Positions 1 to 64,000 are shown, counted from the stretch's first letter. The stretch is 64,000 nucleotides of DNA from an uncultured Gemmatimonadota bacterium (GCA_902825965.1 CADEDA010000013.1:1-64000), one strand, 5' to 3'. Notes: generated by a model not told the origin, from the sequence alone. Numbers and translations: made by a program.

Positions 1-54
1 CGCACTCAGGGATACACCCGAGATTCTGTCGGGGATTTCGTGTAGGTGTGCTCG

Positions 55-879
55 TCAGCGCCGCGGCTTCTCGTACGGACGGAAGGGCATGGTCAGCAGC
101 GCGCCGATCGTCGCATGCTCCTTCGCTTCCATATGGGTGTCCACGCCGTAGATCAGCTCGGCGCGCTCCAGCGACCGGTAGGTGCCGAAGAGCCGGTCCC
201 ACACCGAGAACAGGTTGCCGTAGTTGGAGTCCGTGTACGGCAGCACGTAGTGGTGGTGCACGTGGTGCATGTCGGGCGTGACGATCAGCCAGCTGAGCGC
301 CCGGTCCAGCGCCGGCGGCAGCCCGATGTTCGCGTGATTGAACTGGCTGAGCACCACGCTGAGCGACTGGTACAGGAACACCATCCACATCGGCGCGCCC
401 ACGACCAGCACCCCGAGGGTGGTGAAGACGAATCGCACGACGCTCTCGCCGGGATGATGCCGGTTGGCCGAGGTGGTGTCGATGTGGGGATCGGAGTGAT
501 GGATGAGGTGCAGCCGCCAGAGGATCGGCGTCCGGTGCTCCACCCAGTGCGCGAGCCAGGCGCCGACGAGGTCGAGCAGCAGCAGGCCCACGAGCATGGT
601 CGCCCAGAGCGGCAACGCGGGCAGCAGGAACAGCACCCCCACACGCTCGCGGACCGCCCACTCGCTCGCCATCAACAGCACGAACGCGAGTGCGAAGTTC
701 ACGACGATCGTGGTGCCGGTGAAGAAGAGGTTCACCAGCGCGTGCCGCCACTTGGTGTAGCGGAAGCGGAACAGCGGTAGCGCCGACTCCCAGAGCCAGA
801 ACACCGCGATCCCCCCGGCGAGGATGAGGGCGCGATGCGAGCTGGGGATGGAACCGAAGTACGCGACGATGGAGGACAT
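55..879 (-). CDS. Sterol desaturase / fatty acid hydroxylase family membrane protein
   Basis: A 274-residue integral membrane protein of the sterol desaturase (fatty acid hydroxylase) superfamily, predicted to be a di-iron oxygenase acting on a lipid in the cytoplasmic membrane. The family's histidine boxes are visible in order: HWVEH, HLIHHSD and, near the C-terminus, HHVHHH, separated by hydrophobic helices. The ATG at 879 was chosen because it starts just before the first hydrophobic stretch; an in-frame start at 939 would add 20 residues rich in Ser and Pro. The lipid substrate cannot be read from sequence. No operon partner is visible. Confidence 0.85.
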   Translation of the reverse strand: MSSIVAYFGSIPSSHRALILAGGIAVFWLWESALPLFRFRYTKWRHALVNLFFTGTTIVVNFALAFVLLMASEWAVRERVGVLFLLPALPLWATMLVGLLLLDLVGAWLAHWVEHRTPILWRLHLIHHSDPHIDTTSANRHHPGESVVRFVFTTLGVLVVGAPMWMVFLYQSLSVVLSQFNHANIGLPPALDRALSWLIVTPDMHHVHHHYVLPYTDSNYGNLFSVWDRLFGTYRSLERAELIYGVDTHMEAKEHATIGALLTMPFRPYEKPRR

Positions 880-953
880 GGACGGCGGACGGCTGGGGGC
901 GGACGGCGGTGTGTGGGAAGATACGACTTCGGTCCGCACTTGCAGCGGTCGAC

Positions 954-997
954 GTGCGGTGTAGGTGCGTTGTAGGTGCGGTGTAGGTGCGGTGTAG
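954..997. repeat. Four tandem copies of an 11-bp unit
   Basis: The unit GTGCGGTGTAG occurs four times head to tail (one copy has a single substitution) in the gap between the desaturase and the terminator of the gene to its right. A partial fifth unit follows. No function is evident; it may be a slippage-prone spacer. Confidence 0.85.
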
Positions 998-1018
998 TTC
1001 CGGTGTCGCGCTGGATGC

Positions 1019-1054
1019 CGAAGGGGCGCCCGGCCTCAGCCGGACGCCCCTTCG
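1019..1054 (-). terminator. Hairpin downstream of the LVIVD-propeller gene
   Basis: Two 16-nt arms beginning CGAAGGGGCG pair with one mismatch around a CTCA loop, 30 bp past the stop of the minus-strand gene ending at 1085. There is no clear U-tract on either side, so its strength as an intrinsic terminator is uncertain. Confidence 0.6.
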
Positions 1055-1084
1055 CTTCACGACCTCAGCACGACGTCCGCCGAA

Positions 1085-3172
1085 TCAGGGCACGAACGGC
1101 TTGGGGATCAGCTTCGCGGCCCAGAGGCCCGAGTTGAAGTCGGTGAACAGCACGCGGCCCTTCCAGGGCATCGCATTCATGACGAACGGCGCGTTGGGCG
1201 TGTAGCCATCCGGGTCGTACGGCTTGAACACGGCGATCTCGCGGTTCTGGTCGTAGATGTTGCCGAGCAGTTCGCCCGAGACATCCACGACGCGCACCCC
1301 GCCATCGTAGTACGCCTGGTAGAGGATGTCGTCCTCGACGATGATGTCGTGCGAGCCGTAGTCCTCGAGGTGGTAGCGTCCCACCGGGATGGGGTTCATC
1401 GGGTCAGTGAAGTCCACGATGTGCGTGTAGCCGCCCGAGGTCTGGGCGATGCCGTTCTTGGGCGGCTTGCCGTCGGGGCCGGAGAGCGAGTACTGCGTGC
1501 CCTCCCAGGTGCGACCGCGGCGGCTCATCTCCTCGTCACCGATGAAGAGGTAGGTGCGGCCGGTCTTCTGCTGGAAGTAGGGGTAGATCTCGTGCCCCGA
1601 GTTCACCTTGTAGGTGGTGATGAGCTTGGGAGACTCGATGGAACCGCCGTACTTGCCGTTGCCCACGTCCACCACCACCACGCCCACGCCGCCCTGCGCG
1701 GAGTACGCGATGCCGTCGCGGACCCAGAGGTCGTGGATGCGGGCGTTCGGATGGCGGTACTCGCTCACGTACTTCGGCTTGTAGATGTCCCGGACGTCGA
1801 TGATGACGTACTTGGACCCGCCGGAGATGGCGAACAGGTAGTCATTGGTGGCGAACATGTTGTGCACGCCGCCGGTCAGCTCCTGGTCGAACGTCGCCGC
1901 GATCTTGGGATGCGCCGGGTTGGCGAGGTCGAGGATGACGACGCCGTTGACGCGGTTGGACGCCCCTTCGCGCGACAGCACGCCGTAGCGTCCGTCCGGC
2001 GAGACCGTCACGTCGTTGATGGTGCGGGCGTCGATCTTGACGGAGTCGGTCTTGATGATGTTGTCGAGGTTCGTGATGTCGAACACGAGCCCGTAGCCAT
2101 CGCCGCCCCAGGTGCCCACGAGCACGTAGTCGCGCCCGTCCTTGCCGGTCCACGGCCAGAGGTCGGAGGTGTGCGTGGAGTTGATGGTGCCGCGGCTGGT
2201 GACCTCGATGCGCTGGCGCACGTCGCGCGGGTTCACCTGGATGGTGTGCTGCGCGTAGGCGCCGCCCGACTGCGCGAGCAGCACGTAGCGGCCCGGGTAG
2301 TTCGCGGCGAAGCGGTCGAACTGCACGATGCCCGCGCCGCCCGGCAGGCCCGCCGGGGCGATGGAGTCATCGGGCGTGTAGGTGTAGCTCCAGGTCACCG
2401 GCGCACCCTGCACCTCGGAGCCGGTGCTGCGCTTGGCCACGGCCTTCAGGTGGATCACGTCGCCGGTGCGGATCTGCGACTCGGCGATGGTGATCTCGAT
2501 CGATGCGACCGGGTTCGCCCCGATGGTGATCGTCTTGGTGGCGCGCTGCCCCTCGGCCTCGGCCGTGATGGTGACCGTGCCCGCGGCGAGCGCGGTCACG
2601 TCACCGAACCGGTTCACGGTGGCGATCTTGGTGTCGGAGGAGCGCCAGTTGCCGGTGAGTCCGGTGCGCTCACTGTTGTCGGCGTGCCAGCCCTTGAGCT
2701 TGTGCGCCTGCGTGAGTCCGGCGTACAGGGCGTTGCCGCTGGAGGCGATCTCGAGCTTCGCGAGCGCCGGCCAGCTGACCGTCACCGGGATGGCGAGCGT
2801 GACCGGGGTGCCGTTGGGTCCTGCCGCCATGGCCGTGGCCTCATAGCGGCCGGCGACCGTGGCCGTCACGGTGGAGTCGGAGAAGCGCACCGCGCGCGTG
2901 CCGGCGTTGACCCGCACGAACGGGCTGGGGATCTCCTTCCCCGCCGCGTCGTACGCGCGGACCTTGAACGGAACCGTCTGGCCGGCGCGTAGAGTGAGTG
3001 AGGCGGGTTCCGCCACCAGCTTGGCGACGGGCGTGGCCCCGTCCGGCTGCCCGCGCATCGCGGGACGGTCGGCAGGTGCCGCCTGGGCCGCGAGGGCGTG
3101 TGCGCCGCCGAGCAGCAGCGACGCCAACAGTGCCGGCGTAGCGAGCCGGCGTGGAATGGTTAGAATCTTCAT
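1085..3172 (-). CDS. Secreted Ig-like (Big_2) plus LVIVD-repeat beta-propeller protein
   Basis: A 695-residue exported protein. Residues 1-30 form a signal peptide (MKIL start, hydrophobic core, then ALAAQ). Roughly residues 35-310 look like Ig-like or Big_2 modules; one contains a typical bacterial Ig core with SSDTKIATVNRFGDVTALAAG. The C-terminal half is a beta-propeller with LVIVD-type repeats, visible as YVIIDVRDIYKPKYVSEY and VGVVVVDV. Such proteins are extracellular or periplasmic and of unknown substrate. The ATG at 3172 was chosen over an upstream in-frame start at 3232 because it begins the signal peptide. It is divergent from another propeller gene 51 bp away, so the two may share a control region. 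Confidence 0.8.
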   Translation of the reverse strand: MKILTIPRRLATPALLASLLLGGAHALAAQAAPADRPAMRGQPDGATPVAKLVAEPASLTLRAGQTVPFKVRAYDAAGKEIPSPFVRVNAGTRAVRFSDSTVTATVAGRYEATAMAAGPNGTPVTLAIPVTVSWPALAKLEIASSGNALYAGLTQAHKLKGWHADNSERTGLTGNWRSSDTKIATVNRFGDVTALAAGTVTITAEAEGQRATKTITIGANPVASIEITIAESQIRTGDVIHLKAVAKRSTGSEVQGAPVTWSYTYTPDDSIAPAGLPGGAGIVQFDRFAANYPGRYVLLAQSGGAYAQHTIQVNPRDVRQRIEVTSRGTINSTHTSDLWPWTGKDGRDYVLVGTWGGDGYGLVFDITNLDNIIKTDSVKIDARTINDVTVSPDGRYGVLSREGASNRVNGVVILDLANPAHPKIAATFDQELTGGVHNMFATNDYLFAISGGSKYVIIDVRDIYKPKYVSEYRHPNARIHDLWVRDGIAYSAQGGVGVVVVDVGNGKYGGSIESPKLITTYKVNSGHEIYPYFQQKTGRTYLFIGDEEMSRRGRTWEGTQYSLSGPDGKPPKNGIAQTSGGYTHIVDFTDPMNPIPVGRYHLEDYGSHDIIVEDDILYQAYYDGGVRVVDVSGELLGNIYDQNREIAVFKPYDPDGYTPNAPFVMNAMPWKGRVLFTDFNSGLWAAKLIPKPFVP

Positions 3173-3223
3173 CCGTGGGGGCTCCGCGAAGTGTTGACCA
3201 ACCGCAATCCTACGAGCGAGACA

Positions 3224-4531
3224 ATGCAGCACTTTGACCTACGCCGCAACCGCGGCGTCCGCTGGACACTCCTCGCCCTGGCCGTGGTCGCGGCACCCGC
3301 GGCGGCGCAGACCGCGGCGCCAAAGCCCGCCCCGCGCCCCGCCACGCCGGCCTCCGCCAGCGGCAGCGCCGCGGCCAAGGCGGCCACACCCGCCAAGCCC
3401 ACAGCAGACTACTACGCCTACGTCGGCGCCGAGAGCGCGGACAAGATCTACCGCCTGCGCTTCGGTCCCGGCGGCGCGGTGGTCGAGAAGGAGATCGTCA
3501 TCGGCGAGATGGCGGCCGAAATGGAAGGCCCGCACGGCCTCGCGATCTCGGCCGACGGCAAGTACCTGCACATGACCACCGGCCACGGATTCCCGGACGG
3601 GAAATACTGGCAGTATCACCTCGGTCCCGACACACTCGTCGGTCCGGGCATCCTGCTCGGGGCCTTCCCGGCTTCCATTGATGTGACGCCGGACGGGCGC
3701 TACACCTACTCCGGCAACTTCAACCTGCACGGCGACATGGTCCCGTCGTCGGTCTCGGTGGTGTACGTGCCCAACATGACGGAGGTCGCGCGCATCGTGA
3801 CCTGCACCATGCCGCACGGCAGCCGCATCTCACCCGACGGCCGCTGGCAGTACTCCGGCTGCATGATGGATGACGAGCTCGTGGAGATCGACACCAAGGC
3901 GATGGCAGTCTCGCGGCGCTTCTCGCTCGCCAAGGGGAAGGAAGGGCCGCTGCCCGCCGACGGCGGCGAGATGCTCAAGATGTGGATCGAGGGGGCCAAG
4001 GAGGTCTCCAAGGGAGAGACCGCCGACCCCGCGCAGGTGGGGTACCTCGCGATGGGAGGCCACAAGCATGAGATGACGCCGAACAGCTGCTCGCCGACCT
4101 GGGCGCAGCCCTCGGCCAACGGTGCCAAGGTGTTCGTCGCCTGCAACAAGGCGGACGAGATCCTCGAGGTGGACCACAAGACCTGGAGCATCTCGCGGCG
4201 GCTCCCGACGGGCCGTGGCATCTACAACCTCGCCGTGACGCCGGACGGCACGCTGCTCGTGGGGACGCTCAAGCAGAGCGCCGGCTTCGAGATCTTCGAC
4301 CTTGCCACCGGCAAGAGCGTCGCGCGCCTCAAGACGACCAACACGGTCGCCCACGGCGTCGCCGTCTCGAGCGACTCGCGCTACGCGTTCGTCTCGAGCG
4401 AGGGCGTCGGCGCCGCCCTCGGGAAGGTGGACGTGTTCGACCTGCGTGCCCGCGCGAAGGTCGCCACGTTCAGCGTGGGGCAGCAGGCCAGCGGCATCGC
4501 CTTCTGGAAGATGGTGCCCGTCCGGAAGTGA
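3224..4531 (+). CDS. Secreted YVTN/YncE-type beta-propeller protein
   Basis: A 435-residue protein with a signal peptide ending near AAPAAAQ, then an Ala/Pro/Lys-rich linker (about residues 30-65), then seven or so propeller blades marked by repeats such as GLAISADGKYLHMTT, SIDVTPDGRYTYSGN and LAVTPDGTLLVG. These are hallmarks of YncE-like 40-residue YVTN repeat proteins, which act outside the cytoplasm and have no common enzymatic activity. The ATG at 3224 is preferred over a GTG at 3191 because it places the signal peptide at the N-terminus. It faces the LVIVD propeller gene across a 51-bp gap. Confidence 0.8.
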   Translation: MQHFDLRRNRGVRWTLLALAVVAAPAAAQTAAPKPAPRPATPASASGSAAAKAATPAKPTADYYAYVGAESADKIYRLRFGPGGAVVEKEIVIGEMAAEMEGPHGLAISADGKYLHMTTGHGFPDGKYWQYHLGPDTLVGPGILLGAFPASIDVTPDGRYTYSGNFNLHGDMVPSSVSVVYVPNMTEVARIVTCTMPHGSRISPDGRWQYSGCMMDDELVEIDTKAMAVSRRFSLAKGKEGPLPADGGEMLKMWIEGAKEVSKGETADPAQVGYLAMGGHKHEMTPNSCSPTWAQPSANGAKVFVACNKADEILEVDHKTWSISRRLPTGRGIYNLAVTPDGTLLVGTLKQSAGFEIFDLATGKSVARLKTTNTVAHGVAVSSDSRYAFVSSEGVGAALGKVDVFDLRARAKVATFSVGQQASGIAFWKMVPVRK

Positions 4532-4549
4532 CCGGCCGCCTCGTGCGGA

Positions 4550-6385
4550 TCACCCGATGCCGGGGATCCGCACGAGGTCCTTGAGCTTGGCCTCGAGCGC
4601 CGCCTTCTGCGCCTCGAGCTTCGCGCGCTCCTCCGCGATGCGCCGCTCCGCCTCGCTGCGGACCTCGTCCGCCTTGGCGCGCGCCTCGGCGACCTTCTCG
4701 TCCACCAGCGCGTCCACCTTGGCCCGCACCTGCTGCTCGGCGCGGCGGACCTCCTCGCCGAGCTGGGCCTTGAGCGCGCCGGCGACGGCGTCGGCGATGT
4801 TGGTGCGGATGGCGAGGCGCGGCTTGGTCACGGTGCCCTCGAACCGCGCTTCGATCTCCACATCATTGATGCGGCTCATCGCCCGCCAGAGTGCGTCCTC
4901 GACCAATCGCATGGCCGGCGTGGCGGCGCGCGATGGCTGCAGGGAATCGCGGCTCCACGAGACCGCCGTGGACCGCCACAGCCAGCGGCCGGCGAGTTGC
5001 TCCCCCTCGCGCGCGAGCACGAGTTCCGAGAGCCCTTCATTGAGTGCGACGGTGGCGCCGAGTCCGGCGACGGGCATCGTCGGCAGCGGCACTCCACGCA
5101 GGGTCGCCCGCAGCGAGTCGCGCACCGGCGCACCACGGTGGTCGAGCGAGCCCGTGATCTGCACATCCCGCGGCCCCACCGCCGCCGCGGTGCGGCTCAC
5201 GGCGAATCGTGTGGGTGCGCCGTACACCGCGGGCTGCGACGTCGCGCCCACGATGCGGGCACTGTACTCCCCGGTGGCGGCGTCCGCCCCGCCGATCGAC
5301 AGCGAGAGCTCCGCCAGCCGCGTGAGGAAGGACGGATAGGTGCGTTCCTTGGGGAACAACACATCGGTGCCGGCCATCCGCACGCGCTTGGGGCCGGGCT
5401 TCATCTGCCGCTGGAGTCCCGGAGGCACGTAGCGCTCGGCCATCTGCACCCAGTACATCACCTCGCCCACCTTCTCGGCGATCACGCCGGAGAAGATCTG
5501 CGGACCGATGGCCGGGATCTCGAACGTGGGCAGGCGCAGCAGCGAGCGGGCGTACGCGTAGTCCTGCTGCCGCGCCGCCGGGATCGCCTCCACGCGCTGG
5601 CCGATGCTGCGCGCGTCCGCCCTGGTGGTGGTCTCGAACTGCTTGAGCTTGTCGTTGAGCGCGTCGAGGTCCTTGATGGTGCGACGGGCGTCGCTCACGG
5701 CCTTCCGTACGCCGTTGATGCCGAGCGTGCGCAGGCTCGCGTCCTTGAGGCGGTTGGCCAGCGCCTCGGCGGAGTCCACGGTGGGGCGCGGGTCGAGGGC
5801 GGTGAGTCCGCTCACGAACCGCGTCCTGGCCGAGTCGGCGAAGTCGCGGGCGGCGCGTGCCGCCCGCAGCGTGGCGAGGCTCTCGGCCGAGATGCCGGCC
5901 ACGTTGACCGTCTGCGTGAGCGTGCTGAGCTCGAGCGGCGGGATCTTCACCTGGGCGAGCCAGTCGTCCACGGCCTTGCGGACCGCGCTGGGTTCCTCGG
6001 GCCGCGGCGGCGCGTCCGACTCGGGCAACGCACCGGACGTACGGCGTGGCGTGTTGAAGCGCAGGCCGCGCACCGCCATGGTGTCGATGACGACCTTCTT
6101 CTCGAGGGCCGGCAGGATCCCCACTTCGAAGACGATCTCCTCGGCCTCGAAGAGGTTGGTCATCGGCTTGGACGGGTTGGTGACCTGCAAGCCGCCCAGC
6201 GTGATGTGGCCATCGGTGATGCCGACGTGCGCACGGGCGAGGTCGACCTTGGCGCCGACGGCGGCGGTGCCGCCCGCCTCGACGCCGCGCCGCACGGCGG
6301 GGTCGAGGAACAGGATCACGCCGCCGGCGATGAGCGCCAGCACGACGACGAGCGGGAGCAGGGCCTTCCAGCGGATGTAGCTCAT
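4550..6385 (-). CDS. TIGR03545-family protein (membrane-anchored, AsmA/DUF748-like features)
   Basis: A 611-residue protein with one N-terminal transmembrane helix (about residues 9-30), a long periplasmic region with beta-rich AsmA-like character, a helical middle section, and a strongly charged C-terminal coiled coil of Glu/Ala/Lys/Arg. The start at 6385 overlaps the stop of the upstream gene by 4 bp (ATGA), implying translational coupling. Its partner is recognisable as the TIGR03546 family; TIGR03545 and TIGR03546 are known to co-occur as a two-gene pair in bacteria with outer membranes. Function is unknown; a role in envelope lipid or outer-membrane homeostasis would be inference from AsmA resemblance. 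Confidence 0.75.
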   Translation of the reverse strand: MSYIRWKALLPLVVVLALIAGGVILFLDPAVRRGVEAGGTAAVGAKVDLARAHVGITDGHITLGGLQVTNPSKPMTNLFEAEEIVFEVGILPALEKKVVIDTMAVRGLRFNTPRRTSGALPESDAPPRPEEPSAVRKAVDDWLAQVKIPPLELSTLTQTVNVAGISAESLATLRAARAARDFADSARTRFVSGLTALDPRPTVDSAEALANRLKDASLRTLGINGVRKAVSDARRTIKDLDALNDKLKQFETTTRADARSIGQRVEAIPAARQQDYAYARSLLRLPTFEIPAIGPQIFSGVIAEKVGEVMYWVQMAERYVPPGLQRQMKPGPKRVRMAGTDVLFPKERTYPSFLTRLAELSLSIGGADAATGEYSARIVGATSQPAVYGAPTRFAVSRTAAAVGPRDVQITGSLDHRGAPVRDSLRATLRGVPLPTMPVAGLGATVALNEGLSELVLAREGEQLAGRWLWRSTAVSWSRDSLQPSRAATPAMRLVEDALWRAMSRINDVEIEARFEGTVTKPRLAIRTNIADAVAGALKAQLGEEVRRAEQQVRAKVDALVDEKVAEARAKADEVRSEAERRIAEERAKLEAQKAALEAKLKDLVRIPGIG

Positions 6386-6894
6386 GTGCGGAACATCTCG
6401 TAGACGCCGTAGAGCTTGGACGCCTTGATGGCCTGGAAGACCCGCGTCTTCTCGAGCCGGGCGTAGATGTGCGCCCGGTAGCGGGTGACGAGGAGCTTGA
6501 AGACGAAGTAGGCCGGGACGAGCAGGACGAACCAGCTCACCAGGCTGCCGAGGACGACCGTGTTGTTGAGCCGGGAGAGCGAGACCACCGGCGTATTGAC
6601 GATCCACACGAACAGTGGCGTGAGCGCGTCGTTGGTGAGCAACGCCATGCCGACGCGGTCGAACACCGGGTCGAGCGCGAAGCCGAGCGGGATCGCGAGC
6701 GCCCAGCCGAGCATCACGCCGGGGAAGGACACCGTGGTGAGCATCGCGACGGTGAGCACGACGACGTTGTGCAGGCTCAGCAGCGGCGTGAGCCCGAACG
6801 CGAGCCCGAGCGCCATCCCCGCCGCGACCTGCCCCGGGGTGCCGTCGGAGTTGAGCGCCTTGATCAGCGTCTGCAGGAACTTGAGGATGAGCAT
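6382..6894 (-). CDS. TIGR03546-family integral membrane protein
   Basis: A 170-residue protein with about four hydrophobic helices. The segment with GQVAAGMALGLAFGLTPLLSLHN resembles DUF2062-like small membrane proteins, and the arrangement with the next gene matches the TIGR03546/TIGR03545 pair. It is the first gene of that pair and overlaps it by 4 bp. Known members are uncharacterised; they are confined to organisms with outer membranes. A physical complex between the two products is plausible but not shown here. Confidence 0.75.
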   Translation of the reverse strand: MLILKFLQTLIKALNSDGTPGQVAAGMALGLAFGLTPLLSLHNVVVLTVAMLTTVSFPGVMLGWALAIPLGFALDPVFDRVGMALLTNDALTPLFVWIVNTPVVSLSRLNNTVVLGSLVSWFVLLVPAYFVFKLLVTRYRAHIYARLEKTRVFQAIKASKLYGVYEMFRT

Positions 6895-6994
6895 CGTCGA
6901 AAGGTGACGGGGACGCAGGGGCCGACGCCAGCCTCCGGCGGCACGCGCCTGGCGCTGCCTGTCGGGCTGCGGCTGGCGGCGTCATCTTACCCCC

Positions 6995-8458
6995 ATGACG
7001 CGTCCTCCGGTTCACCGATTGCTCCCGGCGAGCGCCCTCGCGGCCGGGCTCCTGTTCGCGGCCGAGGTGGCCGCCGCCCAGACACTCACCCCGCAGGACT
7101 CGGCGCTGATCGGCCGGGTGTTGCTGGCCGAGGACCGACGGGACGCGTCGGACCCTGCGATCGCACAGGCCGCCGCGCACGCGGACGCACGCCTGCGCCG
7201 GTTCGCGCAGCGCTCGCGCGGGCGCATCGCGGACGCCAAGTTCGTGGGGCGGGATTCCCTGCCGCCGCTCGCCGCGCCGCCCGCGTGGCCGGAGCCGGCA
7301 TGGCGCCTGCGGTTCCGCGCGCTCACCGCGCAGCGCGACAACTGCGCCGCCCTCGGCGCGGCCACGCGCGACGAGTCGTGGCCGGTCCGGTTGCGGGCTG
7401 CCCAACTGGTGCGAGCGTCCTGCGCGTCGGACTCCGCGCTCGCGACGACGTTCGCGGGCTGGGTGCGTGCGCTCCCCGCGGACGTGTCGCGTCGCAGCGC
7501 CGGCGCCGTCTCGTGGCACGCGGCGGCGCATGGCGTGGTGGCCCTGGCGCGGCTCCGACCTGCCGAGGCGCGTGCGCTGCTGCCGGCGCTCGCCGCGCAC
7601 GGGCAGTGGCAGGTGCGGCAGTACGCGGCCCGGGCCGCTGCCGCGGCGGCAGACACCGCCCTGTTGCGTCGATTGGCGACCGACCGCGACGACAATGTCG
7701 CCGAAGCCGCGATCGAGGCACTCGCGCGGCTCACCAAGCACGCGGACGATGCGATCTACCTGCGCGGCATCACGCGTGAGGGCGCGCAGGTGGTACGGGT
7801 CGCGGCCGAGGCACTGAAGGACTCACCGGACGCGTCCGTCCCGGCGGCGGCCATGCGCGAGTTCGCCCGCTTCGTCGCGCGGCGGAACGCCTCGGAGCGC
7901 GACGCCCGTCTCGCGTTGCTCGCGGCGGCCGGGCGGCCCGCCAGCGAGGACCAGCCGCCGCCGCTGCGCGTGGAGCTGCCGGCCGATGCCGTCGCGCTGG
8001 CGCTCGGCGCGGACGTCCGGCTGCGGGTGACAATGTCGCCGGCCAGCGGTGGCGGGACGTTCGACGTGCGGCTGCGCGGGGATGCGGCGCCGATGATGGC
8101 GGCCCGGCTGCTCGCGCTGGTGCGCCGCGGCTACTACGACGGCCTCACATGGCACCGCGTGGAGCATGACTTCGTGATCCAGGGCGGGAGCCCCGGCGCC
8201 AACGAGTACGTCGGGTTCCCCGCGTTCCTGCGCGACGAACTCGGCGGCGTCAGCCACGCGCGGGGCACATTGGGCATGAGCACGCGCGGCCACGACACCG
8301 GCGACGCGCAATGGTTCGTGAACCTCCGCGACAATGCACGGCTGGATGCGGACTACACCGTGTGGGGTGAGGTGGTCGCCGGGATCGAGGTGGTGGACGG
8401 GGTGATGGAGGGCGATGTGATCCAGTCGGTGCGGGTGTTGGCGAACGGTTCCCGCTAG
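6995..8458 (+). CDS. Secreted HEAT-repeat protein with C-terminal cyclophilin-type PPIase domain
   Basis: A 487-residue exported protein. A signal peptide (about residues 1-28, ending VAAAQ) is followed by roughly 300 residues of Ala/Arg-rich helical repeats resembling HEAT/PBS repeats (for example [15 protein letters not shown] and [16 protein letters not shown]). The last 150 residues form a cyclophilin fold: [21 protein letters not shown] and [20 protein letters not shown] match the catalytic core including the FxxQGG and QWF elements. Cyclophilins catalyse proline cis-trans isomerisation; the HEAT part probably scaffolds a client protein in the periplasm. It is 16 bp upstream of the HerA-like ATPase gene. 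Confidence 0.85.
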
Positions 8459-8474
8459 AGGCATCTTCCCCGCC

Positions 8475-10034
8475 ATGTCCGAACCACTCCCCATCGCCAA
8501 GAACGCGCACACCACCGCCGGTGTGCTGCCCGCCCTCGCCAACCGCCACGGCTGCATCACCGGCGCCACGGGCACCGGCAAGACGATCACGGTGCAAGTG
8601 CTCACCGAGCGCTTCTCGTCGATCGGCGTCCCGGTGTTCCTCGCCGACGTGAAGGGCGACCTCGGGGGGCTCGCGCGAGCCGGCACCGCGAGCGAGAAGC
8701 TGCAGGCGCGACTCGACAAGCTCGGGCTGCCCGCGCCGACCTTCGCCGCGTGCCCCGTCACGTTCTGGGACGTGTTCGGCAAGCAGGGGCACCCGGTGCG
8801 CGCGACGATCTCCGACATGGGGCCGCTGCTGATCTCGCGACTGCTGAACCTCAACGAGACGCAGGAGGGCGTGCTCAGCATCGTCTTCCGCGTGGCCGAC
8901 GACAACGGCCTGCTGCTGCTCAACCTCGCCGACCTCCGCGCCATGCTGCAGTTCGTGGCCGACAATGCCGCGCAGGTGAAGACGCAGTACGGCAACGTGT
9001 CCGCCGCCAGCGTCGGCGCGATCCAGCGCGGGCTGCTGCAGCTCGAGGACCAGGGCGGTGCCAAGTTCTTCGGCGAGCCGATGCTCGACGTCGCCGACCT
9101 CATGCAGACGGTCGATGGCAAGGGTGTGGTGAACGTGCTCGCCGCCGACCAGCTCATGGCGAACCCGCGGCTGTATGCGTGCTTCCTGCTCTGGCTGCTC
9201 TCCGAGCTGTACGAGAACCTGCCCGAGGTCGGCGACCTCGCCCAGCCCAAGCTCGTGTTCTTCTTCGATGAAGCGCACCTGCTCTTCAACGATGCCCCGG
9301 CCGCGCTCATCGAGAAGGTGGAGCTCGTGGTGCGGCTCATCCGGTCCAAGGGGGTCGGCGTCTACTTCGCGACGCAGAACCCGATGGACATCCCCGACGC
9401 GATCCTCGGGCAGCTCGGCCATCGTGTGCAGCACGCGTTGCGGGCGTTCACGCCGAAGGACCAGAAGGCCGTGCGGGCGACGGCCGAGACGATGCGCCCC
9501 AACCCCGGACTCGACGTGGAAAAGGCCATCCTCGAACTCGGCGTCGGCGAGGCGCTGGTGTCGATGATGGAAGCCGGTGGCGCGCCGGGCATGACCGAGC
9601 GCGCGTGGATCCTGCCGCCGGGCACGCGCATCGGCCCGCTGACACCCGAGGAACGCCAGGCGGTGATGCAGGGCTCCCTCGTCGCCGGCACCTATGAGAA
9701 GGAAGTGGACCGTGAATCCGCGTTCGAGCTGCTGCGCGCGCGCGCGGCCGAGGGCGCCACGTCGGCGGCCGCCGGCGGCGCGGCAGCCGGTGCGGGTGCG
9801 CGCCCGGCCGGATCGCCGCTGGGCGGCGGCGGCGCGGCCGCCGCGGGGGCGGCCGGGGCGGTGCTCGGCGGACTCGGCGGACTGCTGTTCGGCACCACCG
9901 GACCGCGCGGCGGCAAGCGCGACGGCATGGTGGATCTGGTGGCGAAGTCGGCGGCTCGTACGGTCGGCAGTTCGATCGCGCGGTCGCTCGTACGCGGGGT
10001 GCTGGGCTCGTTGATCGGCGGCAAGCGCCGCTAG
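8475..10034 (+). CDS. HerA-like (DUF853) ATPase
   Basis: A 519-residue cytoplasmic P-loop ATPase of the DUF853/HerA-like group. Walker A is GATGTGKT at residues 30-37; Walker B is in [13 protein letters not shown] around residue 265; [11 protein letters not shown] after it is the usual sensor region. The C-terminus (about residues 420-519) is a low-complexity Ala/Gly tail with a basic end, typical for this family. The exact role is unknown: members were named from resemblance to the archaeal DNA-end-processing helicase HerA, but no NurA partner is present here. It lies directly after the HEAT-cyclophilin gene and its last 4 bp overlap the convergent GlxA-type gene. Confidence 0.85.
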
Positions 10035-11047
10035 CCGCGCCCGGACAGCGAGGCATCCCGCGACCCGTCGCGCGAGCCTTCGCGCGTCGCACGGCGGAAG
10101 CTGCGGCGGTACAGCATCGGCGAGGTGCCGAGCGCCCGCCGGAAATGCTGGCGCAGCGCGACCGCACTGCCGAATCCGGCGCGTGCGGCGATGCGTTCGA
10201 CGGGCAGCGCCGTGGTCTCCAGGGCCTGCTGCGCGGCGAGTAGGCGATGCCGCAGCAACCATTGGAGCGGCGTGGTCCCGCACTCCGCCGCGAAGCGCCG
10301 CGCGAAGCTGCGCACCGGCATGCGCGCATGCGCCGCCAGGCGCGCCACCGAAAGGGGCTCGTGCAAGCGCCGCAGGGCCCACTCCCGTGTCGCCTCCAGG
10401 GAGTCCCCGTCCGCCGCGCGCACGGGCTCCACGATGAACTGCGCCTGCCCGCCGCTGCGATGCGCGGGCACGACGAGCCGTCGTGCGACGGCGTTGGCGA
10501 GCGCCGCGCCATGGTCACGGCGCACGACGTGGAGGCACAGGTCGATGCCCGACGCGATGCCCGCCGAGGTGAGGACCGATCCCTCGTCGACGTAGAGCAC
10601 GTCGGGATCGACGGTCACGCGCGGGAAACGCTGGCGCATCGCGGGGGCGTCGATCCAGTGCGTGGTCGCGCGGCGGCCGTCGAGCAGCCCGGCGGCGGCG
10701 AGCACGAAGCTGCCGGTACAGATGCTGAGCACGCGTGCACCGCGCGCGTGCGCGCGCTGCAGCGCCCGCAGCACCGCCGGCGCGATGGGCCGGTCGAGAT
10801 CGTCGATGCCCGGCACCACCACCGTGTCGGCGCGGCGGAGGGCCTCGAGCCCGTGCGCGACCGTGATCCGGAAGAGCCGCGAGGACGTCTCCACGCTGCC
10901 GCGGCGCGCGCTGCAGACGACGGCGCGGTAGCGCCGGGCACCGAGGTCCGGCCTCGGGTACCCGAAGACCTGCACGGGGACCGCCAGGTCGAACGGGACC
11001 ACGGACGGCAAGGCGAGGATCGCGACGCGGTGCGGGACGGCCGGCAT
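10031..11047 (-). CDS. GlxA-type transcriptional regulator (DJ-1/PfpI plus AraC HTH)
   Basis: A 338-residue regulator with two domains. Residues 5-190 are a DJ-1/PfpI (class I glutamine amidotransferase-like) fold, with the elbow [15 protein letters not shown] near residue 110 carrying the conserved Cys. Residues 225-320 are an AraC-family double helix-turn-helix ([20 protein letters not shown], then [15 protein letters not shown]). In this family the N-terminal domain senses a small metabolite and the C-terminal domain binds DNA. The target is not evident; the nearest divergent gene is the rhodanese at 11146. Its 3' end overlaps the HerA-like gene by 4 bp. Confidence 0.88.
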
Positions 11048-11145
11048 GGCCGGAATCTATCGCTACGCCGCTTTTCGGCCACTCGCGCCGTTCACGCCGC
11101 CGCCGTATCGTGGAGGAGCATCCGCCACCCCTTCCGGAGCCCTCC

Positions 11146-12066
11146 GTGACCGCCGTGTGCCCCACCTCGCCGTCCCTCCGCCGCCTTGCGCGGTGCTGCG
11201 TCCTCGCCGTCCTCGTGTTGGTCACGGGCCCCGGCCGGCTGCTCACCCAAGGCCCCACGGCCCCGCTCGTCGTGACCAGCGAGTGGCTCGCCGAGCACCT
11301 GAACGATCCCGCCGTCGTGGTGATCCACGTCGGCGATGCCGACGACTACGCGGCCGGGCACATCCCCGGCGCACGCATGCTGCCGTACAACCGCTTCTCG
11401 GTGCGGCGCGGCACGGTCACGACCGAGCTGCCGGGCGTCGACTCGCTGCGCACGCTGTTCGAGGCACTCGGCATCTCCGATGCGAGCCACGTGGTCGCCT
11501 ACGCCGAACACGGGCCCATGGCGACCCGCCTGCTGTTCACGCTCGCGTACCTCGGCCACCCGCGCTACTCGCTGCTCGACGGCGGCCTGGTGAAGTGGCG
11601 CGCGGAGCGGCGGAGCGTGAGCACGGCTGCCCCGGTGATCACGCCGGGCAAGCTCTCGCCGCGGACGCCGCGCGAGGTCGTCGCGGACGCCGACTGGGTG
11701 CAGGCACGCCTCGGCCAGCCCGGACTCTCGTTGATCGACACGCGGACGACCGGGGAATACAACGGCACCGGCAACCGCAGCGGCATGCCGAGCGCGGGGC
11801 ATCTCGCGGGGGCGCAGCAGCTGGAGTGGGAGACGCTCTTCGCCGACAGCGCGGTGACGCTGAAGCCGCGTGCCGAGCTGGAGCGGATGTACGCCGAGCG
11901 CGTGCGGCCGGGGGACCGCGTGGTCACCTACTGCTGGATCGGCTACCGCGGGAGCGCGACGTGGTTCGTCGCGCACTACCTGGGCTATGACGCGCGTCTC
12001 TACGACGGGTCGTATCAGGACTGGCAGCAGCGCGCACTGCCCACGCGGCCCGGCGCGACGCCCTGA
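11146..12066 (+). CDS. Exported two-domain rhodanese (sulfurtransferase)
   Basis: About 306 residues, with an N-terminal hydrophobic export signal followed by two rhodanese domains. The first (starting near LVVTSEWLAEHLNDP) lacks a catalytic Cys; the second has the active-site loop TYCWIGYRGSAT with the nucleophilic Cys, as in thiosulfate and 3-mercaptopyruvate sulfurtransferases. The expected reaction is transfer of sulfane sulfur from thiosulfate or mercaptopyruvate to an acceptor outside the cytoplasm. The GTG at 11146 was preferred because a GGAG lies about 9 bp upstream; a GTG at 11110 would add 12 residues. Confidence 0.85.
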   Translation: MTAVCPTSPSLRRLARCCVLAVLVLVTGPGRLLTQGPTAPLVVTSEWLAEHLNDPAVVVIHVGDADDYAAGHIPGARMLPYNRFSVRRGTVTTELPGVDSLRTLFEALGISDASHVVAYAEHGPMATRLLFTLAYLGHPRYSLLDGGLVKWRAERRSVSTAAPVITPGKLSPRTPREVVADADWVQARLGQPGLSLIDTRTTGEYNGTGNRSGMPSAGHLAGAQQLEWETLFADSAVTLKPRAELERMYAERVRPGDRVVTYCWIGYRGSATWFVAHYLGYDARLYDGSYQDWQQRALPTRPGATP

Positions 12067-12115
12067 CGATCCTGAGGGCGGACGTCGCGACTCGGGGGCG
12101 CGGACCGCGCCGGCA

Positions 12116-12598
12116 TCACTCGATGCCGGCGCGCAGTCGGGCGAGCAACTCGAGGAACTGCAGTTGATCGCGCTCGTCGGGCAGGCCGGAACTGATGCGC
12201 TGCTCGAACGCCGGGATGAGATGGTCCATCTTGGTGACCAGCGCCGTCCCGAGCGGCGTGATCTGCACGCGCACCGTGCGCCGATCGCGTCCCGTGCGGT
12301 CACGCCGCACGAGCTTGGCTCTCTCGAGCTTGTCGATCAGTCGCGTGATGCCGGGCGCTTCTTCCACCAGGCGATCACGGACTGCGAGCGTCGGGAGGCC
12401 GTCCTCTCCAGCGCCGCGCAGGATGCGCAGCACGTTGTACTGCGCGAGCGAGATGCCGAAGGGGTCCACCAACTGCCCCAGCGAACGGCGGATCACTGAC
12501 GCCGTTCGCATCAGCGCGACCACGGCTTCTTCCGCCGTGCTGTGGAACGGTCGCGTCTGCTGGATCTCCTCGCGCACTGAGCGGGGGTCGTGAATCAT
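12116..12598 (-). CDS. MarR-family transcriptional regulator
   Basis: A 160-residue winged-helix protein. The MarR core is clear: ISLAQYNVLRILRGAG, LAVRDRLVEEAPGITRLIDKLERAKLVRRDR and the wing region DRRTVRVQITPLG. It starts 9 bp after the stop of the TonB-dependent receptor on the same strand, so it is almost certainly cotranscribed with it and therefore also under the TPP riboswitch. It might control this operon or a wider set; no operator was identified. Confidence 0.88.
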   Translation of the reverse strand: MIHDPRSVREEIQQTRPFHSTAEEAVVALMRTASVIRRSLGQLVDPFGISLAQYNVLRILRGAGEDGLPTLAVRDRLVEEAPGITRLIDKLERAKLVRRDRTGRDRRTVRVQITPLGTALVTKMDHLIPAFEQRISSGLPDERDQLQFLELLARLRAGIE

Positions 12599-12607
12599 GG
12601 ACAGAAG

Positions 12608-14662
12608 TTAGAAGGTGAATACCGCCGTCGCGAGTAGTGAACGCGATGCCAACGGGAAAAAGTATCGCGTGCTCCCGTCGGTGTATCCGCTCGCATACGC
12701 CGTCGCATCGAAGACATTCTGCACTTGGATGCGGAATACGTGCCGCGCGATCTCGACGTTCGCACCGGCGTCAACGATCGTGAACGCCGGTGTTGTCAAC
12801 GCCGCGTTGCCATCGTTCGCGAGGAACGAGCGCCCCACGTGTCGAGAACTGAACACTGCCTCGATGGTTGACAGCACGCGCCATCGCGCCGAGAGGTTCG
12901 CGAGGAGAGCAGGCGACAACAGTGGCGGCACATCACGATAGGTTATGCCGCTCGCGTCATCACGGTACTCGGCGATCCGCGCGCGCATCCACATCGCATT
13001 CGCATCCAAGTCGAGCGACGGCAGGACCTTCCAGGTGCCCTCGAGCTCCACTCCCACGCGGGACGAGCGTGGCACATTGCGACGCAATTGGCTGCCGGTG
13101 ATGCTCAGTTGCCCGATCGGCGCAATCTCATCGCGGAACCACATGCTGAACGCGTTAACCGTGAATGAGGCGTGTGTGCGACGAATTCGCAGCCCGGCCT
13201 CCAGGTCCGTGAGGCTTTCGGGCCGCACCTGATCCAGCGGCAGCACCTCCGGCGCCACGAGCGAATCGACATCGTCGGCGCCGGCGAAGAGGTCGGCACG
13301 CGCAGGCTCGCGGCCGCTCTGGCCGAGCGAGACGTAGGTGGTGAGCGTGGGTCGCGCGCGCCATGAGAGCGCGACGCGGGGATTCACGAACATCCAGTCG
13401 ACCCGCGGCGTGCCGATGTCCTGTCCGGGCGTGGGCCGATACCGGAACGCGGCGCGGCGCAGTTGCAGGTCGGCGGACCAGTCGAGCGCGCCACGCGTCA
13501 GCGTCGCCTTCGCGAAGGCGCTCTGCTCCTGCTTGAAGCCGGTGTTGTCGTAGACCTTGGTGGCGAGGTCGGGGCGGATCTTGAGGAAGTGGTCGCGGTG
13601 ATAGTCGCTGACGTGGGCGCCGGTGGCGATCTCGAGCGCAGGGCCGCGCCAGGTGAACGCGCTGATCAGCCCGTGCCACTCGTGGTCGAGGTTGAAGTTC
13701 CAGAGGTCCGGCCCGACGAACACGTCGTAGTTGCCGCCGGCGGCGTTGCGGTACGCCGTGGTGGTCCAGCTCGCCTGCCTGCCCACGGCGCGCGTGTACT
13801 GCACGTTCACCATCGACTGGTGGAAGTCATCCCGCTCCTCGGGCGACATCGGGTTGCTGCGCGGATCGACGGCGAGGTCGGCCTCGCTGGGGGCGTAGTA
13901 GGCCAGTTGCATCTTCGAGCGGCCGGCGAAGGCCGTGAGCTTGACCGCATCGCTCGCCCCGAACCAGCCCGCACTCATGAAGCCGCTCCGCGCATCGTTC
14001 CCCGAGTGCGCGCGGTAGCCGTCGGTCTCCTGTCCCGACAGGCGACCATAGGCCGCGAAGCCCCGCGCGAGTCCGCTCGCACCCTCGAGGCTCACCCGTC
14101 GCGTGCCCCAGGAGCCCGACGTGAGTTGCGCTTCCGCGAACCGCGGCGTGGTCGCCAGCGAGACGGATTCGAAGTTGAGCGAGCCCGCGAAGGCGGCCGT
14201 GCCGAAGGCGCTGGCGCCCACGCCACGCTGCACCTGCACCGACTGCATGGAGTTCATGAAGTCGGGCACGTTGGAGAAGTAGAGGACCTGGTCCTCGGGA
14301 TCGTTGAGCGGCACGCCATCGACGGAGATCGCGAGGCGCGTCTGGTCGACCCCGCGAAGCCGGAGGGAGCTGTAGCCGCTGAACGCGCCGGCGTCGGTCG
14401 CGGCGGTGATGCCGGTCGCCCCGAGCAGCGCGAGCGGCGCGTCCTGCCCCGCGTAGCGGCGCTCGATGGTCGCGCGGTCGAGCACGGTGCGCGAGGTGGG
14501 CGATGAGGCGCCGGCGCGTGTCGCGCGGATGACGACGGTCTCGAGCGTATCGCGACGGGCTTGCGCAGCGGCGCTGTCGCGGGCGGCCGGAGGTGGGGGG
14601 CCCTGCGCCGCGAGCATGGACGGCACGAACAGGACGGCGACGAACAACAAGCGGTGTGACAT
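12608..14662 (-). CDS. TonB-dependent outer-membrane receptor, probable thiamine transporter
   Basis: A 684-residue receptor. A signal peptide (MSHRLLFVAVLFVPSMLAAQ) precedes the plug domain (LETVVIRATRAG, then the GASAFGTAAFAGSLNF region) and a 22-strand-type barrel ending in an aromatic residue (LLATAVFTF), the signature for outer-membrane insertion. The start at 14662 was chosen because the in-frame extension to 14830 lies inside a riboswitch. A TPP riboswitch with a terminator-like hairpin precedes the gene, so expression should fall when thiamine pyrophosphate is plentiful; this makes thiamine or a precursor the likely substrate. The MarR gene follows after 9 bp. Confidence 0.85.
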   Translation of the reverse strand: MSHRLLFVAVLFVPSMLAAQGPPPPAARDSAAAQARRDTLETVVIRATRAGASSPTSRTVLDRATIERRYAGQDAPLALLGATGITAATDAGAFSGYSSLRLRGVDQTRLAISVDGVPLNDPEDQVLYFSNVPDFMNSMQSVQVQRGVGASAFGTAAFAGSLNFESVSLATTPRFAEAQLTSGSWGTRRVSLEGASGLARGFAAYGRLSGQETDGYRAHSGNDARSGFMSAGWFGASDAVKLTAFAGRSKMQLAYYAPSEADLAVDPRSNPMSPEERDDFHQSMVNVQYTRAVGRQASWTTTAYRNAAGGNYDVFVGPDLWNFNLDHEWHGLISAFTWRGPALEIATGAHVSDYHRDHFLKIRPDLATKVYDNTGFKQEQSAFAKATLTRGALDWSADLQLRRAAFRYRPTPGQDIGTPRVDWMFVNPRVALSWRARPTLTTYVSLGQSGREPARADLFAGADDVDSLVAPEVLPLDQVRPESLTDLEAGLRIRRTHASFTVNAFSMWFRDEIAPIGQLSITGSQLRRNVPRSSRVGVELEGTWKVLPSLDLDANAMWMRARIAEYRDDASGITYRDVPPLLSPALLANLSARWRVLSTIEAVFSSRHVGRSFLANDGNAALTTPAFTIVDAGANVEIARHVFRIQVQNVFDATAYASGYTDGSTRYFFPLASRSLLATAVFTF

Positions 14663-14734
14663 GACCGGATACCTCAAGCTGAAGGATTCCGGAGTGACGG
14701 ATCCCCGTCGGGTACCGCGGCCTCGAACACAACA

Positions 14735-14767
14735 GGCCACGGCACCCGACGAGCGGGTGCCATGGCC
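14735..14767 (-). terminator. Terminator-like hairpin of the TPP riboswitch expression platform
   Basis: Two 14-nt arms (GGCCATGGCACCCG on the sense strand) pair with one G-U around a 5-nt loop, followed on the minus strand by the T-rich TGTTGTGTTC. It sits between the riboswitch aptamer and the receptor start, where a transcription-attenuation platform would be expected. No competing anti-terminator was worked out. Confidence 0.6.
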
Positions 14768-14789
14768 CGGGGAGGCGCGCATGACACTC

Positions 14790-14872
14790 GCCGCACTCCC
14801 TACGCCGGTGTTGACCGGGTCAGGTTCCAAGAGACTGTCTCAACCCCGCATTCGCGGAGTACCCCTGGCGGC
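14790..14872 (-). promoter_or_regulatory. TPP (thi-box) riboswitch
   Basis: On the minus strand this region carries the conserved TPP aptamer elements in order: GGGGTACTCC at the 5' end, a TTGAGA (the CTGAGA element) at 14843-14838, GGAACCTGA with ACCTGA at 14825-14820, the CCGG-TCAACA-CCGG helix, and CGTAGGGA at 14804-14797. The 3' part is a near-perfect match to the thi-box. It lies about 130 nt upstream of the TonB-dependent receptor. The divergent M28 peptidase starts 94 bp to the right, so the promoter must lie in that gap. This feature and the hairpin account for most of the 303-bp gap between the two genes. Confidence 0.92.
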
Positions 14873-14965
14873 TGTGCAGAATGCATAGTGGTGGCACCGG
14901 CGCCGCGCCAGAGGGTGCCGCAGCCACCCGGCGGGTGCGGAGCGGGCCAGCGGGCCCTAGCTTCG

Positions 14966-16717
14966 ATGGATATGCGCCTCCTTCCTTCGCTCGCACTCGC
15001 TGCGCTCGTCGGTGCAGCGCCCCTCGCGGAGGCCCAGACGACGGGCCCCGGCCTCCGCCACCATGCGTTGGTGGCCCCGCGCTTCTCCGGCGACAGCGCC
15101 TTCCGCACGGTCGCGTACCTCGACCAGTTCGTCCGCTGGCCGGGCAACCGCGGTTTCGACGCCTCCATCGCCCACATCGTGGAGCGGCTGGTGGCCGCGG
15201 GGTACGTCGAGGAGTCCCGCGCGACACCCGGCGACGCACTCGTGTACCGGGTCGAGCGCTATCCCATGGCGACGCCGGCGTGGGAGCCACTCGATGCGAC
15301 GCTCGCGTTGGACGGCGACGCGGCGCCCGTGCTCCGGTTCGCGACCAACCGCAACATGCTCGCGACCAATTCGTTCGCGACCGCAGCGGGCGGCGTGCAC
15401 GCGGCGATCGTCGATGCCGGCAAGGGCACGCCCGCCGAGCTCGACGCCGTGGACGTGAAGGGCAAGATCGTCTTCGCCGAGGTCTCGGTGGGGCGCCTCT
15501 TCACGGAGGCGGTGGTGCGTCGGGGCGCGGCCGGTGTGCTCGGCTATGCCCTGCCCGCCTACCTCAAGCCCGAGAAGCACCAGCGTTCCATCCAGTTCGG
15601 CGGGATCCCGCGGGACACGACCGCCCGGAGCTGGGGCATCGCGCTGTCGTACGCCGCACGCGAACGCGTGAAGGCGGCGCTCGCCGCCGCCAAGGCCAGT
15701 GGCCGCCCGCTCATGGCGCGGGTGCAGACCGACGTGCGCTGGACGCCGAACGCCGTGGAGCAGGCGGTGGTGGCGGAGGTGCGCGGCGCCACGCACGCGG
15801 CCGAGCGCTTCGTGTTCAGCGCGCACGTGCAGGAACCGGGCGCCAACGACAACGCCTCGGGGGTGGGCGCGCAGGTGGAGATGGCCCGCGTTGCGGCGCA
15901 GCTCGTGCGTGAGCAGCGCGCGCGCCCGGCCCGCACCATCACGTTCCTCTGGGGCCTCGAGATCCGGTCCACCGACCGCTACATCAAGCAGGACTCCGTG
16001 CGCGCGCGCGACATCAAGTGGGGACTCTCGCTCGACATGGTCGGCGAGGACACCCGGAAGACCGGCGGCACCTTCCTCATCGAGAAGATGCCGGACCCCT
16101 CGGCCATCTGGACGCGCGGCGACGAGAAACACTCCGAGTGGGGCGGCAGCCCGATCGAGAAGTCCGCGCTCATGCCGCACTACTTCAATGACGTGGTGCT
16201 GCAGCGCGCCCTCGAGCAAGCGGCCACCAACGGCTGGGTGGTGCGCACCAATCCGTTCGAGGGCGGCAGCGACCACACGCCGTTCCTGAGCGCCAAGAAG
16301 CCCGGCCTGCTGCTGTGGCACTTCACGGACGAGTTCTACCACACCGACGGCGACCGCCTTGAGATGGTCTCGGCGGACGAGCTTCGCAACGTCGGCATCA
16401 CGGCGCTGGTGACGGCCCTGACGCTCACGAGCGCCAGCGGCGCGGACACGCGCGCATTGATCGCCGAGGTCGCGCGGGCGGCGGTCGCGCGGCTCGACGT
16501 GGAGGCGAAGCTCAGCCAGGCCGCGGTGGCCAAGGGCGGCGCAAAGGCCACCGAGCTCGACATCCTGGAGACCTGGAGCGACTACTATGTCCGGTCACTC
16601 GCCGCGTTCGAGGATCTCGAGGTCGGCGGGACGACTGCGGCGACGCGCGCGGCCATCACCGCCGCGCAGGAGCAAGTGCGCGCGGCGCAGCAGCGGGTGA
16701 CCGCGGCGTTCCGGTGA
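14966..16717 (+). CDS. Secreted M28-family zinc aminopeptidase
   Basis: A 583-residue exported peptidase. After a signal peptide ending LAEAQ comes a PA-like insert (residues 130-200, with VKGKIVFAEV and RRGAAGVLGY) and the M28 metallopeptidase core. Zinc ligands and catalytic residues are in order: SAHVQEPGANDNASG (His and Asp) near residue 285, LEIRSTD (Glu) near 330, DMVGED (Asp) near 358 and GGSDHTPF (His) near 436. The usual EE pair is replaced by LEIRST, so one of the acidic positions is unusual. The ATG at 14966 (or 14972) starts the signal peptide. Divergent from the riboswitch-controlled receptor. Confidence 0.85.
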   Translation: MDMRLLPSLALAALVGAAPLAEAQTTGPGLRHHALVAPRFSGDSAFRTVAYLDQFVRWPGNRGFDASIAHIVERLVAAGYVEESRATPGDALVYRVERYPMATPAWEPLDATLALDGDAAPVLRFATNRNMLATNSFATAAGGVHAAIVDAGKGTPAELDAVDVKGKIVFAEVSVGRLFTEAVVRRGAAGVLGYALPAYLKPEKHQRSIQFGGIPRDTTARSWGIALSYAARERVKAALAAAKASGRPLMARVQTDVRWTPNAVEQAVVAEVRGATHAAERFVFSAHVQEPGANDNASGVGAQVEMARVAAQLVREQRARPARTITFLWGLEIRSTDRYIKQDSVRARDIKWGLSLDMVGEDTRKTGGTFLIEKMPDPSAIWTRGDEKHSEWGGSPIEKSALMPHYFNDVVLQRALEQAATNGWVVRTNPFEGGSDHTPFLSAKKPGLLLWHFTDEFYHTDGDRLEMVSADELRNVGITALVTALTLTSASGADTRALIAEVARAAVARLDVEAKLSQAAVAKGGAKATELDILETWSDYYVRSLAAFEDLEVGGTTAATRAAITAAQEQVRAAQQRVTAAFR

Positions 16718-16760
16718 CGCGGTCCCGCCTGCAGCTTTCCCCCGACCCTTCCCTGTCCCG

Positions 16761-17309
16761 ATGACGACCTTCTTCCTCACGATGCTGGTGCTGGGCGTGC
16801 TCGTGCTCACGCTGCAGCTGGTGCTGGGCCTCGTCGGCGTCGACGGTGACGACCTCATCGAAGACGGCGACGGTGGCTCCGACGGACTGGACCTCTTCAC
16901 GGTGCGGGCGCTCTCGGCGGCCGCGGCGGCGTTCGGCCTCGTGGGCTTGGTCGGCAGCCGGGCCGGCCTCCCGGCGTTCTTCTCGCTGCCCGTGGCCCTG
17001 GTCGCCGGTGTCGTCTCGGCCGTCGCCGTCGCGGCCACCCTGCGCGCGATGAAGCGCCTCGAGACCGACAAGTCCTTCGACATCGCGATGACGGTCGGCC
17101 TTCCGGCCAAGGTGTACCTGAGCATCCCCGGCGCGCGCAGCGGCGAGGGCAAGGTGCATCTCACCGCGCATGAGCGCTTCATGGAACTCAACGCCGTGAC
17201 CACCGAGGGCGCGATCCCCTCGGGCGAACTGGTCACGGTGGTCGACACGCTCTCGTCCGATACCGTCGTCGTCAGTCGTACGTCTCCCCTCCTCGAGGAA
17301 CCGCAATGA
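16761..17309 (+). CDS. NfeD/YuaF-like membrane protein, flotillin partner
   Basis: A 182-residue protein with an N-terminal helix, an acidic loop (GVDGDDLIEDGDGGSDG), two more hydrophobic helices and a C-terminal soluble beta-rich domain (residues 110-175) consistent with the OB fold of NfeD/YuaF proteins. NfeD proteins sit next to SPFH/flotillin genes and act with them in membrane microdomains. Here it overlaps the flotillin gene by 4 bp (ATGA), which supports the assignment. Confidence 0.8.
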   Translation: MTTFFLTMLVLGVLVLTLQLVLGLVGVDGDDLIEDGDGGSDGLDLFTVRALSAAAAAFGLVGLVGSRAGLPAFFSLPVALVAGVVSAVAVAATLRAMKRLETDKSFDIAMTVGLPAKVYLSIPGARSGEGKVHLTAHERFMELNAVTTEGAIPSGELVTVVDTLSSDTVVVSRTSPLLEEPQ

Positions 17310-19066
17310 TGCACGGCCGCGTCCTGTTCCAGCTCGACAGCTCGATCCTGGACAACATCCCGTTGATCAGCATCGTGGGTCCGGTCGTCGGCGCACTCGT
17401 CGTCGCGGGCATCGTCGTCCTGTTCGTCTCGCGCTACCGTCGCTGCCCGGCCAACCGCGTGCTGGTCATCTCCGGCAAGGTCGGCGGGGACGGCACCGCC
17501 AAATGCATCTCCGGCGGCGGTGCCTTCGTGTGGCCGGTGATCCAGGAATACGCCTACCTCTCGCTCGAGCCGATCCAGATCGACATCCCGCTCAAGGATG
17601 CGCTCTCGCTCGAGAACATCCGCGTCGCGGTGCCGTCCGTGTTCACGGTGGCGATCGGCACGGAGGCCGAGGTGCGGCAGAACGCTGCCGTGCGCCTCCT
17701 CGGGCTCACGCACGACCAGATCAAGCGGCAGGCGCAGGACATCATCTTCGGCCAGCTGCGGCAGGTGATCGCCTCGATGAAGATCGAGGAGATCAACCGC
17801 GACCGTGAGGGCTTCCTGCACCGGATCCAGACCTCCCTGGAGCCCGAACTCAAGAAGATCGGCCTCGTGCTGATCAACGTGAACATCACCGACCTCAAGG
17901 ACGACTCGGGCTACATCGAGGCGATCGGCAAGAAGGCGGCGGCGATGGCCGTGCAGCAGGCGCGCGGTGACGTGGCCGAGCAGGAGAAGCTCGGCGAGGT
18001 GCGCGTGGCCGAGGCCGAGCGCGAGCGCTCGGTGCAGGTGGCGAGTGCGGTCAAGTTCCGCGAGATCGGCATGCGCGAGGCCGACCGCGACAAGCTCGTG
18101 CGCATCGCCGAGGTGGACAAGGAGCAGGCGGTGGGCGAGCAGACGGCGGCGTTGCAGCGCGAGGCCTTGATCAAGGAAGCGGAACGCCTGCAGGCGGTGC
18201 GCATGGCCGAGCTCGACAAGGAACAGAAGATCGGCGAGCAGCGGGCGGCGTTCGAACGTGACGCGCAGATCAAGGACGCGGAACGCGCCCGCCGCGTGGC
18301 GGTCGCCGAGGCGGAAGCGAAGGCGATCGAGGGCGAAGCGGCGTCCCAGGCGCTGGTCGCCACCACCCGCGCGACGCTGCAGGTGCGCGAGGCCGAGGCC
18401 TACCAGTTGTCCGAGACCAAGAAGCGCGAGGCCGAGGCGGCCGTGCAGGAGGCGGGGTTCCGTGCCATGGCCCGTGCCGCCATCGCCGATGCGGAGCGCG
18501 TGGAGGCCGAACAGCGGGCGCGGCTCGAGGCCACGGCCAAGGCCGCCAAGGCGCAGACCATCGTCGAGGCGGAGGCCGACGCCGAACGCATCCGCATCGC
18601 GGCGGAGGCGGAAGCCCGCGCGATCTTCGTGAAGCTCGAAGCCGAGGCCCGCGGGCAGTACGAGATCATGTCGCGCAAGGCGGAAGCGATGAAGGAGCTG
18701 GTCTCCGCGGCCGGCGGGGCCAAGGAGGCGTTCCAGCTCATGATGGTCGAGCACCTCGACACGTTGGCCGAGACGTCGGCGAAGGCGATCTCGAACATCA
18801 AGTTCGACAAGGTCGTGGTGTGGGACTCCGGCGCGGGGGGCAAGTCGGGGGCGAGCGGGTTCCTGCAGTCGATGGCGAACACACTGCCGCCGATGATGAA
18901 CGTGCTGCGCGACATCGCCGGGGTGGAGTTGCCGGGATACGTGGGCCGCATCACGGACGAGGGCAACGCGCTGGGCGCCGCAGCGCCGGGGGCGTCGGCT
19001 GCTGCCCCGACGGTGGCGGCGGGCGCGGAGTCGGACACCGCGCCGTCCAAGCGCAGCAAGGGCTGA
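17306..19066 (+). CDS. Flotillin-family SPFH/Band 7 protein
   Basis: A 586-residue flotillin. A transmembrane helix at about residues 20-42 is followed by the SPFH/Band 7 domain (residues 45-210: CPANRVLVISGKV, ALSLENIRVAVPSVFTVAIG) and a long Ala/Glu-rich coiled coil with EAE repeats (215-450), ending in a Gly/Ala-rich tail. Flotillins oligomerise at the cytoplasmic membrane and organise lipid microdomains. Translation is probably coupled to the NfeD-like gene upstream (4-bp overlap); a small membrane protein gene follows within 3 bp. Confidence 0.92.
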   Translation: MMHGRVLFQLDSSILDNIPLISIVGPVVGALVVAGIVVLFVSRYRRCPANRVLVISGKVGGDGTAKCISGGGAFVWPVIQEYAYLSLEPIQIDIPLKDALSLENIRVAVPSVFTVAIGTEAEVRQNAAVRLLGLTHDQIKRQAQDIIFGQLRQVIASMKIEEINRDREGFLHRIQTSLEPELKKIGLVLINVNITDLKDDSGYIEAIGKKAAAMAVQQARGDVAEQEKLGEVRVAEAERERSVQVASAVKFREIGMREADRDKLVRIAEVDKEQAVGEQTAALQREALIKEAERLQAVRMAELDKEQKIGEQRAAFERDAQIKDAERARRVAVAEAEAKAIEGEAASQALVATTRATLQVREAEAYQLSETKKREAEAAVQEAGFRAMARAAIADAERVEAEQRARLEATAKAAKAQTIVEAEADAERIRIAAEAEARAIFVKLEAEARGQYEIMSRKAEAMKELVSAAGGAKEAFQLMMVEHLDTLAETSAKAISNIKFDKVVVWDSGAGGKSGASGFLQSMANTLPPMMNVLRDIAGVELPGYVGRITDEGNALGAAAPGASAAAPTVAAGAESDTAPSKRSKG

Positions 19067-19068
19067 AC

Positions 19069-19491
19069 GTGAGCGCGCGCCGGGTCGTCGCCTGTGCCTC
19101 GTGGGGCATGGGCTGGGGCATCGGCGCATGGCTGCTCGGGCACCGCGCGCTCGGCGATGCGACCCTGTTCGGGTCGCTCGCCGGGCCGGCGATCGGCGTG
19201 ATCGTGGGCCGCCTCTTCCTCGACCGATTCGCGGGGGCCGGCGGCCTCGGCCGCGCTGGCTACTCGCTCGCCGCGCTGCTGGTGGCGGCGCTGCTGTTCG
19301 GCCTCATGGTCGGTCTCGGGCTGTTCCTGCTGTCCGGCGGCCGGCGCGAGTTCCTCGCGTTGGTCGCCGAGGGCATGGCCGGGGTGCTGTTCGGCACGGC
19401 GCTGTTCAGCGTCGCGCTGTGGCCCCTGACCTGGATGACCATGCGTTCTTTGACCGCGGCGGCGCCGGCGAACCCACACGCTCCGCGCTGA
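19069..19491 (+). CDS. Small membrane protein, third gene of the flotillin operon
   Basis: A 140-residue protein with about four hydrophobic helices ([19 protein letters not shown], then a glycine-rich pair, then [18 protein letters not shown]). The GTG at 19069 lies 2 bp after the flotillin stop, so it was chosen over the in-frame start at 18820, which would overlap flotillin by about 250 bp. I do not recognise the family. The context suggests an accessory to the NfeD-flotillin pair. Its last 86 bp overlap the convergent chemoreceptor gene. Confidence 0.65.
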
Positions 19492-21328
19492 GCACGAAGG
19501 AGCCGCAGAGCGTCTCCATCGCGGAGGCCTGCGACTCGAGCTCCTGCGCCGTGCCGCTCCATTCCTCGCTGGTCGCGGCGGTGGCACGGGTGACCTCGTT
19601 CACCTGGTCGATCGAGCGGGTCACCTGCTCCACATCGTCCCGCTGCCGCTGCGAGGCTTCGGCGATCCGCTGGAAGCGATCCGACGTCTCGACGATGCGC
19701 GCGCGCACGCTGCCGAGTCGCTGCACGACCGCACTCGCGACCGACGCGCCGCGGCGCGACCGATCGGCCGCCTGCTCGATGAGCGTGGACGTGTTGCGCG
19801 CCGCCTCCGCACTGCGGATCGCGAGTGCGCGGACCTCCTCGGCGACGACCGCGAACCCGCGGCCGGCGTCGCCCGCCCGTGCCGCCTCGACGGCGGCGTT
19901 GAGCGCCAGCAGGTTGGTCTGGAACGCGATCTCGTCGATCGTCCGCACGATCGCGGCGGTCGCCTTGGTGCCTTCCTCGATCTCCGCCACGGCCGCCCGC
20001 AGGGCCTCGGCGTCGCGCGCCCCGGCCTCGGACTCCGTCCGCGCCGCATCGGCGAGCGAGGAGGCCTCGCTGGCCTCGCGCGCACCCTCGCTGATCGCCT
20101 CCGCGGTCTCGGTCACGCCGCGCACCGCGGCTTCGATGCCTTCGGCCTGCGTGGACGCGGAGCGGGCGAGCGTCAGGCTGCCGTTCGCGATATGGGCGGC
20201 GCCCACGCGCACCTCGCGCGCCGTCGTCGCCACCTCGCGCAGGGCCTGCTCCAGCTGGCGCACGGCCTCGTTGAGCGCGACCTGCACACGCCCGTGATCG
20301 CCATCGAACTGCCCTTCGAGCCGCACCGAGAGGTCGCGCGCCGCGACCCGCTCGAGCGTCTCCGCCGCCTGCTGCAGGAACGCGACCGCGATCCGGTGTG
20401 CGGCCTCGGTGTCCTGTGCGCGGTCCATGGCGGCCACCGTGCCGTTCACGCCCACGGCGAGGTCGCGGAACGCGCCCTCCATCGTGGAGACGTCGATCCG
20501 GGCATCGGTACGCCCTTCCTCGGCCGCGCGGGTCAGCGTCGTCACCTCGGCCAACACTTCCCGCAGGTGCGTGGCCACCGCGGCAAAGGCGTCGGCGACC
20601 TCGGTGACCTCATCCTCGTTGGTCCGTTCGCGGAGCGTGGCGTTCACGTCGCCGCGCGCCATCGCGCGGGCCAGCGCCGTGAGGTCATCGAGCGGCTCGG
20701 TGACGGCGCGCAGCGCCTGCCGCATGGCCGCGATCCCGAGGAGCAGCGCCACGACCGCTGCCACGCCGATGAAGACGAAGGCCGCGCGTTCCCGCGAGAT
20801 CACCAGCGCATGCACGCCGGCGCTGGTGCGCTCGACGTCGTCGCCGAGGGCCTCGAGTTCGGTCTCGAGCGCCTTGAAGTCCTCGAGCAGCAGCGAGAAG
20901 GTCTTGGTGGCCTCGTCGTGCGAGTCCCGGGCCTGCTGCAGCACCAGCTTGGCGGAGCGGGCGTAGTTCTGCACCCGCGGCATGACACGATCGACACTGG
21001 CGCGGAGCGACGCATCGGTCGACCGGTCGCGCACGCTGACGATCGACTCCTCGAGCACGCCGATGTGCTCGGTCAGGTCGCTTGCGGCGGCGTCGGCCAG
21101 CGTGGCGTCCCGGCTCGACGCGGCGCGCAGGGCTTCGAGGGCATCGGCGCGGATGGCGTCGTGCATCATGTCGGCGCGCATCTGCGCGCGCAGCACATCC
21201 TCGAGCTGGGTGAGTTGTGCCGTCGCGGCGGACGCGCGGCTGAGCGCGAAGACGGAGACCGCGCCCACCAGCGCGGTGCTGGCGAACGTCACGAATGCCA
21301 CAAGCAACAAGCGTCGACGGATGGTCAT
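19406..21328 (-). CDS. Methyl-accepting chemotaxis protein with multiple HAMP units
   Basis: A 640-residue transmembrane chemoreceptor. Helix 1 (residues 5-30), a helical periplasmic sensor (about 35-180, four-helix-bundle type), helix 2 (about 185-210), then HAMP followed by further HAMP-like segments to about residue 360, then the signalling domain. The hairpin tip [20 protein letters not shown] with the following [20 protein letters not shown] is the canonical CheA/CheW contact region. The start at 21328 begins the first helix. It diverges from the PilB/GspE-type gene across 172 bp, hinting at control of pilus motility. Its C-terminal 86 bp overlap the convergent membrane protein gene. Confidence 0.9.
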
Positions 21329-21500
21329 ACTTGATACCGTGCCCGGAGACATTGAGGACCAGTGAACACTCTGAGTGTCGTCCTCCTTTCCCCGACCTTG
21401 AGTGCGGTATCACTTCCTCCTATTGATGGCGCGGGCTCGCGACTCAGGGAATCCCGGAGGTCGGCCGATACTTGGCGTGACACCACTTCACGAGCCCTCC

Positions 21501-23972
21501 ATGTCCGACCCCGCGCCGCGACCGACACGAGAAGCGCGCGTTCCGTGGCCTGATCGTTGGTTGCTGGATGCCCTGCGGCAGCAGGGGCACCCGGCCGTCG
21601 AACGTCTGCAGGCGGCCAACTCCGCGTGGGAGGCGGTGGTCGCCGCCGGTGCCTCCCCGCGCGAGATCCTGCAACTGGTCTGCAATCTCTCGGGCAAGGA
21701 GGCGGCGAGTCTGGCCTCGGTGGGTCCGCAGCAGGCGGAGTACCTCGCGGCTGCGATGGCGCGCCGCTACGGCGTGGTGCCCGTGCGTCAGCGCGGGCCC
21801 GTGCTCGAGGTGGCGACGGCGAATCCGCTGCTGCCGTCCTTGGAGCGCGACCTCTCGTTCGCCGCGGCGCGGCAGGTGCGGCTCACGGTCGCGGCACCGC
21901 AGGAGGTCCGCGCGGCCCACGACCGCATCTACGGGACGGCGCGGGCCGAGTCGTCGATGGTGCCGCGCCTGGAATGGATCATCAAGGACTCACCCGGGGG
22001 CGGGCCACGGGCCTCGACCACGCGGTCGATGGTGCTCGACTCGCTCGACCGCCTGATCGCCGATGCGCTCGACCAGCGGGCCAGCGATGTGCACTTCGAG
22101 CCCAAGGACGACGACCTGCTGGTGCGCTTCCGCGTGGACGGCGTGTTGCACGACGTGACGCGCATCGGCGCGGACGTGGCACCGCTGGTGATGAGTCGCA
22201 TCAAGGTACTCGCCGGCCTCGACATCGCCGACCGGCGCCGCCCGCAGGACGGGCGTGCGACGACGAAGTTCGACGGCCGCGTGGTGGACCTGCGGGTGTC
22301 CACGCTGCCGCTCAACGACCGCCTGGAGAAGGCCGTCATCCGCTTGCTGGACGCGAGCAACGCGGCGCAGGGGCTCGACGCGCTCGGCTTCACACAGGGC
22401 GAGCTGCATCGCGTGAACGGCTTGATGGGTCAGAACGAGGGCATGGTGCTGGTCACCGGCCCCACGGGGTCCGGCAAGACCACCACGCTCTATGCGGCCA
22501 TCGAGCAGGCCAAGTCCACGCAGACGAACATCGTCACGGTCGAAGACCCGATCGAGTACAACCTCGACGGCATCAACCAGGTGCAGGTGAACGAACGGGC
22601 CGGGCTCGGGTTCGCGGCGGCGCTGCGGTCCATCGTGCGGCAGGACCCGGACGTCATCCTCGTCGGCGAGATCCGCGACGCGGAGACGGCGGGCATCGCG
22701 ATCAAGGCCGGCCTCACCGGCCACCTGGTGCTCTCCACGCTGCACACCATCGACGCGCCGTCCGCCATCGGTCGCCTCGCCGACATCGGCGTGGAGATGG
22801 GGGCGCTCTCGGGCGCCCTCAAGGGCGTCGTTGCGCAGCGGCTGGTACGCAAGCTCTGCGACGCCTGCGCCAAGCCGGTCACGTTGGCCGAGCTCCCGGT
22901 CGCGCAGCAGTCGCTGCTGATGGGCCGCAAGACAGAGAAGCTGCGGCAGGCCGTGGGCTGTGACGCCTGCCGGCAGACGGGCTACCGCGGCCGACTCGTG
23001 GTGGCCGAGATCCTCGTCGTCACGGACGAGATGCGCTCGGCCATCGCGCGGCATGCGGACCGGGTGGAACTGCTCGACCTCGCGAAGCGCGGTGGCATGA
23101 TCCCACTGTGGGAGGCGGGGCTCAAGCGCGTGCTCGAGGGCATCATCTCGTTGGCCGAGTTGCTCGACAACGTGCCGGCACCACTGCAACTCGAGCAGGG
23201 GGAGCAGGACGACGTCGATGCGATCGTGCGCAAGTTGACCGGCGCGCCGTCCCGTGCCCCCACGCCGGCCGCCGGCACCGCCATCGTCGCGGGTGCGGGG
23301 CGTGGACTGGCACACGCGGCCCACCCGGCGCACCACGGTGTCGCGCACGGTTTTGCGCACGGTGTCGTCCACGGTGTCACCCACGTGGTCGCGCGCAGCG
23401 TGACCTTCGAGCCGCGGCCCCGGCGCGCAGTGCCACCCGGCGCGCCACGCGTGCTCGTCGCACACGAGGGGTTCGCCGAACGTCGGGCGCTCCGCGACGC
23501 CCTCGAGCAGGCCGGCTTCGCCGTGCTCGAGGCGGCGGACGGCGACGCCGCGCTCGTGTACGCACGCAAGCTCCGCCCCGCCCTCCTCGTCACCGAGCTC
23601 GCGCTGCCCAAGCTGGACGGGTTCGCGCTGCTGCAGACCGTGCGGGCCGAGCTCGGCATTCCGATGCTCGTGTTCACGGTGCAGACCGACCTTGAACTGC
23701 AGATGTGGGCCACCGAATGCGGGTGTCGCGAGGTGGTGACGGAGGACCGTGGTGCGGCGGCGCTCGTCGAGAGCATCCGGGCGGCACTCCCGCCCGCGTC
23801 CGGACCGGGGGCCGGTGCGGTGTCGGGTGGTGCGTCAGGTGCTGCCACCGCCGCCGCGGCGCGCCCGCGGCGGCGACTGACCCCGATGCCCATCCCCATC
23901 CCGGTGCCGCCGGCGGTAGCGCCGCGCCCGTCAGGGGCGCAGCGTGTGATCAGCGCCGCGCCGGTGGCCTGA
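21501..23972 (+). CDS. PilB/GspE-type secretion ATPase fused to a degenerate receiver domain
   Basis: An 823-residue fusion. Residues 1-170 are a GspE/MshE-type N-domain; 190-590 are the type II/IV secretion ATPase, with Walker A GPTGSGKTTT near 320, the Asp box RQDPDVILVGEIRD near 380 and zinc-binding CxxC pairs (LCDACAKP near 452, CDACRQTGYRGR near 487). Residues 600-633 are a His-rich linker of the form GVAHGFAHGVVHGVTH. Residues 649-755 look like a CheY-type receiver, but the acidic pair is missing (VLVAHEG), the phosphoacceptor position reads LLVTELALPKLDG (Glu for Asp), and the conserved Lys is not visible. The ATG at 21501 is preferred over upstream in-frame starts. Such ATPases drive pilus extension or type II secretion. 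Confidence 0.88.
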   Translation: MSDPAPRPTREARVPWPDRWLLDALRQQGHPAVERLQAANSAWEAVVAAGASPREILQLVCNLSGKEAASLASVGPQQAEYLAAAMARRYGVVPVRQRGPVLEVATANPLLPSLERDLSFAAARQVRLTVAAPQEVRAAHDRIYGTARAESSMVPRLEWIIKDSPGGGPRASTTRSMVLDSLDRLIADALDQRASDVHFEPKDDDLLVRFRVDGVLHDVTRIGADVAPLVMSRIKVLAGLDIADRRRPQDGRATTKFDGRVVDLRVSTLPLNDRLEKAVIRLLDASNAAQGLDALGFTQGELHRVNGLMGQNEGMVLVTGPTGSGKTTTLYAAIEQAKSTQTNIVTVEDPIEYNLDGINQVQVNERAGLGFAAALRSIVRQDPDVILVGEIRDAETAGIAIKAGLTGHLVLSTLHTIDAPSAIGRLADIGVEMGALSGALKGVVAQRLVRKLCDACAKPVTLAELPVAQQSLLMGRKTEKLRQAVGCDACRQTGYRGRLVVAEILVVTDEMRSAIARHADRVELLDLAKRGGMIPLWEAGLKRVLEGIISLAELLDNVPAPLQLEQGEQDDVDAIVRKLTGAPSRAPTPAAGTAIVAGAGRGLAHAAHPAHHGVAHGFAHGVVHGVTHVVARSVTFEPRPRRAVPPGAPRVLVAHEGFAERRALRDALEQAGFAVLEAADGDAALVYARKLRPALLVTELALPKLDGFALLQTVRAELGIPMLVFTVQTDLELQMWATECGCREVVTEDRGAAALVESIRAALPPASGPGAGAVSGGASGAATAAAARPRRRLTPMPIPIPVPPAVAPRPSGAQRVISAAPVA

Positions 23973-23975
23973 GCC

Positions 23976-26321
23976 TCAGTTGCGGAACAGGTAGCTCGCT
24001 TTGAGGAACAGCACATCCGACGTCCGGTGGAGGTGCTGGTACCGGAAGGCATCAGGCTCCGTCATGCGCGCCCCGTAGCCGAGGTAGAAGACGGTGCCGG
24101 GCGCCGGCGTGTAGGCGAGCAGCACGTCGCCGCGCACGCTGTTGCGCTTGGTGGGTGCCGTCCGCTGGAACACGCCTGCGGCATTGCGCACCAGGAGCGG
24201 ATACCCCGTGCGCGAATCGTCGCGCAACGAGTCCACCGCCTCGGCGAAGTACTCGCCGATCACGCGCACGAAGAACGGGCGCGATACCTGGTACTCGACC
24301 TTGAGGCGCGGATTGCGCAGGATGCCGACCAGTGAGCCGTCGGTGCGCCGGGCGTAGTCCTGCAACTGCCAGGTGCCATCGACACGCAGCCGGTCGGAGG
24401 GCCGCATGTTGAGGGTGAGCGACGCGAACCAGATGTCGGCCGAGGCCCACTCGTAGAAGTTCTCGTCGATGCCCCGCAGGATGAACGCACTCGCCTGGAA
24501 GTACTTGAAGCGCGGCGTGCCGGCGCGCAGCACCCAGTCGCGGTTGGGCAGGCGCGGTGTGCCGACGAACGGCAGCGTGTCGAGTCCGCCGCCGGCGCGC
24601 GGCGCCTCGATGCGGTAGCGCGGCTCGTAGAACGTCGGGTCGTAGCCGAAGGTCTCCAGCAGCAGCGAGCCGCCGAGCGTCCAGCCGCCACGGAACGTGG
24701 CGTCGCCGCCCACGTGGAACTTCTTGTCGCGCATGTCGCCGCGGCGGAGCATGTTGTCGTAGTTCCAGGTGCCGTCGAGGAGCACGTTGGTGGACAGCTG
24801 CTCCACGCGCGAGCCGCGGGGGAAGAACCAGGTGTAGCGCGGTGCGATGTTCGCCTGCCCCTCGCCGGGCCGCGAGATGAAGCCGCTCTGCGTGTTGAAA
24901 TCCGGCGAGATGCCGCGGAACATCGAACGCACGCCGAACGCGCGGCCGTCGCGGTTGAGGCGGACCTCGTAGAGCGGCGCCGTGCTGGTGGCCCCGTTGC
25001 GCGCGGTGTGCGAGCCCGCGACCTGCGCACTCGCCGAGTAGATGCGCCGGAACACGGCCCGGCCGTCGAACGAGAGCACGCGGTTGCTCGCATCCCCCTC
25101 GATGCGGTCGGTGTAGGTCATGGCCATGCGGGACTGCTTGCCGAGGTCGCGCGAGAGCCGGAGGATGTTGTAGAGCGGTCGATCGCGGCCCGTGAGGGAC
25201 GTGCTCTGGTCGTCGAGCGCGGTGAGCAGCGCGACGTTGAGGGCGCCCATCTTGCCCGACACCTTGGCCGCCGCCTCGGGCTGCACGATGCGCCGTGTGT
25301 AGACGAGGCCGTTGGGGGTCTGGAACTGTTCGATGCCGTCGATGAAGAACGGGCGTCGCTCGGGGAACTGCAGCGCGCGGCGCGGATCGAAGGCGAACTG
25401 CCCGGCGTCCGCCTCGACCTGCGAGAAGTCGGGGTTGACCGTGCCGTTGAAGGTCAGGTTGTTGGTGATGCCCCAGCGCACCGTGCCGCCGAGCTGCTCG
25501 CGTCCGTCGCCGTAGCCCCATTTGGCGCCCACCGGCGCGCCGTCGATGCGGTTGGTGAGTTCCGGCGTGATGTCGAGCACCACGCCGCGGTGCATGTCCG
25601 TGAGCCCGGTGAGCGTCCCCGACTGCGCGAGGAACGAGGCGTTGCCGCGCACGGCGGGTGCCCAGGTGTCCTCGTAGTTCGAGCGCTGCACGCGGCGGAC
25701 GACGTTGAGCCCCCAGGTCTGTTGCGCGGTGGACTGGAAGCGCAGACTCTTGAACGGGATGCTGATCTCGATCTCGTAGCCGAAGTCGGTGAGCCGGCCC
25801 TTGGACTGGAACACGTAGTCCTGCGAGAGGTCGGCCGATTCGCGGGCCCCGCTGCTGGAGCTGGTGAGGCTGGACCCGCCGCGGTTGCCGGATTCGATGA
25901 GGGCGCCGTCGGCCTGCACGCCGAGCGGGTTGACGGCGAACATCGCCGCTTGGCGCCCGTCGTTGAAGGTGCCGATGAGGAACTGGATCTGGTCGTCGGT
26001 GCCGATGCGGTCGCGTTCGGCGAGCGTGGCGCGCACGGTGCCCGGCGGCGCGAAGGCCCGGACGCCGAAGTGGATGGCGGTGGCCGAGTACCAGACGAGG
26101 ATCTCGGTGGAGTCCGCGGAGGCCACGCCGTCCTGGGGGGAGAACTGCGAGAAGCCGGTGAGCAGCGCGGCGTCGCGCCAGACCGGTTCACTCAGGACCC
26201 CGTCCACGGTGATGGATGCGGCCGAGCGCGGCGGCTGCACGGCGGTGGAGCCGGTGCGACCCTGGTGGATGGGCGGGTCGGAGAGGGTCAGGGCGAGGAG
26301 GAGCGGGAGCAGCGGCATCAA
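23976..26321 (-). CDS. DUF5916 protein with N-terminal CBM9-like domain
   Basis: A 781-residue exported protein. A short signal peptide is followed by a CBM9-like carbohydrate-binding module (residues 35-210: ITVDGVLSEPVWRDAALLTGF and GYEIEISIPFKSLRF). The rest is the DUF5916 region, which starts with TVNPDFSQVEADAGQFAFDP and FPERRPFFIDGIEQF and looks like a beta-barrel ending in an aromatic-containing strand. Family members are thought to be outer-membrane associated and are very common in Gemmatimonadota and Bacteroidota; the function is unknown. It ends 3 bp from the convergent PilB-type gene. Confidence 0.85.
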   Translation of the reverse strand: MMPLLPLLLALTLSDPPIHQGRTGSTAVQPPRSAASITVDGVLSEPVWRDAALLTGFSQFSPQDGVASADSTEILVWYSATAIHFGVRAFAPPGTVRATLAERDRIGTDDQIQFLIGTFNDGRQAAMFAVNPLGVQADGALIESGNRGGSSLTSSSSGARESADLSQDYVFQSKGRLTDFGYEIEISIPFKSLRFQSTAQQTWGLNVVRRVQRSNYEDTWAPAVRGNASFLAQSGTLTGLTDMHRGVVLDITPELTNRIDGAPVGAKWGYGDGREQLGGTVRWGITNNLTFNGTVNPDFSQVEADAGQFAFDPRRALQFPERRPFFIDGIEQFQTPNGLVYTRRIVQPEAAAKVSGKMGALNVALLTALDDQSTSLTGRDRPLYNILRLSRDLGKQSRMAMTYTDRIEGDASNRVLSFDGRAVFRRIYSASAQVAGSHTARNGATSTAPLYEVRLNRDGRAFGVRSMFRGISPDFNTQSGFISRPGEGQANIAPRYTWFFPRGSRVEQLSTNVLLDGTWNYDNMLRRGDMRDKKFHVGGDATFRGGWTLGGSLLLETFGYDPTFYEPRYRIEAPRAGGGLDTLPFVGTPRLPNRDWVLRAGTPRFKYFQASAFILRGIDENFYEWASADIWFASLTLNMRPSDRLRVDGTWQLQDYARRTDGSLVGILRNPRLKVEYQVSRPFFVRVIGEYFAEAVDSLRDDSRTGYPLLVRNAAGVFQRTAPTKRNSVRGDVLLAYTPAPGTVFYLGYGARMTEPDAFRYQHLHRTSDVLFLKASYLFRN

Positions 26322-26352
26322 GCAACTCGTTGAAGGAGGCGAGCTGAATCGG

Positions 26353-28434
26353 TCAGGGCCACGTGAGAATACGAACGAGAACGGAGTCAGTGTTCGCGGT
26401 TACCGTGACAAGTCGGCTGCCGTTTCCCACGAACTCGAGCAACGCCGGCGAATCGGGCAGTAGGGCACGGTCGACGATCGCGCCGTCGGCCACGCGCGTC
26501 CGCACGAGGGAATAGCGTGCCGGAGTCTGGAAGCCGACACGTCTGACACGCACCACGAACTCCCCGGTCGGGTCTGCCGCGATCCCCAGCGTCATGGAGG
26601 CACCGCTCGGCGCGCGATGCGCCGCAAGCACCTGTCCTTCGCCGGAGACCGTCCCGCTGTTCGCGAACAGGAAATCCGATCCTTCTCCGACTGCCGGTGG
26701 TCCAGCGAAAAGTGTACAGAGTCCCGGGCCGAACTGTCGGGAGTCGGAGAGCCAGCGCGTGACGCAGTAGTGGACTCCGGAATGCACCGCCACGCGCCGA
26801 CCGTCGCGGCTCCTGATCATACGGACCGGCTGGGGTTCGGGGCCCGGAAGGCCAACGCCGGAATTCGCGCCCACATCCGCTTCGTACCAACGCCGTGCGC
26901 CCGATGCAACATCGGTGACGATCATGAAGAAGCTGCCGGAGGCGGTGACCCGCATGGCGATCGGTCGGTCCTCACCATTGGAGTCGAGACCGGGCAGCGC
27001 CGTCGCCACGAGCGGCGCGAGCGGGGTCGCGAGCGGTAGCGCATGGAGTCGCGCATCACCGGTCACGAGATAGAGCGTCGACTCGTCGAGCGACAGGTCC
27101 ATCGCGAGCGGGGCAAGTCCGGCAGGCGACAGCGTCCGAACGACCGCGCCGGTCGATAGGTCGAGGATGCTCGCGACGTTCGTCAGGACGATCGCGACGT
27201 TGTGGCGTGACGACACCACGAGGTCCAACGGGGTGCCACGCGGCAACTGCACGCTTCGCGACTCAAGGGTCAGGGTCGGATGAATGCGGAACTCGGAAGG
27301 CGGATAGGTGCGCGTCACCGCCGAGTTCTTCGCAAGGTCGACCACACGGGCACGGAGATGCGGACGCCCCAGCCACGCGTCCGTGAGGAGGATCGACCGC
27401 ACCGCAGTCTCTCGCGCCGAGCCGGCGATACGCACCGAGTCTCGTTCGCCGGAGGAGAGGTCTTCGAGCACGGCGTAGTCGAGCCCTCCATTGTCGCGCG
27501 CTCCGAGCACGTAGCGGAACGGCTCACCGACGAAATGGTCCCCGATCGGAGTCGGCGACGTGGGCCCGAAGCTGTCCTCGAAGGCTGGCGCCATGGTCGG
27601 CGGCACGGTGTCGATGACCGGAATCCGGATCGGCCAGCGTGATGTTGAGACCCGACCGCGCGAATCAACCGCCACGACCTCGAGCGACAGGGAGTCGCCC
27701 GCGCGGCATTGCCACGGCAGGACAAAGGATGTTGAGCGGACGACCGTCGGCGCGGTGCGCTCGAAGTACAGCGTGTCGACCTCGCATCCCGTGCTGCTCA
27801 CACGGAATCCGGTTTGCCAGAGCAGCGCTCCGGCTTCCGCCCGATACTGCACCCGCAGCGAGTCTCCCGGCTGCACGGCAGCAGCATTCGTGAACGTCAC
27901 CTGGGAGAGCGCCGGCGCCGCTGTCTCCGCGGGATCCGGCTCGCACGCATAGCGAACGATTGCGCGAGAGTGTCCCGAATCCGCGCGCTCGGGGATTCGA
28001 TAGCGAAACTCCAGTTCGGCCGTGTAAGGAAGGCCGACTGACAGCTGGACCGACGTGTCCAGTACGGAATCGGCACTGATGCTCGAGAATCCCCATGCGG
28101 AGCGCGCGTCCACACCGTTGCCGACGAGTGAGTCCTGTGGTGTGCTGCGGTCCGGCCCGAGGAGCAAGCGCAGCGTGTACCCGGTCCACTGGGCGTTTCC
28201 GTTGCCGGTCGCCGTCGCGCGGATGGTCGCGATGCAGGTCGCGAGCGGGTTCCCCGCGGAGTCGGTGCTGAACGTCGGTCCAGTGACGGACGTGACACTG
28301 AGAATCACCGTGAGTTCCGGCTCCTCGTCCGGACCCGACGGATCCCCGCTGCACCCCACGCCCAGCGCCGCTGCCGCGCCCAGCGCGACAGCGGCCCGCC
28401 ACAGCCCCCGCCCGCCTACGGCGTCGGTGCGCAT
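26353..28434 (-). CDS. Large lipoprotein with C-terminal propeller-like repeats
   Basis: A 693-residue lipoprotein of no recognised family. The start at 28434 gives a signal peptide ending at the lipobox LGVGCSG followed by an acidic linker. The first 380 residues look like Ig-like or fibronectin-like modules (TATGNGNAQWTGYTLRLLLG); the remainder has propeller-like strands (VVSSRHNVAIVLTNVASILD, LSLDESTLYLVTGD). It overlaps the end of the BNR/VPS10 gene by 19 bp, so the two are probably cotranscribed and may act together at the cell surface. Base composition is slightly less GC-rich than its neighbours. Confidence 0.7.
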   Translation of the reverse strand: MRTDAVGGRGLWRAAVALGAAAALGVGCSGDPSGPDEEPELTVILSVTSVTGPTFSTDSAGNPLATCIATIRATATGNGNAQWTGYTLRLLLGPDRSTPQDSLVGNGVDARSAWGFSSISADSVLDTSVQLSVGLPYTAELEFRYRIPERADSGHSRAIVRYACEPDPAETAAPALSQVTFTNAAAVQPGDSLRVQYRAEAGALLWQTGFRVSSTGCEVDTLYFERTAPTVVRSTSFVLPWQCRAGDSLSLEVVAVDSRGRVSTSRWPIRIPVIDTVPPTMAPAFEDSFGPTSPTPIGDHFVGEPFRYVLGARDNGGLDYAVLEDLSSGERDSVRIAGSARETAVRSILLTDAWLGRPHLRARVVDLAKNSAVTRTYPPSEFRIHPTLTLESRSVQLPRGTPLDLVVSSRHNVAIVLTNVASILDLSTGAVVRTLSPAGLAPLAMDLSLDESTLYLVTGDARLHALPLATPLAPLVATALPGLDSNGEDRPIAMRVTASGSFFMIVTDVASGARRWYEADVGANSGVGLPGPEPQPVRMIRSRDGRRVAVHSGVHYCVTRWLSDSRQFGPGLCTLFAGPPAVGEGSDFLFANSGTVSGEGQVLAAHRAPSGASMTLGIAADPTGEFVVRVRRVGFQTPARYSLVRTRVADGAIVDRALLPDSPALLEFVGNGSRLVTVTANTDSVLVRILTWP

Positions 28435-31400
28435 CCGCTCACCGTGGCACACTTCGGATCCAGCGGCGGCAGCTGCAGCCGCGCCAGCTCCGCATTCACG
28501 GCCGCCAGCTCCGTCCGCCAGATCTGCTGCAGCGTGCTGGTGTACCCGCGCAGTTCCCGCTCCAGGATCCCGTAGATCTCCGGCATGTTCGTCGTCGGCC
28601 GCCCGTCCCCGCGCTCGGCCATCGACAGCAACGTCGCAAGGCGGTTGTTCACCTTGATCGGGAAGTTGAGTGGGTCCTGCCCGCTCTGGTTGCGCACCTG
28701 ATAGATGTTCTCCTCCACCGCCGAGGCCTTGGTCCGCAGGACGTCACCCTTGGCGGCCAGGTTTCGGTCGGAGTTCTTCGCGGTGCGGTCGGCGAGCTGT
28801 TCCTTCACGCGCCGGATCTCGATCACCGCCTGGTTGGCCTCGGTGGCCTTGTCCCGCACCATCCGGCCGAACCGATACTGCGCGTGCAGGTCCGCGTCGG
28901 TCACCTCCGGCAGGCGCGGATTGCGCGCGACCGTGAGCGGCGCCGTGTGCGCCTTGCCGTCGGCCACGAGGCGGATGGTGTAGCGACCGGGCGGCACCGC
29001 CGGACCCGCGGTCCCCGCGCCCCAGAGGATCATCCCCGGGAACCCCACGATGGGCGACGTGCGCAGGTCCCATTCGAAGCGCGTCAGGCCGGCCGTGGCC
29101 GGGATGAAGGCCGCGCCCCCGCCCCGCCGACGCCCGCCGCCCGCCGCACCGGCCTGCGCCGCGCTGCGCGACGTGTCGTTCTCCCACTTGCGGAGCACCG
29201 CGCCGGCCGAGTCGAGGATCTCGAGCGAGGCGCGCTGCGGCGCCTTGCTGAACCGCCAACTGATGGACGCCGGCAGCCCCGACCGCAGGGCCGTCGGCGA
29301 GGCGAAGAGCTGCGCGTCCGCCACCATGCGCGCCGGCGTCATCTGCCGCAGCGGCGCGATGTTGTCGAGCACCCAGAACCCGCGCCCGTGCGTCCCGATC
29401 ACCAGTTCGTTGTCCTCGACGATGAGGTCGGCCACCGGGACATCCGGCAGGTTGAGCGAGAGCGATTGCCAGCGCGCCCCGTCATCGTACGACACGTAGA
29501 CGCCGTGCTGGGTTGCCGCGTAGAGCAGGCCGCGGCGCGTGGGATCCTCGCGCACGGCGTGCACGTAGTCGTCGTCGCGCATGCCGGCGGTGATCCGCGT
29601 CCAGGTGCGGCCGTAGTCGTTGGTCCGGAAGATGTATGGCGCGAAGTCGTTGAGCAGCGGCTTGCGCACCGAGAGATAGGCGGTCCCCGACGCGAACGCC
29701 GAGGCGTCGATCTGGCTCACGCGCCCGAAATCGGGCATGTCCTTGGGCGTGATGTTCGTCCAGGTCTTGCCGCCGTCGCGCGTGACATGCACCAGCCCGT
29801 CGTCCGAGCCCACCCAGATCACGTTCACGTCGCGCTTGCCCGGGGCCACGGAGAAGATGGTGCCGTACACCTCGGGGCCGTTCATGTCGCCCGTGATCGG
29901 CCCACCGGACTTCTCCTGCGTCTCCGGCGCGTGCCGCGTGAGATCACCCGAGAGCGCCGCCCACGTCTGCCCGCCGTCCATCGTCATCCAGAGCCGCTGC
30001 GACGACACGTACAGTCTCCGCGGATCGACCGGCGAGAAGATGATCGGATACGTCCACTGCCAGCGCTCCTTGATCTCCTTGCTCGGCTCGCCCGAGTAGA
30101 ACCAGGGATACGGGTTCACCTCGCGCGAGAGCCCGGTGCGGCGGTTGAACTTGTCGAGGTAGCCGCCGTTGTTCGTGCCGGCGTAGAAGAGGTCCGGGTC
30201 CCGCGGGTCCGGGGCGATGTAGCCCGGCTCACCGCCGCCGGCGATGTAGGAGACCGCCATGCCGCCCGCGGTGAGGTCGCGGTAGGCTGCGCCGGGCGCC
30301 GCGGGCGGCGCGGGCGGCGCTGCGGCCGCCGCGCGGGCCGCGTTCACGTTCCAGTTGAACGGCGTGCAGATGGTGGTGTTGTCCTGCTGCGAGCCGCAGA
30401 CGTGGAAGGGGATGTGCTTGGTGGTGATGACGTGGTAGAACTGCTCGGTGGGATAGTCCTGCTCCGTCCAGGTGCGCCCCGTGTTGGTCGTGATGGCGCC
30501 GCCGCCGTCGTTGGCGACCACCAGGTGCGCGGGGTCCTGCGGATCCACCCAGAGATCGTGGAAGTCGCCGTGGGTGCCGTTGCCGATGGAGGTGAGCGTC
30601 TTGCCCTGGTCGGCGGACCGGAAGAGCGAGGTGTTCTGCGCGTAGACCACGTCCGCGTTCTGGTGGTCCGCGAACAGGTGCGTGTAATAGAAGGCCCGCT
30701 GCCGGATCGAGCGGTTCTCGTTCATGAGCGTCCAGGTCGCGCCCGCATCATCGGACTTGAACAATCCACCCTTCTCGTTCTCGATGAGCGCATACACCCG
30801 GTTGGGGTTCGCGGCCGTGAGCGCGACACCGATCCGGCCGATGAGCCCGCCGGGCAGGCCCGCATTGCGCGTGATCTCGCTCCAGGTCTCGCCGCCGTCC
30901 GTGCTCTTGAACAGCCCCGATCCGGGGCCACCCGACGACATCTGGTACTCCTTGCGGTAGGCCTCCCAGAGCGCCGCGTAGATCACGTTGGGGTTCGTGC
31001 GATCGATCGCGATGTCGATCGCACCGGACTTGTCGTCGCGATCGAGCACCTTGCGCCAGCTCTTACCGCCGTCCGTGCTCTTGAACACCCCGCGTTCCGC
31101 ACTCGGCACACTGTACTTGCCGAACGACGCGACGTAGACGATCTCGGGGTTGGTGGGATGGATGCGGATCTTGGCGATCCCGTGTGACTCGCGGAATCCG
31201 ACGTGCGCCCAGGTCTTCCCCGCGTCCGTCGACTTGTACACGCCGTCGCCGGGCATGATGTTGCCGCGGATCGCCGTCTCGCCCATGCCGATGTAGACGA
31301 GGTCGGGGTTGGTCTCGCTCACCGCGACCGCGCCCACCGAGGCCGACTTGACCTGCCCGTCGGTGACCGGGAACCAGGTCTCGCCGCCGTCGACGGTCTT

Positions 31401-31640
31401 CCAGAGTCCGCCACCCGTCGCCCCGAAGTACGCCTCATTGCGCCGGCCGACGACGCCACTGGAGGCGATGGAGCGTCCCCCGCGATCCGGCCCGATGTTG
31501 CGCCAGCGGTACTGGGACAGGATAGCCGAGTCGAGGGTGACCGGCTCGAGGCTCGGGGCGGCCTGCTGACGGTCGCGGGCGAACGCGCCCAGCGACAGCG
31601 AGGCCGGAATCAGCAGGGCGAGGGGACGGAGCGAAAGCAT
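28416..31640 (-). CDS. Secreted VPS10/sortilin-like BNR-repeat protein
   Basis: A 1074-residue exported protein starting with a signal peptide at 31640. It carries at least ten Asp-box/BNR motifs, for example TVDGGETWF, STDAGKTWAH, STDGGKSWRK, TMDGGQTWAA, TRDGGKTWTN and TNDYGRTWTR, defining sialidase-like beta-propellers of the VPS10/WD40-YVTN-BNR class. The last 250 residues form a separate domain with an Ig-like part (RFEWDLRTSPIVGFPGMILW) and helices. These proteins are strongly expanded in Gemmatimonadota and are often misnamed glycosyl hydrolases; sialidase catalytic residues were not identified here. It is followed with overlap by the lipoprotein gene. Confidence 0.85.
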   Translation of the reverse strand: MLSLRPLALLIPASLSLGAFARDRQQAAPSLEPVTLDSAILSQYRWRNIGPDRGGRSIASSGVVGRRNEAYFGATGGGLWKTVDGGETWFPVTDGQVKSASVGAVAVSETNPDLVYIGMGETAIRGNIMPGDGVYKSTDAGKTWAHVGFRESHGIAKIRIHPTNPEIVYVASFGKYSVPSAERGVFKSTDGGKSWRKVLDRDDKSGAIDIAIDRTNPNVIYAALWEAYRKEYQMSSGGPGSGLFKSTDGGETWSEITRNAGLPGGLIGRIGVALTAANPNRVYALIENEKGGLFKSDDAGATWTLMNENRSIRQRAFYYTHLFADHQNADVVYAQNTSLFRSADQGKTLTSIGNGTHGDFHDLWVDPQDPAHLVVANDGGGAITTNTGRTWTEQDYPTEQFYHVITTKHIPFHVCGSQQDNTTICTPFNWNVNAARAAAAAPPAPPAAPGAAYRDLTAGGMAVSYIAGGGEPGYIAPDPRDPDLFYAGTNNGGYLDKFNRRTGLSREVNPYPWFYSGEPSKEIKERWQWTYPIIFSPVDPRRLYVSSQRLWMTMDGGQTWAALSGDLTRHAPETQEKSGGPITGDMNGPEVYGTIFSVAPGKRDVNVIWVGSDDGLVHVTRDGGKTWTNITPKDMPDFGRVSQIDASAFASGTAYLSVRKPLLNDFAPYIFRTNDYGRTWTRITAGMRDDDYVHAVREDPTRRGLLYAATQHGVYVSYDDGARWQSLSLNLPDVPVADLIVEDNELVIGTHGRGFWVLDNIAPLRQMTPARMVADAQLFASPTALRSGLPASISWRFSKAPQRASLEILDSAGAVLRKWENDTSRSAAQAGAAGGGRRRGGGAAFIPATAGLTRFEWDLRTSPIVGFPGMILWGAGTAGPAVPPGRYTIRLVADGKAHTAPLTVARNPRLPEVTDADLHAQYRFGRMVRDKATEANQAVIEIRRVKEQLADRTAKNSDRNLAAKGDVLRTKASAVEENIYQVRNQSGQDPLNFPIKVNNRLATLLSMAERGDGRPTTNMPEIYGILERELRGYTSTLQQIWRTELAAVNAELARLQLPPLDPKCATVSGCAPTP

Positions 31641-31930
31641 GGACGGGGTCTGGTGGGGGTGGACCACGATCGGGAACGCAGGGGCCTGCCGGAATGTTGC
31701 GACATCCGAGGTCTGAGAGCCAGCGGGATGAGCGCAAGGCAAGTTCGTCTCGCGCCCCCCGCGCGAGTTCCAGTTACGCCGAGATACACTGGAACGGACG
31801 GCGGCAAGGCCACTGGATTGGCGCAAGCGGCACTCCGTCCGCTATTGTGAACGTTGGCAATGCCGCAGGGCAGTGAGTCGACCGGAGTGCTGAGCGTTCG
31901 ACGAGTCTCCCTTCCATCGAGGATGCTTCG

Positions 31931-33646
31931 ATGAACCGAACGCTCATGCGACTCTCGGTCGTCCTGCTCCTCATCCCGGCAGGCAGCTCAGCGCAGACGA
32001 TCACCGGGTCTGTGCGCACGTCGGACTCCGATGGGCCGATCGCAGGTGCCATCGTAGAGGTCCGCACGACACGCCATGCGGAGCCGGTTCGAGCGCTCAG
32101 TGACGCCACGGGGCGCTTTCGTCTGCGGACTCAACCGTCCGACACACTATGGCTCCGCGTGCTTCGGGTCGGGTTCCTGCCGACAGAACATCCTGCCATC
32201 GTCACTCGCGGCCGCTCCGCCATCGACGTCACCGTCATCGCTCATGACATGCGCGTCGAACTGGCATCCGTTCGGGTCACTGGGCGCGACCGCTGCCGCG
32301 TCCGGCCTGAGAACGGCTTGGCGGTCGCGACGGCGTGGGAGGAGGCCCGCAAAGTCATGCTCGCTTCGCAGCTCATGAGTGTCGACACCGCCATTAGCGG
32401 CAGCTGGTACGTCTATGAGAGCGTCGTAGATCCGAACTCGCAGCACGTCCGAGAGCAGAGCGTTTCTCGCTATGGCGCTTCGACTCGCCGTGTCTTTCGC
32501 AGCGTTCCCGTTGGCGCACTGATCGCACTCGGATTCGTCGTGCAGGATACCGACGGGGTTCGATTCTACGCGCCCGATGTTGACGTCCTCCTGTCCGAGC
32601 AGTTCGCGAACACATACTGCTTCCGACTGGTGAACGGATCATCGAATCGCATCGGCATTCGGTTCCAACGTGTCGACCGCAAGGATGCTCGGCACGACAT
32701 CGAGGGGACAGTCTGGTTGGACCGCAGAAGCGGGGAGGTGGCGCGCGTTGAGTTCACGTACACGGGCTTTCCAGTCCTTCCTGAGCCCAACAGCGCCGGT
32801 GGATTCGTTGAGTTCGCCAAGCTGGAACGCTCCGGGTGGGTGGCGTCAGCATGGCGCGCGCAGATCCCACTGTTGACCTCGAGTACCACGAACCACTATC
32901 TCACCGATGTGAGCAGCGGCGTGAACACGACGCACACCACTGCACGGGAGATCCGCGTCGCGGGTGGTGAGTTGGAACGACTGGTGCGCAGTGACCGTGT
33001 GGTATTCGACGAACCACGCGCCGCCATTCGGCTCCACTTCGTCCCTTCCGACGGCGCGACAAGCACCACATCCGTGGTCGCTTCACTGCGGGGATCTTCC
33101 GTTCGGGGTGCCAGCGACTCCACTGGAAGACTCCGACTCGGTCCCCTGCCGGCGGGACGATACACCGCCAACATCGTTGTACCGACGCTCGACTCATTGA
33201 AGATGGCGCCGTTCGACGTCACCGTCGAGGCGACCGTCGGAACCGAGTACCAGGTGATCCGGTTGCCTTCGACGCGCGATGCAGTAGCGCGCCCCTGCGG
33301 AACCGACTCGGCCAACGCGGGCTCAGCCATTCTGCGAGGAACCGTGGGCAGGCCCGGAGGCACTCCGGTGTTTGGTGCGACCGTCACCGTTGACTTCGCG
33401 CGTGTGGATGCGAGGCGGATCGGAACGGGATTGGTTCGCTGGGCTCCCTCGGCGCTGTCGGCGCTCACGGATAGCCGCGGACGATTCCAGATTTGCGGCA
33501 TTCCCCGAGCGACTGACCTTCGCGTGACGGTGTTCGTTGACGGAGCGATGATCGAGCGACGCGTTCGGATCGACCCGCCGCGGTACGACTTCGAATCCAA
33601 CTTCGAGATCGATCGGCCGCAAGGCACGCCCTCAGCCCATCGGTGA
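31931..33646 (+). CDS. Secreted carboxypeptidase-regulatory-like domain protein
   Basis: A 571-residue exported protein. A signal peptide (MNRTLMRLSVVLLLIPAGSSAQ) is followed by a carboxypeptidase regulatory-like beta-sandwich (residues 23-95: TITGSVRTSDSDGPIAGAIV, GRFRLRT), a middle beta-rich domain of unknown fold, and a second and third regulatory-like module near the C-terminus (LRLGPLPAGRYTANIV; ILRGTVGRPGGTPVFGATV). It resembles the N-terminal extension of TonB receptors without a barrel. It is divergent from the BNR/VPS10 gene; the 290-bp gap holds no other gene. Codon use is less GC-rich than in neighbours. Confidence 0.75.
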   Translation: MNRTLMRLSVVLLLIPAGSSAQTITGSVRTSDSDGPIAGAIVEVRTTRHAEPVRALSDATGRFRLRTQPSDTLWLRVLRVGFLPTEHPAIVTRGRSAIDVTVIAHDMRVELASVRVTGRDRCRVRPENGLAVATAWEEARKVMLASQLMSVDTAISGSWYVYESVVDPNSQHVREQSVSRYGASTRRVFRSVPVGALIALGFVVQDTDGVRFYAPDVDVLLSEQFANTYCFRLVNGSSNRIGIRFQRVDRKDARHDIEGTVWLDRRSGEVARVEFTYTGFPVLPEPNSAGGFVEFAKLERSGWVASAWRAQIPLLTSSTTNHYLTDVSSGVNTTHTTAREIRVAGGELERLVRSDRVVFDEPRAAIRLHFVPSDGATSTTSVVASLRGSSVRGASDSTGRLRLGPLPAGRYTANIVVPTLDSLKMAPFDVTVEATVGTEYQVIRLPSTRDAVARPCGTDSANAGSAILRGTVGRPGGTPVFGATVTVDFARVDARRIGTGLVRWAPSALSALTDSRGRFQICGIPRATDLRVTVFVDGAMIERRVRIDPPRYDFESNFEIDRPQGTPSAHR

Positions 33647-33735
33647 TAGCGGCGCACGCTCGCGGATATCGTGAACGCACGGCGCAGAAGCCACCGTGCA
33701 GTCGTCCATCGAGTCTCGCGTGACTCGGTCGGCGC

Positions 33736-34878
33736 TCAGACCTTCAGCACGATCGCGCGGCGTTCCATGCTTGCCAGGATCACGTACCACGTTGCCACGA
33801 ACGCAAGCGCGAACCCGAGCGACGCCGTCTTGGGACTCAGCCAGGACGCGAACAACTCCTGATACACAATCGTCTGCACCGCCGTCGCCTTGCCCTCGTA
33901 CTCGATCTTCCAGAGCGAGCCGATGGTCCGGGCCATCACCCCCGAGCCCACGAATGCCGCCATGGGATTGAGTCCGTACGTCACGAAGAACGCGGTCCAC
34001 CCCGTCACCCGCTGCACGTCGGTGATCCAGAGGATCGTCGCGATCGCCACCGCAGCCATGCCACCGGTGAACAACACGTAGCTCGACGTCCACAGCGCCT
34101 TGTTGATCGGGAAGCTCCAGTGCCACATCAGGCCGAGCACCATCCCCATGCACCCCACCGCGAACAGGCCGTTGATCCGCTCGGCGAGCGGCCGCGGACC
34201 GGTGAGCCAACGTCCGGTGAACACCCCGAGCATGGCCGTGCCGATCGCGGGCACGGTCGAGAGCAGTCCCTCGGGATCCCACGTGCGACTCTGCCGCCAG
34301 AGATGGCCGCTCAGCAGCGTGCGGTCGAGCCACGCCGCGATCGAGCTGCTGGGATCGTCGAGCAGGTTCGCGCCGATGCCACCGAGCCCCGGGACGGGCA
34401 GCAGCGTCATCGCGAACCAGTACCCGTACAGCAGGGCGACCAGGACCATGACCTGCTGCTTGAGCGTGCCGCGACTCGTGAGCAGGGCCGCCCCCATGTA
34501 CGCCAAGCCGATCCGCGGCAGGACGCCAGGGATGCGCACGTCGGTGATGCGCGAGAGCGGCCAGAACGGGAACGCGGCCAAGGCCCAGCCGATGAGGATG
34601 ATGAGCAGCCCGCGCTTGACCACCTGCCGCAGGATCGCGCCCTCGTCGTCCCCACGGGCCCGACGCGCACTCAGCGAGATGTGTGTCGTGACGCCGGCGA
34701 TGAACAGGAAGAACGGGAAGATCAGGTCGGTGGGGGTCCAGCCGTGCCAGCGCGCGTGCGCGAGCGGCGGATAGATCGCCCCCCAGTTGCCGGGGTTGTT
34801 CACGAGCAGCATCCCGGCGACGGTCGCGCCCCGGAAGACGTCGAGGGCGAGCAGTCGCTCGCGTGGGGCGTCGCTCAC
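33736..34878 (-). CDS. HGSNAT/NagX-like transmembrane acyltransferase (DUF5009/DUF1624 type)
   Basis: A 380-residue protein with about ten membrane helices. The N-terminal block with ALDVFRG, LLVNNPGNWG, HGWTPTDLIFPFFLFIAG matches the heparan-alpha-glucosaminide N-acetyltransferase catalytic domain family, which moves acetyl groups across membranes onto amino sugars. The GTG at 34878 overlaps the upstream stop by 4 bp (GTGA); an ATG at 34896 would add six residues. It is the last gene of a three-gene operon with a phosphodiester glycosidase and a creatininase-family protein, which suggests processing of an amino-sugar-containing glycan or wall component. Confidence 0.82.
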   Translation of the reverse strand: MSDAPRERLLALDVFRGATVAGMLLVNNPGNWGAIYPPLAHARWHGWTPTDLIFPFFLFIAGVTTHISLSARRARGDDEGAILRQVVKRGLLIILIGWALAAFPFWPLSRITDVRIPGVLPRIGLAYMGAALLTSRGTLKQQVMVLVALLYGYWFAMTLLPVPGLGGIGANLLDDPSSSIAAWLDRTLLSGHLWRQSRTWDPEGLLSTVPAIGTAMLGVFTGRWLTGPRPLAERINGLFAVGCMGMVLGLMWHWSFPINKALWTSSYVLFTGGMAAVAIATILWITDVQRVTGWTAFFVTYGLNPMAAFVGSGVMARTIGSLWKIEYEGKATAVQTIVYQELFASWLSPKTASLGFALAFVATWYVILASMERRAIVLKV

Positions 34879-35891
34879 GGTGCACTCCTCCGGCAATCGC
34901 GGATGACCGCCAGCGCGTTCCCCACGGCGCGCTCGCCGGTGGGATCCGACGGTCGATTGGCGACGCGCATGACGCCGGCCGAGTCGGGCACGGCGTACAC
35001 GAGCGCACTCGACCCGCCGCCGTCGAGGTTGATCGCGTCGGGGGCGCCGAGCGCGAGCATGAGAGTGGCCGTCTCGCGGAGCGTCATCCCGTCGCTGTAT
35101 CCCTTCTGCCGGCCGTCGATCACCACGAGCAGCAACCGCCGTCCCCGGTCGGCGATCCCGAGCGCCGTGCGCGGGTGGCGTGTCTGCGCGAACGCGGCCT
35201 GCCCTTCGGTGTCCACGATCCCCAGGATCACCGAATCCCGCGTCAGGATCGGCCGCCCGCCCACGGCCTCGCGCGGATGGAACGGCAGCAGCGAGAGTGC
35301 GGGCAGCGCGGGATCGTCCACGGTGAAGGCCTGCCGCTGCGCCGCCGCGACGGTGAAGAAGCCGATGTGCGGCCTGCCGGCGGAGTCGATGGCGAAGGTG
35401 GGACGCTCGGATGGTGGCGTGAGCACGCGGCCGTCAGTCATGTGCAGCCCCGTGGGCACGCCCGGCGGCGTGAACAGGAAGAAGTCCGCGTTCACCCCAC
35501 CGATCACCTCGCGCGTGCGCGCCAGGTCGGCCAGCAGCGTGGAAGTCTTGTGGCGCCCGACCGCACTCGCGCCGCCTTTGACTGCGACGGCCGTATGGCA
35601 CTGGTCGAGCCGCACGTCGAGCACCTGCACCACCCAGGGGCCGGTACTCGCATACAGGGAGCGCCGGATCACGCCCGGCCGGAGTCGCTCGCTGTGCTGG
35701 CTGTCCACCGTGAAGGGGAACTGCCGCGCCGCGATCGGTGCCACCGCCGTGGTCGCACTGCCCACCTCGCTGCCCACCGCGCTGCCCACCGCGCTGCCCA
35801 CCGCGCGTGCGCAGCCAGCGAGCGAGACGGTGCAGCAGGCAACCAGCGTGAGGGTCGCATGCGCGCGCGACGACGCAGGAAGCGAACGCAT
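34875..35891 (-). CDS. Phosphodiester glycosidase (NAGPA-like) lipoprotein
   Basis: A 338-residue lipoprotein (lipobox SLAGCAR) with a short Ala-Val-Gly-Ser repeat after the Cys, encoded by a 12-bp tandem repeat. The catalytic domain is the NAGPA/DUF2233 family: GGVNADFF near residue 120, GGRPILTRD, FAQTRHPRTALGIADRG and the signature NLDGGGSSALV near 290. Relatives cleave the phosphodiester of GlcNAc-1-phosphate caps, including teichoic-acid-type polymers. Its position between creatininase-like and HGSNAT-like genes, with touching or overlapping ends, supports a shared amino-sugar role. Confidence 0.85.
   Translation of the reverse strand: MRSLPASSRAHATLTLVACCTVSLAGCARAVGSAVGSAVGSEVGSATTAVAPIAARQFPFTVDSQHSERLRPGVIRRSLYASTGPWVVQVLDVRLDQCHTAVAVKGGASAVGRHKTSTLLADLARTREVIGGVNADFFLFTPPGVPTGLHMTDGRVLTPPSERPTFAIDSAGRPHIGFFTVAAAQRQAFTVDDPALPALSLLPFHPREAVGGRPILTRDSVILGIVDTEGQAAFAQTRHPRTALGIADRGRRLLLVVIDGRQKGYSDGMTLRETATLMLALGAPDAINLDGGGSSALVYAVPDSAGVMRVANRPSDPTGERAVGNALAVIRDCRRSAP
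35758..35805. repeat. 12-bp tandem repeat inside the NAGPA-like gene
   Basis: Four consecutive 12-bp units (CTGCCCACCGCG, the first with two changes) encode a four-residue repeat just after the lipidated Cys. It keeps the reading frame whatever the copy number, so linker length could vary between strains. Confidence 0.9.
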
Positions 35892-36665
35892 TCAGGGCCT
35901 CGGGAGGTAGAGGTCGTCGAGATCCGCCGCCGCGAGCTCGGCGAAGAACTGTGCGATGCGTTCCGTCACCGCCTCGAGGAACCGCTCGCCCTTGTCGCGG
36001 GTGGCCGCTGCCGGATTCCCGATGCCGGTGTCGTCGGTCACCTTGGTCCACTGCCGCGGTGCCCAGGCCCAGCCCTCGCGGAACGCCGCGATGCGCCAGG
36101 CCTTGGCGTAGCCATCCCCCGCCTCGGCGAGCGGCCGCACAAGCCCGGGTGCGAGCGCCTGCATCACGCTGGTCTCGAGTTCACCGGCATGGTCACCGAG
36201 GTCGGCGAAGAAGGCGCGACCGTCCACCACCTGCCACCAGTTGAGCGTACAGAGGAACAGCCGCGTCTGCGGCTGCAGCTCGCGGATCATCCACTTGAAG
36301 TCGTTGCCGCCGTGCCCGTTGAGGATCACCAGCCTGGAGACACCCTGCCCATCCAGTGCACGCACGAGGTCGCCGAGCAGGGCGAGCTGCGTACGCGGAT
36401 TCATGTTGAGCGTGAACGGGATGTCGAGTTGCGTGGTGTTCACGCCGAATGGTACGCAGGGCAGCACTGCCGCTCGGGTGCCGCGGGTCCAGGCCCGTTC
36501 CGCCGCACGTGCTGCGACGGCCGTCGACTCGTCGTTGTCGGTCCCGTACGGCAAGTGGAGGTTGTGCGCTTCGGTCGCACCCCACGGCAAGACGGCGATG
36601 TCGTACTTCGCGGCGCGAACGCCGGGCAACGTCTGTTCGGTCAGCATCCATGGGCGCGCGGTCAT
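35892..36665 (-). CDS. Creatininase-family amidohydrolase
   Basis: A 257-residue cytoplasmic metallohydrolase. The family's metal-binding sequence is clear: LPWGATEAHNLHLPYGTDN near residue 25, NGHGGNDF near 120 and DHAGELETS near 165. Members include creatininase and the amidohydrolases that act on formamide or cyclic amides; substrate cannot be chosen from sequence alone. The ATG at 36665 was preferred over an in-frame extension to 36749 rich in Arg. It is the first gene of the operon; its stop abuts the next start. Confidence 0.88.
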   Translation of the reverse strand: MTARPWMLTEQTLPGVRAAKYDIAVLPWGATEAHNLHLPYGTDNDESTAVAARAAERAWTRGTRAAVLPCVPFGVNTTQLDIPFTLNMNPRTQLALLGDLVRALDGQGVSRLVILNGHGGNDFKWMIRELQPQTRLFLCTLNWWQVVDGRAFFADLGDHAGELETSVMQALAPGLVRPLAEAGDGYAKAWRIAAFREGWAWAPRQWTKVTDDTGIGNPAAATRDKGERFLEAVTERIAQFFAELAAADLDDLYLPRP

Positions 36666-36772
36666 GACCCAAAGGTACCGCACGATGTCACGGGTCGCCC
36701 GCGCGCGCCTCCTCCGGACGCGGCGGCCACTACAGCCGGGCCGCCTCACGGCCGAGACTGACGGGGACCCCT

Positions 36773-37651
36773 TTGCCCGGCCGTCCCGTGTCCTACATCT
36801 TTCCGCGTCTCCAGCAGATCATCAGTCGGGGTGACGACCTGCCCACCCTGCCGAGCATCGTGCTCGAGCTGCACCGGGCACTCGAGAATCCGAATGCGGG
36901 CGCGGCGGCCATCGCCTACGTGCTCGATCAGGACCCGGCGCTGACCGCGCGCCTGCTACGCCTGGCAAACTCGGCCAAGTTCGCACGCCCGGGCGCGCCC
37001 ATCACGTCGGTGCCGGCGGCCGTCGCGCGCATGGGGCTCAATCGCGTCCGGTCCACGTGCGTGGCCTTGGCGGTGGTGCAAGGGCTGGGCGGCCGGCACG
37101 CACGGCTGGATCACCAAGCGTTCTGGGCGCACAGTGCGACCGTGGCCGCGCTCACGGGGAGCCTCTGGGATCTTGTCGGCGACCGCCGCGCCGTGTCGAC
37201 ATCGGACGCATACTTGGTCGGCCTGCTGCATGACGTCGGGCTGCTGGTGCTCGACCAGTACTTCCCCGACGAGCTCGGACAGCTACTTCAGGCGCGCGGC
37301 GATCACGATACCCCGTTGGGGCCGCTCGAGGAGCGGCATCTCGGGATCGACCACGGCGCGGTCGCGAGCCTGCTCCTTGGCCGCTGGTCGCTGCCGAGCT
37401 TCGTCGGCGAGGCGGTGTTTCACCACAACCATCCGATGAGTGCACCGGCGCATGTCGCGCGGCTGTCGACGGTGATCGCCACCGCCGAGGCCATGTGCTG
37501 GCAGGCCGACCTCGGACTCGAGATCGAGGGACGCCCGCCGGAGTTGGCGGCCGTGCTGCTGCGGAAGCTGGACGTACCCGCCGCGGAGGTGCGCGGGATC
37601 ATCGACTGGACGTACGATGCCTATGCACTGGCCGCGGAGGTGGCGGCGTGA
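36773..37651 (+). CDS. HDOD-domain protein
   Basis: A 292-residue protein dominated by an HDOD domain (residues 18-215): LPTLPSIVLELHRAL, VLDQDPALTARLLRLANSA, and the helix with GLLHDVGLLVLDQY and AVFHHNHP. HDOD proteins lack the full HD phosphohydrolase metal set and act as signalling adaptors, often in motility or biofilm control. The start is uncertain: TTG at 36773 with GGGGA upstream, or GTG at 36788. It stands alone between divergent and convergent genes. Confidence 0.85.
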   Translation: MPGRPVSYIFPRLQQIISRGDDLPTLPSIVLELHRALENPNAGAAAIAYVLDQDPALTARLLRLANSAKFARPGAPITSVPAAVARMGLNRVRSTCVALAVVQGLGGRHARLDHQAFWAHSATVAALTGSLWDLVGDRRAVSTSDAYLVGLLHDVGLLVLDQYFPDELGQLLQARGDHDTPLGPLEERHLGIDHGAVASLLLGRWSLPSFVGEAVFHHNHPMSAPAHVARLSTVIATAEAMCWQADLGLEIEGRPPELAAVLLRKLDVPAAEVRGIIDWTYDAYALAAEVAA

Positions 37652-37675
37652 GGAGCGCCGGTGTACGGCCTCGAC

Positions 37676-38923
37676 TCAGCGCCGCACGACCGACGACGTA
37701 AAATCCACAGACGCCGTCTGATCCCCCCAGGCGAGCTCGATCCGTCCAGCGGCGGGCGACACGGCGCTCACGGTGATGGTGAACTCCTCGACGTGCGTGG
37801 ACGGGCGGAGCGTGAGCGGCACACGTCCCACGTCCTGTGTCGCGTCGTACTGGGTGCCCCACTGCCCGGTCTGGCGATTCACGATCAGATAGGTGCCCGC
37901 CGTGGTATGCTGCACCCAGAGCGTGTACATCCCCGGCGCGAGCGTGAGGGTCGACCCGAACGTGAGTGTGCGGGTGGTGAACAGATGCGTCGCGTCGTTG
38001 GCGCCGGCACGCCAGATGGAGTCCATGGGGATGAGCGTGCCGCCCCAGACGCTGCGCTCGCGCACCGACGGGCGCCCGTAGTCGATGACCACCATACCGC
38101 CGGGACCGAAGCCCGCGCGGGCGTCGGCGCGACCGGAGAGGACGCCGGTGGGACGCATGCGCTGGGCGAGCGCCGCCAGGTCGAGGCCGCCATCGCCCCG
38201 CTGCGCCTTCGCCTTGTTGGTGGTGAACGATCCGTCGACGGAGATCAGGCGGTCGCTCGCGTCGAACGCGAGGATCATCGCGTAGGGACCGCCGCGCAGG
38301 GTGGACGTGCTCGTCGAACCCGCGGTCTGCGGCGCGGTGAGCCCCGTGAACCCCAGCCCGCCCGCGAGCCCGAGGGCCGGCAACGAGTCGCTGGCGACGC
38401 CGGCCCGCCGCAGGGACGCGATCACTTCGGTAGGACCGTACACGAAGGTCGGGAAGTTGATCATGGCCTGCCGCGCGGCGAATACGCGGCGCTGCGTGCT
38501 GTCGGCGAACACCACCTCGCGCACGACCGAGTCGGCGCCGATGCTGAAGCGCGTCTCCACCGGCGCGTTCGGGAACGGTGAGCCATCGGCCTGCAGGCGC
38601 GCGAGCGCGCCGCCGGACGGACGGCCATCACGCCCGAGCGCGACGCGATACCGCAGGCGGACCACCGCCGCGCCGCTGCGCTGGATCGTCTCGCCACTGA
38701 GCGCGGTGCCGCTGCGGGTCCACTGCTCCACGGCGAGGGTGTCCTTGCCGAGGAGATAGACGAGCGAGGCGGATTGGGCAGCTGCGGGCGTCGCGGTCAG
38801 GGCCGTCATGCTGGCCGCCGCGGCGGCCAGCGCGATCGTGCGCGCGACGGGCCGCGCGACGGCGTCGACGCGATTTCGGGTACGGATGGCGAGGAGGGAG
38901 GTGCGGAGCGAGGTCGGGCGCAA
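37676..38923 (-). CDS. Secreted DUF2911 protein, possible last gene of the bufferin operon
   Basis: About 415 residues. A signal sequence (hydrophobic IALAAAAASMTALTATPAAAQ) precedes an unassigned beta-rich domain (residues 55-235, QSASLVYLLGKDTLAVEQW) and a C-terminal DUF2911 domain (GMVVIDYGRPSVRERSVWGG, MYTLWVQHT). DUF2911 has no known function. No ATG or GTG fits before the signal peptide without overlapping DoxX, so a TTG at 38923 is proposed, 29 bp after the DoxX stop; confidence in that start is low. Same strand and short gap make cotranscription with bufABC-doxX possible. Confidence 0.7.
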   Translation of the reverse strand: MRPTSLRTSLLAIRTRNRVDAVARPVARTIALAAAAASMTALTATPAAAQSASLVYLLGKDTLAVEQWTRSGTALSGETIQRSGAAVVRLRYRVALGRDGRPSGGALARLQADGSPFPNAPVETRFSIGADSVVREVVFADSTQRRVFAARQAMINFPTFVYGPTEVIASLRRAGVASDSLPALGLAGGLGFTGLTAPQTAGSTSTSTLRGGPYAMILAFDASDRLISVDGSFTTNKAKAQRGDGGLDLAALAQRMRPTGVLSGRADARAGFGPGGMVVIDYGRPSVRERSVWGGTLIPMDSIWRAGANDATHLFTTRTLTFGSTLTLAPGMYTLWVQHTTAGTYLIVNRQTGQWGTQYDATQDVGRVPLTLRPSTHVEEFTITVSAVSPAAGRIELAWGDQTASVDFTSSVVRR

Positions 38924-38952
38924 GGAGGACTCACGGGGAGAGACCCCGGATT

Positions 38953-39408
38953 CTACGTCTCCACGCTCCGACGCGCGAGACTGCGCCGGAGAAGCCACGC
39001 GTCCGCCGAGTACTTGCCCGACCCGCGAACCAGCAGCAGCACCAGGACCGTCGCCCACAGGAGGTGATCGCTCCACGCATTCGGATACACGAAGGTCTGG
39101 ATGACGGCGATCATCCCCAGCAGCGGAAGCGTCGCGAGTCGCGTGGCGAGTCCCAGGAACAGCAGCACGGGCAGCGTGAGCTCCTGCACCGTCGCCATCC
39201 GGGCGGCGAGCGTCGGATCCAGCAGGGGCACCATGTACTCCTCTTCAAACAGTTTCACCGTGAACTCGAACGACTGGACCTTCAGCAGTCCAGCCTTGAA
39301 GAACACGGAGCCCACGCCGATGCGCATGAGCAGGAGCAGTGGATCGAGTGGTACTGCGTCGAATCGGGTGAAGGCGCCTCGCAGGGCGACGCCAAGACGG
39401 TTCAGCAT
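38953..39408 (-). CDS. DoxX-family membrane protein of the bufferin operon
   Basis: A 151-residue protein with four hydrophobic helices. DoxX features are LLLMRIGVGSVFFKAGLLKV, LPVLLFLGLATRLATLPLLGM and NAWSDHLLWATVL. DoxX-like proteins commonly form the fourth gene of DUF2282-DUF692-DUF2063 operons (gigT-type gene in Cupriavidus), where they may pass electrons to the maturation or detoxification reaction. It overlaps the end of bufC by 7 bp. Confidence 0.88.
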   Translation of the reverse strand: MLNRLGVALRGAFTRFDAVPLDPLLLLMRIGVGSVFFKAGLLKVQSFEFTVKLFEEEYMVPLLDPTLAARMATVQELTLPVLLFLGLATRLATLPLLGMIAVIQTFVYPNAWSDHLLWATVLVLLLVRGSGKYSADAWLLRRSLARRSVET

Positions 39409-40214
39409 GACGGGAGGTCCTGCGCCGGTCGGCGCGCGTCCAGGGCGGTGATGGCACCGCCAGCAATGAGTTCGGCGAGCAAGAGGCTCGCACGGGTTTC
39501 GTCGGGTACGGAGGCGAGGGCCTCCGCGAGCGTCAGGCCCTCGAGCAGCGCACCGAGCAGCCGGGCGCGATCCGGGGCGACGCGCTCGAGCGTGACCTCG
39601 CCACGCGCGCCGCGCAGCAGCAGATGTCCCGACGCCGGCGCCATCTCGGTCGGCGTCGTGTCGTCTCCGGTGAAGAAGCGCTCGAAGAGGCGCTCGACGG
39701 GCCAGCGGACCGGGAGCACGCGCCAGCCGTGCTGCACGGTCACGCGGCAGCGCGCGAGCACCTCGTCGTCGCCCGCCAGCGCCGACAGCGTGTCCAGGGT
39801 CAGGGGCGGCGCATCCACCGCGACCGACACCTGGCCGAGCTGCCACTCCACCAGCGCGAAGTCCGGCACGTAGGGCAGCGTCTCGCCGAGTCGCGCGGCC
39901 AGATGCTGCGGAAACGAGTCTCCGTACTCCGCGATACACGGACGACGCGGCGGATGCTGTTGCACGAACTCCTCCGCCATCGCGACCAGCGTCGGTTCGC
40001 CGACGAGCCAGGCGGTCGCGGGGAACTTCGTGCGCAGGGCCTCGAGCAGCGAGGCGCGGTAGTGCCGCCGATGGACGGCCAGACGCACCGACGGACGCAC
40101 GCCGCCGACCAGCTGTCCCGCGAGGGCGGTCGCGCCGCGAAGGCTGACGATCGGTCGCGCCGGGTCCGCCGTCACGATCTCCCGAAGGGCGTCCTGCACC
40201 TCAGCGAGTCGCAT
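39402..40214 (-). CDS. bufC: DUF2063 partner of the MNIO maturase (BufC-like)
   Basis: A 270-residue protein of the DUF2063 family (putative DNA-binding domain by old annotation). The N-terminal helix-rich domain has the family hallmark VHRRHYRASLLEALRTKFPATAWLVG near residue 48-73 and PPRRPCIAEYGDSFPQHLA; the C-terminal part is beta-rich and is the region that handles the precursor in characterised relatives. It overlaps bufB by 14 bp and DoxX by 7 bp. In bufferin systems this protein binds the precursor leader and presents it to the DUF692 enzyme. Confidence 0.88.
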   Translation of the reverse strand: MRLAEVQDALREIVTADPARPIVSLRGATALAGQLVGGVRPSVRLAVHRRHYRASLLEALRTKFPATAWLVGEPTLVAMAEEFVQQHPPRRPCIAEYGDSFPQHLAARLGETLPYVPDFALVEWQLGQVSVAVDAPPLTLDTLSALAGDDEVLARCRVTVQHGWRVLPVRWPVERLFERFFTGDDTTPTEMAPASGHLLLRGARGEVTLERVAPDRARLLGALLEGLTLAEALASVPDETRASLLLAELIAGGAITALDARRPAQDLPSC

Positions 40215-41049
40215 GACAGCGCTCGAGGTGGCCGCGCGCCGTCTCCGCTTCCGCCATCAGCGTGTGGAGTGCCGGGATGTCGTTGTCCCACTCGATGAGC
40301 GTCGGTCGCGGTCCCAGGTGTTCCAGCACTGTCTCATACAACGCCCACGACTTCGCGTCCACCACCGCGCCGTGGGTATCCACGAGGATCGTCTGCTCCG
40401 CCGTCGCGGGATCCTCCTCCTCCGCGAATCCCCCGAGGTGAAGCTCGGCCACCGCCCCCGGGTCGATCTCGCGAACGTACGCCACCGGGTCGTAGCCCAG
40501 GTTGTGCGCGCTGATCACGACGTTGCTCACGTCCAGCAGCAGCCGGCAGCCGCTGCTCGCCGCGAGGCGGTTGAGGAACTCCGGCTCGCGCATCGTCGAG
40601 CCGGCGAATCCGACGTAGCTCGACGGATTCTCGAGCACGAAGGTCCGCCCGAGCGCCGACTGGACCTCATCGAGATGCCGCGCGACGACGTTCAGCGTCT
40701 CCTCCGTGTAGGGCAACGGCAGGAGGTCGTTGAGATAGTCCCCTTCGTGCGTCGACCACGCGAGGTGCCCGGACACCAGGTCCGGGTCCAAGGCCGCGAC
40801 CATCTCCGCCACGCGCGCGAGGTGGGCCCGGTCGACCCCATGGGCGGACCCGACGGAGACACCCACCGTGTGCACCGAGACCGGGTAGTCCCGCGCTATG
40901 TCCTCCAAGACCTCGCGTCCGTGTGGGTTCGCGAGGAAGTTCTCCGGATGGATCTCGAACCACGCGACGGGTGGACGCGTGGCCGCCACCTCGAGCAGGT
41001 GCGGCAGTCGCAGCCCGATGCCGGCGCCGACCACGCGTCGCCCGATCAC
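40201..41049 (-). CDS. bufB: DUF692 multinuclear non-heme iron oxidative enzyme (BufB-like)
   Basis: A 282-residue TIM-barrel enzyme of the DUF692/MNIO family. Likely iron ligands are visible along the chain: [66 protein letters not shown] and [13 protein letters not shown] enzymes oxidise Cys residues in ribosomally made peptides to heterocycles; in bufferin systems the product is a thiooxazole. The GTG at 41049 overlaps the precursor stop by 4 bp (GTGA), which fixes the start and implies coupled translation. The closest alternative, methanobactin MbnB, is disfavoured because the partner here is DUF2063 and the precursor is DUF2282. Confidence 0.9.
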
Positions 41050-41330
41050 ATCGCGCTCTTGTTGCCGCCGACGATCCGCTCGCAGTAGCCTGCCGGCACG
41101 AAGATCCAGGCCTTCTTGTCCGCGTCGACCTTGGAATGGCCGGCGCAGGAGTTGTTGCCGGTCGCGGCGCAGTCGTTCTTGCCGGCCTTCGCGATCCCGT
41201 AGCACTTCTCCGACTTGAAGCTCGGCGCCTTCGCCGGGCCCTGCTGCGGCGTGGCGTACGCCGGCAGTGCGGCCGCCGCGGCGATGATGGAGGCGATGGT
41301 CAGGCCCTTCGTGAGTTCGCGCGTGTTCAT
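41046..41330 (-). CDS. bufA: DUF2282 bufferin precursor peptide (BufA-like)
   Basis: A 94-residue small secreted protein. Residues 1-26 form a Sec signal peptide (hydrophobic [15 protein letters not shown]). The mature part has four Cys in the DUF2282 pattern: [25 protein letters not shown] and [11 protein letters not shown]. In characterised bufferins the two central Cys become thiooxazoles that bind copper, while the outer two are left. The ATG at 41330 starts the signal peptide; an in-frame start at 41351 would add seven residues. It is the first gene of the operon and follows a GTAACC-N16-CGAA motif. Confidence 0.92.
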
Positions 41331-41406
41331 CGGACACCTCGAGCAAGGCATCGGCGCGCCGCGCCCTCGTGGCGAGGACGGACCGATGCGGGTTGGGTGC
41401 CCTGAG

Positions 41407-41432
41407 TTCGACGGGTCCGGCGGAAAGGTTAC
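41407..41432 (-). promoter_or_regulatory. Predicted SigF-type ECF promoter of the bufferin operon
   Basis: On the minus strand GTAACC (41432-41427) is followed after exactly 16 nt by CGAA (41410-41407). This equals the promoter consensus I recall for SigF of Caulobacter, which controls the homologous operon there. It would place the transcription start about 70 nt upstream of bufA. No matching motif was found facing the sigma factor gene itself. Confidence 0.75.
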
Positions 41433-41440
41433 ATTGGGGC

Positions 41441-42010
41441 GTGACTGAGCCCGACCGCTCGGACGACCGGCGATTCGGCGACCTCATGCGCGCAGCGCAG
41501 GACGGGGACCAGCGCGCCTACGGGCGGTTGCTCCAGGACCTGAGTGCGCTGCTGCGGCGCGTGGTCGCTGCGCGCGGCAGCCTGGTCCGCCCCGCAGATG
41601 TCGACGACGTCGTACAGGAGATCCTGCTCTCCGTGCACGCCGTGCGGCACACGTACGATCCGGCGCGACCGTTCCTGCCGTGGCTCATGGCCATCGCCCG
41701 GCACCGCATGCTCGACGCGAGCCGACGGGCGCGCCGCATCGCGGCACGGGAGCACTCGACCGACGACCCCGGCGTTACCTTTGTCGAACCCGCGACGAAT
41801 CCGTTTCAGGAACCCGTGGGCGATGCCGAGGCGTTGGCGAGCGCCCTCGAGAGCCTGCCGCCGGGCCAGCGACAAGCCATCACGTTGCTCAAGCTGCACG
41901 ACATGTCCCTGCAGGAGGCAGCGGCCGCGACCGGACTGTCGGTTGGCGCCCTGAAGGTCGCGACCCATCGCGCCATTGCCGCCCTGCGAAAGGCGCTGGT
42001 AGGAGACTGA
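41441..42010 (+). CDS. sigF: ECF sigma factor (SigF-type)
   Basis: A 189-residue ECF sigma factor. Region 2 is [29 protein letters not shown] and [22 protein letters not shown]; region 4 is [44 protein letters not shown]. The YDP.RPFLPWL motif and the following NrsF gene are typical of the SigF/NrsF group that responds to heavy metals. The GTG at 41441 was chosen. It is divergent from bufA with about 110 bp between starts and sits 4 bp before the anti-sigma gene. Confidence 0.88.
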
Positions 42011-42014
42011 CCCC

Positions 42015-42665
42015 GTGGACCGACCGCACGACCAAACGCACGACCGGCTCATCGCTGAACTGACCGCCTCGGCTGCCGCCGTACCGCGGCTTCCGCATCC
42101 GGCGTGGCGCGCGTGCACTTGGCTGGGCGTGTCCGTCGCGTACGTGGCGCTGGTCGCATGGGCGCAGGGCCCGCGCGATGACCTCGCGCTCGTCCTCCGC
42201 GACCCGGCGTTCGTGAGCAAGATCGTGCTCGGCGTTGGGGCGGCCTTTCTCGCGGCCTGCGCGGCGCTCGCGATGGTGGTGCCCGGCTTCCCTGCCCCGC
42301 GGCGCGTCGCCCTCGCGTTGGCCACACTCGCATGGTTGGCGTGGATGGTCGTCGAGTCCTCGCGCGCGGGTGTCGCCACCCCCGACGCGATCGCGGGCTG
42401 GAGCTGCTTCGCGACCGTCCTCGTCTGCGCGAGCATCCCGATGGTCACGCTCGCGGCCCAACTGCGCCGCGGCGCGGCGCTCGCCCCCGTCCATACGGTT
42501 GCCTACGCCGCGTTGGCCTCAACCCTCCTGGCCGACGTCGGCGCGCGCCTCTGCGACGGGCACAGGGATGCCGCGCATCTGTTGGTGCACGTGGCGGCGC
42601 TGGGCGTGTTCACGGTAACCGCCGCGATGTTGGCGCCGCGCGTGCTGCGCTGGCAGGCCCACTAG
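42015..42665 (+). CDS. nrsF: NrsF-type (DUF1109) membrane anti-sigma factor
   Basis: A 216-residue integral membrane protein with a short cytoplasmic N-terminus (DRPHDQTHDRLIAELTASAAAV) and six predicted helices, as expected for DUF1109/NrsF. NrsF proteins hold SigF inactive at the membrane until metal stress releases it. The GTG start 4 bp after the sigma stop gives tight co-expression. Conserved Cys are present in helices (AACAAL, WSCFATVLVCAS), a candidate for the metal-sensing part; this is inference. Confidence 0.85.
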   Translation: MDRPHDQTHDRLIAELTASAAAVPRLPHPAWRACTWLGVSVAYVALVAWAQGPRDDLALVLRDPAFVSKIVLGVGAAFLAACAALAMVVPGFPAPRRVALALATLAWLAWMVVESSRAGVATPDAIAGWSCFATVLVCASIPMVTLAAQLRRGAALAPVHTVAYAALASTLLADVGARLCDGHRDAAHLLVHVAALGVFTVTAAMLAPRVLRWQAH

Positions 42666-42733
42666 CGGCAGGGGACCGCTCGGCCGTGTCGGCCGCGCTG
42701 ACGCCGGTGCGCCAGGGCCTGCCGTCCGCGACC

Positions 42734-43636
42734 TCAGCCGTCCAACGGGAACAGCAACTCGTTCCCATCCGGATCCACGACCCGGACGTTGTCATACCCC
42801 CAGCGCAGGACGTCATGCGGCACGCCGCGCGCCGCCAGCTCCTGCTGCAGCGAATCGCGTCCATGCGCCGTGAGCTCGATGAAGACCCGTGCCGGCGCGA
42901 CACGCCGCGGATCCTCGCACAGGATGATCTCGCAGTCACTGCGATCGACCTGGCACACCGTCCCGGCGCCATCCGCCTCGTGCCACTTGACGACGAAGCC
43001 GAGCGCGCCCGTGTAGTGGCGCAGCGCGCGATGGAGGTCGGCGACGAAGAAGACCGGACGCGGGTACCAGCGATGTGCAGCCGCCTCGAAGGCCGGCGGG
43101 CGCTCGCGGTGTCCCGCGCCGGCCGCGTACTCCTCGCGTGTGACGGCATACTCGAGCGCCGGGCTGCCGGGGTTGGGGTCGGGACCGAGGAGCTGCAGCC
43201 CGAGCCGCAGTGCCACGCGCCGCGAGCGCGTGTTGTGGCGATGTACGCCGGCGTGCACCCGGGTCGCCCCGAGCACGGTGAACGCGTGCGCCACCAGCGC
43301 CCGCCCGGCCTCGGTCGCGAAGCCATTCCCCCACGCCTGCCTTGCGATGTAGTAGCCGAGCGAATATTCGGCCGCGACGATGTCACCGGCGTCGGTGCGC
43401 CGCGGGTACAGGCCGCAGCGCCCGATGAGTCGCCCACTCGTACGCTCCTCCGTGGCCCAGAGCCCGAGCGCCTTGGGCACCAGGAGGTCATCCCGGAACC
43501 CGCGCTCCAGTTCTGCACGTGTAGGCACGACCTGCGGGCGTCGATACTCCGCGTCGGACTCGATTCCGATATACGTCTCGAGGTCGCGGGGCTCGTAGTC
43601 GCGCAGGATCAGCCGGTCGGTTTCGAGTCGGATCAT
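42734..43636 (-). CDS. GNAT acetyltransferase fused to a glyoxalase/VOC domain
   Basis: A 300-residue fusion. Residues 1-175 are a RimJ/RimL-type GNAT acetyltransferase (ETDRLILRDYEPRDLETYIG; YYIARQAWGNGFATEAGRAL as the acetyl-CoA loop; RVHAGVHRHNTRSRRVALRLG). Residues 185-300 are a VOC/bleomycin-resistance-type fold (FFVADLHRALRHYTGALGF; VRVVDPDGNELLFPL). The ATG at 43636 has GGAG 7 bp upstream. The frame continues upstream into the mqnD remnant without a stop, but that is a product of the remnant's frameshift. The substrate is unknown; detoxification is plausible. Confidence 0.82.
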   Translation of the reverse strand: MIRLETDRLILRDYEPRDLETYIGIESDAEYRRPQVVPTRAELERGFRDDLLVPKALGLWATEERTSGRLIGRCGLYPRRTDAGDIVAAEYSLGYYIARQAWGNGFATEAGRALVAHAFTVLGATRVHAGVHRHNTRSRRVALRLGLQLLGPDPNPGSPALEYAVTREEYAAGAGHRERPPAFEAAAHRWYPRPVFFVADLHRALRHYTGALGFVVKWHEADGAGTVCQVDRSDCEIILCEDPRRVAPARVFIELTAHGRDSLQQELAARGVPHDVLRWGYDNVRVVDPDGNELLFPLDG

Positions 43637-43671
43637 GCGGCACTCCGGTGCGTGTCGTTCAGGAGACAGCC

Positions 43672-44206
43672 TCAGCCCCGCCCCACTCCCACCAATCGCG
43701 CAATCGCCCGCAGCCCCTCCTCCCCCACATCCAGCGACCACTCGTTCACGTACAGCTGGATGTGCTGCCGGCACACCTCCTCGCTCATTTCCTGCGCGTG
43801 CGCCCGCACATACGCCGCACTCGCCGTCGGATGCGCGAAGGCGTAGGCGGATGATGAGCCCTGCGTCCACGTCGCCCTTCGCCACGGCCCGCAGGATCCG
43901 ATCGTAGCGCATCTCCACCGCCTCGGCCAGGGACGTCGGTGTGCGCGTGACCACCAGCGGCCCCACGCCGTGCCCCAGCGCCGCTCCGCTGCGCAGCATG
44001 GTGTAGCGCGCACCCACGCCGGCGAACGCGCCCACGCTCAGCTTGGTGAAATCGAACTCGCCCTCGTGCGCGCGGCGGTTGAGCTCCTCGATGTCCAGCA
44101 GCACCGGCCGCACCGCGAACGGCAGTGCCACCAGGCCGTGCGTCAGTGCATGGAACGCGAAGGTGTCGTTCGGGCAGGGCGAGTAGCCGAAGGTCAGCGT
44201 ACGCAC
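43672..44206 (-). pseudogene. mqnD: Decayed duplicate of mqnD (dihydroxynaphthoate synthase)
   Basis: A broken second copy of the mqnD gene at 49407-50195. From the GTG at 44206 the first 92 residues are nearly identical to the intact copy, then an in-frame deletion of about 84 nt removes the stretch between LAEAV and EMRYDR, and a further out-of-frame deletion of about 170 nt follows LII; the remaining C-terminus (YAFAHPTASAAYVRAHAQEM to LVGVGRG) continues in another frame. Total length is 535 nt against 789. It cannot make a functional enzyme. Confidence 0.9.
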
Positions 44207-44218
44207 GCGGCGATCTCC
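43942..44218. repeat. 277-bp tract identical to 49931-50207 (copy 1)
   Basis: Every base I compared across these 277 bp matches the same-orientation tract at 49931-50207, including all third codon positions of mqnD and the mqnB-mqnD overlap. Divergence begins sharply at both ends (G versus C on the left, T versus A on the right). The copies are about 5,989 bp apart as direct repeats. Confidence 0.95.
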
Positions 44219-44666
44219 TCGAGCACCCGTGGCGTCACGCCGGTAATCGCGGCGAACGCCGCATCGTAGTGTCAGCGCGCGCGGTCGGACTCTTCCACGT
44301 CATTGGAGATCGCGCGCAGCACGGCGAAGCCCTCCATCGCCTCCACGTCGCAGCCTTCACTTCCCTCCTCCCCGCCCCCCACTCCGCCCCCCACCCGCGC
44401 TGTCGCGGCGATGGGCCGCAGCATGGCGCCGGGAAGCGCACGGCGCACCGCCGCCAACATCGCCGCGTCCGGATGGGCCTCCGACGGCGCCAGGCCGTTG
44501 GAGAGGTGTAGGTCTCGGTAGCGCGCCACCGAGCCGATCACGAGGCAGCCCGGCGCGCGGCGCCCACGACGGGGCCCACGCCGCAGAGCAGCGTGGCACA
44601 GGGGAGATCGGGTGCGAGCTCACGCGCGGTGTCAGCGACGACGAGCAAGTCGGCGGCGACAGGCAT
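44194..44666 (-). pseudogene. mqnB: Decayed duplicate of mqnB (futalosine hydrolase)
   Basis: A broken second copy of the mqnB gene at 50183-50779. It starts with a recognisable N-terminus (LLVVADTARELAPDLPCATLLCGVGPV), then a frame-shifting deletion removes the equivalent of intact residues around 40-70, another deletion removes AAQLAGVPAVEL, and the Trp codon after ESDRAR is TGA. Length is 473 nt against 597. It overlaps the mqnD remnant by 13 bp, just as the intact pair does. Confidence 0.9.
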
Positions 44667-45330
44667 CCGAAGGAATCTAGCGGACTCCGGCCCCGCCAGA
44701 ATGGCGCGCCAATCTGGCATTCATACGAATCGGCCCTGTCGGAACATGTATGTATGTGAGGACTTCAGTCCGCAACTTAACACGACGGCCCTTCACTCGC
44801 GCCGTCCAGCGTCGGAGCGCTCCCGGACCGCTCCGCAGCCAACTCGCATCCGCGCTTAGCCTTGCACGACCGGATGCGAGCGACCTCAGACACGCTCGCA
44901 ATCGCCCCATACCGGACGCGAACGCGGTGACTCCGTGCCTGAACCCGTCCGGCTCGCCTCGCATTCCCGCGAGACGCGCGCCCAACGCTCCGAGACCGGG
45001 CCGCAACCGGCGCGGACTGTTCCCGGGGGCGGCGAGACCGTCGCCGCGCGCGCATCGACTGGTCACGAGCATGCTCCACCGAGCGCGTAATTCGCCCATC
45101 CCGGGCTCCGACTCTCGCCGCCAGACTCGCCTCGGTGCCGTCCAGGCCAGCACGCGCGCCAGACCGCCGACCAACCGGCGCCGCGCCGCTCGGAGTCGCG
45201 GCAGTTCTGCCGCGATGCGGCATCGACCCACTCCGAGGGGACGCGGCAGTGCGTTGAAGGTCCTGCGATCACTCCTGAACGCGTCGGCACGACCTCGCAC
45301 CCTCACCGTCCCTCACACGGAGCACAAACA
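44667..45330. other. 664-bp stretch with no convincing gene
   Basis: Open frames exist on both strands (for example 44750-45355 on plus and 44677-45306 on minus) but their translations are Arg/Ala/Pro/Ser-rich, low in hydrophobic patterning and typical of random high-GC sequence. No tRNA, rRNA or obvious regulatory element was seen. It lies between the decayed mqnB copy and the helical protein gene and may be remnant DNA from the duplication. Confidence 0.6.
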
Positions 45331-46053
45331 ATGTTCGCCACACAGAAGCAGGTGATTGACTCACTGGTGCGGATCCGCGCCTTCATTGAAGCCCATCCGG
45401 CCCGCGGCAGGCTGACCTACCGCGGCGCGTTGGAGATGTTCGACGATGCCTTCGAGGAGATCCGTCGCTGCGCGAGCACGCAGCTCTCGGGGCGGATGCT
45501 CGGTCGCGCCTCACAGCGCCGTCAAGTGGATCTCGTTGCGCAGCTGCGGGACGTGCACATGCGTCCGATCGTGACGATTGCCCGTGCCCACCTCGAGTTC
45601 ACGGCAGACGCGGGACTCTCGGCGGCGTTCCGCTTGCCGCGGGGCAGCATGAGCCTCGCGACGATGCTGCAGCACTGCGATGGCATGATCGCCATGGCGC
45701 GGCGCTTCGAGTCGCTCTTCGTCGCGCAGGGTCTTCCGGACGATTTCCTCGCGGAGTTCGTGCGCGCGCGGGAGGCGTTGGTGGCGCTCTGCGAGCAGCG
45801 CATGGCGTACACCACGTCGCACGTCGCGGCGCGCGCCGGACTGGTGACCCAGCTGCGGCGCGCGCGCTTGGCGGTCAATCGACTCGACGCCGTGGTGCGG
45901 GTGGCGTTCCGCGGGGACGCCACCGTGCTGGAGACCTGGCGACGGGTCAAGCGGGTGCACGCCTTGGCCAGCGGTCCTCGCGAGTCGGGGTCGGCACCCC
46001 ACGAGGAGGACGGCGCCGCTCCAATCCTGGCAATGGCGCAGGCAGCCGCCTAG
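45331..46053 (+). CDS. Helical protein of unknown function
   Basis: A 240-residue protein, almost entirely alpha-helical by appearance, with evenly spaced hydrophobic residues (IDSLVRIRAFIEAHP, LVAQLRDVHMRPIVTIARAHLEF, MAYTTSHVAARAGLVTQLRRARLAVNRLDAVVRVAF). No signal peptide or membrane helix is visible. I do not recognise the family. The final 30 residues look disordered. It stands alone in the segment between the two mqnBD copies. Confidence 0.65.
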   Translation: MFATQKQVIDSLVRIRAFIEAHPARGRLTYRGALEMFDDAFEEIRRCASTQLSGRMLGRASQRRQVDLVAQLRDVHMRPIVTIARAHLEFTADAGLSAAFRLPRGSMSLATMLQHCDGMIAMARRFESLFVAQGLPDDFLAEFVRAREALVALCEQRMAYTTSHVAARAGLVTQLRRARLAVNRLDAVVRVAFRGDATVLETWRRVKRVHALASGPRESGSAPHEEDGAAPILAMAQAAA

Positions 46054-46089
46054 ACGATCCTCGCGTGATCGACGCCGCCGTGATGGGGA

Positions 46090-46866
46090 TCAGCCGTCGC
46101 GCTCGTCCCCGTCACGGTCGTCGTCCTTGAACACCTTCACCGAGTTCTGGATGTTGTTCTCGACCGCACTCTTGTTCGCGCCGCCGCTGCCTGCGCTCGC
46201 CGGATTGATGAGGGCGCCCGTGAGCCCCTGGCGGAACCACACCGCGAGATCGATGCGCACCGTGAGGTCGGCCTGGCCCGTCTCGCCGACCTCCAGCGCC
46301 GGCTGCAGCGCCTCCTCGGCGTGGAAGTTGACGTCCGAGACGAAGGTGAACGGCGTGCCGTTATAGAAGCCCGTGACGCGGATGCTCTCCCCGTCGGGCC
46401 AGCTGGGATTCGCGGCGAGGAAGGCGAGGTCACCCGGATCGTCGCTGACCTTGTGCACCTTCATGCGCAGCGACGAGTAGGTGCCGGCCGGCACCTCGAC
46501 CGAGATGGCCTGCGATACACCGGAGGCGAGCGGCAACGTCACGAGCCGGGCGTTGGTGCTGAAGTATTCGCAGTCGTCGCTCGACGCCGAGGAATCGCAG
46601 TTCACCACGCCCGCGCGGCGCAGTTCGATCTCGCGCGCCACCACCTCGGCGCGCGTGATGATCAGCGTGTTGGTGCCGTCGGAGACCACCAGCGAGTCGC
46701 CGACCGCGTTGGGCGTCGGCGCCGCGCGGAAGCCTGCGGCGACACCGGCCGGGCGCGTGCCCGCGAACGAGAGACTGACGTTGCGCGCGCCGGGCGCGGT
46801 GGAGCTGTCGCAGGCCGCCGTCGTGGCGATGGCGAAGACAGCGATGAATGTCCGCGTGTTGAACAT
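46090..46866 (-). CDS. Lipoprotein, DUF4382-like
   Basis: A 258-residue lipoprotein: signal peptide, lipobox-like TTAACDSS, then a beta-rich domain containing VEVPAGTYSSLRMKV and a long stretch of alternating hydrophobics. The pattern of a GTY-S-LRM strand resembles DUF4382 surface lipoproteins; this is a tentative match. The ATG at 46866 has an AGGAGG with 6-nt spacing, which decides the start over a TTG at 46872. The tail is Asp/Arg-rich (FKDDDRDGDERDG). Confidence 0.7.
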   Translation of the reverse strand: MFNTRTFIAVFAIATTAACDSSTAPGARNVSLSFAGTRPAGVAAGFRAAPTPNAVGDSLVVSDGTNTLIITRAEVVAREIELRRAGVVNCDSSASSDDCEYFSTNARLVTLPLASGVSQAISVEVPAGTYSSLRMKVHKVSDDPGDLAFLAANPSWPDGESIRVTGFYNGTPFTFVSDVNFHAEEALQPALEVGETGQADLTVRIDLAVWFRQGLTGALINPASAGSGGANKSAVENNIQNSVKVFKDDDRDGDERDG

Positions 46867-46920
46867 GAACAACCTCCTGATGTGCGTCGCCGAACCCTTG
46901 CGGCGACGTGAGTGGAATGC

Positions 46921-46942
46921 CTTGCTTGGGTCTTGCTTGGGT
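46921..46942. repeat. Two tandem copies of an 11-bp unit upstream of the lipoprotein
   Basis: CTTGCTTGGGT occurs twice in a row in the 295-bp gap between the lipoprotein and the divergent CocE-type hydrolase, with a partial third unit. No function is evident. Confidence 0.8.
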
Positions 46943-47084
46943 CCCGCTTGCCTTCGCTAAGTGCAAGGGGCGCTCCGGGGTTGGAGGTGGTGCCACAACA
47001 CCGGCTAACTCATTCTTCTGATTGATCTTGCAGCGTCGTTCACACCATCTGATGGCTCCGCGAACTGCATCGCGTCGGTAGTGG

Positions 47085-47105
47085 GCTATAACGATTCGTT
47101 ATAGC
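47085..47105. promoter_or_regulatory. 21-bp perfect palindrome, candidate operator
   Basis: Arms GCTATAACGA and TCGTTATAGC are perfect reverse complements around a single central T. The site is AT-rich against a GC-rich background and lies 57 bp upstream of the CocE-type hydrolase start, where a dimeric repressor such as a TetR, GntR or PadR protein might bind. The regulator is not identified. Confidence 0.6.
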
Positions 47106-47161
47106 AGGTCCGCGTCGGCGGCCGACCGAAACCCACCCCGGTCCGCACGCGTAGCCGGGGC

Positions 47162-49384
47162 ATGCATCTCAAGCTCTCACCCAATCGCATGGCGCGGCTC
47201 CTGATCGTCGCCCTCGCCTGCCCCGCGGCGGTTCAGTCGCAGGAGCTGCGGTTCCCCACGGCCGCCGACGCGGCGACGCTACGCGCCACGATGCCCGCGC
47301 TCGCCCGCAGCGCCTTGGCTCGCTACCGCGGTCCCGACCGCGGTCCCGACCGCGACACGCAGCTCAACACGACGTTCCGCCTCCAGATGGTCGCCGGCGA
47401 ACACGCGGCCGCGTTGGCCACGCTCGCCGAGTTGCGCACGTTGCGCGCCGAGCGCGACCCGCGCTTCGCACGCAGCGAGTACACGCAGTACGAGACCTTC
47501 GCCCGCGCCTCACTCCGCCAGCCGGCCACCGATTCGGCGGCATTCGGCGCCGCGCTGCGCGAGGTGTACCTCGCGCTTGAAGACGCGATGGACGACGCCC
47601 CGGCCCTTCGGGCGGCGCAGTCGGTGGTCGGATTCGACCTCGAGTCCTCGTCGGCGCAGCTGGCACGTGCCATCGCTGCGACGCGCGACACCGCGCGACA
47701 GACCGTCGACGAGGCCGTGCGCCTCGCCCGCATGTACCACACCGACCTCGTCTACCGCGCACTGATCCCGGCCCTGCCGGCGGCCCTGCGCGAGGCGGAA
47801 TCCCGGCGCTTCGCGATCACCGAGTCAGCACGCGTCCCGCTCCGCGACGGCAACGTGCTCAGTGCGGTGGTCGTCCGGCCGCGTCGACTCACCGGCCGGC
47901 TGCCGACCGTGCTCGAGTTCACCATCTACGCCAACAGCGTCAACCGATGGACGGCGCTCGAGGCCGCGTCTCAGGGGTTCGTGGGTGTGGTGGCGACCAC
48001 GCGCGGCAAACGGGAGAGCGCGGGGCCCATCCTCCCGTTCGAGCCCGATGCGGCCGATGCCTACGATCTCCTCGACTGGATCGCCAAGCAGCCGTGGAGC
48101 GACGGCGCCGTGGGGATGTTCGGCGGCAGCTACTCCGGCTTCACGCAGTGGGCGGCGGCGAAGACCCGGCATCCGGCACTGCGCACCATCGTACCGACTG
48201 CGGCCGTGGTCCCCGGCATCGACTTCCCGCGCGAGAACGGGATCGGCCTCTCGTTCCAGTACGCCTGGTCGCGCTACGTCGGCACCAACACCCTGCTCGA
48301 CGAGGCCGGCTACGCCGATGCCGCACGCTGGGCACGCATCGACAGCACCTACTTCGCGCGCGGGATCGCCTACCGCGATCTCGATCTCATCGAGGGCACA
48401 CCGAACCCGCTCTGGCGTCGCTGGCTCTCGCATCCCACGTACGATGCGTATTGGCAGGCGATGATCCCCACGGCCGCGGAGTTCGCGCAGATCGACATCC
48501 CCGTCCTCAGCATCACCGGTTACTTCGACGGGGCGCAGCTCGGAGCGCTGCACTACCACCGTGCGCACCTGGCCAACCGCCCGGGCGCCGAGCACACACT
48601 GTTGATCGGCCCCTGGGATCACTTCGGCGCGCAGCGTCGGCCGAGTGCCGTGCTGCAGGGGCTGCGGATCGACCCGGTGGCGAACGTGGATGTGATCGGC
48701 GTGGTCTACGAGTGGATGGCGCATGTGCTGCGCGGCGCACCGCGGCCCGTACTGCTCGCGGACCGGGTCAACTTCCAGGTGCACGGCACCGACACCTGGA
48801 AGCACGTGCCGACGCTCTCGACGATGAGCAGCGACACGCTCACGATCGCGCTGTCCGGCGAGCTCGTGGTCGACTTGGCCGACCGCACACTGGAGAGCAG
48901 CACGTTCATCTCGCCAGGGCCGGATTCGACACTGGACCGGACGCATGCACTGGTGTTCGAGGGCGAGCCGCTCGCCGCGCCGGTGACGGTCAGCGGCGCG
49001 ATCGCCGGCCAGCTGGCGATTCAGGCCACCGTGCGTGACGTCGATCTCGCCGTGGAGCTGTACGAGCGAGACGCAGCGGGCCAATACTGGCAGCTGTCGT
49101 ACGCACTTTTCCGGGCCAGTCTCGCGCGCGATCCGTCGCGGCGGGAGTTGCTGGTGCCGGGCGCAACCACGCTGCTCCCGATCAATGGGTCGCGAGTGAC
49201 GAGCCGGGTGCTGCCCGCGGGGAGTCGGGTGGTCGCGGTGGTGCGGGTGAACAAGAACAGGGATAGTGAGGTGAACTACGGGGGCGGGAGGGACGTGAGC
49301 TACGAAACGCTCGCGGACGCACGCGGAAAAGTCAGACTTCGAGTCCTGAACACGAGCCAGCTGCGCGTACCGACGCTGCGCTGA
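47162..49384 (+). CDS. Secreted CocE/NonD-type (X-Pro dipeptidyl-peptidase) hydrolase
   Basis: A 740-residue exported serine hydrolase. A signal peptide (to about residue 27) precedes a helical domain of about 190 residues, then the S15/CocE alpha/beta-hydrolase core. The nucleophile elbow is GGSYSG near residue 322; the acid is probably in ITGYFDGAQ; the His is in LLIGPWDHFG near 485. The C-terminal jelly-roll domain follows (from about 560). Relatives hydrolyse Xaa-Pro peptides, cocaine esters or acylated substrates. A palindromic candidate operator lies 57 bp upstream. Confidence 0.85.
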   Translation: MHLKLSPNRMARLLIVALACPAAVQSQELRFPTAADAATLRATMPALARSALARYRGPDRGPDRDTQLNTTFRLQMVAGEHAAALATLAELRTLRAERDPRFARSEYTQYETFARASLRQPATDSAAFGAALREVYLALEDAMDDAPALRAAQSVVGFDLESSSAQLARAIAATRDTARQTVDEAVRLARMYHTDLVYRALIPALPAALREAESRRFAITESARVPLRDGNVLSAVVVRPRRLTGRLPTVLEFTIYANSVNRWTALEAASQGFVGVVATTRGKRESAGPILPFEPDAADAYDLLDWIAKQPWSDGAVGMFGGSYSGFTQWAAAKTRHPALRTIVPTAAVVPGIDFPRENGIGLSFQYAWSRYVGTNTLLDEAGYADAARWARIDSTYFARGIAYRDLDLIEGTPNPLWRRWLSHPTYDAYWQAMIPTAAEFAQIDIPVLSITGYFDGAQLGALHYHRAHLANRPGAEHTLLIGPWDHFGAQRRPSAVLQGLRIDPVANVDVIGVVYEWMAHVLRGAPRPVLLADRVNFQVHGTDTWKHVPTLSTMSSDTLTIALSGELVVDLADRTLESSTFISPGPDSTLDRTHALVFEGEPLAAPVTVSGAIAGQLAIQATVRDVDLAVELYERDAAGQYWQLSYALFRASLARDPSRRELLVPGATTLLPINGSRVTSRVLPAGSRVVAVVRVNKNRDSEVNYGGGRDVSYETLADARGKVRLRVLNTSQLRVPTLR

Positions 49385-49406
49385 CCACAGAGGATCCACC
49401 ACCGCG

Positions 49407-50195
49407 CTACCCGCGCTCCACTCCCACCAAGCGCGTGATCGCCCGCATCCCCTCATCCCCCACATCCAGCGACCACTCGTTCACGTACAGCTGGATGTGC
49501 TGCCGGCACACCTCCTCGCTCATCTCCTGCGCGTTCGCCCGCACATAGGCCGCACTCGCCGCCGGGTGCGTGAACGCGTACGCCACTGACTCGCGGATCC
49601 CCCGCTCCATCGCGCGCATCGTCGTGGCATCCAGGTCGGCGCGCGCACAGATGCCCGCCAGCGGCACCGGCAGTGCGGTCTCGCCCTCCCACCACTCCCC
49701 GAGGTCCTGCGCCTTGTGCAGGCCGTGCTCACGGTACGTGAACCGACTCTCGTGGATGATCAGCCCCGCCTCCACCTCGCCCTGCTCCACCGCGCGTAGG
49801 ATCCGGTCGTAGCGCATCTCCACCGGCTCGGCGATCTCCGGCGCGGCCAGGCGCAGCAGTCGATACGCGGTCGTCTCCTTCCCCGGGATCGCCACGCGCC
49901 CACGCACGGCCTCGGCCAGGGTCATCGGCCTGCGCGTGACCACCAGCGGCCCCACGCCGTGCCCCAGCGCCGCTCCGCTGCGCAGCATGGTGTAGCGCGC
50001 ACCCACGCCGGCGAACGCGCCCACGCTCAGCTTGGTGAAATCGAACTCGCCCTCGTGCGCGCGGCGGTTGAGCTCCTCGATGTCCAGCAGCACCGGCCGC
50101 ACCGCGAACGGCAGTGCCACCAGGCCGTGCGTCAGTGCATGGAACGCGAAGGTGTCGTTCGGGCAGGGCGAGTAGCCGAAGGTCAGCGTACGCAC
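49407..50195 (-). CDS. mqnD: 1,4-dihydroxy-6-naphthoate synthase (futalosine menaquinone pathway)
   Basis: A 262-residue enzyme with the periplasmic-binding-protein-like fold of MqnD. The opening FGYSPCPNDTFAFHAL is characteristic, followed by DFTKLSVGAFAGV and GPLVVTRRP. MqnD converts cyclic dehypoxanthine futalosine to 1,4-dihydroxy-6-naphthoate, a late step of menaquinone synthesis. The GTG at 50195 lies inside mqnB, giving a 13-bp overlap. This is the intact copy; a decayed duplicate lies at 43672-44206. It ends 22 bp from the convergent CocE-type gene. Confidence 0.92.
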   Translation of the reverse strand: MRTLTFGYSPCPNDTFAFHALTHGLVALPFAVRPVLLDIEELNRRAHEGEFDFTKLSVGAFAGVGARYTMLRSGAALGHGVGPLVVTRRPMTLAEAVRGRVAIPGKETTAYRLLRLAAPEIAEPVEMRYDRILRAVEQGEVEAGLIIHESRFTYREHGLHKAQDLGEWWEGETALPVPLAGICARADLDATTMRAMERGIRESVAYAFTHPAASAAYVRANAQEMSEEVCRQHIQLYVNEWSLDVGDEGMRAITRLVGVERG

Positions 50196-50207
50196 GCGGC
50201 GATCTCC
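49931..50207. repeat. 277-bp tract identical to 43942-44218 (copy 2)
   Basis: Second member of the direct-repeat pair, covering the first 265 bp of the intact mqnD and its overlap with the end of mqnB. Identity is perfect over the whole tract by eye. Confidence 0.95.
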
Positions 50208-50779
50208 ACGAGCACCCGTGGCGTCACACCGGTGATCGCGGCGAATGCCGCGTCGAAGTGCCAGCGCGCACGGTCGGACTCTTCCACGTCGTTGGAGATC
50301 GCCCGCAGCTCGACCGCCGGCACGCCGGCGAGCTGCGCTGCGCGCAGCACGGCGAACCCCTCCATCGCCTCCACGTCGCAGCCCAGCGCGCCCCCGACGC
50401 CGCCGGCCACGCCGCCTCCCACCTGCGCCGAGGTCGCGATCGGCAGCACCGGGGCGGCGGGCAACGCGCGGCGTGCCGCCGCCAGCAGCTCCGCATCGGG
50501 GTGGACCTCCGTCGCTGCCAGGTCACTCAAGAGACGCAAGTCCCCGTACCGCGCCACCGATCCGATCACAAGGCTTCCTGGCGCGAGGCCAGCCGCCCGA
50601 CGCGCACCAGCGATGCCCACGTGGAGCACGGCCTTCGGTCGGTGATGGACGATCGCGGCCGCCGTCCGCGCCGCCGCTTCCACAGGTCCCACGCCACATA
50701 GCAACGTGGCGCAGGGGAGGTCGGCGGCGAGCTCCCGTGCCGTGGCGGCGACGACGAGGATGGGGAGACCGTCTGGCAT
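50183..50779 (-). CDS. mqnB: Futalosine hydrolase
   Basis: A 198-residue nucleosidase of the PNP/UDP phosphorylase fold. Motifs include LLCGVGPVEAA, VLHVGIAGARR, LGCDVEAMEGFAVLRAAQLAGVP and ELRAISNDVEESDR, matching the purine-binding and catalytic region of MqnB. It removes hypoxanthine from futalosine in menaquinone synthesis. The ATG at 50779 was chosen; the in-frame extension to 51205 runs through a tandem repeat. It overlaps mqnD by 13 bp. Confidence 0.9.
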   Translation of the reverse strand: MPDGLPILVVAATARELAADLPCATLLCGVGPVEAAARTAAAIVHHRPKAVLHVGIAGARRAAGLAPGSLVIGSVARYGDLRLLSDLAATEVHPDAELLAAARRALPAAPVLPIATSAQVGGGVAGGVGGALGCDVEAMEGFAVLRAAQLAGVPAVELRAISNDVEESDRARWHFDAAFAAITGVTPRVLVEIAACVR

Positions 50780-50798
50780 CGCTGGGAATCTAACCGTG

Positions 50799-50858
50799 AC
50801 GTGCCCGCTGACGTGCCCAGTGTCGTGTCCTGAGAAGTGCCCGGGGACGTGCCTCGTG
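50799..50858. repeat. Five degenerate 12-bp tandem units upstream of mqnB
   Basis: Units related to ACGTGCCCGCTG repeat five times in the gap between mqnB and the divergent lipoprotein gene. Each unit contains ACGTG or a variant. It could be a regulatory array or slippage product; the mqnB promoter must lie nearby. Confidence 0.7.
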
Positions 50859-50924
50859 ACGCCACGCGGTACCAGCAGGTATCGACACGGTAGACGCCTG
50901 AACCCATGCGAGGTCGAGGTCCCG

Positions 50925-51524
50925 ATGCGTGCACCGGTCGTAATGTTCTGTGCGGCGCTCGCCGCCTGCAGCGGTGAGGCCGTCGTCGAACCGCCGCCAC
51001 AGTTGCACCCGCCGGTGAATCTGCAGTGGGCGGATGTCGGGCAGCCCTGCAGCCCCGGTGCCCCGGCCGTTCCGCTGGGCGATGCCGCTCGCGACTCGCT
51101 GCCCACGATTCCGGGCTTTGCCACGAGCGACGACCGCATGGCTGACATCGCGCGCCGCGTCCCCGGTGGGTGGGGTGGCAACGCCCGCCTCGACGGCGTG
51201 TTCACGGTCTATCTGGTCGATACCACGGCGCGTGCCGCCGCCAGCACCGCACTCGCGGCCGAAGGGTATTCGGTCCCACCGACTGCGGTCGTGCGGCGAG
51301 GGCGCTGGGACTTCGCACAACTGCACGACTGGTATCGCCACCTGCTCGTCGGCATCGACGGCACGGGCATCACGATGTCGGACATCCAGGAGGCAGAGAA
51401 CCGCATCCACCTCTTCGTCCGGAACGAGTCGGCGCGAGCCGTGCTGGCGGCCCACCTCCGGAGCCGTGGCGCGGTCTGCAACCTGGTGGCGATCGGCGTG
51501 TCGGCTCCGGTGATCGCGAGATAG
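50925..51524 (+). CDS. Small lipoprotein of unknown function
   Basis: A 199-residue lipoprotein. The ATG at 50925 gives a short signal peptide with lipobox LAACSG. The mature part has a Pro-rich start and then a mixed fold (FTVYLVDTTARAAASTALAAE, FAQLHDWYRHLLVGIDG, GITMSDIQEAENRIHLFVRN), with two Cys. No family is recognised. It is divergent from mqnB. Confidence 0.65.
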   Translation: MRAPVVMFCAALAACSGEAVVEPPPQLHPPVNLQWADVGQPCSPGAPAVPLGDAARDSLPTIPGFATSDDRMADIARRVPGGWGGNARLDGVFTVYLVDTTARAAASTALAAEGYSVPPTAVVRRGRWDFAQLHDWYRHLLVGIDGTGITMSDIQEAENRIHLFVRNESARAVLAAHLRSRGAVCNLVAIGVSAPVIAR

Positions 51525-51550
51525 CGCGGTCGCCGCGGCATGGGCCCCGC

Positions 51551-52519
51551 TCAGGGCTCGTACCCGCTCTCCGCCACGAAGCGCTCCGCCTCCTCGCGGC
51601 CGCGGAGGTCGAGCATCCGTCGCATCGCGTCGGGTGTCCCGCCCTGGCGGGCGAACCAGGCGCGCGCGATCCGGTAGCCCATCACGTATCCCAGGTCCGC
51701 CGGCCGATCGCCGGCGTTGGATCCGTTGTAGAGCCAGCCCGACACATCAGTGCCGAGCATCACCGCACGGAACTCCTGCCACAACGCGCGCTCGCGCGAC
51801 TCGGCCCAGGCCTGCGCACCGGCGTTGATGTTCTTGCCGCTCACGCGCTCACCCACGAAGTCCGCGATCCCCTCTCGGAGTGCGCGTTCGAGCAGTGTCG
51901 CCCCCGCGCCGCGCTGCTGGTAATGCACCAGTTCGTGTGCGACGATGGCCGTCACATCCTCCACCGGACGCAGCACCGCGCGGTGCCAGGCATTGAGTGG
52001 TGGCCCGAGCAGGCTGTCCGCCGTGCGGCCGTACATCTCGGCGCCGATGAGCAGGCCCGACGCCGAGGTCGTACCACCGGTGCTCAATCGCCCCACGACG
52101 AAGTACACATCGGGGAACACCGCGTCCGGCACCTCGGCGTGAAGGCGCCGCAGCACCGTGCGGAGTGCGGGCTCCATCGATGCGATGCGGGCCATGCTCT
52201 CGCGCGTCGAGGCATAGTAGGGCGCGGCGAGGTCCACCGTGCGCGCGAAGCCCGCACGGTCGCTCAGCCGCAGCCGACCGAAGTCCGCGAGGCCGCGGCT
52301 GCCACGAGCGAAGTACAGGGAGTCGAGGGCGTGTGCGGCGCCCAAGGTCCCACGCTGATCGAACGCCTCCCAGAACCGAGGGATGTCCTCCGTGATGAAG
52401 CGGGCGCGTTCGGGGTCGCGGTTCTGCGCGGCGAGTGTTGCGACGGGGATCGGCAACGCCGTGAGCGGCGCCGCGGCGAGCAGCAGCGCGAGGGTGAGTG
52501 GGCGGCGGCGGTTCGGCAT
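51551..52519 (-). CDS. Secreted zinc-protease-like protein with HExxH motif
   Basis: A 322-residue exported protein. The start at 52519 gives a signal peptide ending LAAQ. The motif IVAHELVHYQQRG near residue 190 is an HExxH zinc-binding helix, followed by EGIADFVGERVSG, a likely third-ligand Glu. This arrangement resembles DUF2268-type predicted Zn-dependent proteases. The substrate is unknown. It is 72 bp downstream of the alpha/beta-hydrolase gene on the same strand. Confidence 0.75.
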   Translation of the reverse strand: MPNRRRPLTLALLLAAAPLTALPIPVATLAAQNRDPERARFITEDIPRFWEAFDQRGTLGAAHALDSLYFARGSRGLADFGRLRLSDRAGFARTVDLAAPYYASTRESMARIASMEPALRTVLRRLHAEVPDAVFPDVYFVVGRLSTGGTTSASGLLIGAEMYGRTADSLLGPPLNAWHRAVLRPVEDVTAIVAHELVHYQQRGAGATLLERALREGIADFVGERVSGKNINAGAQAWAESRERALWQEFRAVMLGTDVSGWLYNGSNAGDRPADLGYVMGYRIARAWFARQGGTPDAMRRMLDLRGREEAERFVAESGYEP

Positions 52520-52591
52520 CACCCACTCAGACAGACAGCCAGCGGGCAAGGGTTTGCGCCAGGCGGTCCCGCCCTATGCGCTCGCGCCACC

Positions 52592-53638
52592 CTACCGCGA
52601 CAGCAGCTGCGTCCCCAGCCACCGGGCCAACTCGCCCTGCTCGACGATCGACCACGAATGCGGATGGCGCAGTCCGTTCGCACGGTAGCCCCGGCCGGTG
52701 GTCACGACGAGCTCGGCGCGGGTGTTGCCGAGCAGCTTCAGGTGCCGGATGAGCGACGCGGCATCGCTCGCGTTCATGCCGTAGTAGTCGAGGCCGCGTT
52801 GCTCCATCCACCACTGGATGTCGGGCTCCGTGTACGCCCGGACCGCCACGCCGGCGAGCGACCGCGCGTTGCCACCGCCGCGGGCCTTGGCGGCGAGCGG
52901 GGACGATTCCAGGTATCGGCTCGCAGCGGGACTCGGTTGCGCGCCGAGCCGCGCCTCCAATGCCGCCAGGATGCGCTGGGCCTCCTCGACATTGGCGCCG
53001 GGTGGCCGATGCTCGACCACCATGCTCGCGTTCTCCCACAGGCGGAACCAGTCCAGCGGGGCGTCGACCGCGAACACCGCGCGCACCGCATGCGGCATCG
53101 TGCAGCGTCCGGCAGCACAGCGCTCGGCGAACAACACGGCGTCGGTGCCACCGGCCGAGAAGCCGCCGATCGCGAGGGGAAGCGCGTCGGCACTCAGCTT
53201 GCCGACCGTCTCGCGGACCGTGGCCTCGAGTTGCTGCAGGTGTGTGTCGTCGCCGAAGAGGACACCTGCGGGTGGGGCGACGAGCACCAGTGCGATGCCG
53301 CGCGCGGCGAGCGAATCCGCGAGGACCGAGCGATGCGCAGCCGTGCCGCCCGCCTCACTGAACTCGCTGAAGGCGCCACCGAACCCGGGCATGAGCACCA
53401 GCACGGCCCGCGGCGCGGGGACGCGGTTGGCGATCTCGTAGCTCCATCCACTGGCGGCCCGCGCGGCGGGCGGCGCGCCTTGGGCGGGGAGAGCGGCGGC
53501 GAGGACCACGACACTCGCACCCAGTGCCCAGCGCGCGACCGCGCGGAAGAGAAGTGGCCCCGGTTCCTCGGACAGCAGGCTCTGGACACAGGCGGGCTCC
53601 CTCAGCAAACTATCGCTCACTTCCATAGGAGCCCTCAT
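52592..53638 (-). CDS. Secreted alpha/beta-hydrolase-fold protein
   Basis: Up to 348 residues. An N-terminal segment with a hydrophobic export signal around residues 33-53 precedes an alpha/beta-hydrolase core: LVLMPGFGGAFSEF (oxyanion region), AIGGFSAGGTDAVLF with nucleophile Ser near residue 165, and a C-terminal His in GLRHPHSWSIVEQGE. The start is uncertain (53638 or 53626, or later) because the signal sequence lies unusually deep. Substrate unknown. Part of the sparse upstream region is IS-derived. Confidence 0.75.
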   Translation of the reverse strand: MRAPMEVSDSLLREPACVQSLLSEEPGPLLFRAVARWALGASVVVLAAALPAQGAPPAARAASGWSYEIANRVPAPRAVLVLMPGFGGAFSEFSEAGGTAAHRSVLADSLAARGIALVLVAPPAGVLFGDDTHLQQLEATVRETVGKLSADALPLAIGGFSAGGTDAVLFAERCAAGRCTMPHAVRAVFAVDAPLDWFRLWENASMVVEHRPPGANVEEAQRILAALEARLGAQPSPAASRYLESSPLAAKARGGGNARSLAGVAVRAYTEPDIQWWMEQRGLDYYGMNASDAASLIRHLKLLGNTRAELVVTTGRGYRANGLRHPHSWSIVEQGELARWLGTQLLSR

Positions 53639-53713
53639 GCGCCGTCGTCCCCGTCGAAATCACTCCCCTGCCTTCAACGCCCAGAGCGCGTCTCATAACT
53701 TCGTGCGACAAGA

Positions 53714-53764
53714 CTAACACACGAGGTTACGGCCGACATGCAGGAAGCCGAAGTGATTCGGCCC
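53714..53764 (-). mobile_element. Short 3' remnant of an IS5-type transposase
   Basis: On the minus strand this codes HFGFLHVGRNLVC then TAG. It aligns base for base, about 70 percent over 47 bp, with the end of the larger IS remnant at 56465-57290, which codes DLGFLHVDSELVC. It therefore looks like a relic of a related element; the rest of the copy is not recognisable. Confidence 0.5.
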
Positions 53765-53843
53765 AGAAGTCGCTGATCCTCTTCATGCGGAAGAGTTCCT
53801 AAAAGGTATCGCTTCTGTTCAATGGTGCGGACTTCACGCAGAG

Positions 53844-55073
53844 CTAGCGCGTGAGTGAGACTAATGCGGTTCGAAGTGGTCGCTGCGCTTCCCCCTCTAC
53901 GCGAACGAGTAGAGCCGCGACAACGGTACCACTCGTATCCGTGTCAAGTGCGTGATCGATCACGGATACGGTGATTGGGAGTTCGCGAACGTCGCTCCAA
54001 GACTTGTGCCAAGTACTTGAAAAGAGCGACGTCCGACCAGGCGAGCTGGATGCTCGAAACGCGACTACCAGCCTGTCACAGCGATCTACGACTGCCTCAA
54101 GACCGCGGGCGTCCGAGGGAATCGACCTCGCAGATACCGCGCTCCAGGAAACTCCATCATTCAGCGAAATCAAGTGTCGCAACTCCCTGGCGACAGCCGT
54201 CTGCTGGATCCAAACCAGATGTAGTCGACCCCGATCATCGAATCGCAGGCGCAGGTTGGACGCAGGCAACATACCTGACCTGCTAAGTAGCCTCGGCGCC
54301 GAGTCGGAGTCAATCGAGAAGTAGACGCTATTGCGGTCCGAACTGTCGGGCGTAGCGCTGAGAAATGCCGCTGTCAGCACCCCGGGCTTAGATGCCAGGC
54401 TCACCGACACAGCTGAGAGTGGAACTTCGCGCTGTGCAACAACCCACCCATTCCTGCCAAGAGTAGCGCGATAGAGCCCTTGCTTGCCAAGTACATCGAA
54501 TGAGAGATTCACACCGTCGCGAATTATCCGATCGACGCTCTCTTTTGCCAAGAAGAGATCATCGCTGATCAGCTTCTGCGCTGGCGACCAACCACTGAGA
54601 GAGTCATAGTGGGATGCCCACAAACTCGTCGGCGCAACTAGAGGGAACGGCGTCGTCGCGCCATTGCTGACGTCGGTTTCTGCCCAAATCAGATGTAGGC
54701 GATCATCGTCGTCGAAGACCGCGCGTGGGTGGATGACATGAGACAAACGCTTCGGACCTGGAATGCTGCCGCCAGAAACGGGGAGCAGAGACGCCTCCAC
54801 CGGCGACTCCATTCCAGCGCTGACGCCAAACCAGTTCGCTCCAACCACCATTGATGCTTGACCCAACGACGCAAACCCCACGTCGTAAGTGGTTGAAGTC
54901 GCCGATGCCGCGAGATAGACGGGCACGTCGTCTACCTCGCGGCACTCCTCGAGCGATCGGACCGAGAGATCAGGGTGCACGCAAAAAGCGAAGCTGAAGA
55001 GCAGCAAGCAACCCGCTCGAGCCACCGGTCGAAGCGTCGGCCTCGTGAAGAGTAGCCATGCTCCTCTGTTCAA
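53844..55073 (-). CDS. Secreted BNR/sialidase-like repeat protein in an AT-richer island
   Basis: A 409-residue exported protein (signal peptide to about residue 35). Two repeats of the form FDDDDRLHLIWAE and FDDRGRLHLVWIQ suggest an exo-sialidase-like propeller. No catalytic residues were identified. Base composition and codon use are clearly less GC-rich than in the flanking core genes. It overlaps the upstream lipoprotein gene by 4 bp (ATGA), so the two form an operon between IS5-type remnants. Confidence 0.65.
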   Translation of the reverse strand: MNRGAWLLFTRPTLRPVARAGCLLLFSFAFCVHPDLSVRSLEECREVDDVPVYLAASATSTTYDVGFASLGQASMVVGANWFGVSAGMESPVEASLLPVSGGSIPGPKRLSHVIHPRAVFDDDDRLHLIWAETDVSNGATTPFPLVAPTSLWASHYDSLSGWSPAQKLISDDLFLAKESVDRIIRDGVNLSFDVLGKQGLYRATLGRNGWVVAQREVPLSAVSVSLASKPGVLTAAFLSATPDSSDRNSVYFSIDSDSAPRLLSRSGMLPASNLRLRFDDRGRLHLVWIQQTAVARELRHLISLNDGVSWSAVSARSIPSDARGLEAVVDRCDRLVVAFRASSSPGRTSLFSSTWHKSWSDVRELPITVSVIDHALDTDTSGTVVAALLVRVEGEAQRPLRTALVSLTR

Positions 55074-56359
55074 GGCCGACGTCGAACGAGACCTGCGCGG
55101 CCGCGTGTGGGCATTCTGGTGTTAACGACCCGATCTGGCGACGCCGGAAGAATGGCATCCGAGAGCGGTCGCCTCAGTTGTGCAATCACGTTCCGAGCAA
55201 ACTCCAAGTCGGTGTCCGCAAAGCGGGCAGTGGGGTCTGCTCCAACGACCGTCGCTGTCAGTCGCACTCCTGTCAGATCGCTCTTTGACGCACGATTGGC
55301 CGAATCGATTTCGCGAAGAAACTGCATAGCGCGCGCGACATCTGTGGTAGTCGCACTCGAATGGAATCGAACACGATCGAAGGCATGAGACGCCGGCCCG
55401 CGCCCGAAAATCACGGTTCCGGGGGCGACGCGAACGTCATCAAACTGCAATGAAATCGCCGAGTTGCTCGCGACGCGCCCTGCTCTCGCGTCCGACGAGG
55501 CAACCGAGGAGTAGGTGTTCTCGGGCGCCTGAACACCTTCGGGACGCGTCAAACTCATTGACCCCGCTGGCGCGCACACTTCGACGACTTCCGACCACCA
55601 GATCTCCCACGTTAACCCGCCGTCATAGCTGATCTCAATAAACCAGAGTTCATCCCAGCAAACGACGTTCCCGGTTCCACCGCCACCTCCACCGCCAGTT
55701 CCTGGGTCGCCGCATGGTGGGTCGACGACCCCATCCCCAAGAGCAGGAGCGTCGCTATTCGCGGCTCGCGCGGACCGAAACTCATCGTTGGTGCACGGGT
55801 CGTCTTCGAACTCGCAGATACGCTCGTCGCTCAACGATTCGGAGACACGTTCAAGATTGGAGCGTACAAGCGTGTGAAGTGTGCGGGAGGTAACGTGGTT
55901 CCGTTCGATGTCGCACGAAGACCACTTCGAGGTGTCGTATCGGCACTCGTTTCCGCCCACGGTCAGACAGCCGAGGTTGCTCATCCAGCTCGGGAAGGTC
56001 AGGTATCCTGACGGGCCAGCGAACATCTTCCAGTGACCTACCATCGCGACGCCACCGATCTCATTCTCGTCGGCGAAGTAACTACCAGTCAGAATCTCCC
56101 ACTCCCCTTCACCCATGAAGATTCTATTCGTTCCACACGCCCAAGAGCCTTGACCCAATCCGCACCCACCGAACTGCTGGAGCAGATCCGACGTCGCGCC
56201 GGCGACCTCGAGCACCGGACGAGCCTCCCTCGGTGCAGCGACCACTGACTCCGAAGCGCAGCCGAGGCTCAAGAGTACGAACGCGGAGACTGAGACACAG
56301 AGAAGCGCCCTGCGAGATAGTGGCGCGGTGCCGCGACGTTCTTCGCAATGGTTGTACAA
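55070..56359 (-). CDS. Unfamiliar lipoprotein with Cys-rich N-half and glycine run
   Basis: About 429 residues. The lipobox LLSLGCASES follows a signal peptide. The first 200 residues of mature protein hold about a dozen Cys (FGGCGLGQGSWACGTNRIF, CLTVGGNECRYDTSKWSSC), probably disulfides, followed by a run of seven Gly and a beta-rich C-terminal half (WFIEISYDGGLTWEIWWSE). The family is not recognised. The TTG at 56359 has GGAGG 4 bp upstream and is proposed as start; the frame is open further upstream only because it reads into transposase remnant DNA. Confidence 0.6.
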   Translation of the reverse strand: MYNHCEERRGTAPLSRRALLCVSVSAFVLLSLGCASESVVAAPREARPVLEVAGATSDLLQQFGGCGLGQGSWACGTNRIFMGEGEWEILTGSYFADENEIGGVAMVGHWKMFAGPSGYLTFPSWMSNLGCLTVGGNECRYDTSKWSSCDIERNHVTSRTLHTLVRSNLERVSESLSDERICEFEDDPCTNDEFRSARAANSDAPALGDGVVDPPCGDPGTGGGGGGGTGNVVCWDELWFIEISYDGGLTWEIWWSEVVEVCAPAGSMSLTRPEGVQAPENTYSSVASSDARAGRVASNSAISLQFDDVRVAPGTVIFGRGPASHAFDRVRFHSSATTTDVARAMQFLREIDSANRASKSDLTGVRLTATVVGADPTARFADTDLEFARNVIAQLRRPLSDAILPASPDRVVNTRMPTRGRAGLVRRRP

Positions 56360-56464
56360 TGTGCCTCCGCGAGAATGTGGATGCCAAAATCGTACGCATG
56401 GGTCTACAATGGCGCAAGTTGAGCTCGCCTTGACTGGCGGCACGTTTCGTGACTCTGTTAGGCA

Positions 56465-57290
56465 GCAGTGGCAAACGAGCTCGGAGTCGACGTGCAGGAA
56501 GCCGAGATCCTGCGACGCGAGGCGATTGAAGCGTAGCAGCAGCGGGCCCGCGCGATTGAGCTACGCGAAGGGCCGCTCGACGACCCATCGATTGCGACCA
56601 AGACGATCCTTCGATCCGATACGGCGTCGCGCGATCCGCGGCCGGAGGCCGCGTGCCCAGCACGCCGCGCGACACTTCTTTCCTTGTCTGCGTGCGCTTT
56701 GCCGGGCCGACGCTGCGGGCGGCCGCAGCTACGGCAGCGCGGCGCGGGGATCGCATCGAGCGGTTCCGTGAAGAGTTGACTGTCGTGGACACTTGCCTTC
56801 GTCAGCCGGACCGCCAACGGGGTGCCTTGGCCGTCGACCACAGGGTGGCGTTTGCAGCCCGAACGGCCGTTGTTCGTTGGTTTCGGACCAGTGCCGCTGC
56901 CCCCTCTCTTGCCCGTGACCATTGAGCTTTCGAGCGCGGCGCGGCTCCCCTCGATTTCGTCGGCCCAGGCCAAGTACTGCGGCAGCACCACGTGCAGAAC
57001 CCCCCATCGGCCTTGCCGCGTCCACCAGCGGAAGCGCCGCCAACACCTCCACCCGCTGCCGCAGCCATCTCCAACGGAAGCAGTTGCCACGGGAGTCGGG
57101 TTCGCAGCACGAACAGGATGACGGCGAAGACCCGGCAGTTGCTCACGCGTGGTCGACCGCCGGTCTTGCCTATCTTGCGCTCACGCGCCTGGAGCGGCGC
57201 GACCACAGCCCGGAGCGCGCCGTCGACGAGAGGCTCATGCCCTCCAGACGACTTCACACTCCCCAATTGAAGCGCACTCTCAATGGGAGA
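56465..57290 (-). mobile_element. Degenerate IS5-family transposase
   Basis: The translation shows an IS5/IS427-type transposase scattered over several minus-strand frames. The N-terminal part (57332 downward) reads KIGKTGGRPRVSNCRVFAVI and RLPWQLLPLEM; the middle reads GGSGTGPKPTNNGRSGCKRH and TPLAVRLTKASVHDSQLF; the C-terminal part (RWVVERPFAWLNR-like, LGFLHV) is in yet another frame. Multiple frameshifts make it a pseudogene. Terminal inverted repeats could not be fixed with confidence. Confidence 0.75.
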
Positions 57291-57468
57291 ACTCTTGACA
57301 GGAACGCAGGACGAACGGCTGTTGAGCGCCAACGAAGGCCGCGAAGCTGCTCGGAATGCCGTTGGCCCGGCTTCGGCAGAGCGATGTCCATGCGTCCGGC
57401 TCGGCCGTAGTCGGCTCTACCGCAGCGCCGAGATCCGTACGTACATCAGTCGCCGCGTCAGCGAGTAG
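57283..57468 (+). pseudogene. Broken excisionase-like HTH gene
   Basis: The 61-codon frame begins ERLLSANE and ends VRLGRSRLYRSAEIRTYI, a typical MerR/Xis-type small HTH that accompanies integrases. The recognition helix part, AKLLGMPLARLRQSDVHA, is readable only in another frame, so two compensating indels have probably scrambled the middle. It is 26 bp upstream of the integrase remnant, the usual Xis-Int order. Confidence 0.5.
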
Positions 57469-57494
57469 GGACGAACCATGCCAAGGGAGGAGAC

Positions 57495-58585
57495 TTGATA
57501 CCATTTCTGCGGGGCAAGCTCGGCTACGACAAGTGGCGAACGCCTGACGGTGCGTGGAGTCAGCTCGCGACGGGCACGCGCGACCGGCGCATCGCCACCG
57601 AGTATGCGCGGATGATCGAGCGCATGGAGCAGCGGGATTCCCAAGATTCGGACCTCATTCTCGCCGTCTGCGCGAAGCCGCCTCGCCTAAGAGTCGAAGA
57701 CCTCCTCAGCGCGTTCCGTGCCGGCGCGCCCTCTGCAATTCGCGCGCGGCTGAACGACGAGGATCTTGATCCTTGGGGAGATCGCTGGCTCAGCTCACGA
57801 GAAGCCGGCCTGGCACCCGACACGTCGGCACACTACCGCGTGCATATTCGGCACTTCATCCCTGCTGGCACGCCGTTCTGGCTAACGGCCTTCACGACGC
57901 CGTTCGTGCGGTCGGGGCTCGACGGGCTCGACAAGTTGCCGGGCACCAAGCGCAAGTAGCGCGCCGCCCTAGTCGCGTTCTTTCCAATTTGGAACGGTGC
58001 GACGTACTGACCGAAACCCCGGTTGCGCGCGCGAGAGTTGGCGGGGCATTCGTCGTGCGCGACCGACGAATCAATAGGGCGAGCGTCCTCAGGACCCTCG
58101 CGCCTCGACCCGGCCATACAGGCCGTCGTAGCGACTCTCCGCGACTCCGGGGCAGCCCTCTCGCAGCCCTGGCAGTCAAGGTCAGCGACGTGAAAGAAGT
58201 GTCAACGCAGTTGCAGTTCTGGCACGGCGAGACGAAATGTCGGAACCGAGCGGTCTTCGTGCAGATGCGGGCATGGCGATAGTTATTGGACAGCCTGGAG
58301 CGAGCCCGCTCGGCGAATTCGGATCCCGATGCCCTGCTCTTCCCCTCGGTCAATCGCTGGACACCCAGCGACAGGTTCCGCCAAGCTTGCGCGGCCGTCG
58401 GGGTAGTGAACCACTCCCTGCGCGATGCTCGGCACGGCTTCGCAGTCGGCATGCTGAAAGCCGGTGCCAGTCCTGCCGCGGTCCTACGCCAGCTCGGACA
58501 CACCAAGACGGCGCTCGTGCATCGCGTGGGCGGCGGGTACATATCTGCCGGCGCTGAGGTCCTGGACGGTCAAGCCAAGGTCTAG
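57495..58585 (+). pseudogene. Broken tyrosine recombinase (integrase)
   Basis: The N-terminal 154 codons (57495-57959) look like an integrase arm and core-binding domain (DPWGDRWLSSREAGLAPDTSAHYRVHIRHF). The catalytic part reappears in another frame at 58286-58585: NHSLRDARHGFAVGMLKAG, VLRQLGHTKTALVHRVGGGY, with the HxxR, LGH and terminal Tyr of the family. The first catalytic Arg region between them is frameshifted. It points at the 3' end of tRNA-Met, a classic integration site. Confidence 0.75.
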
Positions 58586-58748
58586 CGGTTCCATGACGGG
58601 GAAAGTTCCGCGCGACGCCACCGCAGAGGAATCCCCCACGACAGAACCCCGTGCTGCCAATCATGGGGCAGCCGTCGCCACAAACGCCGACGGCCTGCGC
58701 GGGGCGATGCCCGGGCAAGCCGTTGGGTGTGCCTGACTTGAACGACGA

Positions 58749-58822
58749 TAGCTGGGGCGGGACTCGAACCCGCGACCCCGGCATTATGAGTGCCGTGCTC
58801 TAACCAGCTGAGCTACCCAGCC
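58749..58822 (-). tRNA. tRNA-Met (elongator, anticodon CAT)
   Basis: A complete cloverleaf: acceptor GGCTGGG, D-stem GCTC/GAGC, anticodon stem CGGCA with loop CTCATAA, T-arm GCGGG-TTCGAGT-CCCGC. The body resembles E. coli elongator tRNA-Met rather than tRNA-Ile2. CCA is not encoded. Its 3' end faces the integrase remnant. Confidence 0.95.
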
Positions 58823-58949
58823 GCATCCGGCCGAACCCTCGGCCAGCGACAATACCAGCCACAAAACATAAAGCCTCCTACCCGGCCCACCAACCCCGCC
58901 GAATCGTCGTGCGGTCCGTCGGCCGACATCCCGCATCCAAAACGCATCC

Positions 58950-58985
58950 AAAACGACAGGGCGCTCCCGAAGGAGCGCCCTGTCG
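58950..58985 (-). terminator. Intrinsic terminator after tRNA-fMet
   Basis: Perfect 14-bp stem with arms CGACAGGGCGCTCC and its complement around a 4-nt loop, followed on the minus strand by TTTT. It lies 11 bp past the 3' end of tRNA-fMet. Confidence 0.85.
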
Positions 58986-58996
58986 TCTTGGATCCA

Positions 58997-59070
<74 letters not shown>

Positions 59071-59113
59071 GTAGTCCTCATAACCTAGTCGCTCGCGCGG
59101 GGAAATCAAGCCT

Positions 59114-59193
59114 GAGGTGTGAGGTGTAGGCTCAGCGAAGCGACGGACACCGCGCCCGCATCGCGGCCCCTCACACCTCCCACCTCACACCTC
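59114..59193. repeat. Inverted and direct repeats downstream of the ftsB operon
   Basis: GAGGTGTGAGGTG at 59114-59126 is the complement of CACCTCACACCTC at 59181-59193, and a 14-bp direct repeat (TCACACCTCCCACC) occurs twice near 59171-59198. The distance between arms is large, so a terminator role for the ftsB operon is only possible. Confidence 0.45.
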
Positions 59194-59197
59194 CCAC

Positions 59198-59575
59198 CTA
59201 CTTCTCAAGGAACCGATACAGCATCTCCCGGTCCCCCTTCACCATCCCGAACTCCTCCCGGGCCAACTTCTCCTGCATCACCGGGTCGGTCTCCACCGAC
59301 TTCTTGTACACCTTGAGTCGCTCCACCTCGGCGGCGAGCGAATCCACCGCACGGCGTTCGCGCTGCAGCTGCGCGCGCTGGCGGATCAGGTCGGTGCTGC
59401 CGTATTCGCCACCCTGCACGGCGAAGGTCACCACCGCCAGGCCGAAGCAGGCGATCACCACCCGCCCGATGATCTGCTTGTTGGTGAGCGGCTCGCCCGG
59501 CGCGCGGCGGCGGGGGGCAGCGGCGGACTTGCCGCGCCCTGCGCCCGCCGACGTGCCGCCGCGCTTGGTCGCCAC
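59198..59575 (-). CDS. ftsB: FtsB/DivIC-family septum formation initiator
   Basis: A 125-residue single-pass membrane protein: basic Ala/Arg-rich cytoplasmic N-terminus, one helix (about residues 36-52), then a coiled coil (LIRQRAQLQRERRAVDSLAAEVERLK) and the end motif LAREEFGMVKGDREMLYRF, which is the conserved FtsB/DivIC C-terminal element. It acts in the divisome with FtsL and FtsQ. It follows eno by 8 bp; the eno-ftsB(divIC) linkage is widespread in bacteria, which supports the call. Confidence 0.88.
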   Translation of the reverse strand: MATKRGGTSAGAGRGKSAAAPRRRAPGEPLTNKQIIGRVVIACFGLAVVTFAVQGGEYGSTDLIRQRAQLQRERRAVDSLAAEVERLKVYKKSVETDPVMQEKLAREEFGMVKGDREMLYRFLEK

Positions 59576-59583
59576 GCGGCGGC

Positions 59584-61673
<2,090 letters not shown>

Positions 61674-61675
61674 GG

Positions 61676-62686
61676 TCAGCGGTCCGGCGGGGCGAAGTGA
61701 TCGAAGGCGCGTCCGGTGGCCGGCATGCTGACGCGCTGCCCTGCCTGCTCGGCGACGACCTCGCCGACGGCGGCGCCGATGGCAGCGGCCTCAGGCTGGC
61801 CGCGTGGCGTCACGGCCTCGACGCGTCCGACGGCGGTGAGGGCGAGGTCGGCGTTGGCTGCACGGAACTCGCGGGCGAACGCGTCGGCGTCCGACACGGG
61901 GGCGGCGACCAGCAGCTCGTACTCCTCGCCGCTGGCCAGCGCCTGTGCGACCGTCACGTCGGCCACGCGCGGGATGGCATCGAGCCGCAGCACGCAGCGC
62001 ACGCTGCTCGCGGCAGCGAGATGCGCGATGTCGCCACGCAGGCCATCGGAGAGGTCGATCGCCGCATGCGCGCCGTGCGCGGCGAGCCAACGCCCGGCCG
62101 CGATGCGCGCGTCCGGCCGGGCGAACCGCGCGCGGTCCGCGGCCCGCGGTGGCGTCCCGCCCAGCCAGGCGGACAATGCCGCGCCCGGACCACCGAGGGC
62201 GCCGGTGACGAACAACGTGTCGCCGGGCACGGCGGCGGCACGGGTGAGGGCGGTCCGTGTGTGCCCGAGCACGGTGATGGTGAGCGCGAGCCGATCGCCG
62301 TCGGTGACGTCGCCACCGACGATGGGTGCCGCATGCCGCTCCACCGCGTCGCCGATGCCGTGGGCCAGCGCCGGCAGCTCGGCCCGCCAGGACCTGGGGA
62401 CCGTGAGCGCGAGCAGCACGCCCAGCGGCGCGGCACCCATCGCCGCGAGGTCGGAGAGTGCGGCCATCGTCGCGCGCCAGCCGATCTCCTCGCTGCTCAG
62501 CCACTCCCGCCGGAAGTGCACCGTCTCGACGCTGGAGTCGGTGCTGACCACCAGCCGATCGCCCGCCGGCACGTCCAGCAAGGCCGCGTCATCGCCGATG
62601 CCGATGGCCCGTGCACCCCACTTGTCGAGCAGCGCCCGCACGGCGTCGAACTCGGCGCCAGGCCCCAGCGTGAGGTGGCGGCTCAT
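61676..62686 (-). CDS. thiL: Thiamine-monophosphate kinase
   Basis: A 336-residue ThiL. Motifs are IGIGDDAALLDVPAGDRLVVSTDSSVETVHF at the N-terminus, LSDLAAMGAAPLGVLLAL, IVGGDVTDGDRLALTITV and AAIDLSDGLRGDIAHLA, with metal and nucleotide-binding Asp residues. It makes thiamine pyrophosphate from thiamine monophosphate. It overlaps the upstream repair gene by 4 bp. Its product is the ligand of the riboswitch found at 14790. Confidence 0.95.
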   Translation of the reverse strand: MSRHLTLGPGAEFDAVRALLDKWGARAIGIGDDAALLDVPAGDRLVVSTDSSVETVHFRREWLSSEEIGWRATMAALSDLAAMGAAPLGVLLALTVPRSWRAELPALAHGIGDAVERHAAPIVGGDVTDGDRLALTITVLGHTRTALTRAAAVPGDTLFVTGALGGPGAALSAWLGGTPPRAADRARFARPDARIAAGRWLAAHGAHAAIDLSDGLRGDIAHLAAASSVRCVLRLDAIPRVADVTVAQALASGEEYELLVAAPVSDADAFAREFRAANADLALTAVGRVEAVTPRGQPEAAAIGAAVGEVVAEQAGQRVSMPATGRAFDHFAPPDR

Positions 62687-64000
62687 CGCTGGCGACCGGT
62701 GGCGCGCAGCTCATTGAGCACGGGCGCCACGGGTGCGGGATCCGCGAGGGTCCACACGTCGCGCAGTGCCTCGACCACGTCCTGCAGCGAGGCACCGCGC
62801 ACCGAACCCAGCTCGGCCGCCCGCTCGCCGGCGCGCCCGTGGATCCAGGCGCCGCTGGTGCCGGCGGCGAAGGGGTCGAGTGTCTGCCCGAGCAACGTGG
62901 CGACGATGCCCGCGAGCACGTCGCCGCTGCCGGCGGTGCCGAGTGTGGGGGCGCCGGCCGCGGACACCGCGACGCGGCCGTCCGGCGCGGAGATGATCGT
63001 CGGCGGACCCTTGAGCACCACGGTCGCCCCGAGCGTCTTGGCGAGCTCGGCGCCGATCTCGAACCGCCGTTCGAGCACCACCTGCGGATCGAGCCGCAGC
63101 AATCGCGCGGCCTCGATGGGATGCGGCGTGACGATCGCCGGCCGCGAACCCAGCAGCGTGCCGAGCGAGCGCGGTTCCCCTTCGAAGACGTTGAGGGCGT
63201 CGGCGTCGAGCAGCACCGGGCCATGGAAGGCCACGAGCAGGCGTTCGACGAGGGCGCGCGTCATCGCGGTGCGGCCGAGCCCGGGGCCGAGCAGCAGCAC
63301 GTGCGCCCAGTTGAGCACGCGCTCCTGGTCCTCACCGGTGACAGGCCAGCGTGCGGCCATGGTGTCGGGGAGTGCCGCCTGCACCACGGGGACGTTCTGC
63401 GGGTTCACGAGCAACTGCACCATGCCGATGCCGCTGCGCATCGCACCACGGGCCGCGAGCATGGGGGCGCCGGCCATGCCATCACCGCCACCGACGATGG
63501 CGAGGCGACGTCGGACGCCCTTGTGCGCGTCGCTGGGAATCGGTGGGATGGCCTTCCGCACCCAGGCCGCATCGACGAGTTGCGGTGAGGGGTCCGAGGA
63601 GGGGGCCGCCGTGAGCCCGATGTCGAGCGTGGCGATGGCACCCGCCTCGTCGCGACGGAGCAGCAGACCGCGCTTGAGCGTGCCGTAGGTGCAGGTGAGC
63701 GTGGCCTTCACCACCGCCCCGCCGGCCCCCGTGGTCGGGTCCATGCCGCTCGGCAGGTCGAGCGCGACCACGCGTGCACCGCGCACCCCGAAGGCGTTGA
63801 CCCGCGCGATCGCGGCGGCGGGATCGCCGCTGGCCTCGCCGCTGCTTCCGGTGCCGAGGATGCCGTCCACGATGACCGCCGGGAACCGGCCATCCGACGC
63901 CGCCGCGAGCGACTGTGCGTGCGCCTGCACGACCTCGAGCGCGGGTTGTGCGGTGCGCTGGGCGCGTTGCGCGTCGTCGGACTTGGGGACACCGAGCGAC
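62683..64000 (-). CDS. nnr: Bifunctional NAD(P)H-hydrate epimerase / dehydratase (partial)
   Basis: At least 438 codons, running off the right edge of the window; the true start lies beyond 64000. The N-terminal part is the NnrE epimerase domain (FPAVIVDGILGTGSSGEASG, VVALDLPSGMDPTTGAGG). The C-terminal part is the NnrD ADP/ATP-dependent dehydratase (GGGDGMAGAPMLAARGAMRSG, LLLGPGLGRTAM, TPHPIEAARLL, TLGTAGSGDVLAGIVATLLGQ). Together they repair hydrated NADH and NADPH. The stop overlaps the thiL start by 4 bp. Confidence 0.92.
   Translation of the reverse strand, partial: SLGVPKSDDAQRAQRTAQPALEVVQAHAQSLAAASDGRFPAVIVDGILGTGSSGEASGDPAAAIARVNAFGVRGARVVALDLPSGMDPTTGAGGAVVKATLTCTYGTLKRGLLLRRDEAGAIATLDIGLTAAPSSDPSPQLVDAAWVRKAIPPIPSDAHKGVRRRLAIVGGGDGMAGAPMLAARGAMRSGIGMVQLLVNPQNVPVVQAALPDTMAARWPVTGEDQERVLNWAHVLLLGPGLGRTAMTRALVERLLVAFHGPVLLDADALNVFEGEPRSLGTLLGSRPAIVTPHPIEAARLLRLDPQVVLERRFEIGAELAKTLGATVVLKGPPTIISAPDGRVAVSAAGAPTLGTAGSGDVLAGIVATLLGQTLDPFAAGTSGAWIHGRAGERAAELGSVRGASLQDVVEALRDVWTLADPAPVAPVLNELRATGRQR

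Follow-up and report, generated by a model that had tools for sequence, protein, structure and literature searches.

Clusters encoding MNIO enzymes are found across the bacterial tree (PMC12452194). In the characterised relatives, an MNIO and its partner protein make thiooxazoles and the product binds copper in the periplasm (PMC12452194, PMC13097082); in bufferins, the central two cysteines of the precursor carry the modification and the outer pair is joined in a disulphide (PMC12452194). In Caulobacter crescentus, sigF-nrsF are divergent from CC3254-CC3257 (PMC3511200, PMC8224329). Metal stress there frees the sigma factor from NrsF, and substitution of NrsF C131 and C181 loosens its grip on the sigma factor (PMC3511200). 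PMC3511200 gives the sigF promoter motif as GTAACC-N16-CGAA and describes no strong self-amplification of sigF, despite such a site upstream of the gene. Cupriavidus metallidurans carries the divergent gigPABT-rpoQ-rsqA genes (PMC10304878), and according to that paper no RpoQ-dependent promoter has yet been identified. Oxazolin (HvfABC) and the fontiphorin captophorins (PMC13097082, PMC13419390) likewise combine an MNIO, a DUF2063 partner and a secreted cysteine-containing precursor, with a thiooxazole product.

We analysed a 64,000-nucleotide stretch of DNA (the window) from an uncultured bacterium whose phylum is likely Gemmatimonadota. Positions 38953-42665 hold a complete, standard bufferin-1 operon together with a divergent ECF sigma factor gene and nrsF. 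On the minus strand, bufA (41046-41330) encodes a bufferin-1 precursor of 94 aa (DUF2282, 82.7 bits, cut-off 22.4); bufB (40201-41049, GTG start) encodes the MNIO maturase (309 bits against the Pfam MbnB_TglH_ChrH family); bufC (39402-40214) encodes the DUF2063 partner (69.6 bits, cut-off 27.2); and a gene at 38953-39408 encodes a DoxX-family membrane protein resembling GigT and HvfX (DoxX 57.6 bits, cut-off 23.6), which scores 55.7 with the NCBI HvfX model, below its cut-off of 80. Successive genes overlap by 4, 14 and 7 bp, in agreement with the 4-14 bp of the preliminary description. That description had also named each of the six genes, and the HMM search bore this out. Every Pfam match in the operon and the sigma-nrsF pair exceeds its curated cut-off. 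The E-values of the family matches, 1e-12 to 1e-92, exclude chance. Gene content, already likened to that of the bufferin and gig operons, extends to gene order, which is that of Caulobacter CC3252-CC3257 and of Cupriavidus gigPABT-rpoQ-rsqA (PMC3511200, PMC10304878), divergence included. The span originally proposed began at 37676, and this part did not hold: 37676-38923 is a DUF2911 gene outside the system. It was rejected as a fifth operon gene because three congeneric genomes carry orthologues (62-65% identity), although no genome of the genus besides this one has a BufB; it is thus a neighbour. Its one full-length plasmid relative is in Gemmatirosa, which fits the likely phylum.

The assignment of BufB as a bufferin-type MNIO was upheld by curated NCBI models. 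BufB passes the bufferin-maturase model NF050167 (329.8, cut-off 310), and falls far short of the oxazolin maturase HvfB (NF003818, 190.7, cut-off 360), methanobactin MbnB (TIGR04159, 69.1, cut-off 325), ApyH and ChrH models. The window also differs from oxazolin and the fontiphorins in its precursor, theirs being of the EGKCG-repeat kind, and the bufferin-2 (BufA2) model NF050166 did not reach its cut-off of 60 (23.2). BufA begins with what appears by eye to be a Sec signal peptide, a hydrophobic stretch of about residues 1-26 ending in AYA, and the four cysteines of the mature part (Cys43, 54, 62 and 83) are invariant in all 81 homologues. Across 85 rows, BufB residues H60, H95, E140, D173, N176, H204, D224, H226, E253 and D255 are invariant or 99% conserved. 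We mapped the MNIO site-3 residues and the base via the solved relative 3BWW. In our reading of this alignment, N176, D224 and H226 correspond to HvfB N175, D242 and H244, without which that enzyme is inactive (PMC13419390), and D255 corresponds to the catalytic base of FonB (PMC13097082). The top three PDB matches of the AlphaFold model of BufC (pLDDT 84) are two TglHI chains and 3DEE, a DUF2063 protein of Neisseria, with TglHI chain A and 3DEE first; the predicted fold is that of MNIO partner proteins. By homology, BufA is probably modified and copper-binding.

Taken alone, the operon is an ordinary one of a known bufferin-1 type, in an unusual phylum. A DUF2282 match above cut-off was present in only four of 298 genomes of the phylum, one of the four lacking an MNIO, and the BufB cut-off was passed by 3 of 179 genomes of the family, with one more just under it. 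The suggestion that bufferins are mostly proteobacterial, and the setting therefore of interest, survives as rarity within the phylum; occurrence outside Proteobacteria is not new, since our searches place close relatives in Acidobacteriota and another Gemmatimonadetes MAG and MNIO clusters are widely distributed (PMC12452194). In the tree, BufB falls in a group of 15 with support 100/100, together with Rhizobiales, Acidobacteriota, a genome of the same family (G235) and a Gemmatimonadetes MAG. All precursors of this group share GYC[ED]RIVG around the last cysteine. Its clusters in Afipia, Xanthobacteraceae, Devosia, Acidobacteriota and the Gemmatimonadetes MAG are about 60% identical to the window, and some of them have no adjacent sigma gene. 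The other BufB copies of the phylum lie elsewhere in the tree, beside Acetobacteraceae, gamma- and betaproteobacteria. A common origin of all bufferins in the phylum was rejected, a single clade of all five copies giving an AU p of about 1e-104; a single clade of the window, G235 and L003 was not rejected (AU p 0.13). This points to at least three separate origins, and hence to several acquisitions.

The sigma factor gene (41441-42010, plus strand, GTG start) is of the sigF/rpoQ type, with Sigma70_r2 and Sigma70_r4_2 domains (the latter at 49.6 bits). By analogy it would belong to group ECF16, and in our tree it groups with other bufferin-linked sigma factors. Downstream, nrsF (42015-42665, plus strand) encodes a membrane anti-sigma factor (NrsF 53.7 bits, cut-off 26.8). 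All 13 of 13 aligned rows have its Cys131, and Cys180 is also kept, at positions equivalent to Caulobacter C131 and C181.

The window shares with Caulobacter not only the two NrsF cysteines but also the bufA promoter. An exact GTAACC-N16-CGAA lies at 41407-41432 on the minus strand, its -10 end 76 nt 5' of bufA. No other exact copy exists in the 4.07 Mb genome (0.04 expected per window); an exact site is also present at the equivalent place in G235 and in Afipia. Among 81 clusters, a looser motif precedes bufA in 14 of the 20 with an adjacent sigma gene, versus 5 of the 61 without (p = 1.6e-7). In C. metallidurans, exact sigF-type sites precede both gigP and rpoQ. Sigma-70-type promoters and terminators were not found beyond chance.

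The new part is the regulation. Caulobacter has a sigF site upstream of sigF, whereas the search upstream of the window's sigma gene found no sigF-type site (best score 7/10). Instead, a predicted sigF-type promoter, GTTACCTTT-N13-CGAA, lies inside the gene at 41774-41799 on the plus strand, in sense orientation and aimed at nrsF, which lies 215 nt further on. It is the second-best sigF-type site in the genome; the one base that departs from the motif is the third in the -35 element (GTTACC), and its -35/-10 pair has the 16-bp spacing of the bufA promoter. C. metallidurans shows the reverse arrangement, with the upstream rpoQ site and no internal site, and the Devosia clusters, unlike the window, use an upstream site. 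The upstream site is a feature of Caulobacter sigF rather than one shown to define the ECF16 group. An AGGAG lies 5' of nrsF, within the end of the sigma gene, and therefore a short transcript from the intragenic site could be translated.

Among 44 related sigma genes, 16, from several phyla, carry the intragenic site, placed at identical codons of the linker that joins regions 2 and 4; the sixteenth was counted despite a differently placed start codon. Four carriers match exactly (G235, a Xanthobacteraceae MAG, Paraburkholderia fungorum and Burkholderia glumae), and the window and eleven more sigma genes have the site within one mismatch. Environmental Paraburkholderia, Cupriavidus sp. KK10 and Afipia are among the bacteria with the intragenic form. 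Twelve of the 16 carriers differ from the Caulobacter consensus at one base, mostly as GAAACC. None of the 12 genes with an upstream site among the 44 has the intragenic site, compared with 15 of the 32 without an upstream site, counting only those where its position is fixed (p 0.003). On the sigma tree the intragenic form is confined to one clade; the upstream form is found mostly in the sister clade, which holds C. metallidurans RpoQ. The literature searched yielded no description of such a variant. We consider it moderately probable that a clade of bufferin-linked ECF sigma factors has its autoregulatory promoter within the coding sequence, where it would induce the anti-sigma factor and not the sigma factor. 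The negative feedback would then be written into linker codons and kept across Gemmatimonadota-like, alpha- and betaproteobacterial genomes, with the sister clade using an upstream promoter instead. This regulatory variant is a prediction from sequence conservation.

The DNA motif could also be a by-product of the protein, since the linker pattern [VE]TF-x5-[AT]N is itself conserved within the subgroup, or of slow codons. Because the protein motif might itself dictate the DNA, we generated 200-400 synonymous versions of each sigma gene, drawing codons at the frequencies of the sequence around it. The best-site scores of 22 genes sum to 241, compared with 200.7 +/- 3.7 under this null (null maximum 210), an excess of about 10 standard deviations with protein and codon usage preserved; for 13 control genes the sum was 100 against a null of 104. 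Single codons are similarly biased. Valine is GTA in 6 of 7 cases (background 5%), glutamate GAA in 11 of 11 (43%) and phenylalanine TTT in 12 of 12 (35%), with p from 1e-4 to 1e-7 for these three. For threonine, 16 of 18 codons are ACC (40%), and G is the last base of the Ala/Thr codon in 18 of 19. Every one of these preferences spells GTAACC-TTT-...-CGAA. The codon tests treat kin sigma genes as independent, and the rows share ancestry; synonymous sites should nevertheless be saturated at a protein identity of only about 50%. Moreover, the third residue of the pattern varies (F, L, I or Y) and the DNA is still T-rich, the -35/-10 pair is complete with the spacing of the bufA promoter, and the motif is missing from every sigma gene that has an upstream site. 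We therefore regard a by-product of the protein or of slow codons as rather unlikely, and favour a promoter.

Two further alternatives concern the origin of the DNA and the metal. If the contig were foreign sequence binned into this genome, this would account for the absence of BufB from the 16 remaining genomes of the genus and for the failure of the nearest genomes to show synteny there. However, orthologues of adjoining genes on this contig do occur in the genus (the HDOD protein at 83% in G304, and the DUF2911 protein in the three genomes mentioned above), the estimated contamination is 0.71%, and GC content is level across the operon, from which we also conclude that the window's copy is no fresh arrival. 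Misbinning is thus very improbable. An empty-site comparison within the genus gave no insertion boundary, since the neighbourhood is not conserved, not even where the HDOD neighbour is closest. As for the metal, the peptide of a bufferin-like operon could mainly handle a metal other than copper or a soft electrophile (Hg, Au, Ag, Cd or chromate). Caulobacter sigF responds to Cr and Cd (PMC3511200), gig responds to gold (PMC10304878), and on a Paraburkholderia plasmid a related cluster whose intragenic site is exact adjoins the mercury genes merRTPA; because of this last neighbour, copper need not be the sole metal. Against a main role other than copper, the bufferins described to date bind copper and Caulobacter losing sigF is copper-sensitive (PMC12452194, PMC8224329), which leaves such a role improbable.

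The reading we prefer, to which we assign a probability of roughly 0.7, is a bufferin-1 operon under a sigF/rpoQ-type sigma factor released by stress, with a thiooxazole peptide as product and an intragenic nrsF promoter. As in Caulobacter, metal or thiol stress in the periplasm would act on the two NrsF cysteines and free the sigma factor, which would then read the exact site before bufA and switch on bufABC-doxX. By analogy with characterised bufferins, BufB and BufC would oxidise the central cysteines of BufA (Cys54 and Cys62) to thiooxazoles, and the peptide, exported by Sec, would bind excess Cu(I) in the periplasm. The same sigma factor is predicted to read the intragenic promoter and so raise NrsF, in which case the response would shut itself off as a self-limiting pulse, without the sigma factor amplifying itself.

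The operon adds a little to the range of hosts from which copper-buffering modified peptides are known, and the phylogeny suggests repeated horizontal spread into a phylum where bufferins are rare. The intragenic promoter, if real, gives a clear reason for a sigma factor of this kind to do without self-amplification: its absence would be made strict, and the predicted dynamics would shift from a self-amplifying switch to a pulse.

At the C. metallidurans bufferin operon gig and its sigma gene rpoQ, two divergent promoter sites that match the sigF-type motif (GTAACC-N16-CGAA) exactly are predicted (L178, positions 2794-2879), for which no description was found in the literature searched. The intragenic promoter predicted at the bufferin operon of a Paraburkholderia fungorum plasmid is also an exact match to the motif; in this locus (L168, 1-4543), mercury genes, merR-merTPA, adjoin the operon. 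Related sigma genes are also found in other settings. At L179, L180 and L186, peroxiredoxin and thioredoxin genes take the place of the bufferin genes next to the sigma gene, which is accompanied by NrsF in two of the three loci. These three sigma genes form a separate clade in the tree, and have neither an upstream site scoring at least 9/10 nor an internal site. On an Asticcacaulis plasmid (L183, 2518-3824), the sigma gene is followed by two NrsF genes in tandem.

Within the same family, the BufB of genome G322 scores 374.9 bits, higher than the BufB of the window, and no precursor resembling that of the window was found beside it. Close to the buf locus itself, a secreted DUF2911 protein of 415 aa is encoded on the minus strand (37676-38923), with orthologues in three genomes of the same genus; its N-terminal part is long and of unknown function. 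Also beside the locus, an mqn-type menaquinone gene is present in degraded form, and an intact copy lies at 49407-50195. Identity between the regions concerned (43676-44645 and 49411-50758) is 76-91%; the degraded copy carries a frameshift and has lost internal segments.

As for RNA features, ARAGORN called a tRNA-Arg at 30288-30367 (plus strand), within the reverse-strand gene 28416-31826; because Rfam did not confirm it, this call is probably false. A TPP riboswitch, scoring just over threshold, is placed at 14779-14876 on the minus strand, 5' of the minus-strand gene 12608-14830, and two tRNA-Met genes spaced ∼250 bp apart lie at 58749-59070, also on the minus strand.
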